In this document: positions 1 through 64,000 of the stretch, one piece after another
How the letters are laid out: every line of letters starts with the position of its first letter
Numbering within the stretch: position 1 is the first letter of the stretch
Source of the DNA: Saksenaea vasiformis B4078
Lineage: Eukaryota > Mucoromycota > Mucoromycetes > Mucorales > Saksenaeaceae
NCBI GenBank assembly: GCA_000697055.1
Contig: JNDT01001468.1
Span: 86,399 to 150,398, forward strand
Length of the DNA stretch: 64,000 bases
Direction of reading: 5' to 3'
The notes under the pieces: model-generated
What the model was told of the DNA's origin: nothing
Database searches by the model: none
What the model saw: the letters and a program-made list of their open reading frames with translations, nothing else
Position numbers and translations under genes: made by a program

Positions 1-952
1 GGTTACAGCGCCAACCTTCGCTCGTTAGCGGATATGTTTCATCCATGCACGAGCCACATGGAACAAATACAATGAGGGTGATGGTGTTTGGGAAGGCGAT
101 AGAGATGACAGTGCACTTGGCGATGCTGCAATCAATCATCATCTTTGTGAACGATTCAAGGTCGTAGTGATCCCTCAGGAACGTCAGCCGTTGCATCAAG
201 GGTTGTGTCTGTCGTATTCTGACATCCTTTCAGTCATTGTCAGAGATATTGCCATCCAATAATCGGTAACTGCTGTAAGCATGATTCTGATTTCTACAGA
301 CTGTCTTGCTTGCTTGTTTCTTTATCTTTCAATCCTACTGATCCTTCATCCATAAATGAGCTTTGGTTCTTTTTGCACCCTTTTTTCGTGAGAATTCTTC
401 AAAATATGGAGGACTGATGCATGTTTTGAGTGATTAGGCATTTCTAAGTAGTTGCGCAACAAAGCTATCTTATTTTGAATCCCAAATAAAGTGAGCGACA
501 TAAGAGTGCGTCAAAAGCAGCACCTGCAAAAAGTCTAGACACTCACAGTGAAAGAAAAGGAGAGATACACTGTTGTTTGTGTACGGTCTGAACATTATCT
601 CGTGCGTTTTCAAAGCAAGTAACTCTCAGGGAGCTCGCATCCAATGTTCTTGCTGCCATTTGAATGAACTATGTCCGTGCTGGTTACGTCCACCTCCTTG
701 ATCCCGCATATGCTGCCTCTTCATGCGGCAGTAAAACAAAGAACAAGTTGCGCACATGTGGCTAGTTTATCTGCGAAACAGGATCATGACCTGATATTGA
801 GCATTGTAGAAGAACAAAGAAACCTCATGATTAATTTTGAATGACGACAATGAAAACACATAATGACCACATTCCAAAACAGCTTTTTACTTCTCTACCC
901 TTCTATCCACTTTTTACTTCTCTACCCTTCTATCCACTTTTTACTTATTTTT
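1..952. other. No gene recognised; left flank of the Fanzor gene
   Basis: I see no family motif or splice-consistent reading frame here. The stretch includes the immediate upstream region of the Fanzor gene and a short tandem duplication at 883-936. It may hold the left end of a Fanzor-bearing element, but I could not identify terminal repeats by eye. Confidence 0.4.
883..936. repeat. 27-bp tandem duplication just upstream of the Fanzor start
   Basis: Two identical 27-base units lie head to tail at 883-909 and 910-936, each beginning CTTTTTACTTCTCTACC, and a partial third copy follows. The array sits 17 bases before the proposed ATG at 953, so it falls in the 5' leader or core promoter. It is pyrimidine-rich. 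Its function is unknown. Confidence 0.85.
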
Positions 953-3900
953 ATGGAACCTATTGTCGAGGAAGAAGAAGAAGGAGTAGGCCCACCTGCA
1001 CAACGGCAGAGACAACGCTACAGGCACTCGATTTTGCCACGCGATCGAGGACCCTTTCAACGGGTTACAAGAAAAATAAAAGTATCGAATTTTCTCAGGC
1101 CACAGTTTGGCCATCTAAGGGTGAGTCAAACTACGATACATCTATTGCTTAATCATATATTTCATGTAGCAACGTTTCCGGCATATCGCCGAGCAATATC
1201 ACGCCCTTCGACGTGACGCTTTGAACCTGGCAAACCTACACGTCCGTCGCTGGGCGGAAGAGGGACACGACCACGGAAATTTCACATTTCCACCCGTTGC
1301 TACTCGAGAATTTTGGAGAGCGGCATTCAGGTTTGTTCAGTACAGACCCTTGCACATCAATACCTCGGATGTGTACATGTAGGGAGTGATCAAGTATTCA
1401 TACCTTTATTTTGTAGCCATCATGGGAACGAAGCCTTTGGACTACAGCGATTGATCATTTCGAGCCGTTGCGGAAGGACGAACATGATGGATGTAAGTTA
1501 GCCTTGATCGATTGAAAATGCATGATATTAACCTCGACATAATAGATCTGTACGCTATCGAAAAGATCGAGGGATTTTTCATTGAGATGCCTGATCCATT
1601 TGCAATCAATGCAATTCAAAGTATGAGATATCCTTCCACTGATTATAGATCTAACATACCCATAGATATTCGCAGGCACCTCGTGAGTAATGTCTCGACA
1701 TATTTGCGATATGTATGGTTGGCCTATTTTCGCGCTTTGAAAGAGCGCCATCAAGGCTTCTTACCTGGGGAGGAACCGCGGCTCATGGTACGAAACAAGT
1801 TCGAATAAATCTCACTAACAATGGTTTTTCTAGCTCGATTTGCTGTTACTCGTATCACAAATCATGAACCTCTAGAGGACGATCACTGGCAGGATATGCC
1901 TTTCAGAGGCGAACTGCTGACTTTTTTTGAGTAAATACCTTGTGATTAATTTCATTGCTAATCATATCGACTGTCACAGGACCCAATACAATCTGTACCA
2001 GACTCACCTCGGTGATATCCTGATTGACGAGGTCGATCCAGAGGATGAAGGAACCCATCCACTTTTTCCAAGGATTGTGAAATACATGTACGAGTTGTAT
2101 CCATACAGTCCAATATAACGGTAGCCGTTGGTCACTTCTGCCTATTGCAACACATCAAGTCGGTTACTTTCCGATTACGGGCAGAGGTCTATGGAAAATC
2201 TTACGTGATGCGTTTGTTGCAAATGAGGCTGTTCCTCCACTGTTTGTGGTAAGTGAGCGTATCCTGGTTTTAAGTCGTCATGTACATTAAATGCTTTGAT
2301 TCTAGCGTGAGAATCCAAGACGGAGACAACTACCGTATTGCAGTCTCAAAGAATTTGACGCTCTTTGTCGAGATCCCGTCTGGCGAGAAAATTTTTGGGA
2401 ACAACTATTTAACATCGACAAGTGTCAGAAAAATCGCTGGCGGTGGAATAATGAACGTAGGTTGCTGTGCTTCCCAACTGCTGCTAATTAATTTATATTC
2501 TAGCTGTCGTTAATGCTGAACGTACTGCTCTTGAATTTGCTTACTATTTTGAAACGGATGGTGTAGGCGCATCTGTGGTGTTTGAGTGTCGCAAACACGG
2601 TAGGAGGAAAATAGCATGCTTCTTCCTGTCCTCATACTTTGTTAAGAACGTTTTCCCTCCTCCCAAAGGGATTTTCGGCTTCTACCCCGGAACATGTACC
2701 TTGGCTCATGGACGAAGGGTATTTATCACCTTAACAAGGAACCGACAGGTCTGGCACAGGAGCGTCTCGCGGGATCAAGGATCGTGGGACTTGACCCGGG
2801 CATACGATCGTTGTTCAGCGCGGTGGACACCAACGAGCCACTTGTAACTCGAGAGCTGCGCAATGCTCACACAGCCACAATTAGCAACAATGAATACCAG
2901 TAAGTCCACTTTGCCATATGATGATCGATGATCGTTAACAGGTCTTTAAGGCACCGATCCATGTTCTCGTGGGCCAAGCAAACGGAATTAAAATCACGTC
3001 GGGATGCATTCATGCAACAATATTACGACGAAATTGCGGAGAACCCGCCTACAGTCGCAACCACAATGGAGTTCAGAAGATACATACAAACAATCAGTAA
3101 TATACATCGACCGTAAGTATAACATTTATTTGAGAATATTCAACGATACTAAAGTGATCACTAGCATGCACGACTTTAATTGTTCTTATCGCCATCGTGA
3201 AAATCGGATGCTCTTGTACTCTGCACGACGTAGTACGTTAAATGTACTGGCTGACAGGGTAGCTACGGGTTCGCCCCGAGACGTAAGTGACAACATATCT
3301 AATTATAGATCTAATCTCTATGTTTCGGATAGGATTTGATCCAACCGCATTATAAATCTACAAGATCAAAAAGGAAGCGCCGGTGGCGGCGGTTAAGAGA
3401 AAATATCCACCAACAACAGCAGCAGCCGACCATCGTTGCATATGGTGATGCTGATTTGAAGCCTACAATGAGGGGTCTCGGTCCGTTACCAGTGAAAGTA
3501 TATGTTACATATTTTCCATTCGGATAATGCTAACTTAAAAACACATGCTAGCAATTCCGGAAAATACTCGCGCAGAAGTCCCTTGTTATACTAATGGACG
3601 AATATAACACTCCAAAAGTGTGCTCCAGCTGTGACAATGACACGCAGCAGTTTGTGACGCCCACTTCACGGTGTCAGCACAAGTAAGTCGCTGTTTTTTG
3701 CAAGCTCATACCAATTAACATTGTGTATCCTTAGAACGAAGTTGCTCCGTCGTCCGGGCGACGATCGTCGCAAAAGATACTGTTTGAATGAAGAAAATGT
3801 CATATTGCACAGGACTTCGCAATGCCCTGAATTGCGACCATTACGTGATGATCAGATCATACCGAAAGCAAGTTTCATTAACAGCATTCATGATAGCTTT

Positions 3901-4200
3901 GAACGATTTCCGCTGCCAGGTCTATCCGATTAAGTTGTGCAACCAACATCAGTTGGGAGGCGCTGGCATGGAACATGGAGAACAAAGGCCACTGGTATGT
4001 AATTCCTGTGTGAAGTACGAAGCTAAGGTTTTCTTTAGTTTTGGAATCGCGATATCAATGCGGGCAAAAACGTGGGGCGGATTCTGGTCGCATACATGGA
4101 AGGTGACATGCAATTGCAGACAAGGCCCGCTGCATTACGTCGTCCACAACAGCAGCAACAACAACAAGAACCTGCACCCCTTGGTGGTGCTAGGCCGTAA
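953..4200 (+). CDS. Fanzor-family protein (eukaryotic TnpB homologue), about 800 residues, 17-18 exons
   Basis: Fanzors are eukaryotic TnpB relatives; characterised members are RNA-guided DNA endonucleases often carried on transposons. Proposed exons: 953-1120, 1170-1370, 1417-1492, 1546-1620, 1666-1787, 1834-1851, 1893-1930, 1980-2248 (frame break near 2100), 2306-2456, 2504-2599, 2647-2899, 2942-3112, 3165-3282, 3333-3497, 3552-3682, 3735-3994 (frame break inside), 4039-4200. Motifs in family order: a TDG-containing strand (2504-2599); RuvC-I motif VGLDPGIRSLFSAVD (2647-2899); GDADLKPTMRGLGPLPVK (3333-3497); MDEYNTPKVCSSC before a zinc-ribbon region (3552-3682); RuvC-III motif FWNRDINAGKN (from 4039). 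The start is the first in-frame ATG of exon 1. The C-terminus is glutamine-rich. Most introns close in frame with good GT-AG signals. Two junctions (about 2081-2114 and 3735-3920) do not, so the copy may be slightly damaged or my model wrong there. The family call is confident; activity is not established. Confidence 0.85.
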
Positions 4201-6345
4201 GGAACGGCCAACTAGCCTCTCGTTAGGCACTGGGAGAGCTTCGTGAGTACCATTTCAAATGTTTGTGACGACATTCTTATTTTCTTTGTGACTTAGGGCC
4301 CTTCTAAGACAAACAAAAATCCTTTTTTTTTGTTTCCGACGTTTGGCTTAGCGTCAACGTGAAGATCGTTAAAAATACGTGTGAAACGTTTGGCAATAGC
4401 AAACGACTGGTAGCTTGGGGGATGTTATACATCTAGTGTTACTTGCGTCAATCTACAGAAAGGGAATTGCACAATCAGATTTCTTTATCATAAACAGATT
4501 TCACCGTAGAACCTCATGTTTGTGGTACCGCTTGTTGTTCAGTGCACATATGCCATTTTGGAAAGCCTTCACGTCGTCACCAACTTACCCTACAAAGATA
4601 AAAATATGCCTACCGCGTAAACCTTTTATTTTGTCTTAATCTTGAGACAAGTAGCTAATAAATCAAGAAAGTACCTCCTTACTCTTAAGAAATGAAAGCT
4701 GACACGTTCTTCTTTTGCATCCTCCCGCACTATGGAAAATTTTTGGCATCCTTCTGTTTCTATGTAACAGAGAATGAATGATCAGTTCACTATCTTTCTT
4801 ACAAAATTTAATGTTCCCTAGCATTGACCACAACATATTGTATTTTGTAACTTGTCATATCAGGCGAAGGACATTTCATGCAGCGCATTTGGAAAGAAGC
4901 TTAGATAAAACAGTAATGATGAAAACAATCATACGTTTCATGCGGTTTGTACAAACCCGTTTTTTACGTCTTGTGTCCAACAATCCCATTTCAAAAAATT
5001 ATGCCGAATAGTAATAGTGCGTTTTATTCATATACTTGTCCTACAAAATGAGTCGCACTATCTTCCTATGCACAACGTATCTATCTGTCCTACGTGTGTA
5101 TACTATCCATTTTCAATTGACTTGGTGACCACAAAGACATATTAAGACCTTCTTCCAACTTACCTGACAGAAATGTACCACAAACAAATCCAGGTACGCG
5201 AGTCATTCATTGGATGCAACAGCATAGCGTGACAGTTCCCAAAATTGAAAAGAATCAGACTCACGTAGGGACAATATTACTTGAAAATCCTCATTGATTT
5301 TTGTGGGAGAGGATGCCTTTTTCTGTGACGACCGGTGTCAGAACCAAGCCTGCGGGATTTATTGCGAACTACTTATGGTCAATAGAATTACTAATACGCC
5401 TCATTGTCGTTATTAGTAGGGCAATAGCCCACTATAATGACTCAACAATATGCAGTGAACGTTGCGCTAAAAAGGTGGTTGTAGTGAACGTGATATAGTA
5501 GCAACAAAACAGTGGCACCTGACCAGGGTACCAAAAAGTTCGCCTGATCATCCCTGGGCCACAAGTGACATCTTCTATCTTTTTTTTTCATAGAAGATAT
5601 GATCTGCTACATTGCACTTGCTTTCACATGTGTGGACGGTTCTCCACTTCGTTCATTCGTCTTCAGCTTATCGCAAGTGAGCTTTGCATGGCATATATGT
5701 ACTGGACCTGTCCAGAAATACACGTAATCAAAAAAGTTCAAAAAGAGAATGCAAGAAGTGTGGGACTGCAGACACGCGCTTCGATGATCTCTTAAAAGTA
5801 ATAATAATCTATCGGTAGTTCCAAGAAAATCCCTTCCACCTATATGAAGTCGATGGAAAGAAGACCGACAATGTTGTACAAGTTCGTGCAAATGAGAATT
5901 AAACGGTCTGCACGCCTTTTAACGAAGAGAAAATCGTAAAGCTATGCTGCTAGCAAATCACTGTCACTGAAGAAGGAGTAGCAAGTTTTCGGCTGGCAAA
6001 CGTTTTGTAACTGGCGCCACCTATCATCGGTGCGTGCTCCTCATTACTTCTTTTTTGTAGAGGTACGAGCCCTCCGCAACGCCTCCGCAAGGATTAAATA
6101 CTATGTAATTAATATATATTTACACTCAGGTTAGTGAGCCAGGACTCGCTGTTATGATAGGAGTAGCGAGCAAGAAGATCGGTTGTTGTTTCGATAATCG
6201 ACACATTGGCCTTAACAGCGCGTCTGCTTTCGACGTCGCTGATTGGCTAGATTTTCACGGTGATTAACAACAGCAGTCCCAGCGTTACGGGTGCGCTTTG
6301 TTGCCCATTCGTTACGAGAAAACAAACAACTCCCCACTCTTTATA
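4201..6345. other. No gene recognised; 3' flank of the Fanzor gene and promoter of the complex I gene
   Basis: No reading frame here shows a motif or plausible splicing. The first 250 bases follow the Fanzor stop and contain a T-run near 4323 and short self-complementary segments such as ACGTT/AACGT around 4338-4362. In TnpB and Fanzor systems the guide RNA is usually encoded at this end, so the flank is a candidate only. Confidence 0.4.
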
Positions 6346-6730
6346 ATGTCTGCATTCGGTAAAGGCCTTAGGGAACTCCGTGTTCATTTCTGCCAAACAT
6401 CGCCTGCTAGCCATGGCCTGAGGTAAAAACACGGAGGAACGGATTCAGCAGTACGCAGACATTTAACTGGATTATGGAAACCAACAGAGATTTCATTACC
6501 AAGAACTACACTGCCTTGAAGAAGGCCAACCCCAGCATTCCCATTCTTGTTCGCGAGGCAAGCGGCGCTGAGGCTCGTGTTTTCGCTCGCTTTGGTAATT
6601 TTTTTTTACTACTTTATGCAGACAGTATGTTCTAACGTTCTCTTAAGACAAGGGTGTCGAGCGCAAGGCTATCCTGCAAAACGCATCGGAACAAGATATC
6701 CAGAAAACCTTGGCCGAATTGACAAAATAG
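6346..6730 (+). CDS. NDUFA2: NADH:ubiquinone oxidoreductase subunit NDUFA2/B8 (complex I)
   Basis: This is a small accessory subunit of mitochondrial respiratory complex I with a thioredoxin-like fold, acting on the matrix arm. Three exons join in frame: 6346-6422, 6488-6594 and 6648-6730, giving 88 residues, close to the family's usual 85-100. The protein opens with LRELRVHFCQTSPASHGLRD, matching the family's conserved start including the Ser-Pro-Ala-Ser segment. It continues with an NYTALKKANPSIPILVREAS stretch, the family signature, and ends in KTLAELTK. The first intron is 65 bases and the second 53. The gene lies 310 bases before methionyl-tRNA synthetase on the same strand. Identification is secure. 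Confidence 0.95.
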
Positions 6731-7040
6731 ATTGTAATAAAGCAAAATGTAAATGCATGAGATTTTTCTCTACAGTTTATTGGTCTGCCACTTTTTATCC
6801 TGTTATCAGATGGAGAAAGAGATGAGTCTGCGCGTCATTCGCCTGGTTATGAGATAATCCTTTTTTAGAGGGTGCTGATTGGTTGGGGTTGTTCCTAAAG
6901 CGTTGCGGACGAATCCCAATCTATGATTTTGACTCATTTGGATGTCTTGTGAGGTGAAGAGAAAGGTGGCTTAAAAACAATTATATTTTCCCTGTTACCG
7001 CAGTTTCATTCCCCCTTTTTTTTCAACCCCTTTTGAGAAA
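6731..7040. other. Short intergenic region, no gene seen
   Basis: This holds the 3' end of the complex I gene and the promoter and leader of methionyl-tRNA synthetase. A pyrimidine-rich tract (7009-7033) immediately precedes the synthetase ATG. I see nothing else. Confidence 0.6.
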
Positions 7041-9735
7041 ATGACAGCCACCTCGAAGATTACATTACCTAAGCTGACTCCATTATCAAAGCAGTCTAGC
7101 AGCGCGCTCAAGCTTGCGCTGGCTTCACATGTTGCGGGTGCTAAGGTCGATTTGTCCACAGGCGATGCTGTGACATTGTCTTTGCCAACTCTGGTGTTGA
7201 CAGACGCAAATGCTGGTGTTAGGTAGTATTGTAGAATTTGGGAAATGACATTGATTGACGCGACGATTCCCTAGATATATTTTAAAATCGACCGTTTTTG
7301 ACGGATCCAGGACAGCATTAGTTCACCATGCTGCTGTTGAGAAGGAAGAATTGTTTGCGTCTCTGCTCCAGAAGAAGAAGACAGCAGAAGCACTCAGCGC
7401 TGCTGAAGCTGCTCATGTACAATATAACAAGGCCTTTAGCAAGGTAAATAGCAACTGAGGTCGAAATATTTGATTCACATTAGATGTGACAGGATGGTCA
7501 GCTGCGCGCTGCGGACGTGATTTACTTTGGTTCTCTGCACGAAGCATTGGTCGATCTGGAAGACAGAAGCAGCAAATACCCTTCTTTGGCTGCATGGTAC
7601 GATATCGTGTCCAAAAATAAGGCTGTGATTGAAGCAGTGGAACTTGTCAAGAGTCAGGTAAAGATGACCGTGTTGTGAACGATGGACTCATCACCCTATT
7701 TAGATTTCCGTCAAAGCTCCCAAGAAAAAACCAGCAGGAAGTACTGAGAAGAAGACGACACAGCAAGCTCCTTTGGGCGAATTGAACCCTGCAACACAAA
7801 AGATCAATCCAAAGGCCGTCGCCACAAAGCATCAGGCAGGAGGAAAGAGGTAAAAAAAAAAAAGATGAGATACAGTCATTTTCTCATGCGAGGGATGGTA
7901 GATTGCCTATCCCTGGTGAACGTAACGTCATGATTACCTCTGCCCTTCCCTACGTGAACAACATTCCTCATTTGGGTAACATTGTTGGTTCTACGTTGAG
8001 TGCTGATGTGTTTGCAAGGTAAGAGGATGAAAATTGTATGTAGTATGACTCATCGGACGTCAGGTACTGCCGTGCACGAGACTACAACACGTTGTTCATC
8101 TGTGGTACAGACGAATATGGTACCGCCACTGAGACCAAGGCATTGGAGGAAGGTGTGTCATGCCAGGCTTTGTGTGACAAATACAACGCCATCCATCAGA
8201 GCGTGTACAAATGGTTCGGTTTGTCCTTTGATCATTTTGGACGTACAACGACGGAGCAGCAAACAGAGATTGCCCAAGATATTTTCCATAAGGTACATGA
8301 CAATGGCTTCCTTGTTGAGGAATCGATGACCCAGCTCTACTGTGAACAGTGCCAACGGTAAGTATTTACCTTTGCTTTCTGTGAAAATGCTGACGCGTTG
8401 TCTAGCTTTTTGGCCGATCGTTACGTGGAAGGTGTCTGTCCTTTGTGCAAGTACGAGGTAAAGTGTCTTTTCTCTATGTCGAATTGATACCAACGGCTGT
8501 CTTGATAGGATGCACGCGGTGACCAGTGCGATGCCTGTGGTAAATTATTGAATGCAACAGAACTTGTCCTGCCCCGCTGTAAGCTGGATGGTAATGCACC
8601 TATTACCAAGGACTCGCGTCACCTGTTCCTTGACCTTGGCAAACTTCAGGGTCAAGTGGAAGAGTTTTTCAAGAAGTCGTCTACTGAGGGCAAGTGGTCC
8701 AGCAATGGTGTGAATATTACACAGTCCTGGTTGAAGGAGGGATTGAGACCTCGCTGCATTACGCGTGATCTGAAGTGGGGTACACCTGTTCCACTTGCAG
8801 GCTTTGAAGACAAGGTGTTCTATGTGTGGTTCGACGCACCTATCGGTTACCCCAGTATCACGGCCAACTATACCACAGAGTGGGAGAAATGGTGGAAGAA
8901 CCCCGAGCAAGTGAAGTTGTACCAGTTTATGGGCAAGGATAACGTCCCATTCCATTCCGTCATCTTCCCTGCTTCTGAAATCGCGACTAAGGAGGCATGG
9001 ACCATGGTGCACCATATTAGTACAACAGAATATCTCAACTACGAAGGAGGCAAGTTCTCCAAGTCCCGTAACGTGGGTGTGTTTGGCACCAATGCTGAGG
9101 AGACGGGCATTCCTCCATCCGTGTGGCGTTACTACCTTATGTCGTCCAGACCCGAGTCCAGCGATTCGATGTTCACGTGGAATGAGTTTATTACCAAGAA
9201 TAACAGTGAACTTCTCAACAACCTTGGCAACTTTGTGAATCGTGCTATCAAGTTTGTCCTTGCCAAGTACGACGGTGTGATTCCTAAGGCGGACTTTTCG
9301 GGCGAATCCGAGGTGGCACTTTTCAAGGATGTCAACGAACTTCTCGGTCAATATGTAGACGCTATGGAAAATGTTAAGATCCGTCAAGGTCTTGCGACTG
9401 CCATGGCTATCTCTGCACGTGGTAACTTGTACCTGCAAGAGTCAAATCTTAGCAACACGTTGTATGCTGACCATCGTGGCAAGTGTGACGCTGTCGTTGC
9501 TTCAGCTATCAATTTGATTTATCTTTTGTCGGCGGTTATTTTCCCATTCATGCCAGCGACATCAGAGAGTATCTCGCAACAGATTAATGCTCCTCTTCGC
9601 GTTATTCCTGATGAATTCACATGCGATATTCTGGAAGGTCACAAGTTGAACGGAGCAGCCTATCTGTTTACTCGTATCGATGAGAAGATGGAGGAAGTGT
9701 GGAAGAAGAAGTACGGTGGTGCCGCGAAGCAGTAG
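7041..9735 (+). CDS. MES1: Methionyl-tRNA synthetase, cytosolic
   Basis: This enzyme charges tRNA-Met with methionine in the cytosol. Eight exons join exactly in frame (7041-7222, 7275-7443, 7493-7657, 7704-7849, 7902-8018, 8064-8357, 8406-8457, 8509-9735) and give 783 residues. Residues 1 to about 190 form the GST-like N-terminal domain typical of eukaryotic cytosolic MetRS, followed by a lysine-rich linker. The class I catalytic core follows. The HIGH-type motif is HLGN (about 244-247), in the context [14 protein letters not shown] zinc knuckle has four cysteines (CEQC, CPLC and CDAC pairs). The KMSKS-type loop is KFSKS (about 557-561). The anticodon-binding helical domain completes the protein. 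No C-terminal EMAP-like tRNA-binding domain is present, as in yeast. The last exon alone carries more than half the protein. Confidence 0.97.
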
Positions 9736-11777
9736 AATAAAAGAACAGATTTTTAAGAGAAAAGAGAGAAAAGAAGGTTTTCGATGAATAGACGTATGGA
9801 AATTTCATCAAATGATGCTAATGCATGACAATTTAAGGAAAGTGTTGTGAGATTTTTTGTGTGACCTCACCTGCAGAGTTTTTATCTGCAAAGGCTAACT
9901 TTACTTTGGAGTGCAAGGGCCCGCGATGAAGAGAACAAAAGCATATCTCCGCTCTGAATGTCAAGCGGTATTTGAAAGAAGAATGAATAGACCGATGATC
10001 GGTGGTTGTGCTTCGAACAAATAGATGCATGGACCCAGCGCGGGCGTCGTCGGTGTCAGAAATCCGTCGCGGCCGTGTTTTGCCACGAGGGACAAAGAAA
10101 AAATTTTGGGCACAGACATTACGTCTTCTGTGTTACGCAGTTGCCATGTGGGTATTAAACTCAGCTATAGTGATTTGATCGAAAGAACGAACCAAGGATG
10201 CAGTGCGGGGTGGGTAAAACAACATTCGATCGGTACATGTGGACCTTTTTCTATGGAAAGCGGACTTTGTACCTGATGCTGGTCTTTTTTTTTTCCCGTG
10301 TAAGAGGAGGTACGTTACAAAGAGTTGTTTGAACGATTGTTAGGAGTCACTGAAAAAGAAACATCACACAAAAAAATGATGATCATGATGGAGAAAGGGG
10401 GGACTGGGGGGTTTAGGGTAGGCTGGATGATCATGTCCTTTTTTTTTCTCTTCACCCATGACGCCAAAAACTGTTTAATGTCGTACGACGGCAATAGTGC
10501 TAATACAATTTCAGTCCTACATTATTGTCCATTATCTGACTTTTTATTGCTATTCTTATGATATTATTGCGTATCCTATTAAAAAAGGGTTTCCTGTCGA
10601 TCAACCATGTCCTATGAAACAAGACCAGATGATTTTCAGGTTCTATCCTTTAATTTTCTTCAATCTTCACGTTAGTTACGTATGGAGTTAGTGAAAGGGA
10701 AGACGAAAAAAATGGAGTGGCTCGTGCCCTGGCTTCCGATAGGTACGCACCGATTATCATAAGTTGCCTAATCAAATCATTTATGTGTGACAGATAAGAC
10801 TAAAAGATTATTCTTCTTTTCCAGGTGACGTCTGAATCTCGAGTCAATTTTGTTTTCTTGTGTCACGAACCACACGCGATATGTTTTTTGATGCTACACA
10901 AGAAATTTGAGAGTGAAAGAAAAAAAGAAAAACGTGGCCCAGTTGCTGGAACCGAACCCCATTGTTTGCTCCCCAATGTTGTGATTTCTCCATGCACAAA
11001 AAAAATAGGTATAACTAGATTACCCCGATTCAAGCGGCTATAATTTACATTGGTCGGATAACGCATGTTTCATAAAACAGCCCTTTTTCTCTCAAGCCCA
11101 GCACGATGACCGATCACTAATTAAGTAGCCAGTCAACTCGTTGCGGCACGCCAAAGTCGGATAGCTCGGACCCCATTGGTGATCAAGTGGGGCGATCGCT
11201 TTCAAAAAGTGCGTGCATGAGCAAGGTTGGATTGGCCAAAACTCCTTTCGGTACTATTTTATTTAGTCTCCTGTTCCGACAACAAAAAAAAAGTGCATCT
11301 TGTCTGAGTCTTGTCTTTCCCCCTTTTGGGGCGATCCTAAGAGACATAAGCTAACGTTACCATAGTTATTGTATTAGAAGGACTGGAAACGTGTAGTAGA
11401 GCAATAAAATCAGTCCAAAAGAAGTGAGAGATAGAAAGAGATAGAAATGGAAAAAAATGGAAGAAAGGAAAAGAACAAGAGAGAAAGAGAAAGAGACAAA
11501 GAAGAAGAGAAAGACAGCAAAAAGGTATCACCCTTCTTTGAGCGTGTGACGGTGTGTATATGTGGTATGTGTAGCAAAAAAATCGTGTCATAGCCAAAAA
11601 TTGTATTGTGCCACGGGAAACAATGCCAAAAACCTTGTTTTGGGCAACCCGTGACTTCGCGGTTATATAAAACGCCTAACCTTCTATTGTTTTCCCAGTT
11701 TCTTCTCTCTCTTTCTTTCTTTCTCTCTCGTTCGCTTTTATATTTTTTCTATTTTATTTTTATCTTTATTTACTGCT
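9736..11777. other. Intergenic region upstream of the zinc-finger gene, no other gene seen
   Basis: About 2 kb without a supportable gene. The right part is compositionally skewed: a GA-rich block at about 11420-11520, a TATA box at 11664 and a CT-rich leader (about 11698-11735). A long, structured upstream region fits a regulated transcription-factor gene, but I cannot name sites. Confidence 0.5.
11664..11671 (+). promoter_or_regulatory. TATA box of the C2H2 zinc-finger gene
   Basis: The sequence TATATAAA lies 107 bases before the ATG at 11778. It is followed by a CT-rich initiator/leader tract, a typical fungal core promoter arrangement. Confidence 0.6.
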
Positions 11778-12630
11778 ATGGATATCCGTAATTTACTCAA
11801 TGATCACGAAGATTCATGTGATCATGATAAGCCTTACGAATGCACCTGGGATGATTGTGGTAAACGCTTTTCACGACGCTCAGACCTTTCGAGACACCGT
11901 CGCATCCATACCGGTGAAAGACCTTACCATTGTGAATGGGAAGGTTGCGGCAAACAGTTTATTCAACGATCGGCATTGACTGTTCACTATCGCACTCACA
12001 CTGGAGAACGACCTCATGTGTGTGAATATGAATCGTGTGGCAAATCCTTCAGCGACGTAAGCATTTATCTCATTATTATTATTATCGATATACTAAATGT
12101 ATATATGGATATAGTCGTCTTCTTTGGCAAGACATCGTCGTACTCATACTGGCAAACGTCCCTATGTCTGTCATTATCCTGATTGTGGTAAATCGTTCAC
12201 ACGGAAAACAACACTTTCGAGACATCAAAGATGTCACGACCCACAATGGAAAGCTTACAAGTAAGTGTTGACAAAAATAGAAAGGTGAAATTTATTTCTG
12301 ACATTTTCATTAAGTATGGGCAAATCGTATCAATCCCCGCCTAATTACGCTCCTACTTCACCTGCCACCAGCAGTTGCGATTCCGAAACAGATGCTCCAC
12401 CAAGTCCACCTACGACCCCGCCATCGGATTGTTTTCGCTATCGTGCCTCACCTCCTTTGGTTGCACCAATTGTTTATCGTCCTACGGCTGTCTATCACCA
12501 TCCTCAACGTGCATACTATATGCCAGAAGTTAAACCTTCGGAAATTCAAAGATGGTCATCTTATCCTGTCAACAATTACTACCCACCCGCCTCGCGAGGC
12601 ATGGCCGACTACCCCATCGAAACCAAGTAA
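11778..12630 (+). CDS. C2H2 zinc-finger transcription factor with four tandem fingers
   Basis: Three exons (11778-12056, 12115-12260, 12315-12630) join in frame to 246 residues. Four consecutive C-X4-C-X12-H-X3-H fingers occupy about residues 22-136, separated by TGERP/TGKRP linkers as in the Zap1/Gli/Zic class. The third finger is interrupted by the first intron between its cysteine pair and its histidines. The C-terminal half is proline-, serine- and tyrosine-rich without recognised domains and could be an activation region. The protein should act in the nucleus as a sequence-specific DNA-binding regulator; its targets cannot be read from the sequence. The gene stands alone, with a TATA box and CT-rich leader upstream and a long pyrimidine-rich 3' region. 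Confidence 0.9.
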
Positions 12631-13857
12631 ATGAACGGCCAAAATCATCATTCACTCTTTCTTTCTCCTTTCTTTCTCCATTCTCTTACACTGGTGGCTG
12701 CCAACCTTATTTTACTTTTTTAAACGCTTTCCTCTCTCCTGCTATCCTCTCCTCCCCCTTACTCTTTTCTCCTTACTTCTCTTTTCTTTTCTCGCCCATG
12801 CTATTTTGATTTCTTACACCGTGCGCGCGCGCATATATATTTCTATATGCGTGTGTATGTGCGTATGTGTGTATGGGTGTACTTTTCCATTTCTGTGCGT
12901 GCGTGTGTGCATTCATCAGTTTTTGTGTGTGTATCCATGTGTCTTTTCTGCATTTTTTTCTCTTTCTGTATATAGATAGCTTCATGATCTTCACATTTTT
13001 CTTCTTTCATCCATGACACTTGACGTGTCTATGCTCTATTTCCTTTATGCCCCATTTCCCTTATCTCTTTTCTTATGTTTCTTGAGTTCGCTTTTTTTTA
13101 GCCGAATTTATGATATATATATAGACTTCATTTGCATTTTTGGCATCTTCTTTTTTTTTTGTTCAATGAAAGGAAAACAAAGGTTTTTTTTAATTCAGCT
13201 GGTCTATTGAGCTTTTTGAGGCAAACGCACGGTCATCTCCAGGAGTGCATGACACATATTACCTGATTTGTTGCAAGCCTGTTGTGTTGCATTGAATACA
13301 TGCCATTGCGCTTACCCATACATGGTAATTTCCAATCTCGTGCTCATAGTGGAGAAAAAGAGGGGGGGAAAGGTAGTAAGTTAGAAAACATTGGTCCAAG
13401 TTATCTTCTTTATTACTTTCCGTAACCTCAAATGAATGAACGCACGTATCAACGAAACTTCTCATAGTATTTAAGCAAGTTGTCTGAAATCAATATGGAC
13501 AATGCATGAGTGAAACAAACTGATCGTTCGAGTCACTACGAATAGAATAGCTAAAAAAGAAGTGGCCCCTGCACACCTGTGGTCCCTGCTTTACTTATCT
13601 CCTTAGAACAACAATAGGAGACAAAGAGTCGGTTCGGCATCATCCCCAATTTGGAACATCATAATGATCTGTCAAGGAGAGTTCCAAAAGAATAAAATGG
13701 GGGAGAAGAGAAAAAAAACACAAAAATGGGGGGTTTTAGCTAGTCGATTGATGACATCAGCTGAGAATTACGATCTCCGCCATTTCATCACCTTACGCTT
13801 CGGGTTTGGCTGTGCTTTTTCTTGGGTGTTGTTTCATTCTACCGGTTCGTTTATCTA
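12631..13857. other. 3' region of the zinc-finger gene and promoter of the next gene; no gene seen
   Basis: The first 170 bases are CT-rich, then a GT/GC/AT dinucleotide-rich tract follows (12820-12935). The rest shows T-runs but no reading frame with motifs. Confidence 0.5.
12820..12935. repeat. Degenerate GC/AT/GT dinucleotide-rich microsatellite
   Basis: A run of alternating purine-pyrimidine dinucleotides begins with CGCGCGCG and ATATATAT and continues as imperfect TG repeats. Such tracts are length-variable and can adopt non-B DNA. It lies 190-305 bases after the stop of the zinc-finger gene, probably in its 3' UTR or just beyond. Confidence 0.7.
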
Positions 13858-14863
13858 ATGGCTCCACCAACGTCATCCCTTCCTTTGCAAGATCGCTTAA
13901 TAGCAATGGCCAAGGTTTGCTCTTTTTGGAAAGGCTTCATCTAATGCAATTACGTAGTCGGCGCAGTTTTTATGGTTCATCGGCCATTTGATGACCTTGT
14001 TTGGATCCGCGTTGTACTTGCTTGGTACTGTTACCTTTCGGTCTAGACCTGCTGGCCATAGCATGGCTTTTCTTGGCGCCCTCATAGCTTACGGCGTAGT
14101 CATTTACAAAACACACGGTGTATGTTTCCAAGTGAAACATTGATTTTCTTATATTAACCTTCCACATAAATAGGTCCCACAGTTAAATGCCGCATTTGCG
14201 CAGAAATTGGTGATAGATGAAAACGTGCAATACTTCCTACTGGCTTTCTATTGGTTCGTTTCTTCACCCGTGCTAGGTAAAACAAAGGAATTTGGGATGA
14301 GAACGAAGGAATTGATGTGCTTTGATCAGTGACTTTTATTCCATTTGCTACGTTTTCAACTTTCCATGCCCTCGGATACATCCGTACTAATATTATTCCT
14401 GCCGTGGCCCCGGAGGCCTCCAGATCAAGTGGATCAGGCCCAGCCAAGACGCGTCAACAGATCAAAGTGTGGGTAGAGAAGAATTATGAACCGGCTATGC
14501 GATTGGTAGCTCAAACAGAAGTCGTTGGTATCATGGGTCGCTTACTGCTTGGATTACTGAGGTAAGTCAGAATACAAATCGTACCTTTCTAAATTTCCCC
14601 GAATTTACAGGTTACGGGTCATGCCCATTTTCGTGTTTGCGCAGTTCTTGCGCTTCCGCTATATTCTGTCCTCCTACACACGACAAGCATTCCTCGACTT
14701 ACGTATAAAGCTTGACAGTCTTTTGCTCCCCCCCAATGCCGATCCACGCGTGCCACCATCCGTGACCAAGGCCTATGAAGTGATGAAGGAATTGGTTACT
14801 CGCTATGGTCAAAGTGTTGTACAACAACAGCCTCACCCTGGAGCCCAAGCTCGGGCTCAATAA
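13858..14863 (+). CDS. Pom33/TMEM33 (Tts1) family nuclear-envelope/ER membrane protein
   Basis: Five exons (13858-13914, 13967-14119, 14174-14276, 14330-14561, 14611-14863) join in frame to 265 residues. The family spans the ER and nuclear envelope and in yeasts helps nuclear pore complex distribution and ER shaping. Visible features: a short soluble N-terminus; hydrophobic segments in exons 2, 3, 4 and 5, about four to five in all; the central segment FATFSTFHALGYIRTNIIP, resembling the family's conserved His-containing stretch; and a C-terminal FLRFRYILSSYTR segment followed by a soluble amphipathic tail. Length fits the family (about 240-280). The gene is convergent with NOG2. The family assignment is from motif memory rather than alignment, so I hold it at moderate-high confidence. 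Confidence 0.8.
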
Positions 14864-15330
14864 AAAAGAAACAAGAAATTGGGTTGATGTATCATTGTTT
14901 GCGTGTAAAAAGAAAAACAAAAAAGAAATAAAAAAGAAGGGAAGGGAACTTGTTTTAAATCTCTTGTTCATTGAGGAAAATATTGTATATGGTACGATGG
15001 TTCAAGAAGGCGACAGACATAGGAGAATAAGTGGTTTGATAATGAACTCCTTTTACCATGGTGATCGCCTTGTTCGTTGCAAGTTTCACAAAGCACGGAT
15101 TGTAGTCACAGGAAATGAAAAAGCGTGTAACAAGAACACATATCGACGCGGAGGAGTGGATATCATCTGTAGATCGTTGACAATGCAGATCCGCCTGATT
15201 AGGCAAACGATGATTTGTTTCAAAACCCCCCGTTTTTTAGCGTGCGCAAGGCAAAAAAAAAAGAAAAAAGACAAAAAAAATACAGCATGTTTATTTTGGA
15301 AATATGAAAATGGGAACGGAGGTTTTAAGT
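14864..15330. other. Convergent 3' intergenic region, no gene seen
   Basis: This A/T-rich 467 bases separates the stops of the Pom33-like gene and NOG2, which converge. An open frame runs through it on the plus strand, but it is lysine-rich noise from A-runs. Confidence 0.6.
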
Positions 15331-17556
15331 CTATCGTCTCTTGCGTTTGCCTGCTGTTGCAGAGCCCTTTAATCGCGTGGCAAGTACCTTCTTTGCCGTC
15401 TCGTCTGGTCTGACTTTGTTGCGGTTTCGGTTCTTGACATTTGCGGTCTCGTAATAATGAACACCAACCTTCTTCTTGCCCTTGGGAACATCTTCTACTA
15501 CAAAGCCATTTTCTACGACCGGTTTATCGCTCTTTCGCTTCTTCTTCGGTGCTTCATCATCATCATCATCTTCTTCTTCTTCTTCCTCCCCCATATCGCT
15601 CATCTCAAGCTCACTGTCGATTTCGTCTTCCTTCTGCTCCTCCTCCTCTTCTTCTTCGCCTTCAATCACAGGCGCCTTGACGACAGGTCCTTCTTCACCA
15701 ACAACACTCTCAAAGACCTCATCCCAGTCGGTCACTTCTTCAGCTTTAGTAGTGTTCTCTTTTGTCTTTCCTTCAGTAGCTGCCTCTTCCTCCTTCAGTT
15801 TAGCCACCTTTTCACGTTCTGCCGAGATTAATTCTGCATTGTTTGCCAAATCATCTTCCATATAGTCCGCAGTGACATTAATATTACTGAACAGCTGATC
15901 GACGCCAACTCTCTTTCGACCCTCCTCTGCGTTCTCCTCTTCTTCTTTGGGTGCAACCGCCTCAGCAGGTGGGACATAGTAAGGGATACGACCTCGGAGC
16001 CAGTCGTTCAAGACCATGACGGACACGTTATGCAGATCAGGCTCTCCTCGTTTAAGTAGCTTGCCTGTCTTGCGCGCCAGTTGCTCCAAAAAGTCGTTAG
16101 TGTCTTTCCACTCATGTAAATCGTAAGTGCGCTGTATATATTCTGTTCGTACACGTTCCAAAATAGTCGGTATCGTATCCTCCGGGTTAGGGATGTTCTC
16201 CACACGAACCTACAAAGAGAAAGATCGTTGAGCTCTCCACGCTTTGCTTAAACAAGTAAAACTCACAGATCCCTTCAGGATAATGTCTGTGTCGCTATCG
16301 TCGATATTAGGTGGCACCACACCAGGACAATCAATCAAGTAGATGCGCTTCATCAACGTAATATACTGCCAGACCTTCGTTTCACCCGGAATAGGTGCAA
16401 CATTACACACTTTTTTGGCCTTGAGTGTGTTGATAATCGAGGATTTGCCCGTGTTAGGGTATCCGATGAAGCCGACGGAAATCTGCTTCTTGTCGCTGTG
16501 CAATCCCGAAAATTGTCGCAAAAGCTGAATCAGAGAGCCTTTACCGAATGAGTTGTTGATGGAAGCATGGAACGCCAATGTAGGAGCATCGCGGGAAAGC
16601 GTCGCCACCCAACGAGCCTGAACAAATGATAAGAATACGCTATAAAGGACTATGACCTTTCTTACCGTTGACCACGTCGGTACGAGATCGACCTTGTTAA
16701 GCACAAAGATCAAATGCTTGTGTGGTTTTTCTTTGCGAATATAATTTTCGACCTTACGGCAGCGAGTACCTTCGGGATCACGAGCATCGAGGACGTGGAT
16801 AATTACGTCAGAGGAATCAATCACCTTATACAATTCATTCCAGATACGCTTGGATTGACCAGCCTGCAGATACCATCCTCTCGCTTGTTCGGTGAAATCG
16901 CTCTCTTTGTTGGCAAGCAGACTAGTGTCTTTGCTGCACTGGTAATTTTCTGTCATCCCAAATCAGCCTCTTCTCTTCTTTCAAAGTAAAAATATATACC
17001 GTGCGTATCATCCACCTTGGTCATCATTTCCTCCATCGATCCAATATTCAACTTTGGACGTTTGCGTTGAGCTTTGGATCCAAACGTGGTAGAGAAAGAC
17101 TCTGTCTCGAGAATATGCATGCGTCCTTGCTTCGTAGGATCTTGCAACAACGACATGGGTAATTTGTTCTGCTTCAAGAGTACCTGATAGGGATCATGGA
17201 CCTTGGCTCCCAACGATTCACGGAAGTCTTCCAGGGCTTTTTGTCCAATGACTCTCGTGTTGCCTGACAACGTCTGTTTAGATCTGACCCGACATGTCTC
17301 GTCGTTATTTACCAAACCATTTTCGGTTGGGAGCAATACGGGCTGTCTGGACCTCGCTGCTTTGGAATTCAGCGGCCTTGATGATTCGGCCTTGCGAATC
17401 CCGGACAGCCTTGCCTCCCTTCAGCATATTTACGTATTTGACCTTTTTGGCATCACGATAGAAGTTTTCACCCTTCAATCGGATATTCTTAGCACGATCG
17501 TCGCCGCCGGCCTTGTCGCGAGCCAACCGATTCTTCTCTTTCTTAAACTGACCCAT
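15331..17556 (-). CDS. NOG2: Nucleolar GTPase Nog2 (GNL2/Nug2), 60S ribosome assembly factor
   Basis: Nog2 is a circularly permuted GTPase that binds pre-60S particles in the nucleus and gates their export. Five exons on the minus strand (17556-17313, 17263-17000, 16949-16666, 16617-16267, 16209-15331) join exactly in frame to 673 residues. The N-terminal NOG domain contains [16 protein letters not shown] and [20 protein letters not shown]. GTPase motifs come in permuted order: NKVD (G4, about residue 253), GYPNTGKSS (G1, about 316-324), then DCPG (G3). The C-terminal 250 residues are highly charged, with long Glu/Asp runs encoded by trinucleotide repeats (about 15546-15660) and a basic KKKRK cluster, as expected for a nucleolar protein. 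Identification is secure. Confidence 0.96.
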
Positions 17557-20500
17557 GATCGATCAAGTAACAAAAACTCGAGTTGGCTGACTTTTACCTT
17601 TTGTGCGCCAACAGCAGAAAAAAAAAAATTCTCGTCCACCGTCACAGATCAGCGCAAAAGTCATCCACGGTGGCAGAGCATGTTCTGAGGGAAACCGACT
17701 CCCACATCTTTAACGCTCCAGTACGTTGGGAGATAACTAGAGTGCTTACACTTCCCACTAATTTTCTTCTTGGGATTTCGACTGTGTTCACTACCACTTA
17801 TTGCTTATGGAGATACACTTTCCCTGCCCTATATGAAATTTGAACCCCGACAGGACAAAACCTGCGCTGACAAGAGACCAATCACAGTGCTTAGCATAGG
17901 AATTACGACAGAAGCATGCACTTGGCCTTTCCCGATGGAAGCAAAAATTATTGGAGCAGTATATAATATGTCTCACGGTTAGTAAAATGAAATAATGCGA
18001 TGTATGACTTTTACTTCCATCGAAAACGTCCCGCCGCTCGTGCTTGGATACATCACTAGAAGTTCCTTGGAACAGCTCAACACCTATATGCATTCTCGCG
18101 GTTATCATCATTATCCCGCTTCCGATATAGTTTATCCTTCCTTTCACGTTAGATCGTCTGCTCGGTGAACAGTTGTGAGCACCCCAAGCTGTGTTTTTGG
18201 TATCCTCAATATGTATGTAAAAGGTTCATTATATAGGTTGTCAAAGCAATCTAACGCCGAGAGAATCAGACTTCTGGACGCCATTTTAATCGAAGCAGGA
18301 AACGGACACAAGTAGGAGACATTATTTTCTTGACAAATGTTTCCCCGCCGGTAAGCGAAAATAAACGTCGACGTGCTGTCATGTTGAGGGGCGGTTGATT
18401 GAACTTTCGTGGTATATAAAACTGGCCTGAGTTAGTCGATCACGTAAAGGTATTTGATACATGACATGACGATCTCGGACAAAAGCACCAGTCAATTGTT
18501 CAGAGTTGTGCCAAAATCATTTGAACTGCACTACTACTGTTCTATCACATAGCCGCTTTGAGCGAATATGTAATTTTATGGAAACGTTTCTACTTTGTAG
18601 CGAGAAAATAAACATTGGGGAACCGATATCAAGACGCATGGTTCAGAATTTTACAAGCGTACAAGTCTTGAAGTAGTCATCTCTATTCCCGACTTCTTTC
18701 TTCAATGTTTCAATTCACTTGCGCCGTTTACATGGACGCATAATGGTAGCAGAATGATCTGATTGCTTTGTTAATTTGGAACCTAAATACTTAATATCAA
18801 ATAACAAGAATTCTGATCCAGATATATGTAGGCATCTAGTAGTAAGTATGGACTTTCCGGCTTTATTACCTTTAAACAAGCAGAAAACAAAATAGACGAC
18901 GACATATTAAGAAAACGAAAACACAGGTGCGACTGGTACTCTCGTGAATTATGGTTTGCCAAGGTAGTATGCTTTGTCAGGTGTTACCCAACTTCCGCAG
19001 AAACTGCGGAACGTGAACATCAGCAAAAATCTAAAGGATACGCCAAGGGGCTTTGCATCCGAAGTGTGCCATACAGGCGGCGATAATGCTCATCTCGCTC
19101 ATGCAATTTCGGAACTCCGAGATCCCAGGGACAGCGGTGACCCACTCTCTAGAGAGCGGAAAGAAATATACTACCGAGAAGATTTACCGATTATATGCTA
19201 GTTTCCATGCAGATTGATCATAGATATCATAATATGTGTATTCAAAGATAGGCTAGAAAAGAAGTAGAGAACGAAACTGCACTTGATAGCCTGTCCATAC
19301 TGGCGTATTAAGCATACCGTCTTAAAGCAGATCAATGGTTACCGATTATTCGTGGTACTATGACCGTCCCTGTTCCTTTGCTGTCCGGCGAGACTATGCA
19401 CGTCAAGTAAGTAGAGGCGGAAAGTATACAGATATAAACAGATGATATGTCGTCTTTTCAGAGTCTGAGTTTCTTCATGAATTCCGAGATAACGTAACGG
19501 TTATTTACGTTAACGCAGACGCCCTGACGGTCCGAGGAACCAAACGAAAAAGATTCAGACATTCCGCGTGGTCGGTCGCGGAAGCGATTGTTAGCGTCAA
19601 CAAGACAATACAAACGGTTCGCACTCCGAAAAAGGCAATCAGTTCCCCTGACTCCGCGCTGTCAATATGTGCTACAAACTTTGTCGCTTCTCACACGAAA
19701 AAAGTTGCATACATGTATTTCAAGCAAATGATCAAAAGAACCTCGCGTATATGCGCTTCCTATATATGTACCAATATAGTAGGAAACCTACTTGCGTTCG
19801 GCAAGTTTTGTGATTTACAGTTTCAGTGCGATAGGGAAAGCTATTTTTCTTGTCACCATAGCACTCTATCGAGGGTCTGTACCGCTAGTAGAATTGGTAC
19901 TGGAGATGATCCTATACATACCATAGCAGTAGAAATATATAATTTTCTTGACCGAATCCTGCATCTCAGCAGCAGACGCTAGAGCTTGTCTAGACAATTT
20001 TTGGTGCCACATCTTAACGGATGATAACTACGCTCTTCCATGGGGGAACACAGATTGTACTACCAGAGCCGCTTCGCTCTTCTTTGTGTTTCAGACTTTG
20101 ATCGAAACCGTGTTGATAATAAGATATTTTTCTTTATGTAGACAAATTCTGGTCGTACATTAGGGACGCACTGTTGGTTCCGTACAGAAGAGCGCTGTTT
20201 GGATACACCACACTGTTCAGCTGACATCCTATAATGTCTACGGCCTGAAGTTTGTTTTTTTTGGCATGAGCCATATATGGATAAAGCGAGCAATTGTAAC
20301 GTTTAAGTCTTGCAGAGTGCATAAGATCTAGATCCTTCTGCAGGCTATAATGGACGTCCAAGATGTATTCTTTGTTTTGCTTTAAGTTATCTGTGTAATG
20401 CTATAATAGTTGTTGAAAAATGTGTTGTATTACTGAGACGGATATTAATCAATTTGCGTATGGAACTTTTATATTCCGGGACCTTGACACTCTTCATTAC

Positions 20501-22418
20501 GTGTCTGTAGATACGGCGCCATGATGACGATGGCAAATAAATCATACACACCGAAGCAATGCATTAGAGTAAATGCATCCCATTGGGCTTTTATTGCCGC
20601 AAAGCCTGTTTCAGGGAAATGAGCTGCGATTGTTTTATCGAAAAATCCCGAGAGTCCATGGAGGTGAGGCTGAAGCATGCCCTTCCTGCCTTTCACGGTA
20701 TGAAAATGCTGTTTCCTTTTTATTTTTCATACAGTACCCTAAGGAGCTCTGTTGACAATAAATGTTTGCGTAAATAGGAAACAATGTCCAATATGTTAGG
20801 ATACAACGGCTGACGGCTGCAAGTAAATGCTGTCATACTTACACGCTAAGCTATACTGAAACTTACTTTTCGTGCTATGCACAGTACAGCACAATAGCAC
20901 GTACTCATGAAAACCTGTATGCCCTTCCATATGACTGGTACATCATCTAAAGGCTTTAGATATGCAGTAGGTCTATGATGCATAATCAGTGAGCATTGGG
21001 TCCGTAGACCTCCCTTCCAATTCCACATTCCTTACCTTGGATTCTAGCCTTTCTAAGAGTGTATTTCGTAGCCCATTTTGCATAAACACGATAAGATGAA
21101 TATTCTAGAAAGAGCTATAAAGCAGCTAAGATGGATAAAGTGTAAGCTGGAGATTGACCTCCACAGAGTAGTTGTAATGATATCTCTCTGGCTGTTTCGC
21201 TGTGGTCCAGACGGATTGTGAAATGTAACTCGTTGAGAGAGACGAAGCCGATTATGCGACTCTTTGACCTTCGCGTTTTGTTTTTACGAACCGCATGACC
21301 GAAGGCTTGCATTGTCTGTTTGCGAGATTATGAGTTCTATCCTTTCAAACTCCCAAATAAACTTTTCCCCTGTCCTTCAAGAGCACCACATATGAGAGGT
21401 TTGTCCCAACTTGCGTCATATAGCTTTACACACTGAGTAGGGACCACTGCTTATCAGCACCGCTGTCGCTCACACCCTGGACGAATGTCAGTTTATTGAG
21501 CTTTGCCATTCTTGCTGTTTCAAAAGAGTAAGCTGCATATTGTGGATAATATGTATATGGGCTAAGGGATAATTATACTTATCGAAAATAGTTCTTCACC
21601 CACTTCCATGAAAAGCCCGCATAACTATCTCCATAGGATTTGTCAAGAGAAATATAGTCAGTGTGCAATACGGAAAAATATTCCACATCTGTCTCTCTAT
21701 TTTCGGAGACATTTTGCTGAGTCGGTGATGGAAAAAACCTTGCTCAGCAAATTTGGTAGCAGCTCCCCCCCTAAGTGTAGCCTTTTTGGGAGATGACCTA
21801 AGTAAGGAAACTGAAGGACATTCAATTTTGCTCTGCGTGCACATGAATAGTGTTATTTCCGGTGCGTAGGAAATACAGTCAAGTCCGTTCATCAGTTAGC
21901 GACTGTCTCCACTAGAAAAATGAAATGGAGATTGAGCATCGTTATTTTTCGACTATCCTTTTCGGTGACGTTTCTCCGCCTCTCTCTGAAGAAATTCGAT
22001 GATAGTGGATTTCCTCTTTAGTACCTCAATGTTTCGAAACGTCAAGCGTGCACTGTCATTGTGTTGTCCAAAAGAGCCTGTTCATGATTGGACCGTAACA
22101 ATCTCAATTCCTGAATCGGCGTCAATCATAGTCTAATTTACAATTGCATTTTCTTATTTTCTTGCTGTCGATGCTAAAAGGAGTTGCCTTTACTTCTTCT
22201 TTTGATAAGCACATCAATTATATATATTGTATATCTGCATGAAATATGAAATACGCCGAGTACTATGTCACACGTAATATAACCTCATCATGGGTTGTTT
22301 GGTGACGAGTACGATTCAACCCACAACGAAGATTCTGTACGCGACCATCCATCCTTTTGATGGACGGCATCCAAACCATTCCTTATAAATTTCCGTATGT
22401 TTCTTTCTTTTATTATCA
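17557..22418. other. 4.9 kb without a recognised gene
   Basis: No frame here shows a family motif or coherent splicing; listed open frames are short and overlap on both strands. A TATATAAA element occurs near 18414 without a convincing coding region behind it. The stretch may contain decayed mobile DNA, but I could not recognise any. The right end includes the promoter of the next gene, with CTTATAAAT near 22381. Confidence 0.45.
22381..22389 (+). promoter_or_regulatory. TATA-like element upstream of the CUE-like gene
   Basis: CTTATAAAT lies about 35 bases before the ATG at 22419. The spacing is short, so the transcript leader would be very short; this is a weak call. Confidence 0.4.
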
Positions 22419-23627
22419 ATGGATTGCGAAGAAGGGTCCAACGTGCTCTCTCAAATTCGCGAGCTTCAAACAGCGATCGATGAGTTTGCAGTGGGTAACT
22501 ACAGCGACATCGATGACGAAGAAGATGATGAAGAATTCCATGACCACAAGATCGAGGGAAAAGTACTAATTGAGGATATCGGGGCAGAGAAGACGTTAGT
22601 AGAAAACGTTGATTTGGATTTATGTCTCCCTAACGACGACGATGATTTCTCGACCCTGATGGATCAACTTAATGCGATCGAGGTTTTGTCTGATACCAGC
22701 ACCGAGTCTATCATCGAATCGAACATTCTTGAGGACAAGAATGAGTCACCGTACGGACCTCCACCTACACCTCCATTACGATCCTTCTCATCGCCACCAC
22801 TGCCTCCAATGCCGGAATTCTCACCCAGAAGATCACGATCCCGTAACAATTCCTCACAACTAACCAGGCGCACATCTATTTCCAGTAAGATATCGAGTAG
22901 ATCTCTTAAGAGCATTAGACGCATGCAGAAAAAACCACAGATCAAACAGCAGTATCATGCACGGTCTTACGCTGAAATGATGAGAATTCCAATGGTCCAT
23001 GAGCGTATAGCATTCTACAAAAAGACATTCAATCTGTGCATGCAAGCAGATAGCCAGCTATCCACTTGGGTAAATCGACAAAAGACAAAGGGTTTGCCGA
23101 AACCAATGACAGAAGGTAAAGAAGAAAGGCGTTAGAAGTGTATACCAGAAGAAAGATAACACTTGGCGTAAGGCTACAAACCACCACCACGACCAGCACC
23201 GCCACCACCGGAGCCAAAAAGAGAGGAGCCTTCTTTGAGCGGTTCAATAAGTATGTTTTTACGCAAATCCATGTCCACTACGTTTGGAAGCATGCGCGGC
23301 TACGCTGACACGCCGAAGCCCGTGACCAATCGGTTGTTCTCGACGAGTCGGTTTTCGTTGTCAAAGCGGTCATCGCGTTATCCCTTACGCGTCACGCCTT
23401 TGTCGATAGAGCGACCACCGCTTATGCCTACGCGGTTGCCAAAGATGCCCGACTCGCCCAGAGACGAGGCCTTGACAGAGATCTGTAACATTTTACCTGA
23501 TATTGAACAGCGCGTACTCCGTGGCTATTTGGACGAAGCTGGAGGTGATGTCATGACAGCCATTACATTGGCAGTTAGCCAACTTAGAAAACCAACTACA
23601 CATGAGCAACAACAGCACCGAGTGTAA
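22419..23627 (+). CDS. Acidic/proline-rich protein with C-terminal CUE/UBA-like domain
   Basis: Two exons (22419-23115 and 23173-23627) join in frame across a 57-base intron and give 383 residues. The N-terminal third is acidic with DDEEDDEEF and DDDDD runs. A proline-rich block (PYGPPPTPPL, PPLPPMPEF) and a Ser/Arg-rich block follow. A conserved-looking segment SYAEMMRIPMVHERIAFYKK precedes a second proline-rich stretch at the start of exon 2. Near the C-terminus (about residues 330-370), LTEICNILPDIEQRVLRGYL followed by an AGGDVMTAI stretch resembles a CUE/UBA-type three-helix ubiquitin-binding fold. Short proline motifs suggest SH3 or WW partners. I do not recognise an orthologue. Role unknown; ubiquitin binding is inference. 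Confidence 0.7.
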
Positions 23628-23710
23628 AAAGAAAAAGAAAAAATTGAGTTGAACGCTTCTCATAAAATTTCACACCCGCCTTCCTTTTCCTTTCAACTGC
23701 CCGTTTTGTC

Positions 23711-25267
23711 ATGACGCCATCCCATTGCACATGGTACTTGTGCTTTGTTGTGTTTACCATCACATTGGTGAGTTTGTGAGCTTTATTATTAGTTCCCCGA
23801 AACACCGACCATCTACTCCTCTAGGGTGCTTTTCAATATGGGTATCATATCGGCGAGCTAAACACCCCACAAAGTGTTATTTCCAAATGCCGACCTGAAC
23901 CTGATGACCATTCTTTATCCTTTAATCTTCCTCCATGTCTTCCAATGTCAGATGCCAAGTATTCCATGGTAGTATCCATGCTTAACGCAGGCGGACTTAT
24001 TGGTGCTTTGAGTGCTTCTTACTTTAACGACCGTCTCGGCCGTCGACGTACCTTATTTGGAACTAACCTGTTCATGGGCGTCGGCTCGCTTATGATGGCG
24101 ATGGCGACGAATCCACAGTGGATGATGTTGGGTCGGTTTGCAGCAGGTTTCGGTGGCGGGGTAGTAACAGTTGTTGTGCCTGCCTATATTGCGGAATGTG
24201 TGCCGAAATCCAGCCGTGGCTTCTTCGGCACACTGAACCAGTTGGCCATCGTGATTGGCATTCTCGTGGCACAGATTGTCGGCATGCGTTGGTCTACTGT
24301 GACCACGTGGCGATCGATTTTGATTGTGGGTGTTGTTCTGGCTGTGGTTCAGTTAACGTTGTTACCACTTTGCGTTGAGTCACCTCGGTATTTAGCCTCT
24401 TTGCCTGGAGGCTATCAACGTGCTCGACGAAGTCTTTTTCGCTTGCGCGGTCCACCCTTGGAGCTCGCCGACGAAGAGATCCGTGAATGGCGGTCAGATT
24501 GGTCACACGATGACGTTGCTGAGGAAGACAGCCATCGCACAGCATCGACGTCAGTGGCAACAGTGACTCAGCCCCGCGTCCGTCTCTTGGATTTTCTTCT
24601 ATCACCGACTTTCCGCAAGCCTCTTTGTTTAATTCTGCTTCTCCAACTTAGCCAACAATTTTCCGGTATCAATGCTGTCATATTTTATTCGACCTCGATC
24701 ATGTCTACCGTTTTTCCACAGTCCGCCGACCTCATCACCGTTTATATTTCCATTGTCAATATGTTTATGACATTTGTCTCAGCCTACTTGATGGACCGCA
24801 CGGGCCGCCGAAACTTGTTCTTGATGTCCGCCGGTAGCATGGCTTTGATGAGCTTCGGTCTCGGTCTAAGCATTCAATTGGATTTTAACCGTCTAGCGGC
24901 GCTTTCCATCGTAGGATTCGTTGGGGCATTTGCCATTGGACTTGGACCCATTCCTTTCCTCATGATACCCGAGTTAGTCGACACGGCATCTGTGTCAAGC
25001 GCCGGCTCCGTAGGTCTTGCTACTAACATGATTTCCAACTTCACCGTATCTGCGTGTTTTCTCAGCCTTCGTGATACGATCGGCCATGGACAGGTTTTCT
25101 ATCTTTTTGGTGCAATTCTCGTACTACTGATGAGTGTCGCTATTCGAACTTTACCTGAAACAAAAGATCGCAGCGCTGAGGAGGTCGTCCGATCTAACTG
25201 GGCTATTCATTCACAACAAACGGATGCAGGCTCCTATCAACCGATTGCCAATACAGACGATCTCTGA
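23711..25267 (+). CDS. GLUT-type MFS sugar transporter
   Basis: A membrane transporter of the sugar porter family, expected to move hexoses across the plasma or vacuolar membrane. Exon 1 (23711-23767) encodes only 19 residues, the first half of TM1. Exon 2 (23825-25267) carries the rest, giving 499 residues and about 12 membrane segments. Hallmarks: AFQYGYHIGELNTPQSVI after TM1 (the animal-GLUT-like Gly-Tyr-x-x-Gly-x-x-Asn-x-Pro motif), DRLGRRR between TM2 and TM3, VESPRYL after TM6, QQFSGINAVIFYSTSIM in TM7, DRTGRRN between TM8 and TM9 and LPETK after TM12. All are canonical sugar-porter motifs. The start is chosen because the splice restores the TM1 motif exactly; a downstream ATG would lose it. 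Substrate is not readable. Confidence 0.92.
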
Positions 25268-25620
25268 TATTATCTGTTAAACATTTTTCCACTGTGGCGC
25301 AATTAACTTCCATTTTATCCTTTCTTGGCCGTCCGTTGTACACTTTCCATTTCTGGGTGCATAGCGGGAAAGCGCTCAGCAATAGCATATAAAAGAACTT
25401 CTTTTTAGGCAAGACCGCTTTGTGCGAGGCTCGATTGCTTTTTTTCTCTTTCCTTAAGTAATTTCCGACGCGCTTTCAACAAAAAGGAATATACTTAAAA
25501 CTTAACGTTCACCGTGGCAACAAGATCATCTGAAAACGAGTCTCGTGTTGTATATTTATACCAGCTTGACTTTTTTTTTTGCCTCCTTCGCTTCTTCTTT
25601 TCATTACTACTTATTCAAAC
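25268..25620. other. Intergenic region with promoter of the next small gene
   Basis: No gene seen. A TATA-like TATATTTATA near 25551 lies about 70 bases before the ATG at 25621, and a T-rich leader follows. Confidence 0.5.
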
Positions 25621-26235
25621 ATGTGCTGTACATTGAACACACCAGATTTGCAACTCAAAGACAACATTACTGGAGATATGATATCTGCAGAAGAATGGAT
25701 TGCGAGAGAATTACGTCGAATTGATGCCAAGGAACAAAGACAGTGCCGAGATTATGAATGTTTGATTGAAGTTATCGAAGAATTAAATCGGCTGCAGCCA
25801 ACATCCATGTTAATAGCAACACCACCCGAAGAAACACCAACACAAAAGGTGGACCAATTTCCACAACGTCTAGTGCGTGCTTTTGTTGAACTGTTCAAAT
25901 ACGCTCAACTACATCATCATCAACCAGTCAAATTATTGAACGAATTTGAAAAGATAAAGGATATTGAAATTGGTGTCATAGACTTGACATCCATGCAACA
26001 ACGACTCTTTTCCATCATCTTTGGCAGAATTCAGATGACAAACGGATTGGTGCATACATGGCGGATCATATGTGACTGGGCAAGACAACTTCAATATACA
26101 AGAGACAGACAAGGTTGGATGTTGATTGGTGTGGATGCTTACAACGCCGCAAAGAGATATGTTGAGATTTCATCACCAGGGGACTGCCTCATCGGTTCGC
26201 TCGAATACCAATTAAAACATACCCACATTGAATAG
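25621..26235 (+). CDS. Uncharacterised 204-residue protein, single exon
   Basis: An uninterrupted frame from ATG 25621 to the stop at 26233-26235, with a TATA-like element and T-rich leader at suitable distance upstream. The protein is soluble and mostly helical in appearance, with charged segments such as SAEEWIARELRRIDAKEQRQ. It also has several aromatic-rich helices (LVRAFVELFKYAQL, LVHTWRIICDWARQL). I recognise no domain. It converges on GPI3 with only 65 bases between the stops. Codon use and lack of competing frames argue it is real; function unknown. Confidence 0.65.
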   Translation: MCCTLNTPDLQLKDNITGDMISAEEWIARELRRIDAKEQRQCRDYECLIEVIEELNRLQPTSMLIATPPEETPTQKVDQFPQRLVRAFVELFKYAQLHHHQPVKLLNEFEKIKDIEIGVIDLTSMQQRLFSIIFGRIQMTNGLVHTWRIICDWARQLQYTRDRQGWMLIGVDAYNAAKRYVEISSPGDCLIGSLEYQLKHTHIE

Positions 26236-26300
26236 TTCTACTTTGCTTCCTTCTTTTTCTTTTTTTTTCCTTCCTTTTTTGATAGCCTTCTCTTTTCTTT

Positions 26301-28090
26301 TCAATCCTCCTTTGCCTTGTGTTGATTTATTCGTTCGCGATCCGGAAATGGTTCTGCACGTTCTATCGAATGTTTTGGGAACAAAAATTCAAGCAGAATC
26401 CAGAACAAATAGTCGAGCGCCATCACCATGCAAAATATCTTTCCTGCGTATAGGCCGCAACCGTAGTAGCGTCGTAGTCGTTCAATCAGGGGCGGGTTCT
26501 GAGTCTGAGAGATCATGTCATACACCTGAAAAAGAAAATAAACCAAAGTCAGTCTACTTTCCTCTTGTAGCTATCCGGTGTGTAACTACCTTTTCAGTCC
26601 TTTCAGCGACATTAGACCAACTATACATGTCTTTGAGTTCATTGTTGAACCGACTAGGATCCACTTCTTCGTAGCGAATCATATGAATTGCTTTAGAAAC
26701 TGCGATAATGAGATCTATGGAAAACAGGCAATTAGACCCCGAAAAGTCATCGCATTATCTCGGTTTACCATCTTCTTCCGGCATGGCATAGTTTATCATG
26801 TGGCTCGGAAGCACCTCGGGTACCCCACCCACCTTGGTGCTAACAACGAAAAGACTAATAAATTGCTAAATGAGAATTACGATCACTGCGCCTCATGTCG
26901 CGTTACCCTGCACACGCAGCTTCGACGATTGCAATGCAGAACGCCTCGGTTAAACTTGTATTTAAGAAGATATTTCCTTGGATCAGAACATCCCGCACCT
27001 CGTGATGTTTGATAGGTCCCAGCATCTCAACTCGATCGTGCAGTAAATGTTTTTCACGCATCTGTTCTAGATCGATTCGTTTCGGTCCATCCCCGCCTAA
27101 CAGCACATCGTTACTACTTATTTCATCGAATACGCCATTTTAGTGATGTTAAAAGAAAAGGAGATTTGTCTCACCAATAATAAATCGGACATTGCGGTGC
27201 ATGGAACAGATACGCGGAATAATGGCAACGAGAAGATCTATTCCCTTACGGTATACTAAACGGCTGACGACGACGATCGTAACTATAAGATGAAAATCGG
27301 TCAGACCATATGAATCTTCTCCTTTAGGTCTTAACTCCATTTGGGATCAGCGGCTGATGGATCAGGTTTAAATTGGGATGCCACAACCGCATTGGGAATA
27401 ACGGACACGCTCCTTGGTGACAAGGCTGCACGCAAGACTGTATTCTCCTTACTTTTAGGAGGTTTTTTTTTTCGTCAGTAACATACTCTGAACCAAACGC
27501 GAGATTTTTCTTTTCGTTTTCTTTACCTTGTATGCGACACGCAAATAACATGGTCAACGTCACTTAACGTGAATTTGAGTAGCTTATTCGTCAGGATGGA
27601 ACTTGCATCAGCAAATCCAAATAATGAATGGTCCGTAAAACACGCCTTAAGACCCATGGTTTTACCGTGCAAAAGGGCTTCATGACACAAGGATGAAAAC
27701 GCGCCATGGCCATGGATGATGTTAATCGATTCCCGAATGAGTATATTACGAAAGAGCGGGAAGAAACCGTAGATAGTTGGTAATGTGGCCTCAGAATGAA
27801 TAACCATGGTTGGAATATAGTAAACCTTCAGACCATTCGTAAGATAACGTACACCTTTTCGATTACCATAGGAATGCGTCACTATGATCACCTTTTTGGT
27901 GTCAGCCAGCCTCATGTACCCCACAGCTCTCTACCTTGTGTCCTCTTTGAATCAGGCGTTGTGAAAGATGGTAAAGATGACTTTCTACCCCACCCATATT
28001 GGGGTAAAAGAAATCGGATACCATGCTGCGACATGGTCAACAGAAGTCCGAGATGGCTGACATGATCACATACCAAATGTTGTAAACCAT
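26301..28090 (-). CDS. GPI3: Gpi3/PIG-A, catalytic subunit of the GPI-GlcNAc transferase
   Basis: Transfers GlcNAc from UDP-GlcNAc to phosphatidylinositol on the cytosolic ER face, the first step of GPI-anchor synthesis. Nine exons on the minus strand (28090-28074, 28025-27935, 27891-27527, 27451-27336, 27282-27175, 27096-26907, 26854-26769, 26714-26590, 26525-26301) join in frame to 440 residues, near the yeast length. Exon 1 is only 17 bases. Motifs: [17 protein letters not shown] at the N-terminus, [65 protein letters not shown], and the EX7E-type [11 protein letters not shown] typical of GT4 glycosyltransferases. A hydrophobic C-terminal segment ([19 protein letters not shown]) is the expected membrane anchor. 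The nine-exon structure closes exactly in frame. Identification is secure. Confidence 0.96.
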
Positions 28091-28189
28091 TGCCAAAGCA
28101 GAAGGAGGACCGTAAAATTAGGCATATGGTTTCGGTTTTCTATATTTGGCAATAGGGACACGGTTATACTGAAAATGATTGAAAAAGTT

Positions 28190-28400
28190 GTCCATAATAC
28201 TGGATTTTGAGCACACATTTATGTTATCCAAATATATATACGTCATACTATATTTGATTGTTATAATGACTGTGAGCACGTCGCTAACCAAGTACGTCCG
28301 CTTTAGCCCGATCTGGGGAGGACAGAAACGAACAAGAAACGCCTCGAAGCAGGGGCAAGAAAGGGAACGGCAGACGACGTAAGAGCTATATATCGAGAAT
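28190..28400. repeat. Interspersed repeat, copy 1 (shared GAGCACAC / GTCGCTAA segments)
   Basis: Two segments recur elsewhere. TTTTGAGCACACATTTATG (about 28204) matches about 55574. The block ATGACTGTGAGCACGTCGCT (from about 28266), followed by a purine-rich stretch, matches copies near 30240 and 56345. It sits directly upstream of the GPI3 start. It probably derives from a mobile element; its ends are not defined. Confidence 0.6.
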
Positions 28401-28570
28401 AGGGAAAAGGGCATGGAGAACGACGTTGATCTCACCCATAGTCTGCGAATGCTTGTTAAATCCCTTCTTATACAGAATAAGAATGTCCTTCTCGTCGTCA
28501 TTGAGTTTTCATCAAGATACTCACCTTTTGAATCAAAACGATGTCCAAGGATATCGCTGTGGCCATTGCA

Positions 28571-29430
28571 CTAACATCGTTCAAAGTCGAAATCGATCGT
28601 CGTTCCTCTCACACTAGTACCAATTCTTGTATCGCAGCACAAACTGGATGTGACTAGCGCGTCCATTTCCTTGCTACTAATTATTAGCTTCTTCTCCGTC
28701 GGAACCACCATACGACGTTGTGCAGGTGTTATAAACGAGGGATTATAGCCAGAACTGAGTGAATAACAAAGATCTCGCTCCAAACGTCTAGAGGATAGGA
28801 ACTAGGGTAAGGTTTTTAATCGCTCTTCTGAAGAACAGAGCTCAATATGACGTACTCTCCTATCGCTCGACCAAAGAAAACGACACATCAAGTATTGTGG
28901 TACTTTGAATCAATTGGCGGCAAGGATAAAGGAACGGCAACATCCTTTTTGTTCATTGATTTTTCTTCGTGTACGTCCTTTGACAGATCGCGTCCGTACA
29001 CCTCAACGGTATCGACAATGAGTACCTGCTTCTTGCTGTTCATAATAATTGCACCGGCAAGAAGTTGGCTGCAAGCATAGCGCAGATGGGGCAAGAATGT
29101 CTAGTCTTCGTTGAGCATTTGGACTATACCATCGTCCCATTCAACGCAGAGGCGCTTCGATAGAACCTTGGAGTATGGCCCGTAATTCAAGATTGATAAA
29201 AGGTGGGCTTCCATATCGTTCTTCGAATAATAACACTGTGCATCAAGGTCACTCTCCCATTTTCGCTTTTGGCCTCGCACAATGTGTCCAAGGCGCACGA
29301 TATTATCCTTGTTCATCTTGATCAAATTCGTAAGATCACTGTGATGTGCCATCGCAGTTTGTTGTATGCCGTTGAGGCCAATGATTGAGAAAGCTTGCAG
29401 CTTTGATATGTCAACGATCCCTGACGTCTT
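28571..29430 (-). pseudogene. Degraded coding sequence of an unknown, probably mobile-element-associated family
   Basis: On the minus strand three open segments follow one another in coding-like style. They cover 29352-29101 (with QKRKWESDLDAQCYYSKND and LSKRLCVEWDDGIVQMLNED), 29094-28888 (with HLRYACSQLLAGAII and VLIVDTVEVYGRDLS), and 28783-28571. The first two are separated by a single stop followed by a frame-consistent continuation (PHLRYA), and the second ends at another stop followed by CVVFFGRAIGEYV. This looks like one protein interrupted by nonsense changes. I do not know a named family; the style resembles recurrent hypothetical proteins of Mucorales genomes, which is recollection only. 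Confidence 0.4.
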
Positions 29431-30212
29431 GCTCTTTATTCCTCGAAAGCTACTGTTTAGCCTGTTGCGCTCAAGTTTGTCTCATCAGTTCTTCGTCTAG
29501 GCGTTTCGAGGATCCATCTTGGGGAATGGTTGGCATACTTGGCGACATTGACATCATCGCGCTTGTGGTATCTTGCACGGCAATTTCTTCATCTTATGAC
29601 GAAATTACTATAGATGCAATCGCCCATCAAACATTTGAAGTGACCAGAGGTTCCTGTCAACTGCGATTGCAACTTAAGACATGTACTGTTTATTGAACTG
29701 TTCATTGAATGAACGTAGAAGTACCTACTTCAAAACGCAGACTTCATCTGGAAGTAACGCCGAATAATTTCAAATAGACGCAAAATCATAGGAAAAATCA
29801 TATAAAATCGTTGTTTACAGGATTACCGCTCAATGTAATCTTATGTGGCGTTCATGAAAGAATTGCACGTATTAAAAATAAACTAAAACCGTGTTGTCTT
29901 ATTTGATTGTTGTAGAAGGCGCATGATATTTGTTTCATGGCATTTCAAATGGTGGTATTGAGATTTTCTTGGCAAAGTTCGCAAACATAAGCAGACATCG
30001 CCATCGAAACAATGAAGGAGTGTAGGTCTGTGATTCCAAAAAGAACGAACAAAGTTGAAATACTGTATTTCGAGCGGATCAAGCGCACCTGATCTTGACG
30101 AAGCGGTCACTCAAGCACATGGCAATGTGTATGATAGTTAGCCATTGATTGGCTTACTTGGATTTCAGAGAAGAGAGACACTTTGCAGGGTGCACGATAG
30201 TGGAGAAAGCAG

Positions 30213-30430
30213 CATAGCGTAAAACTTCATAATTTTTAATTGTTGTAATGCCCGCAAGCGCGTCGCTAACTAAGATGTGCTCTAGACTGGTCTGGGAAAA
30301 TACGAAGGAAAAAAAACCCTTGAACTAAAGGGAAAGAGGTGAAAGGAGGATGGCGTAAGGCTTAGACATGAAGATTAGGGAAGAAGAGAAGAGGGCGAAA
30401 AGCGAAGGTAGAAGGATCTGGACAGATAAG
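30213..30430. repeat. Interspersed repeat, copy 2
   Basis: Begins with TAGCGTAAAACTT, as in the copy at 56305, followed after about 30 bases by a GCGCGTCGCTAACTAAG block and a CTAGACTGGTCTGG block that match copies near 28276 and 56360. A purine-rich tail then follows, as in the other copies. Boundaries are approximate. Confidence 0.6.
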
Positions 30431-32718
30431 AGGGACAGGAGAAGGGAAACAAAGCGGGAAGAAAAATAGAACGAGCGGGACTAAATGGCAGATGAGGAAG
30501 AAAACACGAGAGTAGAACCAGGAGAAGGAGTGGAAGTACCCCAGCGATTTCGTGTCCGTTACCTTCGAAGTCCCAAAGGACTGTAACCTGTCTTCCTCTT
30601 CTTCGTCGGACATTCCCAATGTGAAAAAAAAATGAGGCGCGGGATGCGGTATTATCCACCAACCGTAGGCGGCTTTGTCGTAGATCCGCAAGTTGCACGA
30701 CGGGAAAAATTAAACATTTTGGATGTCGATCTCGGCTTGATTGACCTTAAACAGCATCGTGCATGATTGCGGCATCGTCCACGTATAGTACAGCGATCAT
30801 AGAATGAATATCTGTACCAGGGAAATAATACGTCAATCCATACTGAGACAGACAGGTGATACCATGTCGCACATGTAAATGATATTCAGCTTTCACGGAC
30901 TAAAAAGATCGACGTAACGATTTTCTAGATTTCAAGGCGTCCGAACTAGTTGATGCTTCCCCGGAAACTGTTATCTTTTTTGCTGTCCACCCTGCTACGA
31001 AGGTAACTTCTGAAACTCGGCCAAGATATATTGTGTTTGATTGATACAGTGTTTAAGAGTGTGATATACGAACGGCAGACGGGAATAATGATTGTTAGTA
31101 ATAAGCAGAATAACTGAGCACGTTTGTGTTTGTCATAAACGGAACAGATTTTGACGACACATAGAAACAAATGTAATGGATCACACAATTTATTTAGAAA
31201 GAACAGCCAGTGTCCTTCCTCTCAAGGTGTATAATTTTTCATCTTATCTTGAACTTCATCGCATAAATAAGCTTCAGCTTTCCAAAGTGCAACGCAACCT
31301 GTTAGATGTTGCCGCGTCGCAAAGCCAGATTCACGTATGATTGAGTGAATAGATTCCTAAATGATTAGCGTGGGAGATATGTTCGTCCAAGTGAGTCACA
31401 TTTGCGCTACCTTAACCATGAATTCTTGATCGTACATATTAAGACACTTGCGCATCAAGGAGATTACAGGTGCTTCAGGCGCTAATTCAACAGCCCTATC
31501 ATATTCTTCGTACATGGTCTCAAGAATTTGTTTAACTATAGGTCATTGTTTAATAGACTTGCAGTATCCCATCATTCTTACAATCTCGGGTAATGGCATG
31601 CATTTGGCTGGCTTCCTTGGACAGATCCTGATTGTCCACGTCGATTCCCGACAAGAGAGTAACACCCTGCTCGTTTAACTTTTCCCAAGCAGTCAAACTA
31701 TCACATAAGTAAGTAATGAAGTTAAATGTAGGGCAGCCATATACCACTCGCGGAAATTTGTTAGCTGGACTACAGACATGACATGCTATTGCAAAGAGAG
31801 AAAAACAGTTTGTCGGGCTTTACTGACGGTTTTCCTTTGGGATAGCCAGGCAGGTGCCATGCGCACCGCAAAAGATTCGCGACGGAACATACTTTTTCCG
31901 AAGACACTGTCGGACTTTCCGCGATGACACGCTGTTTGGAACGACTGCCAAGAGAGCTTGGAAAAAGGCGGAAAAACTTGATAAGAAAATAATACAATAA
32001 TGGGGAAAGGTGACGGATGACGTTGTAACAAATAAGCGCATATGATTAGGAATACCAGATACACAAACAAATGGGAGTTGGTCGCAAGAGTTTCTGCAGA
32101 AGAGAAGAAAGTGCCTGTAGATGCTGGCTCTATCACGCTTCGGCGTAAGGTAACGGTGCAGGACGGCTGGTTGCGACATCATAGGTCTTCTCGTACTTCC
32201 CATTTTTTTTTGGAAGGGATAGCTGCTATTTTGACCAAACTTGGATTACGAGACATGTATGTTATTAAACCAGCGGACCATATAGCGTAAACCACGCTCT
32301 CTTCTATCATACTCGCACTTTTTTAATGCAATGAAGCACGCTGGGCTGGTATAGGAAAGACACCCATGACAAAAAATAAAAGCTTTGCTGTTCGAATTGG
32401 GAGATGTAGCCAGAGAAGCTAATGCTGAAGATCGCCGTGATTGGATCAAGCTTTCAGATGGTCTCCGAGAAATGATGTTCGAAGAACAAAACGGTGGATC
32501 CAAAAGCAGTTCATCATTACTCCTCCTTCCGAATTTGAAGGGACTCAAACGTGCGCTTCACTTTCACAGACAACGGTGACACTTGGTCGGTGATTCGATT
32601 TTGACCAGAATGCCACTTGGCAACCCCTATTTTACAAATTCACACACATTTCCGCACCCATACACATACACTTAGTTTCTTATAACACACACTTATCGAG
32701 TATGAAATATACGCCCTG

Positions 32719-32725
32719 TGTATAA
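32719..32725 (+). promoter_or_regulatory. TATA box of the ankyrin-repeat gene
   Basis: TATAAAA lies about 65 bases before the ATG at 32785 and is followed by a T-rich leader. This supports the proposed start. Confidence 0.6.
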
Positions 32726-32784
32726 AACGGCTGCTCCCTAATTTTTTTTATCTTTTTTGATCTTCCTTTTTAACCTTCTTGTCC

Positions 32785-35700
32785 ATGGACTTCTTATTAG
32801 CCGTTGCCCAAAACGACCTTGACAAGACACGATCGCTACTTCAGTCTGTGGACGTCAATAACCCTATACCATGGAATGCTAAAGACACCTATTCCCCAGT
32901 AATACCGCCTGAATATACCTCGCAACCAGATCTGTTACAAACATTACAAAGGGATGAGGAATATCAGAGTCGGCCATTAAATATAGCCGTACTGGGTGGT
33001 CATGCCGATATGGTACGGTTGCTACTAAGCGCAGGAGCCGATATTAATTTGAAAGATGGTCGTGGCAGGTGAGTACGCAAACATTGCACAGATGCACATA
33101 GAAGTCGAAGAAAGAAAAAGAGAAAAAAATTTTACAATGATTGCCCAAATCTCACCTGCACGGAGAACAGAACCGCACTCATCTGTGCCATTTATGGTCT
33201 GGACTTGGATGCAAGCAATATCAGCACGTCAAACCTGGATTTGATCTCCCAAACCCACGAGACACACCTCGATATTATGCGAAATATCCTGCTCAGTCAT
33301 CCCAACCTCTTCGCTTCCACTTTAGACTCACCACAATATGAGATCAAAGGGATTACCCCTTTATGTCTAGCCAGTTATCTCGGCAAGTCAGAAATTATCC
33401 AGTTATTACTTGATGATGGGCGAGTCAATGTGGATGGAACAGACAGCAAAAATGCAACAGCGTTAATGTATGCAGGTACGACGCAGGGAGAACAAGAAAG
33501 AAAAGTTGCCATTGTGTTTCTCACTAGTACCTAGCTCGCGATGGTAACCTACCGATTGTCAAGATGCTCCTGAGTTATAATGCGTCACCAGATATCACCG
33601 ACAGCCATGGCTGGTCAGCCATTCAGTACGCTGAACGTAACCCAAAAATTGTCCAGCTGTGCGAAGAATCACTAAGGGCCAGAAGACCCGATCATGCGGT
33701 AACCTATTTTGTTGATTTGGAAGATCCTCATATGTTGGATAGGGAATTGTTACCACACGATCAAAATATCCCATCAGTTACACAAAATTATCAACGCTGA
33801 TTGCCTCCCTTCCAAGTTATCCCTCATCGCTTTCCCACTTACAGTTCGACACACTCAAAGATATTGACTTGCTGGATCCCAATGCTGCTCCAGTCATCCA
33901 GATCGTTCAATCCGCTTTTTTACAATCCATACGTATGCATGACCATAACGCGCTGCGGACACTATTGCTGTGGTCTCCGCCGCTGAGAAAAGAGGACCGC
34001 CCAGTATCTGGTCCTCTCTTGGTCAACTATCATGATCCAAAAACGGGTATGACAGCGCTCCACCATGCGGTGCGGGCCAAGCCCTTGCCATCTGTTGATA
34101 CCATTACGATGCTATATCATGCCGGGGCGGATGTCAATGCACAGACATATTATGGCCGTACAGCCTTGCACCACATTGCCCGGTTCGGTGTCGATAAGGA
34201 TGGAAAGTCATGGGGAATCCAAAAGAGTGGCAAGGCAACAGATGCGAAAAAAGACAAGCGCAAGAACTCCTCTCCTTCCCCCCTCACAAGCCCCACTTTA
34301 GAAGTAAAAGCGGCTGACCACACTGAAGAACTAACGCTTTGTCCTGATCCCAAAACTATGCATCGGCTCTCCGTCCAGAGTGCCGTATCTTCTCGGTCAT
34401 CGGCGTCGGAAAACACTGCGCGCGGTTCAAACATCGATATGACTAGTACATTAGCAAAGACGATCCTTAATGGAGCAACGGTACAGCAACATTTGATGCT
34501 CTGCACTTCAGTGTTAATTCGCCTGGGAGCCCTAGTTAATATTGCCGACCCTACTGGGAACACACCTCTGCATTTTGCAGCCGAATTTGGTGGCGTACCC
34601 GAAGTCCTCGAAGTGTTGATGATGGAAGGTCATGCCGACCTGACTCTGAAGAACAAGAAAGGCTTAACACCTTTGGATGTCTGCAAGTCAGAAGAGGCTC
34701 GAAAACGCTTGTTAGGTGAGAATCAAACCGGGTCATGGGGAAAATATCAACTCTTACTTTTGTAAAGCGCTTGAGCAAGAACGGAAAGCTTGCTACAGGA
34801 CATCGACGTTTGTCAACAATGATCAACGTGTCTCCCTTACTCGTTCCGTTTCAATTGCAACTACCCATACTTTCCGTGGAAATGGAAAACCTGAACCATG
34901 TTCAGTATCGCAGATTGCACCTGTCTACAATGATCGCAGCCAAAAATCCCCAGCCTTGATTGAAATCGATGAAGAGTTTGAAAAGGTTCTCAAAGCGTTC
35001 TTCAGCTATCAGACGACTTACGCTGATTCTTTCGAGACGGCATTGGGTTATATTACGGATACGATTCTTGGTACGCGACAGAGCGATGCTGGTCCCCAGG
35101 AAGGTTTGATGGCCCATCTTGACGAAAGGATTGGCCAGCTGCGTTTCGAGCTGCGGGAGGCACATGACATGTTCGATCAAGCAGATCAACGTGCCGAAAG
35201 GGTGATGCTTTATTATCGTGAGGAGCTGGAACAGGTAGAACAGATCCATCAAGCTGACTGGGAACTTTCGGAATTACAACAAGACAAGGTTGAGAAGCTG
35301 TTTGACGTGTTTGAACGCATTGACGGCCGGTTTTGTCAGCTGGAAATCGATCAGGACGAATGGATCACCCAAACTGAAAATATAAGAAGACTTGCTGTAC
35401 GTAGAATGGACCATCTCAACGACGAGGATCTCGGTAGTGAGTCCTTGTCAGAGTCCATCGCAGAACTCCTTCAAGCCCTTGTCATTCTCGACACCGTGCC
35501 AATTGATCCGGCTCTATACTCACGCGAAGACAGAAGCCGGCTATGCCATGACATGGCGACTACCGTGGGAGCTGTTATCGATGCTATCAAAGCGAGGCTT
35601 CCGCAAGAAAAGCTAAACCAATCGTTGAAGGACATCGAAGAACGTTGGACTATCGTAAAGGATTTGTTGAGCAAGCCGCCTGAAAAGACCACATCCGTCA

Positions 35701-37333
35701 CGGAGATCACAAATACTACCACACCAGGAACTAAACCACCTTCATATTGGCAGCGACAGCTTGCTACTGCTAACCTTTATACCAAAACACCGCAAAACCA
35801 ATCGCTGAACGAAATGGAGTTGTCTTTTGAAATTCTAGTATCGAATCTTCATGAGATTGAAAAGGATCTAGCCGACATCCAGGAACAGACAGGACAAGTG
35901 CTTGAGACAAAAAAGAAGATGTACGATTTCTGTCTGGCTTTGGAAAACGAGCTGATGCAGATCGGTGAAGGCTCAACAACGGCTCAGGACTCCGCAACTC
36001 CAGAACGCACGCGTGACATGGTCCGTACCGAGCTGGAAGAAGTCATGAAAGCGACGCAGGCCTTGTTTGACAGACAGGCTGAGCTGGACAAGGAGCGAGA
36101 GCAGTTGAAAAAAGAACATCGCGAGGTAGAGAAAAAACTTGAGGAAGCACGCGAGAAGCTGCGCCAGGTGCGACCTCCACTTCTACTCCAAGGCCTATTG
36201 GAACGACTGGAGACGGACGAATTACCGTATGTTCGTGTAGAAAAAGATTGGAAGGAAGACGGAGCACTTGTGACAGAGGTACCTGACGACGAAGCTGATG
36301 ACAGTTCGGGAGCCGAATCGTCGCAATCAGGCAGCGCAACCACAGGAACCACTTTTCAATTCGACCGCTATCCATCGAAGCTGGCTAACCAATGTCTAAT
36401 CACACGACTTGATGCTAGTCTCTACTGCCTGAAGGTGCTTGCAAGTCATCATATTAGTAGATCGCGAGAGTTACTGCTTGAGGTCCAGGTCTCGTTGAAC
36501 CAAGCAAGCAGCGAACTTGAGGCGACACGCCACCAAATGCAGGGCTTGTACGATGATGCAGCAGACGTTGCTCGTCAGGTTTTTGCTCTCAAAACTGAAC
36601 TGGAAACAATCATAAGTCACCGCAAGGTAGAAGTTGTTAAGGTTTGGGAAGTTGTCGACGAAGTGTCCGAAGGGCTCGATGCCACATTGATGCAACCCAG
36701 TGCTCCCAAGCCGCAACCACAAGATAAAAAGGAGCAAATGGAGGAACAAGACCGGCATCAATGGATAGTGAGAGAACTCGAACAGTTACAGAATGTGCAT
36801 GATAACTTGCAAGAAGCAATCGAGGAATTGAAACGTGAGCAAACGGAAATTGGACAACATTTACGGCAGTTTGCGGCCTCCTTGATCGAGCCACAAGTGG
36901 ATAAATTAGTAGGACAGGCAGACGGTTCATTGCTAACTATGAGCGATCGGCTGGTAAGCCTGATGGATCGGGTTCGAGATCGTGATCTGGGCTTAGCACA
37001 CACAAGGTAACAACTTGTAAAATTGATGCTCTGTGTACTCATTTCCTTAGTCATGCAAATCCTCAACGCTTGTCTCGGCTTGCCAATAGACGCCTCTCTG
37101 CAGCAAGTAGCCGGTTTTCTATTTCCGGCCAGGCCAACACGGATAACAAGCGTATCTCCAAGGCAATGAGTATCCGCACAGATAAAAAGCGAGTTTCTAT
37201 TCTGTCAGCAACGAGTATGTCTTCTCTATCCTCTTATCAGCAGGAAAGAATGTTTGCTCATGCGTCTTCATTGAGCAACGCATTGACAAAGACACAAAAG
37301 AAAGATGAGTCACAGAAGAAGGATAGAGTATAA
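32785..37333 (+). CDS. Large ankyrin-repeat and coiled-coil protein (1407 residues)
   Basis: Six exons (32785-33068, 33171-33475, 33535-33776, 33845-34715, 34768-37006, 37051-37333) join in frame. The N-terminal 560 residues hold ankyrin repeats: NIAVLGGHADMVRLLLSAGA, LCLASYLGKSEIIQLLLDDG, NLPIVKMLLSYNASPDITD, ALHHAVRAKP with AGADVNAQTYYGRTALHHIA, and LHFAAEFGGVPEVLEVLMME. A long helical and coiled-coil region follows (about residues 600-1310) with heptad-like charged segments such as ELDKEREQLKKEHREVEKKL. The C-terminal 90 residues are basic and Ser/Arg-rich (RLSRLANRRLSAASSRFS). No membrane segment or enzymatic motif is seen. The layout suggests a cytoskeletal or polarity scaffold, but that is inference. 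The donor at 33777 (GTTACA) is weak. The gene converges on the aldehyde dehydrogenase with 69 bases between stops. Confidence 0.88.
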
Positions 37334-37402
37334 CCAGGGCAACCTCCATATGTTTTGTTTTCGTTTTTGTTTGATTAAACAGTACATTTGATTACAAGTT
37401 AA

Positions 37403-39061
37403 TTAGAGATTCAGCAAAATTTTGACCGCCTTGACCTGGGTGTACTCTTGCAAAGCATATTTGCCAAGTTCTTTTCCAAAACCAGATTGTTTGTAACCAC
37501 CGAAAGGTGTCGACTGATCAAACACGTCGAAACAGTTAACCCACACAGTACCAGCTTGAAGCTCGTTTGACACCTTGATAGCCGTATCCAAGTTGGTTGT
37601 GTACACACCGCCAGCTAAGCCGTAGTCGGAATCATTTGCCATTTCGATGGCCTCATCGATCGTGCTGAACGTCGCTATGCCAACGACAGGACCAAAAATC
37701 TCTTCTTGCATGACCCGCATGCTGTTCTTGCAGTGTATAAGTACGGTAGGTTCTACAAAGTAGCCTTTGGATCCCCAGCGCTTGCCGCCGAATGCAACCT
37801 TGGCGCCTTCCTCTTGACCAAGGGCAATATAGCCCAACACTTTATCAAACTGAGACTTGTTGATCAGTGGCCCTATGATGGTGTTTTCAGCAAAGGGATC
37901 TCCGAGAGTGTACGTCTTTGAGAACTCCACGAAGTGCTGAACAAATTCGTCATGAATAGATTCGTGCACAAGGATGCGAGAACCAGCATTGCAGTTCTGG
38001 CCATGATTATTGAAAATGCCTCCCGCAGCTTGCTCTGCAGCTTGCTTGATGTTTGCGTCTGCGCAGACGATCTGAGCACTTTTTCCTCCCAGCTCAAGCT
38101 GGAGTTTCTTGAGGTTACTGTTGGATGAAGCCTCCATGATTTTACGGCCAGTGAGGGTCGAACCAGTAAAAGCCATCTTGCTAACACCAGGATGGCTGGA
38201 CAGAAAAGCGCCCGTTGTGTTTCCATAACCGGTAATCACGTTGATAACGCCCTGTCCTACGTGTTGGTTTTTAAAGGAGAAGACAGTAACAGGCTTACCG
38301 GTGGGAATCCAGCTTCCTTAGCTAATTCCGCAAACTTGTAAGAGGACAATGGGGTAACCTCGGATGTCTTCATCACAACTAGATTTAACGGTGGGATCTT
38401 AGTAGGCTGCCTGGAGGTGAGGGATATCTGAACTTACTCGTGTTGCCCGCAGCCAAAGCAGGTGCAAATTTCCATGCGGCCATCATGATCGGATAATTCC
38501 AGGGAATAACAGCGCCGACGACGCCAAGTGGTTCATGACGCGTGTAACACATCTTGTCAAACGTTGTGTCTATCACTTTGCCGTGGATCTTATCTGCCCA
38601 ACCGGCGAAGTAGCGATAACAGGCAATCGAGTCTGTCACATCGAAATCTCGCGCAAGGACGAACGACTTGCCGTTATCCAACGCGTCGAGCGTCGCCAAT
38701 TCATCCTTATCGCGTTCCATCAGATCAGCCAATTTGTAAATGAGTCGACCGCGTTCGGCAGGGGCTAGCTTGCGCCAAGTATGTCTGAATGCATGAGATG
38801 CTGCTTGAACGGCGGCATCGACGTCTTGTTCGTTGGCAGAGTGGATTCGACAGATAACCTCTTCTGTTGCGGGATTGATATTATCAATCAACGGCCCGTT
38901 TCCAGAAACAAATTCATTATTGATGAACAGTCCGGTATGCACTTTTGTACAAGAAACACCGGAGGTTTGAGTTAAAAAGGCAAAAGACGCGTTCTTTATA
39001 AACTACCTTTGATTTCTTTGTTATTCGATAAACGAACGGTTTGAATATCTGCTTGCGTCAT
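37403..39061 (-). CDS. NAD(P)+-dependent aldehyde dehydrogenase
   Basis: Oxidises aldehydes to carboxylic acids; the class 1/2-like (ALD) family in the cytosol or mitochondria. Four exons on the minus strand (39061-39007, 38941-38438, 38378-38299, 38251-37403) join in frame to 495 residues, the normal family length. Motifs: VVGAVIPWNYPIMMAAWKFA with the oxyanion-hole Asn, GNTIVMKTSEVTPLS (the cofactor-binding Lys), FTGSTLTGRKI, LELGGKSAQIV with the general-base Glu (about residue 266), GQNCNAGSRI with the catalytic Cys (about 300), and EEIFGPVVGI near the end. The 18-residue first exon shows no strong mitochondrial presequence, so a cytosolic place is more likely. Substrate unknown. Confidence 0.95.
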
Positions 39062-42000
39062 ATTTTCTGCTTTGTGAGAAAAGAGAAGCAATAAAGAAAG
39101 TTTTCCGGGGATCCGAGTAAGTTTATAATGCTTACAAGGTAACACAGTTCGAAATGGCGACGATGATGTGAGAAGTTCGCGTCTTTCCTCATTCAAACTT
39201 CAGTCGCCGCCCGCCTCAGCACTCCGACAATGAAACACAGCTGCAAAACCGTAATAGCAGATACTAAATACAAACAGATGTCAAAACAATGCCATTTTTG
39301 TATTCCATGTCAAGCTAAACGCGCGTTTCGATTGGTTCCTTGCAAAGCTGGCATGCGTTTTTTTTTACCTGACCTGACATGACATGACGTGTTATAACGT
39401 GGGAAGATGTTCGACCCACTTATCTGAAGGGAAGCGTGATGTAACACAGCAAATTACGTAGTATTCTAGTGAAGGTAAAGCCATTCCATAATGCAAATTT
39501 GCATATGCCATGTATGCATATGACCAATGCCCGTGGAAGAATATTTTACCGATGAACTTGGACAAGCAACCTTCGTTGACATTGTAATGGAGGATAAAAC
39601 ATTGAATCAATGCTTAACATTATGTCATACTTCATTAGAGAAACGCAATAGGAGTTCTGTCAATGCTCCCGGCCTTCCCTAGGATAGATGAATGGTAGAA
39701 GTAGCTGAATGAGGAGAAACGGATAAGGAGCGAGAAGCAGAATGAGGAGATAAAATAGAGAAGTCGTAATGTTAGATCCCATGTAGCCAATTAACCTCAA
39801 TATTCGTTTTCTAGGCTTAGCTACGGAATATGTCTACGGGTCCAGTTTGATGGCTTAGTAACGGCTTTGTGGACGATAAACAGAATTGGGCACATCCAAA
39901 TGTCTAATGCATTATATTCGTGGGTGAAACTGTGAAGACAGTTATGCTGCTTACCAGTTTATATGTCATGTGCATACCTAGATCTTGTTCCAAAGAAAAG
40001 CTTGTAATGAGAAAATAAACGAGAACGACGTCTTAAAGTTTCCAGGACGAATTTGTGTAGCCACCATGTGCCCTAGAACTGACCGCCATTGGTCGTACAT
40101 ATAACGCACGGAAGATGACGTTCACTGTACCGCATCAAGCTCTGTATCTCCAATATTTCAGGCTTATTGTGTCTGGTGGTAGTGCGTCCCCACCCGATAG
40201 ACAATCTCCCAAGCTACTTTATTGGGTTGAAATTGAGAATCCCATAGCAGGTTACGCTGTCTTCCTGAATTACATCCCTAAAGCCGTTGCTTCAGAGAAA
40301 AGGGTACTATTACGTTCTCCACTTCATCCTTCGCTGGAGGTTCGCCTTTTCATCAAAAGCGCAGGAAGGTTTGGTGAGGTTTCCTTTGTGACAGACGTAT
40401 GAATCATTTCTTCATTGTGGGGTCGTCCGTTTTGCGCAGTACTCTCCCGTTGTCTTTTCGCTTTCGGTATTAATCTTGACCAATGCCGATCAAAGGTGAT
40501 GCTGAAGCTTAATCGCTCTGAAGTTACTAAATCTCAATGGGAATTTCTTAACGCTGGTTGGCTGATTTTACCCAGGTGTGGCCAGACTGTGCATGATCCC
40601 TTGCTGACCCTATTTACCGAAAAGAGAAGTAAATTGCCTTGTTCGAAAGTGTCGTAAAGGGTGTCACTTAGACTCACGGCGCATAGGACTTTCTGACATC
40701 GCAATGCAGGTAATCAATTAAGACAGGCGTGTTTGCCTGATTATATAGAGATTTGTGCAAGAGATGGACCTATTTACCTCGAGAAAAATACTCGGGATGC
40801 ACAGAAATTCTGTGCTTACCTCGGGACCTTTTACTGTTAACAGTATGCTCGTGCTAATTTTATTCATCAGCAAGATTCACAAGACACGATGTGTATGCAG
40901 TTCAAGCAACGTCATACAACATGTAGCTGGTTCAACGCCTCCATTGAATTACCAACGATGAACATTAGGTCACTTCTCCTCACTACTAGGATTACAAGTA
41001 GTAATGATTTACATGCCTTCGCCATATCATTACTATAATGCGACGCATCGTCTAGAACTTATAGCTCGCTTATTACCCTGAGATTTAATATTGGATCAGT
41101 TTTGGACGATGATCCATGTATGATCGTAGATGTGCAATAGACGAATGGTAAACCTTTTTCCCATCGACAGTGATTTCAGATTACATGTAGATATCTGATG
41201 GCTTATCCATCCCCATATCTGCTCCGGTTTATGTCAGGTATCCATATCTGAGATTACATTAGCCACATAACGTGCTCATCATAATCTGCGCTAGAAGATT
41301 TCTCTGTTTTAGACCTGACCCGTTGTCGTCCTAAAATACACCGGTCTAAAAAGGGATTTTCTACCCGATTGTCATCCCCAGCAAACTTTGCCCCTTATCA
41401 TACAAGCATTAAAATACACCCACCTTGACAAACTTCCTTTATCACCAGTAATGTCATGAGCTAACTTATTCTTCAGGATCCTCTTTACATGCGGACCGCA
41501 TCATCGATATACCTAGTTGTGGATGACGGGATAACTTCCTTGCGATGGAAGCCTTTTTCTTTTATGCTGAATGAGTTATTATCATTATCCGTTGGATACA
41601 AATGCTTATTGTGCAATAGGCTCTTGACAAGATCCTCACCTTTGTGTGACTTTGCTGAGAACTAATGGTATCTTTATCTGAAGTAACTTGAAATACTATC
41701 TTTCAAATAATGGCGCATCTATGTCGATGGCTATTCAAACTCACAGTTGGTCTTCACCATCTCTTTTCTTATGACGCTCATTAGCTATATATTGTAAGTG
41801 ATTCTACCGCAGTAAGGCTTGATACCACGCTTCTGAATCTGCTGTTGTGTGTGTTACAAAAAAAAAGGCGCTATAGATCCTCCAGGGCTGTAAATACTAT
41901 TTGATCAGATTCATCTACACGTGCTAACGACTTTCTCTCACAGACGGCTTTGTGTGACAGCACCAGGACGATCGAGACGACACACTTTATTGTGCTTTCT

Positions 42001-43711
42001 ATCTCATTTATGGTACTATTAGGGTCCCGCAAAACGTTTTCGTTCTGGGACCCATATCTGCCAAAAGCGTCAGGTAAGACATTTTGTCGGATTTGACATG
42101 ATACGACTTTCCGTGCTCTTTGCGACATAGCTGTATTTGCTACAATGTCATGCAGTTCGAGCGATCGACGTTTCATTATTTGTTTGACTTGTTGCAGCCA
42201 TTATCACGGCTTGCTTCAGATGGAGGTCTTGAAGGATATTGGCTTGCCTCAGGTGCCCGCTGCATAGATGCTGTCATCATTTAGGGCTCGGTTAGCAACT
42301 TTCTACAAGTCTTTACAACACGTCCATATCGCAGAACTGCTGACAGGATCTCTAACACCTTCGGCGCTGCGGTTCCGTCGGATTTCTCAGTAAAATAGTC
42401 GATAAATGTATCCAGCATGCTCTCATGAATTGGAGAAATAAATTGTTGCTGGACTACTGATTTTGAAGCTTTCATCCACAAAACCAGTTACTAGGCGCCA
42501 TCATGATTACCAACGGAACAGAGGAAGACGCACCACTTAAAGTGCATATATACAAGCTGCTACAAGTTTCAAGGGTCAATAGATTTTTTTCTGGGAGTTC
42601 ATAGCTAACACTATCCCTAGCTGACAGAATGAAGACGGAGTTTGAGTCACAAATCTAATAAAATGGCTGCGACTTTCATCCTAGGGCTCAGAGTCATTTG
42701 TTTACTGATCAACGAAAGCATATCAGATAGACGGTCATAAACCACGTTAAAAACTGCATCGAGAACATGGCGATCAACTCCTCAAATAGATGGTGGAGAT
42801 AGTCTCATGTAGATTTTTTTTCAGTTTGGATTAAGGTTTACACTGCCTTTGGCGATTGGTTTCGATCCTTACCATAACGTCTATACATATAAATCTTCCG
42901 TGAGTTGATACTTATGGTCCTATTGATGTGTTATTACGGTTACTAAAGCGAGAAAATTATTAGCAAGGCAGCTACTATAACAGGATGAGTTGTACATACG
43001 AAGTATTATAGCAGCATAGTACAGTACTATACTAGGATATGCGTTATCGTGGCTGTGACGGACGACCTTCTCTGATTACTATGATGAGGCTATTGCTGTA
43101 AAAGGAATTGCTATATCAGGTTGAACTGTGCGACGAGAAACCGAAAGTCTGTTTACTTGATCGCCACATGTCGATCAAAGTGTTTAACGGTGATGGTAAG
43201 AGGTTCCGCAAGCCATGCGAGCGATGCTTGCTATGGACTATGTTTCCCCAAAGTGGTAATGTGTACCTCGACTTAATAATGCATTTGACATTATGAAAAT
43301 TGATGAATATCAGTACTCCACAACGGTTTTCCCGGTATGATCTGTGTCCCATCGGACATAACACACATGAAGTATAAACAGTGATGCTTGATCGAGCTTC
43401 CTCAAATCGGTCGAAGAAACGTTTCAGGTGGCGCATAGCAAGCCACAGAAAACAAGCACGTCGCAAGGAATAAATGATTTTTCCGCAAATGTGTTTGTTT
43501 GGTAGTCAACTTGGCCAAGTGGTCTCGAGGTTGGAATATTGGATCCAATATGTAATATAGTACAGTGGGCGTTCTTGTGGTGTGGCAAGTTTTGTCGGAG
43601 TTACCAAAAGAAATTTGTGAGACGAGATACAAAAAGGTTAAAGAAAACCTAGTTCTCTCACAGTTCTTCCTCCTTTTTCTCGCTTCTTTCCGCTATATTA
43701 CAAATCTAAAC
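39062..43711. other. 4.6 kb without a recognised intact gene
   Basis: The left end is the aldehyde dehydrogenase promoter. Short tandem TGACATGACA-type motifs occur near 39375. On the minus strand, coding-like scraps at 42481-42281 (FISPIHESMLDTFIDYFTE) and 42176-41871 (INEIESTIKCVVSIVLVLSH) may be remnants of a mobile-element protein, but they are broken and I cannot name them. The right end (about 43565-43711) is duplicated upstream of the paralogue at 47576. Confidence 0.4.
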
Positions 43712-44395
43712 ATGACTGACGTCTCAGTGATATTCCGAGTCATCAATATTATAGTAGCTTTATTTATGATCATCGGTGGAATAGTAAATGCTATCTATGC
43801 AGGTAAGATCATACGCACTGCCATGTCAAAGTAAGAGCCTTACCGTTAATAAATCAAACAGCCTTCCCAAGTGTCCTACATGGAATATGTTTGATGTATA
43901 GAGATATAGATAACTGCAATGATCACTGATCCAGATAATCATATTGTTTGCAGGTTGTTAGGTGTCATGACAATCGCATTCGAGTTTAATTTACCTGGTA
44001 ACATAAATAAGTACGCTTATTTCATGTTCTCTTTCGGTAGTCGAGGAGTGTGTAAGTACTGATGGGAAGCTATTCAAGAGAGAAATACTAACAGAGCGTA
44101 GTTTACATTTTGTAAGTGTGGTTGTTGATGTCAGAATTTATGGGCTGATCTCTCGGAAAAAGTGTCGGCCTTTTGACCATATTCTATGATGCGCTTAGTA
44201 TCGCTTCGGGTGTTATCGTAAGCTGCGCCACAATGACGGCACGTAAGCTAAACGTTTGCCTAGATCGCTCTGGTTGGCATCGTCTACCTCATTTTGCAGT
44301 TTGTACCCGGGGTAAAGCCACCTGCGAACATGCAAAAAGCTTTCGATGAATCAAGCACTGGGACTGGCAATAGCACCGCTGCACCAGCTGTCTAG
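43712..44395 (+). CDS. COPI-associated (Tvp15-like) small membrane protein, copy A
   Basis: Five exons (43712-43830, 43954-44051, 44102-44111, 44163-44217, 44264-44395) join in frame to 137 residues. The protein has four hydrophobic segments and the family's central motif: FEFNLPG, then FMFSFGSRGVFYIFVG, matching the COPI-associated protein signature (Gly-Arg-Gly-like turn followed by Phe-Tyr-Ile). This family resides in Golgi/vesicle membranes. Exon 3 is a 10-base microexon that restores this motif. The second intron acceptor and the joins are supported by the identical exon lengths in the paralogue at 47576-48292. A short polar tail (PPANMQKAFDESS) follows the last membrane segment. Family call from motifs; cargo or partner unknown. 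Confidence 0.85.
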
Positions 44396-45196
44396 TCATG
44401 AGTATTCCCAAGCAATTATTTTTTTTTTCATTTACACATTTATACTATTACTTAATGTATGTACGGACCTAGACTACAGTTTCTCTCATCGATACGCATG
44501 AACTATGCCATTTGTTACGAGAATGAACTCAAAAGGAATAAAGTATTGGACGTTTATTTAGGTAGTTTTTAGCTCCTTTTTATTGAATAGAGCATGTGCA
44601 CCGTTCAAAAAATTTTGCATCAATCAAATGATCAAATTCGGACCAACCAGTGCAACCCTTACGTTTCAAACCTCATTCATACTCAACGGTTTGTTGTAAC
44701 AGATAAAACGATATAGAGGCGTCCGGTTGATGATTTCGTGATCCAATAGCGATAGAATTCTTAGAAAAGACAGAGAGCTGTTCTATGATTATTTGAAACG
44801 ATAAGTCATCGTGTCTACTCCAGAAATAACCCTCCCGGAGAACGTTTTAAAGCTGGAAGGCAATCTTCCAACTTTTCATCTCATCATACAGCAGATGCTG
44901 TTCTTAGCAGGTAACAGCGACTTTTCAAAGAATTTCATAAGTAAATACGATAAGATCTAACATTCCCTGTGTAAAACGTACTGTAAATCTCACAGTAATG
45001 TAACACGTGTCATCCATCTTCGTCACCAACGCAATCTCACCGATGCTCAACAAGCTGTCTACACAATCTTCTCAGATTAACCAACTTAAGAGGGTGTATT
45101 GACCAATTATATGCAAGCTTCTTTACTTAATCAAAAAGATGTTCACGTCTTATTCCCCACCTTCATCTTCCAATCCTTATCTTCTAGGTTTCTTAC
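44396..45196. other. Intergenic, no gene seen
   Basis: Contains the 3' end of copy A and the 3' side of the HMG-box gene. No frame with motifs. Confidence 0.5.
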
Positions 45197-45581
45197 TCAG
45201 TTTTTCGTTTCTTTCGGCTTGCTCCGCTTACTAGTTCTCTTCAGAGTCGTGCCATGTTCATTCTCTTCATTTCTTGTTTTCTGACTTGATGGTGCGGATG
45301 ACTGTCAAAACAGAAAACAGATTTGTCAGTAGCCAAGGAAAGTTTTGTACGATTTCATACAGTTTATAGTTTCTTGTATTTGCTAGTTTAGCTAGCTTGA
45401 AGTATCTTCCCATCTCTTCGTCGTTCAATTCTTGCCACCATTTTGCAGCAATTTTTGAAACGTCGTGATAGTTAATGCGCACATCTGCTGGTGTAACTGA
45501 TGTAATGCTGTCCTTGACCATGTCGCGGAAAATGATAAAACCGTTTGTCGATCGCGGAATGCGTTGCTTTGGCTGCACCAT
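45197..45581 (-). CDS. Small HMG-box (MATA_HMG-like) DNA-binding protein
   Basis: Single HMG box of the fungal MATA/SOX type, which bends DNA in the minor groove. The box begins IPRSTNGFIIFRDMVKD and continues with HDVSKIAAKWWQELNDEEMG and KLAKLANTRNYKLYE, covering about residues 7-75. I prefer two exons (45581-45351 and 45301-45197, 49-base intron, GTAC...CAG), giving 111 residues with a basic Ser/Lys tail ending KRTSKRSKPKETKN. Without splicing the frame runs to 45267 and ends in a hydrophobic tail, unusual for this class. Upstream in-frame sequence to 45737 exists, but the ATG at 45581 has better context and sits just before the box. It lies between the two COPI-associated paralogues on the opposite strand. 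The triose-phosphate transporter and RNA helicase that flank the Mucorales sex locus are not here, so a mating-type role is unsupported. Confidence 0.8.
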
Positions 45582-47575
45582 TTTTTCTTTTTCTGAAAAG
45601 AGGGAAGCTGGCTTGATTATGTAAAAACAGTTGAGCAGATGCGCATATTTATATACATTCCGTTTTCTGAATAAACTTCTCCAGGTTGATCGTCCATCCT
45701 GTATTTCTCTTCCTTTGTGCATCGCTTCATGCTGCACCTAACCTATTGGAAACGCTAACCCAAAATGGTCATTTTCCGGACCGCATCAGTTGAAACATTC
45801 CTGCACTGCTATGTCAGAGTGCTTTGGAGACCAGGTGAGCTAGATAAGCTGTATCCTTAATCATTCTTATGCATCTTTCCTGATGTGCACAATGAAATGC
45901 CAATAAGGTAACAATTGATCTTTTATATGCAGAAGTTGCATGACAGATGGTCTTCGCACATTGATTTTATTGTCAGGTCATTGGTAGAATGCCATGCTTG
46001 CAAATCCTTGCGTTATTCGTTGTTTAGATAAATAACAGACAATATCCACATGTCAATCTGGGTTGTAGTTAAAAGAAGAATGGTCTTATACATATGTGTC
46101 ACGCAGGAGACAAACGCCATTCTTAACCGCATTTTTAACTAATAGAACAATGAATATACTATATTCAACATGCTCTTGCAAAGACATTACATTTAACTCC
46201 AATTGCCACACAAACATAGACTTTAATTCAGTGTCGCGTGAAGGCCCAAGAATGAGCTTTGAATAGAGTCAAGTATGTAGTCACTTTGGCCTCCGATGGA
46301 CAGAAGAATTAGTTGAGCAGGATAAAAACCATACTTGTAAGCGGAACGATACTTGAATGTCAACTTACTCACGCCCAAAGGTGATGCCATCCACTAATAA
46401 TATAATCGTGAACATACCGTTGTCTATGATATGCGGAGAACTGGGAGCAATGCTACACCTGACGATCCGCTAAGGAGAGTAAGCGATCTTGCTTGTGATG
46501 ACATTGGAGATCAAACTACAGGCAAGACGGCTCCAGACAGAGGTCATGCACGCTGAACAATAGATGTACCAAGCGAGAAACCCAAGATATGTTCAATTGA
46601 TATATGTGGATCAGCGCTAATACTTAATTTCTCTGCTCTTAATTGATCGTACTTCGGCGAGAGCTTCTAAAAAGTGCAACATTTTTGTGTGTCGACAAAT
46701 CTGTACGCTCAACTATATTTGTCGTTCATATATCAACTTCTTGCCAGAAGATCATACAACTTATATGGACATGATTTTTCTGATACAGAATCCCTTCGGG
46801 AAGGGGGAAGGATCATCCATAACGGTAAGTATCACCGATTTACTCTGGTGTAAGTTCATCTACACCCAGAGGATATCCATCTGCAGTCATAGAGGGCTTA
46901 CCTTGCGCCATTTGCCGGTAGGGCCGAGGAGTAACAATTTGGCGGCATCTCGGAACTGATAACTACTGCAAACTGATTTTGAAAGACTTGGACTGACGCA
47001 CTATCTGAAGGATACTTTCTGTGGGAAACAACGATCAATAATAATGCTGTGTTATAACATTTTATGTAGCTGATGCGAATAAAAGGAGTACTTACAGAGC
47101 AAACTTATGCGAGGCAAAGGTCATGCAACCTAAATGTCAGGTAAAATATTTACTTACCAGGAAAATAATAAGTCAGGAAAGTAACTTTTTCCATAGAAGC
47201 CAATTATTGTGAAACATACTTTGTGTCAATAATGAGATATTCTTTGGTATGCATCATGGAAAGAATACAGTAACTGAACCTTAGTGTTGGATCTTCACAC
47301 AAAGGACTACTTTTCTGCACGAACTTTATTAGTCATCGACATCAAATAATATGTAGCAGATGGAGATGAACTCCTATAAACCATGTATTTCGTTGGCAGT
47401 TGATTACAAGACGGTCTTAAAGTTGGACGTGATGTGTGGGTCACCTTGTGATGTGGAAAGTTCGGTCGGAGTTATGCCAAGAATTTGTGAAACCCTCAGC
47501 GCAGCAAGATACAAAACGTCAGGCAAAAACTGGTTTTCCACGTTTCTTCTTTTTCTGCTCTTATTCAAATTAAAT
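45582..47575. other. Intergenic, no intact gene; right end duplicated
   Basis: No gene recognised. The last 130 bases (about 47440-47575) resemble the sequence immediately upstream of copy A (43565-43711), including TCGGAGTTA and AATTTGTGA blocks. The promoter was therefore duplicated together with the COPI-associated gene. Confidence 0.5.
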
Positions 47576-48292
47576 ATGGTTGATCCTTCTCTGATATTTC
47601 GAGTCGCAAATATCGTAGTTGCTGCCTTTATGGTTATTGGAGGTGTCGCAACTATTATTCATGGAGGTACGACTATAGATATGACTGGCGTCAAAGCGTA
47701 TCCTTACCGTTTATAACTCGAAAAGGTTTTCCAAACTTCATTCAAGGCATATTTGTCATGTACAGTAGAAAAACAGAAATACAAGACATCACTGACCATG
47801 TTGCTGCAGATTGTTTGGCATTATGACGGCTGTGTTCGAGTTTAGGTTACCTGGTCAAATAACCCAGTTCGCTTCCTTTATGTTCTCCTTCCTTAGTCGA
47901 GGAATTTGTAAGTATGGGTGTGGTGTCAAAAGGGAAAGGTACTGACAGTGATATAGTCTATATCTTGTAAGTATTAGGGTGCTCGAAGATCTGAGGATTA
48001 ATTTTTCGGGAAAGTATCGGCTGTATCACTCTGAATTATGGCGCACTTTCCATCGCCTCCGGTGTCATCGTAAGTTGCGCCACAAATTCGATACACAAAT
48101 TTATCCGCATATTAGGTTACTATCGTTGGTATTGCTTTTGTCATCTTGCATTTTGTACCGGCGATCGATCCTCCCAACAATATGCAAAAAGCTGCTTTCG
48201 ATGAATCAGTTGGTGCTGCGGGTGGTACCGGAGCTGGAAGTTATCCTGCACAAAATTACTCAGTTGGTGGCGCTGGTGGACCAACGGTCTAG
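47576..48292 (+). CDS. COPI-associated (Tvp15-like) small membrane protein, copy B
   Basis: Paralogue of 43712-44395 on the same strand. Five exons (47576-47697, 47810-47907, 47957-47966, 48015-48069, 48116-48292) give 153 residues. Exons 2, 3 and 4 have exactly the same lengths as in copy A (98, 10 and 55 bases), which strongly supports both models and the 10-base microexon. Key segments: RVANIVVAAFMVIGGVA, FEFRLPG, FMFSFLSRGIFYIFIG, ALSIASGVI and VGIAFVILHFVPAIDPPNN. The C-terminal tail is longer than in copy A and rich in Gly, Ala and Tyr. Expected in Golgi or vesicle membranes. Substantial divergence between copies indicates an old duplication. Confidence 0.85.
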
Positions 48293-48482
48293 TTCATGGT
48301 GTTTTTATATATACTGTTCTTCTTTTTGTTTACACTTTGTATGTATACTTTTCTTTTCTCTTAATGGTGTGCACGCGGGGCTATATTGCAACTTCCTTTG
48401 TCCAGCCGCGTAGAGTAATGCGGATTGTACAGAAATGAGTTCCAAAGAAAACAAAAACTATTGAGCAGCTTTGTCTATTTGA

Positions 48483-49126
48483 TTAAAATTCGTTCATGCT
48501 ACCGCCAAATACACCCTTTCTATAATGTTCGCGTTGCTTTCTCAGCCATGCACGATAGTCGGACACTGACTGAATCTTCTCTCCGTAGTAATCAGGAACA
48601 GGATTTCGAATTGAGTTCAGACGAGCATCTGCTCTGTTTCGTTTGATGTGTTCGTAAAAGTCCCTATCACGAATATCCATGGCTGGCTGGATTCTGCGAT
48701 TGAACAACTTGAAAAACAGGTTGCCAACAACAGGTGCAACAAGAAATCCAGCAAAACCCTACCGCGTGTTTAGTATCCTTTTTCTTAAATAAATTAAGCG
48801 TAACCTACAGATCCCATGGTAGCCAAGGCCGAGGCCATTAAAGGATCCAGGCCAAGGATCATCGTAGTAGGCGCGATTTCGAGATTCATGAAATATGCGC
48901 CTGCTCCCATAAATGGGATGATTGTACAGGGAGCATAGGATCCGATCTCGTACATGCGGCGTTTCTTGCGAAGCTCGAAGTATTCATTCCACGAGTTAAT
49001 GCTATTACCGTCGCTTTTTTGAGATTGGGAGTAGCGCATTGCCTGAATCCGCACAGGGCCTAGACTTGAAAGCCTAAGTGTAGCCTGGATTTGTGGACGG
49101 AGCAAATGGGCAGCGCGAAGAGACAT
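48483..49126 (-). CDS. PAM17: Pam17, presequence translocase-associated motor subunit
   Basis: Pam17 is an inner mitochondrial membrane protein of the TIM23 import motor. Two exons on the minus strand (49126-48809, 48758-48483) join in frame to 197 residues, the usual family length. The first 30 residues are basic and hydroxylated (a mitochondrial presequence). The YFELRKKRRMYEIGS segment, the ILGLDPLMASALATMGS segment and the GFLVAPVVGNLFFKLFNRR segment in the second membrane span match the family. The soluble tail includes DRDFYEHIKRNRADAR and VPDYYGEKIQSVSDYRAWLR. The stop lies 190 bases from that of copy B, which converges on it. Identification is secure. Confidence 0.93.
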
Positions 49127-49548
49127 TCTATTGTTCGTTTGCGTTGATACCGAGGGAACGAGACGCCGAAAATGTTGATGTTCGTTCCTAGAGCTCGAGT
49201 TTCGCTACACCCCATTGGCGCACCCAACGAATGACGTCAATAAAGTCAACCAATCATGTAATTTCCTTACCATCACAGGCGCCCGCGGCACTTCCTGCAT
49301 TCCACAAGAGGACAAAACCTGGGCCTAACAAAGAGGCTGGATGGCAGCTCTCTAACCGCCTTACCACTTGATGAGTGGATAAAGTAGAAAAGCCTTAACC
49401 AGGACTCCGATTGCCGTATACCGGCTGACCATCGCTGTGAACTGCAATGTTTTCCTGCAGATGCAACCGCCCAAGACTATAAAAAACAAATAAATATTTG
49501 TTAAACATGATGGTAAAACTTACCAAAGAAGAACTGGTTAAGGCCAAC

Positions 49549-49607
49549 CGCTGCGGAGACTCGCACCTAACTATGGGGTTACATCTTAGTAGAACAACTC
49601 CGCAGCG
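49549..49607. repeat. Perfect 10-bp inverted repeat with 39-base loop
   Basis: CGCTGCGGAG at 49549-49558 is matched by its exact reverse complement CTCCGCAGCG at 49598-49607. A transcript would form a GC-rich hairpin in an otherwise AT-rich area. It could be part of a structured RNA, a transposon remnant or an attachment-like site; none is shown. Confidence 0.7.
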
Positions 49608-51147
49608 ATGTAAAAGAAGTCTAAAGAAATGGCTGTAGTTAAATTGTTCATTGACATAAAAATGTATAAAAATGTATACTTTCCTTGTACGTTACCAGCA
49701 TTGCGATCACCGTTCAACGCGAGATGAAATCATAACTGATAATGCCTAAGAAGAAGATAAATGCATGTGTTTCTTTGCGAAAAAAAGAACATTGTCTTCC
49801 TTGAAAAAAGGAGCTGAAGCGCAGTAATTTTACACCATTTGATGTCACTTCCAATTGAGAGATATCTGTGTTATATGGGTAGGTTAATTTAGACAGTAGA
49901 CGGATAGAATCCTTTGAGACTGTTGGATATCTTTATTTCAATTAGATTGTCTGCCTATTTATATGATTCAGTCTTTTAGCGGAAATAAGGATTAGTGAAC
50001 GTTCTTCTCGGTATTAGGTGTGGATTATGGAATGGATCAATCACTGTGATGACACAGTGCTACCTTGTTGTACTGAACTCGGTGATAAGTCTAAGTTATA
50101 GATGATAAGGTTCAGTTGGTGTTCCAGTGGAGAAGTTCACTCCCGGATCTTTCCTGTTATGGAGCACAATTCTATAGGATGGGCATTACGACGGCCAACA
50201 TATACCACAATCTGCATCAGGAGAGTATTATCTTGCGATTATATGCGTATAAGTGACGATTATAAAACTATGCAGAACCGCAGCATACTTACCGATGACA
50301 TGTTTGGTTAAAGGAAAAAGGAACAGAAGTTGGATCCTCCAATCTGAGGAGAAAAATTGTTGGGGCAGTCCAAGACACATTGAGCCATCCAAGACATCTT
50401 ACACGCTCGGACACTCACAGTTCCCACACGGTCTTTTGTCTAAATCGATCGGCGTAAGAATGAGATGAACGAGATGCAACAAAAAGACTATTCACATTCT
50501 TAATACAGATTAACGAAGTTGGTGCCCAAGGTTTGCGCGTAAGAACCGGACTGAAAGACATATTCAGTGTAAATTCAAGTCACAGTTCCACTGGATGGGA
50601 AGGTATTCTGATCCAAAATGAGACAATTTTCAGCACCACAAGCCGTTGTCGTCTCACAATCAGATTGATAACGCGCTCTCAATAGACACTGATACTAACA
50701 ACGCAAAAAGCGGACGAAGTCGCAACGCTCATGTTCAAGGAGGAGCAATTCATCGAAACACGTCGACGCGTGTGAAACTGACATGCATGAATTGCGATGC
50801 ATTTTGCGTGACACTTGGACCTGACAGTTCTATATACGGAAACTTTGCTTCTGTTTGAAAATTGCCTATATGGTATACTTCATATCACAGTCGTAATCGG
50901 ATAACTTTGAGGTCTACCAAAGACTGCAGATATGGCGTTGATCAATGTTTTACTTAACTATTTCGAGAATTGAAAGAGAAAAGGAGAAGCGAAACGTAAA
51001 AGAAAGAAAAACAAAATGAAAAAGGCGCAGCGAAAAGAGAAAAAGAAAAGACTTCCCACTCCCATCCATTACCATGCGGTGAAATCATGGCATTACCCTT
51101 CGGCGGTAAGTAAAATGACATCCGAGTATTATTCCATTTACTCACCA

Positions 51148-51329
51148 TGAACAAATTTTTATGCTGTCTATATGAATTTCGCGTCCATCGTGGGGCCGCG
51201 TTAATGTAAGTAATGTATGGATTTGTTGCCAACTTTTGTATTAACGAACGCATACTTGATTGTTTCTTAGCGTAAAAGCTGTTCCTCATGGACGCAAAAT
51301 TTATATAGACTAGCGTAAAAATTTGTTCA
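51148..51329. mobile_element. MITE-like inverted-repeat element, copy 1
   Basis: Arms of about 41 bases at 51148-51188 and 51288-51329 are imperfect reverse complements. TCTATATGAATTTCGCGTCC on the left pairs with GGACGCAAAATTTATATAGA on the right, and GAACAAATTTTTA pairs with its complement further out. The roughly 100-base centre contains no gene. A second copy lies at 56144-56320. No transposase is encoded, so it is non-autonomous. Confidence 0.75.
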
Positions 51330-51997
51330 ATAAACAGTAGCTGGGACTGGTACCATAGGACAGTAACATAATACGGTGAGAGTATTTTCCAAAGGATCCC
51401 ATTATCACTGATCGACTAAATGGCATATACATTTAATTCGTCGCGTGTATGCTTGGAAACTGATTCGGAGTACAAAGCGATGATGCATCCCATCGGCTGT
51501 CCAAGAGGACTATGAGTGGCTGTCCGAAAGGCAAGCCCTTTGGAGGACGGTCGTGTCTCATCGGAACGTCCGAAAGTTTAGTAAATGCTGCGTGTCCGCA
51601 CATCACACGCCATTTCTTTCAAACGACCCCTTCTAAATAAAACGAGTGCGTCCTCTTTAGAAGCATTTATGCTATCGTACAGCGGCGATCATTTCAATCA
51701 ATCATATTTCTTAGAACATCGGCGGCCGCTCAAACGTTGCATATTTATTCGTCATCTTTTGATCCGGAAAACAATCTCATATCTACAAAGCTTCTGGACA
51801 TCCGCCTTTAGAAATTGTGATGGGTCAATATTTATAACTTCAGATAGACGTCTTCCCTTTCTGACTATATTATGAACTCCGATTGATAGTTGTAATTCAT
51901 TGACCCTGCTATGCGCACGCTATTGATGCTGATTTCTAGTTGAAGGGCTTGAAATAGAGTTTCGGAGCTCCAAAACGCATTATAATTGCGCAGTAGG

Positions 51998-52029
51998 CTG
52001 ACAACATCTTTCTCTGACAACATCTTTCT
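51998..52029. repeat. 16-bp tandem duplication before the Crinkler-like gene
   Basis: CTGACAACATCTTTCT occurs twice head to tail (51998-52013, 52014-52029), about 55 bases before the Crinkler ATG, in the 5' leader or promoter. Confidence 0.85.
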
Positions 52030-52084
52030 CTCTACTTGTGCTCACGCACTGTCGATGTCCTATCAAATATCGCATTCTTCCGCT

Positions 52085-54932
52085 ATGGACATTCCATTGA
52101 ACCTGTTTTGTCTGGTCGATGGTGAACCTTTATCAAGGGCATTCGAAATTGAGATTGATTCGACAGCCAGTGTCAGCCGCCTTAAAAAACTGATCAAGAG
52201 CGAAAATGCTTACGGTTTTAAAGATATTGCTGCAGATAAGCTTACGCTCTGGCGTGTGTCAATTCCTGAAGACAAGGAAGGCTGTTCCGTTACGGTCAGT
52301 GAGCTGGAAGTGAAGACAGCGTTGGCACGCCCAAGGACACGACTTTCAGAGCTGTTTCCAGAACCGCCCGACGACATGACGTATATCATTGTACAACGGC
52401 CTCCACCAGGTAATGACACGTTGCTACTCGCTTGCATTCATGATCTTTCTCACATCATTTCATTTGCTTTGTGCCGTTACGCTGTCTACGTTGTTTAGCC
52501 TCATCGTCGACACGCGATCTTCGACCGCCGGCCCCTTCTCAAAGCATATCTGGTGAGTTTATGCGTTAATATTTAATTTCTTTTCATTCACCAACAATGA
52601 TAGACCTGATCGAGAAGATCGAGACTGATTTCTTCTCGAAGCGTCCCTATCTATCTGCTTTTCTGGAAGCCTTTGCTTTGGGCATCGTTGACATACCTAG
52701 GACTGAAGGCAATCTACCGGGGTTGCCTATCGTACGGAGGAGGGAGGAGCATCAATCTAGAGGACCTCGACCATCGTTTCTTTTGTTGCAGCCGTCAGAA
52801 CCGTTTGGCAACACCACGACAAGAACATCGGAAGAGACTGCAAAAAGAATTCCCGGTGAACCGGTAAACTTGTTGCCACTCTTTGGTGTTAGTGGATGTG
52901 GTAAAACGCGAACGGTAATCGAGCTGTTGCAAAGCAGTGGGGCTTCTATTTCAACGCCAGTAGTACAGATCGGGGTTCAGCGGATATGGAGTCGCTCCTA
53001 ACCTCCCGGATGCAGATGAAAAATACGTATGACGGCAACCATAAGGACCACCATGATCTTCAGAAGAAGTAAGCGTATAATGATTCTCGAACGGTGTTTG
53101 AAAATCAGCAACAGTAAGACATTTACTCCTGAGAGGTGGATGCTCCTCCAAGTCTGTCCGTATGCCTTCACCTACGAGGGAACAGCAATCGATGACATCT
53201 TTAACTCCGTCTTCACAGATATTGTAGCAGTAATTTACAAAGATAAAGCCTACTACAACAATCTTTCTGAATATTTGGACACGAGTTTCGACCGTGTAAT
53301 GGCTCTGCTCGGAACCCGTGGGTTTAATATCGGAATAGACAACAAGTTCCTGATAGTTCTCGACGAAGCACAGACTCTGCAAGATATTGGATATGGCGAT
53401 TATATCTCTACGCAAAAGGATGAACCGCGGTCACTTCTATCTCCGATACTGCATGGATTCCGATGTATATCAAGGAACAAATATCTCTACTGCATAATTC
53501 CATGTGGAACTGGACTCAGTCATTTCGATCTAGAATGGGTAAGTGATTCGGGAGATGCCATCAAAACCGATCCATACACTAGTGACACCGTATTAGATCA
53601 ATGCGTGATCGATTTTCCTGGATGGGAAGATAGGGATTCCATCCGTGCGTTCATCAATAACATTGGCGAGCAGTTGGGGAACGATGCATTAACCTTTTTA
53701 AGCAACTTACTACCACCAGAAGCTATCAATCAACTGTTCAGGCGACTTCGAAGCAGATTTAGGCCAATTGTTACTGTAATCGAACTCGTGAACGAAGCGA
53801 TCAATAGTAGCAGTGAGACGAGCATGGCAAATGACAGTTGGCGGAAGCATATGAATACGGTATTGGACAGGCTGACTGCGTATCCAAATGGCAATGGGAT
53901 GACAACGCGTCGAGGGAATATCTGCGTCGAGCTTGATCGTGTTCATCAGGTAACTGTGCTAAATAAAGAGCGTTCCCCAAATTGTTTCAACATGATGAAT
54001 ATTGTCACAACGGCTGTCGCTAGTATGCGAACACGAGGTGTTGTGCACCAAGTAACTGGAGGTGTCCCCTTGTTGGTCGAAGCTTCCATCGGGCGTCTTC
54101 GTTCTTTAAAGTCGTGGCCCGAAAACCTTCTAACCATATCTATTGATAAGCAGGCAGAAGAGATCATTGACCATCCAACTATTACCACCGTCATCGATGA
54201 ACCCTTTGTCTACGATGGAGCAATCAACTATTTCAATCACTGCGATCCGCAATTTCTAAGGCGCTTTGAAAACTTTATAACACCAATGGAGAACGCAAGC
54301 GTGAAAGGTGTCCTTTGGGAGGAGTTGTACCTTGGGTGTTGATAAACGTCTTGCGTGGAAAAAAGCTTGGAGATGTGGAAGACCTTTTCAGATGGAAGAC
54401 AGAGAGGGTGATGCAGATGCTTGACGAGGAGATAGTAATCGCGAACTGGAATGAGCGAAACATTTGAATTATGAATAGCGCAACCTCCATGACAGCATTT
54501 CTTGACGCTCATATGAATGCTATGGAGATAGATGATGAGGAACGTATGGCGCCGTTCTTCTTTCCCGATTCTCATACATCAGGACCAGATCTAGTGTTCG
54601 TTTTACGGATTGGCAGGACAAAGTACCCGGTATTTCTGCAAGCGAAATTCTGGAACCAGGAACGGTTATCACCAAGTACCATCAAAAAGGCCATGAGCAC
54701 AACCTTGGCGACAAAAGTGAATCAGCCTTTAGAGGAATATTGTCCTAACGGATGTTATTTTTCGATGATTGTGACATTCCCCTCAGAAGCAGCTGAAATC
54801 GAAGTGTCCGATCTGCAGTTGACAGATGGTCTCGAACCAATACTCATGGTCCTTGACAAAAGCAACGGCAAAAGACTTATTGGTGAAGTTTACAGTAAGT
54901 TTGTTGAGTATATCCGTACCAAAAAAGAATGA
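52085..54932 (+). pseudogene. Crinkler (CRN)-type protein with P-loop NTPase and PD-(D/E)XK-like nuclease, broken copy
   Basis: Exons 52085-52409, 52499-52552 and a long third exon from 52604. The first 110 residues match the Crinkler N-terminal ubiquitin-like domain: LFCLVDGEPLSRAFEIEI, FKDIAADKLTLWRVSIPEDK, then LFPEPPDD and the HVLVxxP-like YIIVQRP at its end. A P-loop GVSGCGKT (about 52886-52909) and Walker B-like FLIVLDEAQTL (about 53343) mark a STAND/AAA-type NTPase. Near the C-terminus GPDLVFVLRIG...FLQAKF (54580-54650) has the PD and Q-x-K layout of a restriction-endonuclease-like fold. Lesions: the frame changes near 52927 and reverts near 53060, it changes again near 54325, and an in-frame stop lies at 54465-54467. 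Family members are known in oomycetes, chytrids and arbuscular mycorrhizal fungi as host-directed or inter-organismal effectors. Sequencing error cannot be excluded for single lesions, but several make a pseudogene likely. Confidence 0.8.
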
Positions 54933-54984
54933 AGATAGCCGAGTAAAATCCCCCCAAAAAAATATGAAGATAACCGAGTAAAAT
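54929..54984. repeat. 21-bp direct repeat at the 3' end of the Crinkler copy
   Basis: ATGAAGATAGCCGAGTAAAA plus T at 54929-54949 recurs with one mismatch at 54964-54984. The first copy spans the stop codon of the Crinkler frame. Could be replication slippage or a trace of insertion. Confidence 0.8.
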
Positions 54985-55559
54985 TCTCAAATACATCTCT
55001 CTTGATCGGGGACTGTAATACTTGTACTATTTGCTATCGATTTTGTGGATTTTGTTTGATTTACTTGTTGATAATAGACAGGAGGTCCTCTCTTTGTTTC
55101 GAGTGAAAGTAAGAGATATTTACATTGTTTACGCGTCTGTGATTATTATGTTCTACCCGTGGGTTGCTGATTCGGAGGTTACAACCTTACTCCTGGACAA
55201 TACGCTTGATCATCGTACTTGTCTTTGATTTGGACATTATGCCATATTTAGGTATGGATCTATGCCCTCATACGAGGACTATACAACGAATTTGACGAAA
55301 AAGATTTATGAGATCTGATTCAAAAGCATGGCTTCTATCTTATTAATTCCCTCGTTCATTAAGACAAGGCTAAGTCCACTGAGGGATAGTCATTGTGGAA
55401 GACATAGTCATCATAGATGAACATGAAATGGATTCTGTTTTACGAACTTTATGCAGGAATATTAACGCCGATTTTTCTATAAGCTCATCTACTTTGCTGG
55501 ATAGAAACGCTCGAGTTATCTACGAATACCATTAGCTAATTGAATATAATACGCGAAAA

Positions 55560-56580
55560 AAAAATACTGGTTTTTGAGCACACGTTTATGTCATCCACGT
55601 ACTATTTTGCGTCGACACCAACTCAAACCTGCGGTGAGGAGCACCATATCTTTGCCCAGAGAGTCAGGTACATTTACTTCTGAATCAAAGGTGTGTTGCG
55701 CTGGCCCATTGTAATAGATTCCCCAACGCGCCAATCGGAACGCGTGAGATGGCAGTATTTAAAGGGACGCATGAATCCTTTTTTTTTTTTTTTGGCTCTG
55801 TTCATTTTACATCCCCGATATGTACTTTTAATGGAATACGCATCCAGGATCACTCATGTCTTTTGATGTACTGTTTAGCCTGTATGACCTCTGTCCCGAA
55901 CCGTCTCAGCTGTGATGGCGTCTTTACCCATCACTCAAGTAAGTAAAATAAACATTGTCGCACTCAGTATCATTCATCTTGTACAATGGATCGCTGGACG
56001 TTGTATCGCTTCAAGCCCTCTGCAGTGCGCTACAATTGGTCACTCTTCAGTGCCAATCTTCTCCCCTCTCCCACTTCCGCCCATCACGATGCGGGGTGGG
56101 GGAAACTAAACTGACGTCCAAATATTATTCCATTTACTCACTATGAACAAATCTTTATGCTGTCTATATGAAGTTCGCGTCCATCGCGGGGCCGCGTTAA
56201 TGTAAGTAGTGTATGGATCTGTTGCCAACATATGTATTAACAAACGCATACTTGACTTTTTTATCGCAAAAGTGGCTCCTCATGGACGCAAAATTTATAT
56301 AGATTAGCGTAAAACTTGGATCAAAACTGTTATTGAATTTTTAAATGACTGTGAGCGGGTCGCTAATTAAGCATGCCCGCTCTAGCCAGGTCTGAAAGAA
56401 GATGAATGGAAAAAAGCCTTTGTAGCAAAGGGGAAAAAAGACAAAAGCGAAGGGGAAAGATCTATAGATGTAGGGCGGGAAGAGGAAGGACAGAAGGATC
56501 TGTTCAGGTGAGGTAGACGTGAGAGTTAGCAATGAGAGAAGAAACGTAAGCGTAAAAATTTATTCAATGAACAGTATAGT
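55560..56580. repeat. Composite repeat copy sharing parts with 28.2, 30.2 and 51.1 kb
   Basis: Starts with a TTTTGAGCACACGTTTATG block (as at 28204) and includes the MITE-like element 56144-56320. It continues with TAGCGTAAAACTT, then ATGACTGTGAGCGGGTCGCT and a CTAGCCAGGTCTG block (as at 28276 and 30250), then a purine-rich stretch. It ends with GCGTAAAAATTTATTCAATG (about 56550), matching the right arm at 51313. It looks like a longer family member of which the other copies are partial. Confidence 0.6.
56144..56320. mobile_element. MITE-like inverted-repeat element, copy 2
   Basis: The left arm TCTATATGAAGTTCGCGTCC (56163) pairs with GGACGCAAAATTTATATAGA (ending 56303). About 200 bases match copy 1 at 51117-51316 with roughly one difference in ten. 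Flanking sequence on the left (ATTATTCCATTTACTCAC) is also shared, so the repeat unit is wider than the hairpin. Confidence 0.7.
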
Positions 56581-59173
56581 ACTTGCCCCTGAGTTGCCTC
56601 TGACTGCACTGTGAACTATGACGCAAGACTTGCTGACCATTGTCCAAACAGTACCGTCTCCTGTGTCTGTCGGCGCGAAGACGGGGCATTTTTAAACTGT
56701 ATGAAATACCGTCAGTGGAACGTAAAGCGACAACCATGATGCTAGATATCAACGTTCGCAACTTATCGTAGGAACTTGGAGGTGCTGGGTTCCTTAATCA
56801 CAGTTGCTGCAGATCTTACTCGTATTATACTCATCAACGAGTACAACCAACGCTTCCTGACATAACGCCCTGCGGAATTTCTTTGATTTTTCATATATGA
56901 GAAGCTCCTGATTACCATGATAGAAAGATACAGAACTTCACAGGGCATGGCGTTTCATTCCCGGCTTCAGATCCACGTCATCACGAGGGATAATCTCAGG
57001 ACGTCCATCTCTTTCCATAACACCCCTCTTTCGTTTCCGGCTCGAAGCATTTGTTTGAGAACGGGTTCATCATATTTCTATTGACTAATTTAGCATGTGC
57101 AATACCTCCACAGGCTTACATCAGGGACAATGTTATGAACAAATTTGTTGGTTAGCCTGGATAGAGTCGGCGCTCTTGCACTACTTATTGTGAGCAGTCG
57201 CTCACGGTGCTCATAGGACCCATTAAACCGTTGCAGTCTTGTAAAATCTGTTAGCTGTAATATACAGCACTTGAAGTCAAGATCTACCTGGTATGAACGG
57301 CATTGAGTGTTCCTATGTATCTTTGGAATTTGGTCATACAGCAGACTTTCGCAGGGTAGTCGTTTCGAAATGCATAAAATGGCTCAATTACTGATGCTCT
57401 ACGAGCCACGAGTTCCTTTTTGACATCTCCGTTTGAATAGCGACAGTTTCCTGTGATATTTTAGAAATTCACGACCAAGCACAACAATTTACCCACTGAT
57501 ACTGCCAATTAATAATGGAAGCACAATGCTGCTAAAGGAGTTCGGCATCTCTCAGAGGAGCATTCGTATTAGCCGCCGTATACATTGAACGTATATCTGA
57601 AGTCTATGTCAGCAAATGTACGTACTTCTATCGATTATGATATGGTAGCTGGATCCAGGCCAATTATCTTTGTTCCGTTGGACCTCTCTTCAAACAGACC
57701 TCTGGAATCTTCTTTAGGTGGTATACTCCCCTTGTACAGTTACTGAGAGCTAGGCCTCGTCACAACATCTAAAAGTCGCGTTGCGACGAAGGGGTAGCGT
57801 CTGGATTGGACATATCAGTACATCTCCAAACAACTGATACATCTTACTTACATAAACGACGCCTATCAAACAGAACATCCGACGTTACGCCATTTGTTTG
57901 AAAGAAGTGGGACAAGTAGTACAGCGATCTTGTCGCATTTCGGGCAGCTGCCAGATATTTGAACATCTCTCGAACGTTACAGCCCCGTGTTACCATCTGC
58001 TTACCATCTCCATCCATTTTGTTGACATCTACCGATGTCAAATACTGCTTTCCAAGGTCTCTCTCGCGAGGCTGATTCACGCATTTGGAGCTCGAACTCA
58101 CGCAGCGATATCATTTCCATAGCCGATTCACGGAGACTCAAAGACTGGTTGATAATTGCATACTATCAGACTTCATTAAAGACCTCTAAGCTCTCTATCT
58201 AACTATTCTGTAGCTTACGTTACATAAGTGTCTCTAAGAGGCAGACACTGAGTGTGCGTAGTGATTCTTCAAATTATTATCCTCGCCGTCACTTGATTCA
58301 GATGGACGTTGAAGCTTCGTTTCTTTCTTATAAGAAAGTTCAGATATGACTGTAATAATTATCCTTCCTCCTCATATCCTTTGTCGAACCACTGCGGAAC
58401 ATTAAGGAAATAAAGCTGATGCGATAATAAGTTGCTTGACAAAATGATATTCCATCATCTATCATTTTGTGGACAATAATATTGTCAACATGTCGTTGTA
58501 TGCGAAGGACGTGGTTGGATCAGATATAATTCGCGGTAGTGAGCCGAAACATACGTCATACAAACGAATTGAACGAAGAGGTCTTGGTACATGAATGACA
58601 AATGTTCGAGAGCCTCATCTATAACAGAAGACACCTTCCTCGCTTTATCACATACAGATTATCAGCTTAAGTTATCGACTTTTCTCCTCACCGAAAGTAT
58701 AATTATAACGCGCGCCAACTGTAATTTCTACCAGTATTTGTTATCTTTGGAGATGACTTATATGAAATGTAGCGTCGTCTTTGTGTTTGCTTACGATGCA
58801 GGGACACGAGTAACAATAAGGCTACATCAAGGTAATATATGTCTCTAACATAGTTTTCTTAGTAATGTTATGGGTTTGCAATGCTCTGGCTGACCATGCT
58901 CGAGGATGTCTTGTTTCTGAACTGCGTGAGATGTCTACTATAAAACTCGAAAAAGATGGCGAGTCAGTCTTTGCTTTATTTTTGACGATATTAAACGTCT
59001 CCTTGAACTTGAGGGACAGACTTACGCAAACATTGTCTATTCTGGAGAAATTTTGTTCTATTATCATGCTGGCTTCACTCTCCGTTTCCCTGGAAAGGAA
59101 GAACATAAACATAAAAGAGAAGACCAGCATCTTTGGTTCATATTTACGGCTCTTTCTTCTTAAAAAAAGAGAA

Positions 59174-59946
59174 ATGAGTCTCTCCCTGCACATATGGAGA
59201 TTCATTATTGGTTCCTTTACTATGTATGTTTCTTCTCTAGTACTTTCTGCAGAAAGCAGCACTACTGTTTTTGAAGGGAAGTGGTACAACACAGGCTTAT
59301 CCGAAAACTCTTACGACTTCTACGTCGACGTGCTTAGCATTTTTGCATTAGAAATGAAATGCGTACAGCTTCAATTTACAGACAACAATAACGAACCGAT
59401 AGAAGGCACTGAAACCCTGACTGTGCAAAAGGTCGGCACTGAGGCTACGGGCGACTTTATTCTGAGGGAAGGATATGTACAAAAATCCAAACCTGACCGT
59501 CATAGAATTTTTGATATTGAGTACATCGATTGTAAGCACGGAAATGAAATTATGTGGTTCTTGAATATTTTAATGGCCTGCTAGATACAATGACCTTCGA
59601 CACTGCTATGTTGCTTCCTCTATATGTCCTCATCAATAATGCGGGCACTATCGATTTCCTGCCTGGCTCTATAAAAACTGTGGCTCCAGAAAAGGTCAAA
59701 ATGATTTCCTTGCAAAATGACAATAATGTTGATGCAATACTCTTCTGGGTCAATCTGAAGGATCTGCAAGCCTCCCTCGTTTCAACCCATGTGAAATTGC
59801 CTACAGAAGGGATCTTCGTATCCCTGTATACTAGGACACCCTACATTGATGACACTGTTTTTGATTTTTATCAAGAGCAGTCTGCTATTTATACTGGCAG
59901 TCCCGATCCACTCGTGAAATTTGGCGAACAATGTATTGTGGACTGA
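59174..59946 (+). CDS. Predicted secreted protein of unknown function (239 residues)
   Basis: Two exons (59174-59531 and 59585-59946) join in frame across a 53-base intron with a good GTAAGC donor and CTAG acceptor. The protein starts MSLSLHIWRFIIGSF and continues as a hydrophobic stretch ending VLSA, a typical signal peptide of about 26 residues. The mature part (about 213 residues) is rich in beta-strand-like alternating segments with many aromatic and acidic residues (KWYNTGLSENSYDFYVDVL, NNAGTIDFLPGSIKTVAPEK, GIFVSLYTRTPYIDDTVFDF). It has only a few cysteines and no recognised domain. An upstream in-frame ATG at 58865 exists, but its product would bury the signal peptide, so I prefer 59174. 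It lies between the Crinkler copy and the second Fanzor locus. Function unknown; secretion is inferred. Confidence 0.65.
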
Positions 59947-60159
59947 CATGTCGGACTGCAACGGTTTGTAATGAAATAACGTGACGAAGCATGTCGATTT
60001 CCTATGCATTGTGCCAGAATGGAATAAAAAAAAGCGACGAAATGGGTTCCTGAATGTGGTCTACAGGAGACAGCAATAACGTTTTATTTGTGCATCATTA
60101 AAATCAAATCATTTTGCCATATCAAGCGACGTTACATTCTGGTCGCCCGTCGTACGAAA

Positions 60160-60992
60160 TTAGCTGCGTGTTGATGGTAATATTAGTCTTACCTTTGAGC
60201 ATTATTGTACCGTAGCTTGCGTTTCTTGTTGGGAATTGGCGTTTCAACAGGCAAAGTTGGCAGGGCTTCTCGCTCTCTCTGTCTCCTGTAACGAGTACCA
60301 TAGATTAAAGAGGACGATATCTTGACTTACTCTCGCATGAGAATCATATGCAGGATCGATACTGCAGACTATGTCATTACTACGCAAAATATTCTTTCAG
60401 TTTACCTTAGACCATCGTTTACATTCGAGTGTCGCACCCCTCGTGATTGGAAGGCGCTCCACTTCGTGCGAAGCAAAAAGTCAGCTGCCCGGTGTCCACT
60501 GCATTGCTTTTGCATTATGGCGTATTCAGCAGATGCCCTTTCTAGTAATTCTATCGCCTTCTCCTTTTCTCGCATAGGAACATCGGCTGACCAGCGTAAC
60601 TTTGGGACTTTGCTCTCATCATTCGTCACTCGTTCTTCTAGCTTACAAATAGTTTGGAGAGCTAAATGGTCAGCGACGCTCTCCAACGCCTCAAGGCTCA
60701 GGGAACCATCTTCTTTAGGAGACCCTTTTGTCAGAACGAGGCAGACGACGTGCTTCTTTACGATGTCTGCCTTAACACGTTTCCCAGTACGCGAAACCTC
60801 TGTTGGACGAGGAATCAATAAGCCAGTAGGGGAACCTGGTCCTTCGGTAATAGTTGGAGTCACAGTGGTTCCACCCTTCTCTAAAGCGCAGAGACGGGAT
60901 TCAATGCTTTGGAGGCGGTCCATTATTTCAGCATGCTGCTCTTCCAGCTTCTTCAAAATTAATGCTCCTAACAGGACGGGACACTGCTTCAT
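60160..60992 (-). CDS. Coiled-coil protein of unknown function, divergent from the second Fanzor
   Basis: The main exon starts at ATG 60992 and is open to about 60402. It encodes a short coiled coil (LKKLEEQHAEIMDRLQSIES), a Pro/Thr linker and a conserved-looking domain with VADHLALQTICKLEERVTND, KLRWSADVPMREKEKAIELL and CSGHRAADFLLRTKWSAFQS. Likely further exons at 60361-60331 and 60285-60193 plus the last four bases 60163-60160 would add an Arg/Lys-rich tail with KKRKLRY, a possible nuclear signal. The join after the first exon is uncertain, and an alternative frame ends earlier. I do not know the family name; the Trp/Cys-containing domain resembles recurrent proteins near mobile elements in Mucorales (recollection only). 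Confidence 0.55.
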
Positions 60993-61356
60993 CTCGAGCT
61001 TGGATGGGACACTTAGGTCTGGACGCTTCTTGATCCCGAGGGACGAAGATATCAGTCGAGACGGGACGGGCCTTGGGATTTCGGGACAATATCCGGAGCT
61101 TTATCAAGATGATATCGTAAGAGTTGTTGGTTTTTGACATTCTTGATACTTGCGAAACTCAAGTTATTAAAAAATCACAAATTATATATTTTCATGGAAA
61201 GAGAAAATAGCACGTACGATAAGAACGTGACTCAACCGCAAAAAGCACAGTAAATCACTCATTCTTCTTCTATTCCTCTTACTATACAAGTAAACCAGTG
61301 AACAAAGTCCTTCTCCAAATTGTCAGAGGGATTTCTTCCTCTGCTTTTTTGCTGAA

Positions 61357-64000
61357 ATGCCTCCAAAAAAGTTGCAAAAAGGGTAAGCTTGTAATATCAA
61401 ACGTATAACACTTGATAATCGTTAATGTACTTAATAGCAAAGGGAAGGCTGTTGCTACTAAGAAATCTCCAACTCCAGTAGACTCGTTAAGTCGGAACAG
61501 TATCATTTCACAGTCTTAATACGCTCGCTTTTTTGTCTAGTGGGTCTGATGATGATTCACAACTTCAATTAGCCGTCCAGCTTAGCCGTCAGAGCCGCAT
61601 GCTATCATCCACCGTTGCTGGTCCTTCCTCTGCTGCTGGCCCTTCCTCTGCTGCTGGCCCTTCCTCTGCTGCTGGCCCTTCCTCTGCTGCTGGCCCTTCC
61701 TCTGCTGCTGCTCCTTCATCATCTGCTAGCGATCATGATTACTCAGGGATGTCTAACTTGCAAATAATCTCACACAAGAAACGCAAGAAGAAGGAAATAA
61801 CTTGACGAACTTGAACGTAAAAGACAGGAACGCGAACAGCAGATACAGCAAGGTAAAGCGCAAACTATCATAATTTATTAGACCAATTTATTTATTTCGT
61901 ATTAGCAATCTGCAAACGCTGTGGAAGGGCAGGCCATCGCGATGCACGAAGTAGAAGTTGCCGCACTTAATAACAGATTCGATCCTAATGCGCAGGAAGG
62001 TAACTACGCCATACATGACTTCGAAGATAAGTTATCTATTTCGGATCCTATAGACAATACTGTTGCTGGTAGCTCTCTTTCCACCCGTAAACGAAAGTTA
62101 TAACAAGTCGAAAAGGATATTTCGAAACAAGCGAGACAAGAGGGAAGCGTCGGAAAACAGCAGCAATCCAGAACGTAGCGTCAAATCAATGCAGCAGCTG
62201 CCTGGAGAAGGGAATTTATCAACAGCAAGTACCACATGGTTCACGAAGAAGTCGACACTGTCCCGATCACACCGAAACATTAAATGAACGACTCAAACGT
62301 TACCGGGAGAAAAGCATCGGCGCTTTGTTCGGAAGATCGGATTAGATACGATATTGCGTTTGACAGGACATCAAAAGGACCAATTTATGCAGCATATCAG
62401 TAATCTGGTCGATTTCCAGCGCGAGGTGGCGATCAAATCACAGTGGTTTGCAATATATTACGTTCTACAGATACTTGACAACGACCAAGAGGTGCCACCA
62501 ATACTGTTCTCTCAGTACTTTTTCTATGCATGTATGCAGCTTGTCTTGGGAAGGAATATCACCAGCAGCAACCGGAAGTTACCCAGAGAAGACATGACCG
62601 AATCTTTCACTGCATTTGTTCAACAATTTCCTCATTTTCTTGTAACGAGACAGTACCAATATTCCCATGCGTTAACGCCGTTAGCCGTACAGTCAGCTAC
62701 TATTTTCACAAACTCCGTTACCGAAACGTTCGAATCTCCCGCAATCAAATACTTTCATTTTAGGCTGAGAGACCTTGTAGAGGTATGTAGATATATTGTC
62801 ATTACCGTTATGATTGACTCATACTCGTATGTAGGATATAACAAAGAAAGACGCCACTGCACTGGCTGGATATATCTACGACTACTGTGGAGGTGTTACG
62901 ATCCCTGAGTGGCCGGAGGCTGTTCAGCATTCTGAAGTCCTGCAGATTGCAGTAGAAGGAATAATTGTCAGTTTTGACTCTGTGCCCCGACCAATCAATC
63001 TGGAAAATATATCTGCGCAGCCAGAAATATACCTTCGTAGTCTATATGACATGCTACAAGAATTACAAGCGTATAACACGCAGCAAACGGAGCTTGCAGA
63101 AGAGATCCAGACGGTTGCAACTCGAGGCTGGGCATTTGCTTTGATTCGGTCCATTGAAGAATTCGATGTACTTGGTCGTCGATACCGATCACGATTAGTG
63201 ACAAAAATTGTGGAAGCTGTCAATTCATCTCAACCGACTCATCTCAACGCTGAGCGTTTATCATTCGAATCTCTTGAATACATACAGCATACTATTGATA
63301 CCACTCGAGCTCAGATCAGCAATTCAATCCAATACGATCGTCAGATTGAGCAGTCCGGTTCGAGCAACATCGCTCGTGAGAACTGTTTTCGCCCTGAATT
63401 ATTTACATTTGTCCAACAACAGAAGGTTTTCTCTTTGATGCCACAGTACGGTTTCAAGCGTCAATATGCCAGTATCGATATCGTAACCCTTCGACAATTG
63501 CTTCGTCAAAGTGGTGTTCAGTTACTACATAGTGGGGCTCGCCAACAGACACAAGAGCAACATAAGCAAGATACACGACAATTCGCAGCAGTCTTTGACC
63601 TCAACAAAATTCGATGCAGAAGGTAGTTAATATCTGGACCAAGATCATTTACTAATAACCTCTTTAGTCTCTTAGAGGACCTTGATTTGGATGAACCTCG
63701 AGAACTGTTCACAAACCTCGTAAGAACAGACGGCTATGCAATCGACTTTATATTTGCTCGCAGAACAACAGAGGAACAAGACTTACCAGATCTGGACGCC
63801 ACAGACTTTGATGAATGGGAGCTTAATAACGTATTCGACTTATGGGGAGCTGACCAGGGGATGACGGAGATTTATGTAGCTAGTAATGGTCATCGAACAG
63901 AACCTCATGAAATTCGAAAGATGTCCACAGCAGAGTTTTATGTCATGGCTGGGTACAAGAAGACGAATGCGAATATCCTGCGAATTAAGCGCGAAAACGA
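61357..64000 (+). CDS. Second Fanzor-like protein, N-terminus uncertain, truncated by the window edge
   Basis: The secure part has three exons: from about 62320 to 62782, 62835-63622 and 63668 onward, all joining in frame. The first contains RFVRKIGLDTILRLTGHQKD; the second contains KVFSLMPQYGFKRQYASIDI, corresponding to the SLLP segment of the first Fanzor. The third contains LVRTDGYAIDFIFARR and the RuvC-I-like GADQGMTEIYVASNGH, then the family-typical RKMSTAEFYVMAGYKKTN. The zinc ribbon and RuvC-III would lie beyond 64000. Upstream, probable N-terminal exons include 61357-61382, a segment with a UIM-like DDSQLQLAVQLSRQS and AGPSSA repeats, and a zinc-knuckle segment CKRCGRAGHRDARSRSC (from 61906). 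These do not join cleanly, so the start and exons before about 62320 are tentative and may be damaged. Confidence 0.7.
61617..61706 (+). repeat. Five tandem 18-bp units encoding AGPSSA
   Basis: The unit GCTGGCCCTTCCTCTGCT is repeated five times (61617, 61635, 61653, 61671, 61689), the first copy with one base difference. Read in the frame of the UIM-like segment it encodes a flexible Ala-Gly-Pro-Ser linker in the N-terminal region of the second Fanzor-like gene. Such arrays vary in copy number. Confidence 0.9.

Follow-up and report, generated by a model that had tools for sequence, protein, structure and literature searches.

A Fanzor1 gene in Mutator-type elements of Saksenaea vasiformis and a predicted guide RNA interrupted by a putative intron

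A Fanzor gene carried inside an inverted-repeat transposon raises the question of how one transposon end can meet two demands, as the repeat is needed in the DNA by the transposase, and yet the scaffold has to lie beside the guide in the RNA. The published solution, as described in the available part of the report, is that the repeat is built into the scaffold (PMC10711439). Here, we analyse a stretch of 64,000 nt from Saksenaea vasiformis B4078 (contig JNDT01001468.1, positions 86,399 to 150,398 of the forward strand; hereafter the window) in which a Fanzor1 gene ends close to such a repeat. Judged from the sequence, the best explanation is probably that a Mutator-type element carries the gene, and that its guide RNA is interrupted by a spliceosomal intron whose removal would join the scaffold.

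The preliminary description of this locus had read it as an intron-rich Fanzor gene of 17–18 small exons, recognized by RuvC-I, zinc-ribbon entry and RuvC-III motifs. All three motifs are present in the window (GLDPGIRSLFSAVD at 2787–2828, MDEYNTPKVCSSC in exon 14 and WNRDINAGKN in exon 17), and the assignment to the Fanzor family as an intron-rich fungal gene is borne out by a second family of copies in the same genome, by profile matches and by relatives in other Mucorales. When translated pieces of 901–4310 were compared with this second family (family B; copies on the contigs C525 and C537), the exon set and order were identical, an agreement that far exceeds chance and settles the exon number at 17; the feature runs beyond 4200 to 4304, and the predicted guide RNA is located in this 3′ part (Table 1). 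The joined proteins of the window copy, which belongs to family A, and of family B are 56% identical, the family B row being a mix of the two sister copies. Family B has an extra intron within the RuvC-I motif, and the 16 coding introns are 42–57 nt long as measured in the sister copy C272. We conclude that the Fanzor1 gene is real and is carried by a multicopy transposable element.

The window copy is itself decayed. The splice donor of exon 2 is gone, and frameshifts relative to sister copies occur in exons 5 and 7; therefore, the locus itself could not encode a nuclease, as had been proposed for it. None of the eight long family A copies, the window copy included, gave an intact reading through the 17-exon model, with boundaries transferred by alignment and one copy cut off by its contig, and assembly mosaics may explain part of this. 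Immediately 5′ of the Fanzor start codon, at 883–946, lies a perfect 27-bp tandem repeat of 2.4 copies, at which sister-copy alignments are interrupted.

Table 1. Positions of the gene, the element parts and the predicted guide RNA, counted from the first letter of the window.
Feature	Positions	Strand	Remarks
Putative MULE transposase gene remnant, antisense to Fanzor	1–229, extends left of window	-	DNA relatives on or near PF10551 loci
Fanzor1 gene	953–4200	+	17 exons, decayed copy; stop codon TAA 4198–4200
Fanzor1 exons 1–6	953–1120, 1170–~1370, 1417–1492, 1546–1620, 1666–1787, 1834–1930	+	
Fanzor1 exons 7–12	1980–2248, 2306–2456, 2504–2599, 2647–2899, 2942–3112, 3165–3282	+	
Fanzor1 exons 13–17	3333–3497, 3552–3682, 3735–3844, 3897–3994, 4039–4200	+	
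Exon 10	2647–2899	+	RuvC-I motif GLDPGIRSLF (Asp)
Exon 14	3552–3682	+	DEYNTPKVCSSC, zinc ribbon entry
Exon 17	4039–4200	+	RuvC-III WNRDINAG; last codons double as predicted guide RNA start
Predicted guide RNA stem P1	4193–4209	+	GGCCGT-AAGGA-ACGGCC; holds Fanzor stop codon
Predicted guide RNA stem P2	4215–4228	+	GCCT-CTCGTT-AGGC
Predicted guide RNA stem P3, 5′ arm and part of loop	4230–4242	+	CTGGGAGAGC-TTC
Proposed spliceosomal intron	4243–4296	+	GTGAGT...GTGACTTAG, 54 nt; carries right terminal-inverted-repeat core
P3 3′ arm and element right end	4297–4304	+	G-GCCCTTC
Flanking DNA, would-be guide	4305–4325	+	length inferred

In profile searches, the closest database proteins were from Fennellomyces sp. 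T-0311 (E 1.9e-114) and Rhizopus microsporus (E 4.4e-87), both Mucorales, and zero matches were returned by the database for the joined window exons as a single-protein query and by PDB sequence searches. An HMM search of the spliced product, proposed earlier as a check, reaches PF07282 above the cut-off with family B (E 4.5e-6), but the window copy stays under it (E 0.026, 15.1 bits, cut-off 26.3). The NCBIfam profile guided_TnpB matched one of two members at E 0.0025, and the window copy itself had 0 family matches. These profiles tie the gene weakly to TnpB/Cas12f-type proteins. The joined window exons contain D467, T673 (205 between), CSSC and RD at 770–771, and exon 14 reads TPK in the window copy and TSK in family B, two other A copies and P0001. 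The glutamate of exon 14 may correspond to the alternative RuvC-II residue that Fanzors have. The Fanzor1 motif given in the available part of the 2013 report is D-X(125,275)-[TS]-[TS]-X-X-[C4 zinc finger]-X(5,50)-RD (PMC3627910), of which the second [TS] is T-P in the window copy and T-S in family B and the two other A copies. The second half of the zinc ribbon is C-x-x-H (CNQH / CHHH), with no clear C4. A structure prediction of the relative P0002 from a two-row alignment had a mean pLDDT of 29.5.

The gene reported in the preliminary description is thus real, but it had been taken by itself, when it is one copy of a Mutator-type element with a predicted guide RNA at its 3′-end. The element is about 5.2 kb long and ends at 4304, its limits being those of homology among copies; the left limit lies about 0.9 kb left of the window, at about 85,470 of the contig (C233), on which the window begins at 86,399. 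It has about 20 copies in the genome, alongside several related families. A DNA comparison with 953–4200 gave at least 45 matches (60 candidates, 40 scored), of which seven, besides that of the window, are long copies at 92–96% identity. As many contigs begin or end inside the element (C298, C555, C244, C492, C413 and others), the copy number is a lower bound. The left end reads CGATTTACTTATGTCACAAAC... and the right end ...GTGACTTAGGGCCCTTC, with the inverted core ACTTA(W)GTCAC common to both and clearer in family B (ACTTAAGTCAC). DNA relatives of the left part lie on or beside loci that score above the PF10551 cut-off, on the expected strand (C276, C337, C421, C540 and C624), and the locus L042, which is 75% identical to the transposase remnant, matches PF10551 at E 2.5e-4, its 21.9 bits falling short of the cut-off of 27.6; Pfam gave no MULE (PF10551) match for the remnant itself. 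L042 (C287) and L044 (C450) are related elements, and C450, in which a transposase-like part is combined with a Fanzor start exon at 73–88% DNA identity, may represent an older branch of the composite element.

Flanks were matched between half-copies on different contigs (17 lefts parsed of 19 tried, and 34 rights), which gave 12 left–right matches of at least nine bases, with shared lengths of 9–14; the control averaged 0.98 matches. Of these 12, the match C552/C445 lies away from the left end and looks like chance. Taken together, the flanking sequences have the ~9-bp target duplications of a Mutator-like element. By eye, the two flanks of the window copy, of C272 and of C606 do not match within each copy; as one C272 flank and one C606 flank match other contigs, these copies may be assembly mosaics. 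Helitron-type ends were also considered, and were dropped by reasoning because target duplications and inverted repeats are present.

Between the gene end and the element end we find a conserved structured RNA, predicted to be the omega RNA of the Fanzor. Its core occurs at 43 sites in the genome in a search allowing at most three mismatches, a pattern by which copies with more mismatches could not be detected; 31 of these sites have no mismatch, and a reversed control pattern gave 0. Family A accounts for 21 of the copies (with C602), family B for 18 and family C for 4. Families E (4 copies seen), E′ (2) and G (3) are more distant, and have P1 and the second stem in common with these. The fourth pair of P1 is C-G in A and A-U in B and C. 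The viral contigs that were scanned had 0 matches to the core. Stretches on C441, C626 and C462, with no RuvC-III exon by the word searched, were left out, and three with such an exon and no recognisable RNA core in the fetched stretch (C182, C580 and C565) were counted neither for nor against.

The third stem, P3, is in A–C made from arms on both sides of an interruption. In a MAFFT alignment of 19 distinct spliced sequences, 87.4% of the P3 cells are paired, and 6 of 10 pairs have changes on both sides. The whole spliced structure is 93.2% paired, compared to 83.0% in shuffled alignments, and has a covariation score of 0.325, compared to 0.165, neither of which was reached in any of 500 shuffles; slid versions of the structure are 30–42% paired. 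As the sequences are related, the paired cells are not independent events. The number of pairs changed on both sides in the whole structure (7) was matched by 121 of 500 shuffles and the number of pair types by 44 of 500, and neither is unusual. The 19 sequences were taken from the copies used to compare arms within and between families, which were 34 of the 43 RNA copies (18 of 20 A, 13 of 18 B and 3 of 4 C, C602 being handled separately). Copies were dropped for a lost acceptor (C575), a missing right end (C361), a contig end (C537) or another length (C382), or had no match to the expression used (C275, C344, C420 and C637). Own-family arms pair at 0.78 in A, 0.92 in B and 0.93 in C, while cross-family arms reach 0.51–0.64 for A/B and 0.53–0.68 for A/C; those of B and C are interchangeable (0.79–0.97). 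Most family A copies (17 of 18) have an A x C mismatch in P3, and in 23 of 34 copies the outermost pair does not form. In C602, which is 86–88% identical to A and whose right end was not found, the 5′ arm pairs at 9–10 of 10 positions with the 3′ arm of A (flanking bases included) and at 5–6 of 10 with that of B.

The interruption occurs in six families (A, B, C, E, E′ and G). It has GT...AG ends and is 51–62 nt long in representative copies, close to the coding introns of the gene, and it lies inside P3 in A, B and C, where it contains the inverted-repeat core, and after P2 in E, E′ and G. The donor starts GTAAGT in A, C and G, GTAAGA in B, GTAAAG in E, GTGAGG in E′ and GTGAGT in the window copy, and the family E stretch has TCTAAC ahead of TTTCAG. 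In family A, 19 of 20 copies have kept the donor GT and 18 of 19 the acceptor AG, and both survive in two copies with internal deletions; a splice site has been lost from individual copies (C412 and C575 in A, C666 in B and C382 in C). As the acceptor AG in A–C is within the inverted-repeat core, it could be conserved for that reason. Scored with a splice-site profile trained on the 16 coding introns, the proposed intron came out on top in 9 of 12 test regions, at scores that 8–18% of genomic windows reach, and was outscored by another splice pair in one case each from C, E and G; splice-site strength taken alone is moderate. In its ends, its host-like length and its pattern of divergence, the stretch is by its letters like a spliceosomal intron.

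In-silico removal of the stretch leaves three stems directly abutting the flanking DNA. A, B and C then fold as P1–P2–P3, with z-scores of −2.4 and −4.2 (two A copies), −4.6 (B) and −5.0 (C), and the unspliced forms, one each, gave −1.8, −2.2 and −1.8. Spliced E and G are hardly more stable than shuffles (z −0.7 and −1.3), and the modelled spliced folds of E, E′ and G are not convincing. The annotated junction gives the lowest energy (tied) among 50 same-length removals in B and C, and was first of 11–13 GT–AG pairs in 6 of 6 copies tested; in five copies of A, the annotated removal ranked 4th–9th of 45 by energy and first or second among 4–5 GT–AG pairs, and by energy it was 5th of 40 in E, 22nd of 44 in E′ and 6th of 44 in G.

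An alternative is that the guide RNA functions unspliced, the inverted repeat staying in the scaffold and P3 closing over it as a long branched stem. This would agree with the terminal inverted repeats and target-site duplications predicted inside Fanzor1 scaffolds in the available part of an earlier study (PMC10711439); moreover, the P3 arms are able to pair unspliced too, and the unspliced folds of A, B and C retain P1, P2 and the outer P3 pairs. We nevertheless regard it as rather unlikely, as the stretch has no structure of its own (z 0.4, −0.5, −0.9, 0.1 and 1.0 in A, B, C, E and G), and its interior is near the shuffled level (0.50 versus 0.46 in A–B, 0.48 versus 0.48 in E–G) while its borders remain GT...AG. 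In the same comparisons the RNA 5′ of the interruption keeps 0.72–0.74, and between E and G both sides are conserved with nothing above the shuffled level in between; the B–C interiors are still 0.62 alike, versus 0.47 when shuffled. Between E and E′ (C656 and C643), 0 of 64 RNA sites and 6 of 51 intron sites differ (Fisher 0.006), two other E/E′ copy pairs being weaker (0.04 and 0.08). Also against an unspliced RNA, the halves of the 3′ arm in B and C pair with adjacent 5′-arm bases exactly at the GT/AG junction.

The stretch could instead be an ordinary 3′-UTR intron of the Fanzor mRNA, with guides made from separate or unspliced transcripts, or lost as the family decays. The frameshifts, stops or truncation of the eight long A copies under the gene model would fit such decay, and a position 42 nt past the stop codon is unremarkable for an mRNA, but P3 pairing and covariation across the junction would be purposeless there, and the absence of any mismatch in most of the RNA-core copies (31 of 43) also makes this quite improbable. 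Moderate as the individual splice-site scores are, a chance likeness to splice signals in a transposon end without RNA function can be set aside almost entirely, given the recurrence in six families, the compensating changes in the conserved stems, and the failure of slid or mismatched controls.

The flanking DNA bears on the guide. The right flank starts with (C)CAA in 16 of 19 A copies and with TAA in the window copy. As CAA also stands at the matching place on the left side of 8 of 9 paired A copies (the ninth, C244, has AA only), we conclude that it comes from the target, and as (C)CAA can extend P3 in family A, target sequence would join the scaffold. In family B the first base of the flank is G in 12 of 13 rows, a G common to the left flank in C537/C104 and not in C232/C339, and in E and E′, whose P3 closes inside the element, six flanks have no common start. 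The sequence (G/C)CCAA is at most a candidate TAM.

For the spliced guide RNA that we favor, we propose that transcription of the Fanzor gene would continue past its 3′-end and the end of the transposon and reach the flanking DNA. Its 3′ part would be the guide RNA, composed of P1 (with the stop codon), P2, P3 and then flank as the guide, and a small spliceosomal intron would interrupt it, carrying in A–C the inverted-repeat core on which the transposase depends at the DNA level. Once this DNA-only signal is spliced out, the P3 arms would lie together beside the guide, in family A with P3 extended by the flanking (C)CAA, and the guide would direct an active nuclease to cut the empty site. The fuller proposal has, in our estimate, about an even chance of being right: that the transposon end lies in the intron of the guide RNA and would serve the transposase as DNA and the nuclease as spliced RNA, that the family A target (C)CAA completes the last stem and so would tie target choice to the guide, and that the intron sits at about the same place in six families.

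Parts of this arrangement are already known. Fanzor1 genes in MuDR-type elements of Mucorales were published in 2013 as ROr-4, PBl-3 and MCi-4, which, in the available part of the report, have in common with our element the order of the host fungi, the Mutator-type ends, the ~9-bp target duplications and the lack of an intact transposase (PMC3627910). Unlike these, the element described here has a putative transposase remnant and an apparently interrupted predicted guide RNA; the same available part contains no guide RNA, and the word ‘intron’ is absent from its main text. Like SpuFz1, GtFz1 and PpFz1, as the available parts describe them, it would have a 3′-end RNA that ends at the element end and takes its guide from the flank, and as in GtFz1 the RNA overlaps the coding end (PMC10432273, PMC11423790). 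The native guides of three characterised Fanzors are given there as 14, 21 and 11 nt (PMC10432273). ‘Intron’ is absent from both main texts, and ‘splic’ occurs in one reference (PMC10432273) and in a cyclophilin remark and a reference (PMC11423790), with no guide splicing. The Fanzor1 reRNA of an insect virus (SfAV) is likewise, in the available part of the report, a three-stem RNA with target-site bases in the scaffold, but in that case the scaffold is predicted to retain the inverted repeat, whereas in A–C the repeat would leave as an intron (PMC10711439). In the literature searched, which lay mostly outside subscription journals and included PMC10432273, PMC11423790 and PMC10711439, we came across no Fanzor guide RNA described as spliced. 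What is new here is thus the 3′-end, with a predicted guide RNA interrupted by an intron-like stretch.

IStrons carry a guide RNA of the TnpB type. Introns have reportedly been set against guide RNAs in a 2024 Science paper, in which IStron splicing is said to compete with guide RNA production. Like IStrons, the element described here is a mobile element with an intron at its ends. An IStron combines an insertion sequence with a group I intron (PMC4227781, available part), and this self-splicing intron takes the element out of the host RNA; unlike this, the small spliceosome-type intron proposed here would help make the guide RNA. If true, splicing the repeat out would be a different solution from building it into the scaffold, would couple an RNA-guided nuclease to the spliceosome of the host, and would be a new way for an RNA-guided enzyme to live inside a foreign transposon. 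For intron-rich Fanzors, guide RNAs may then not be readable from the genome as a single contiguous piece.

Further Fanzor-like sequences are found both in the genome and in the window. Exon 10 has 113 matches in the genome, indicating many Fanzor loci, a large share of them just ~50–60% identical in the RuvC-I exon. At 61616–61710 there is an array of 5.3 tandem copies of an 18-bp repeat, with 98% match. A second, decayed and more distant Fanzor-like remnant lies on the minus strand at 57700–57795, with further pieces at about 57090–58162; it matches the RuvC-I exon at E 2.3e-4 with two stops, and the adjoining minus-strand frames resemble Fanzor exons by eye.
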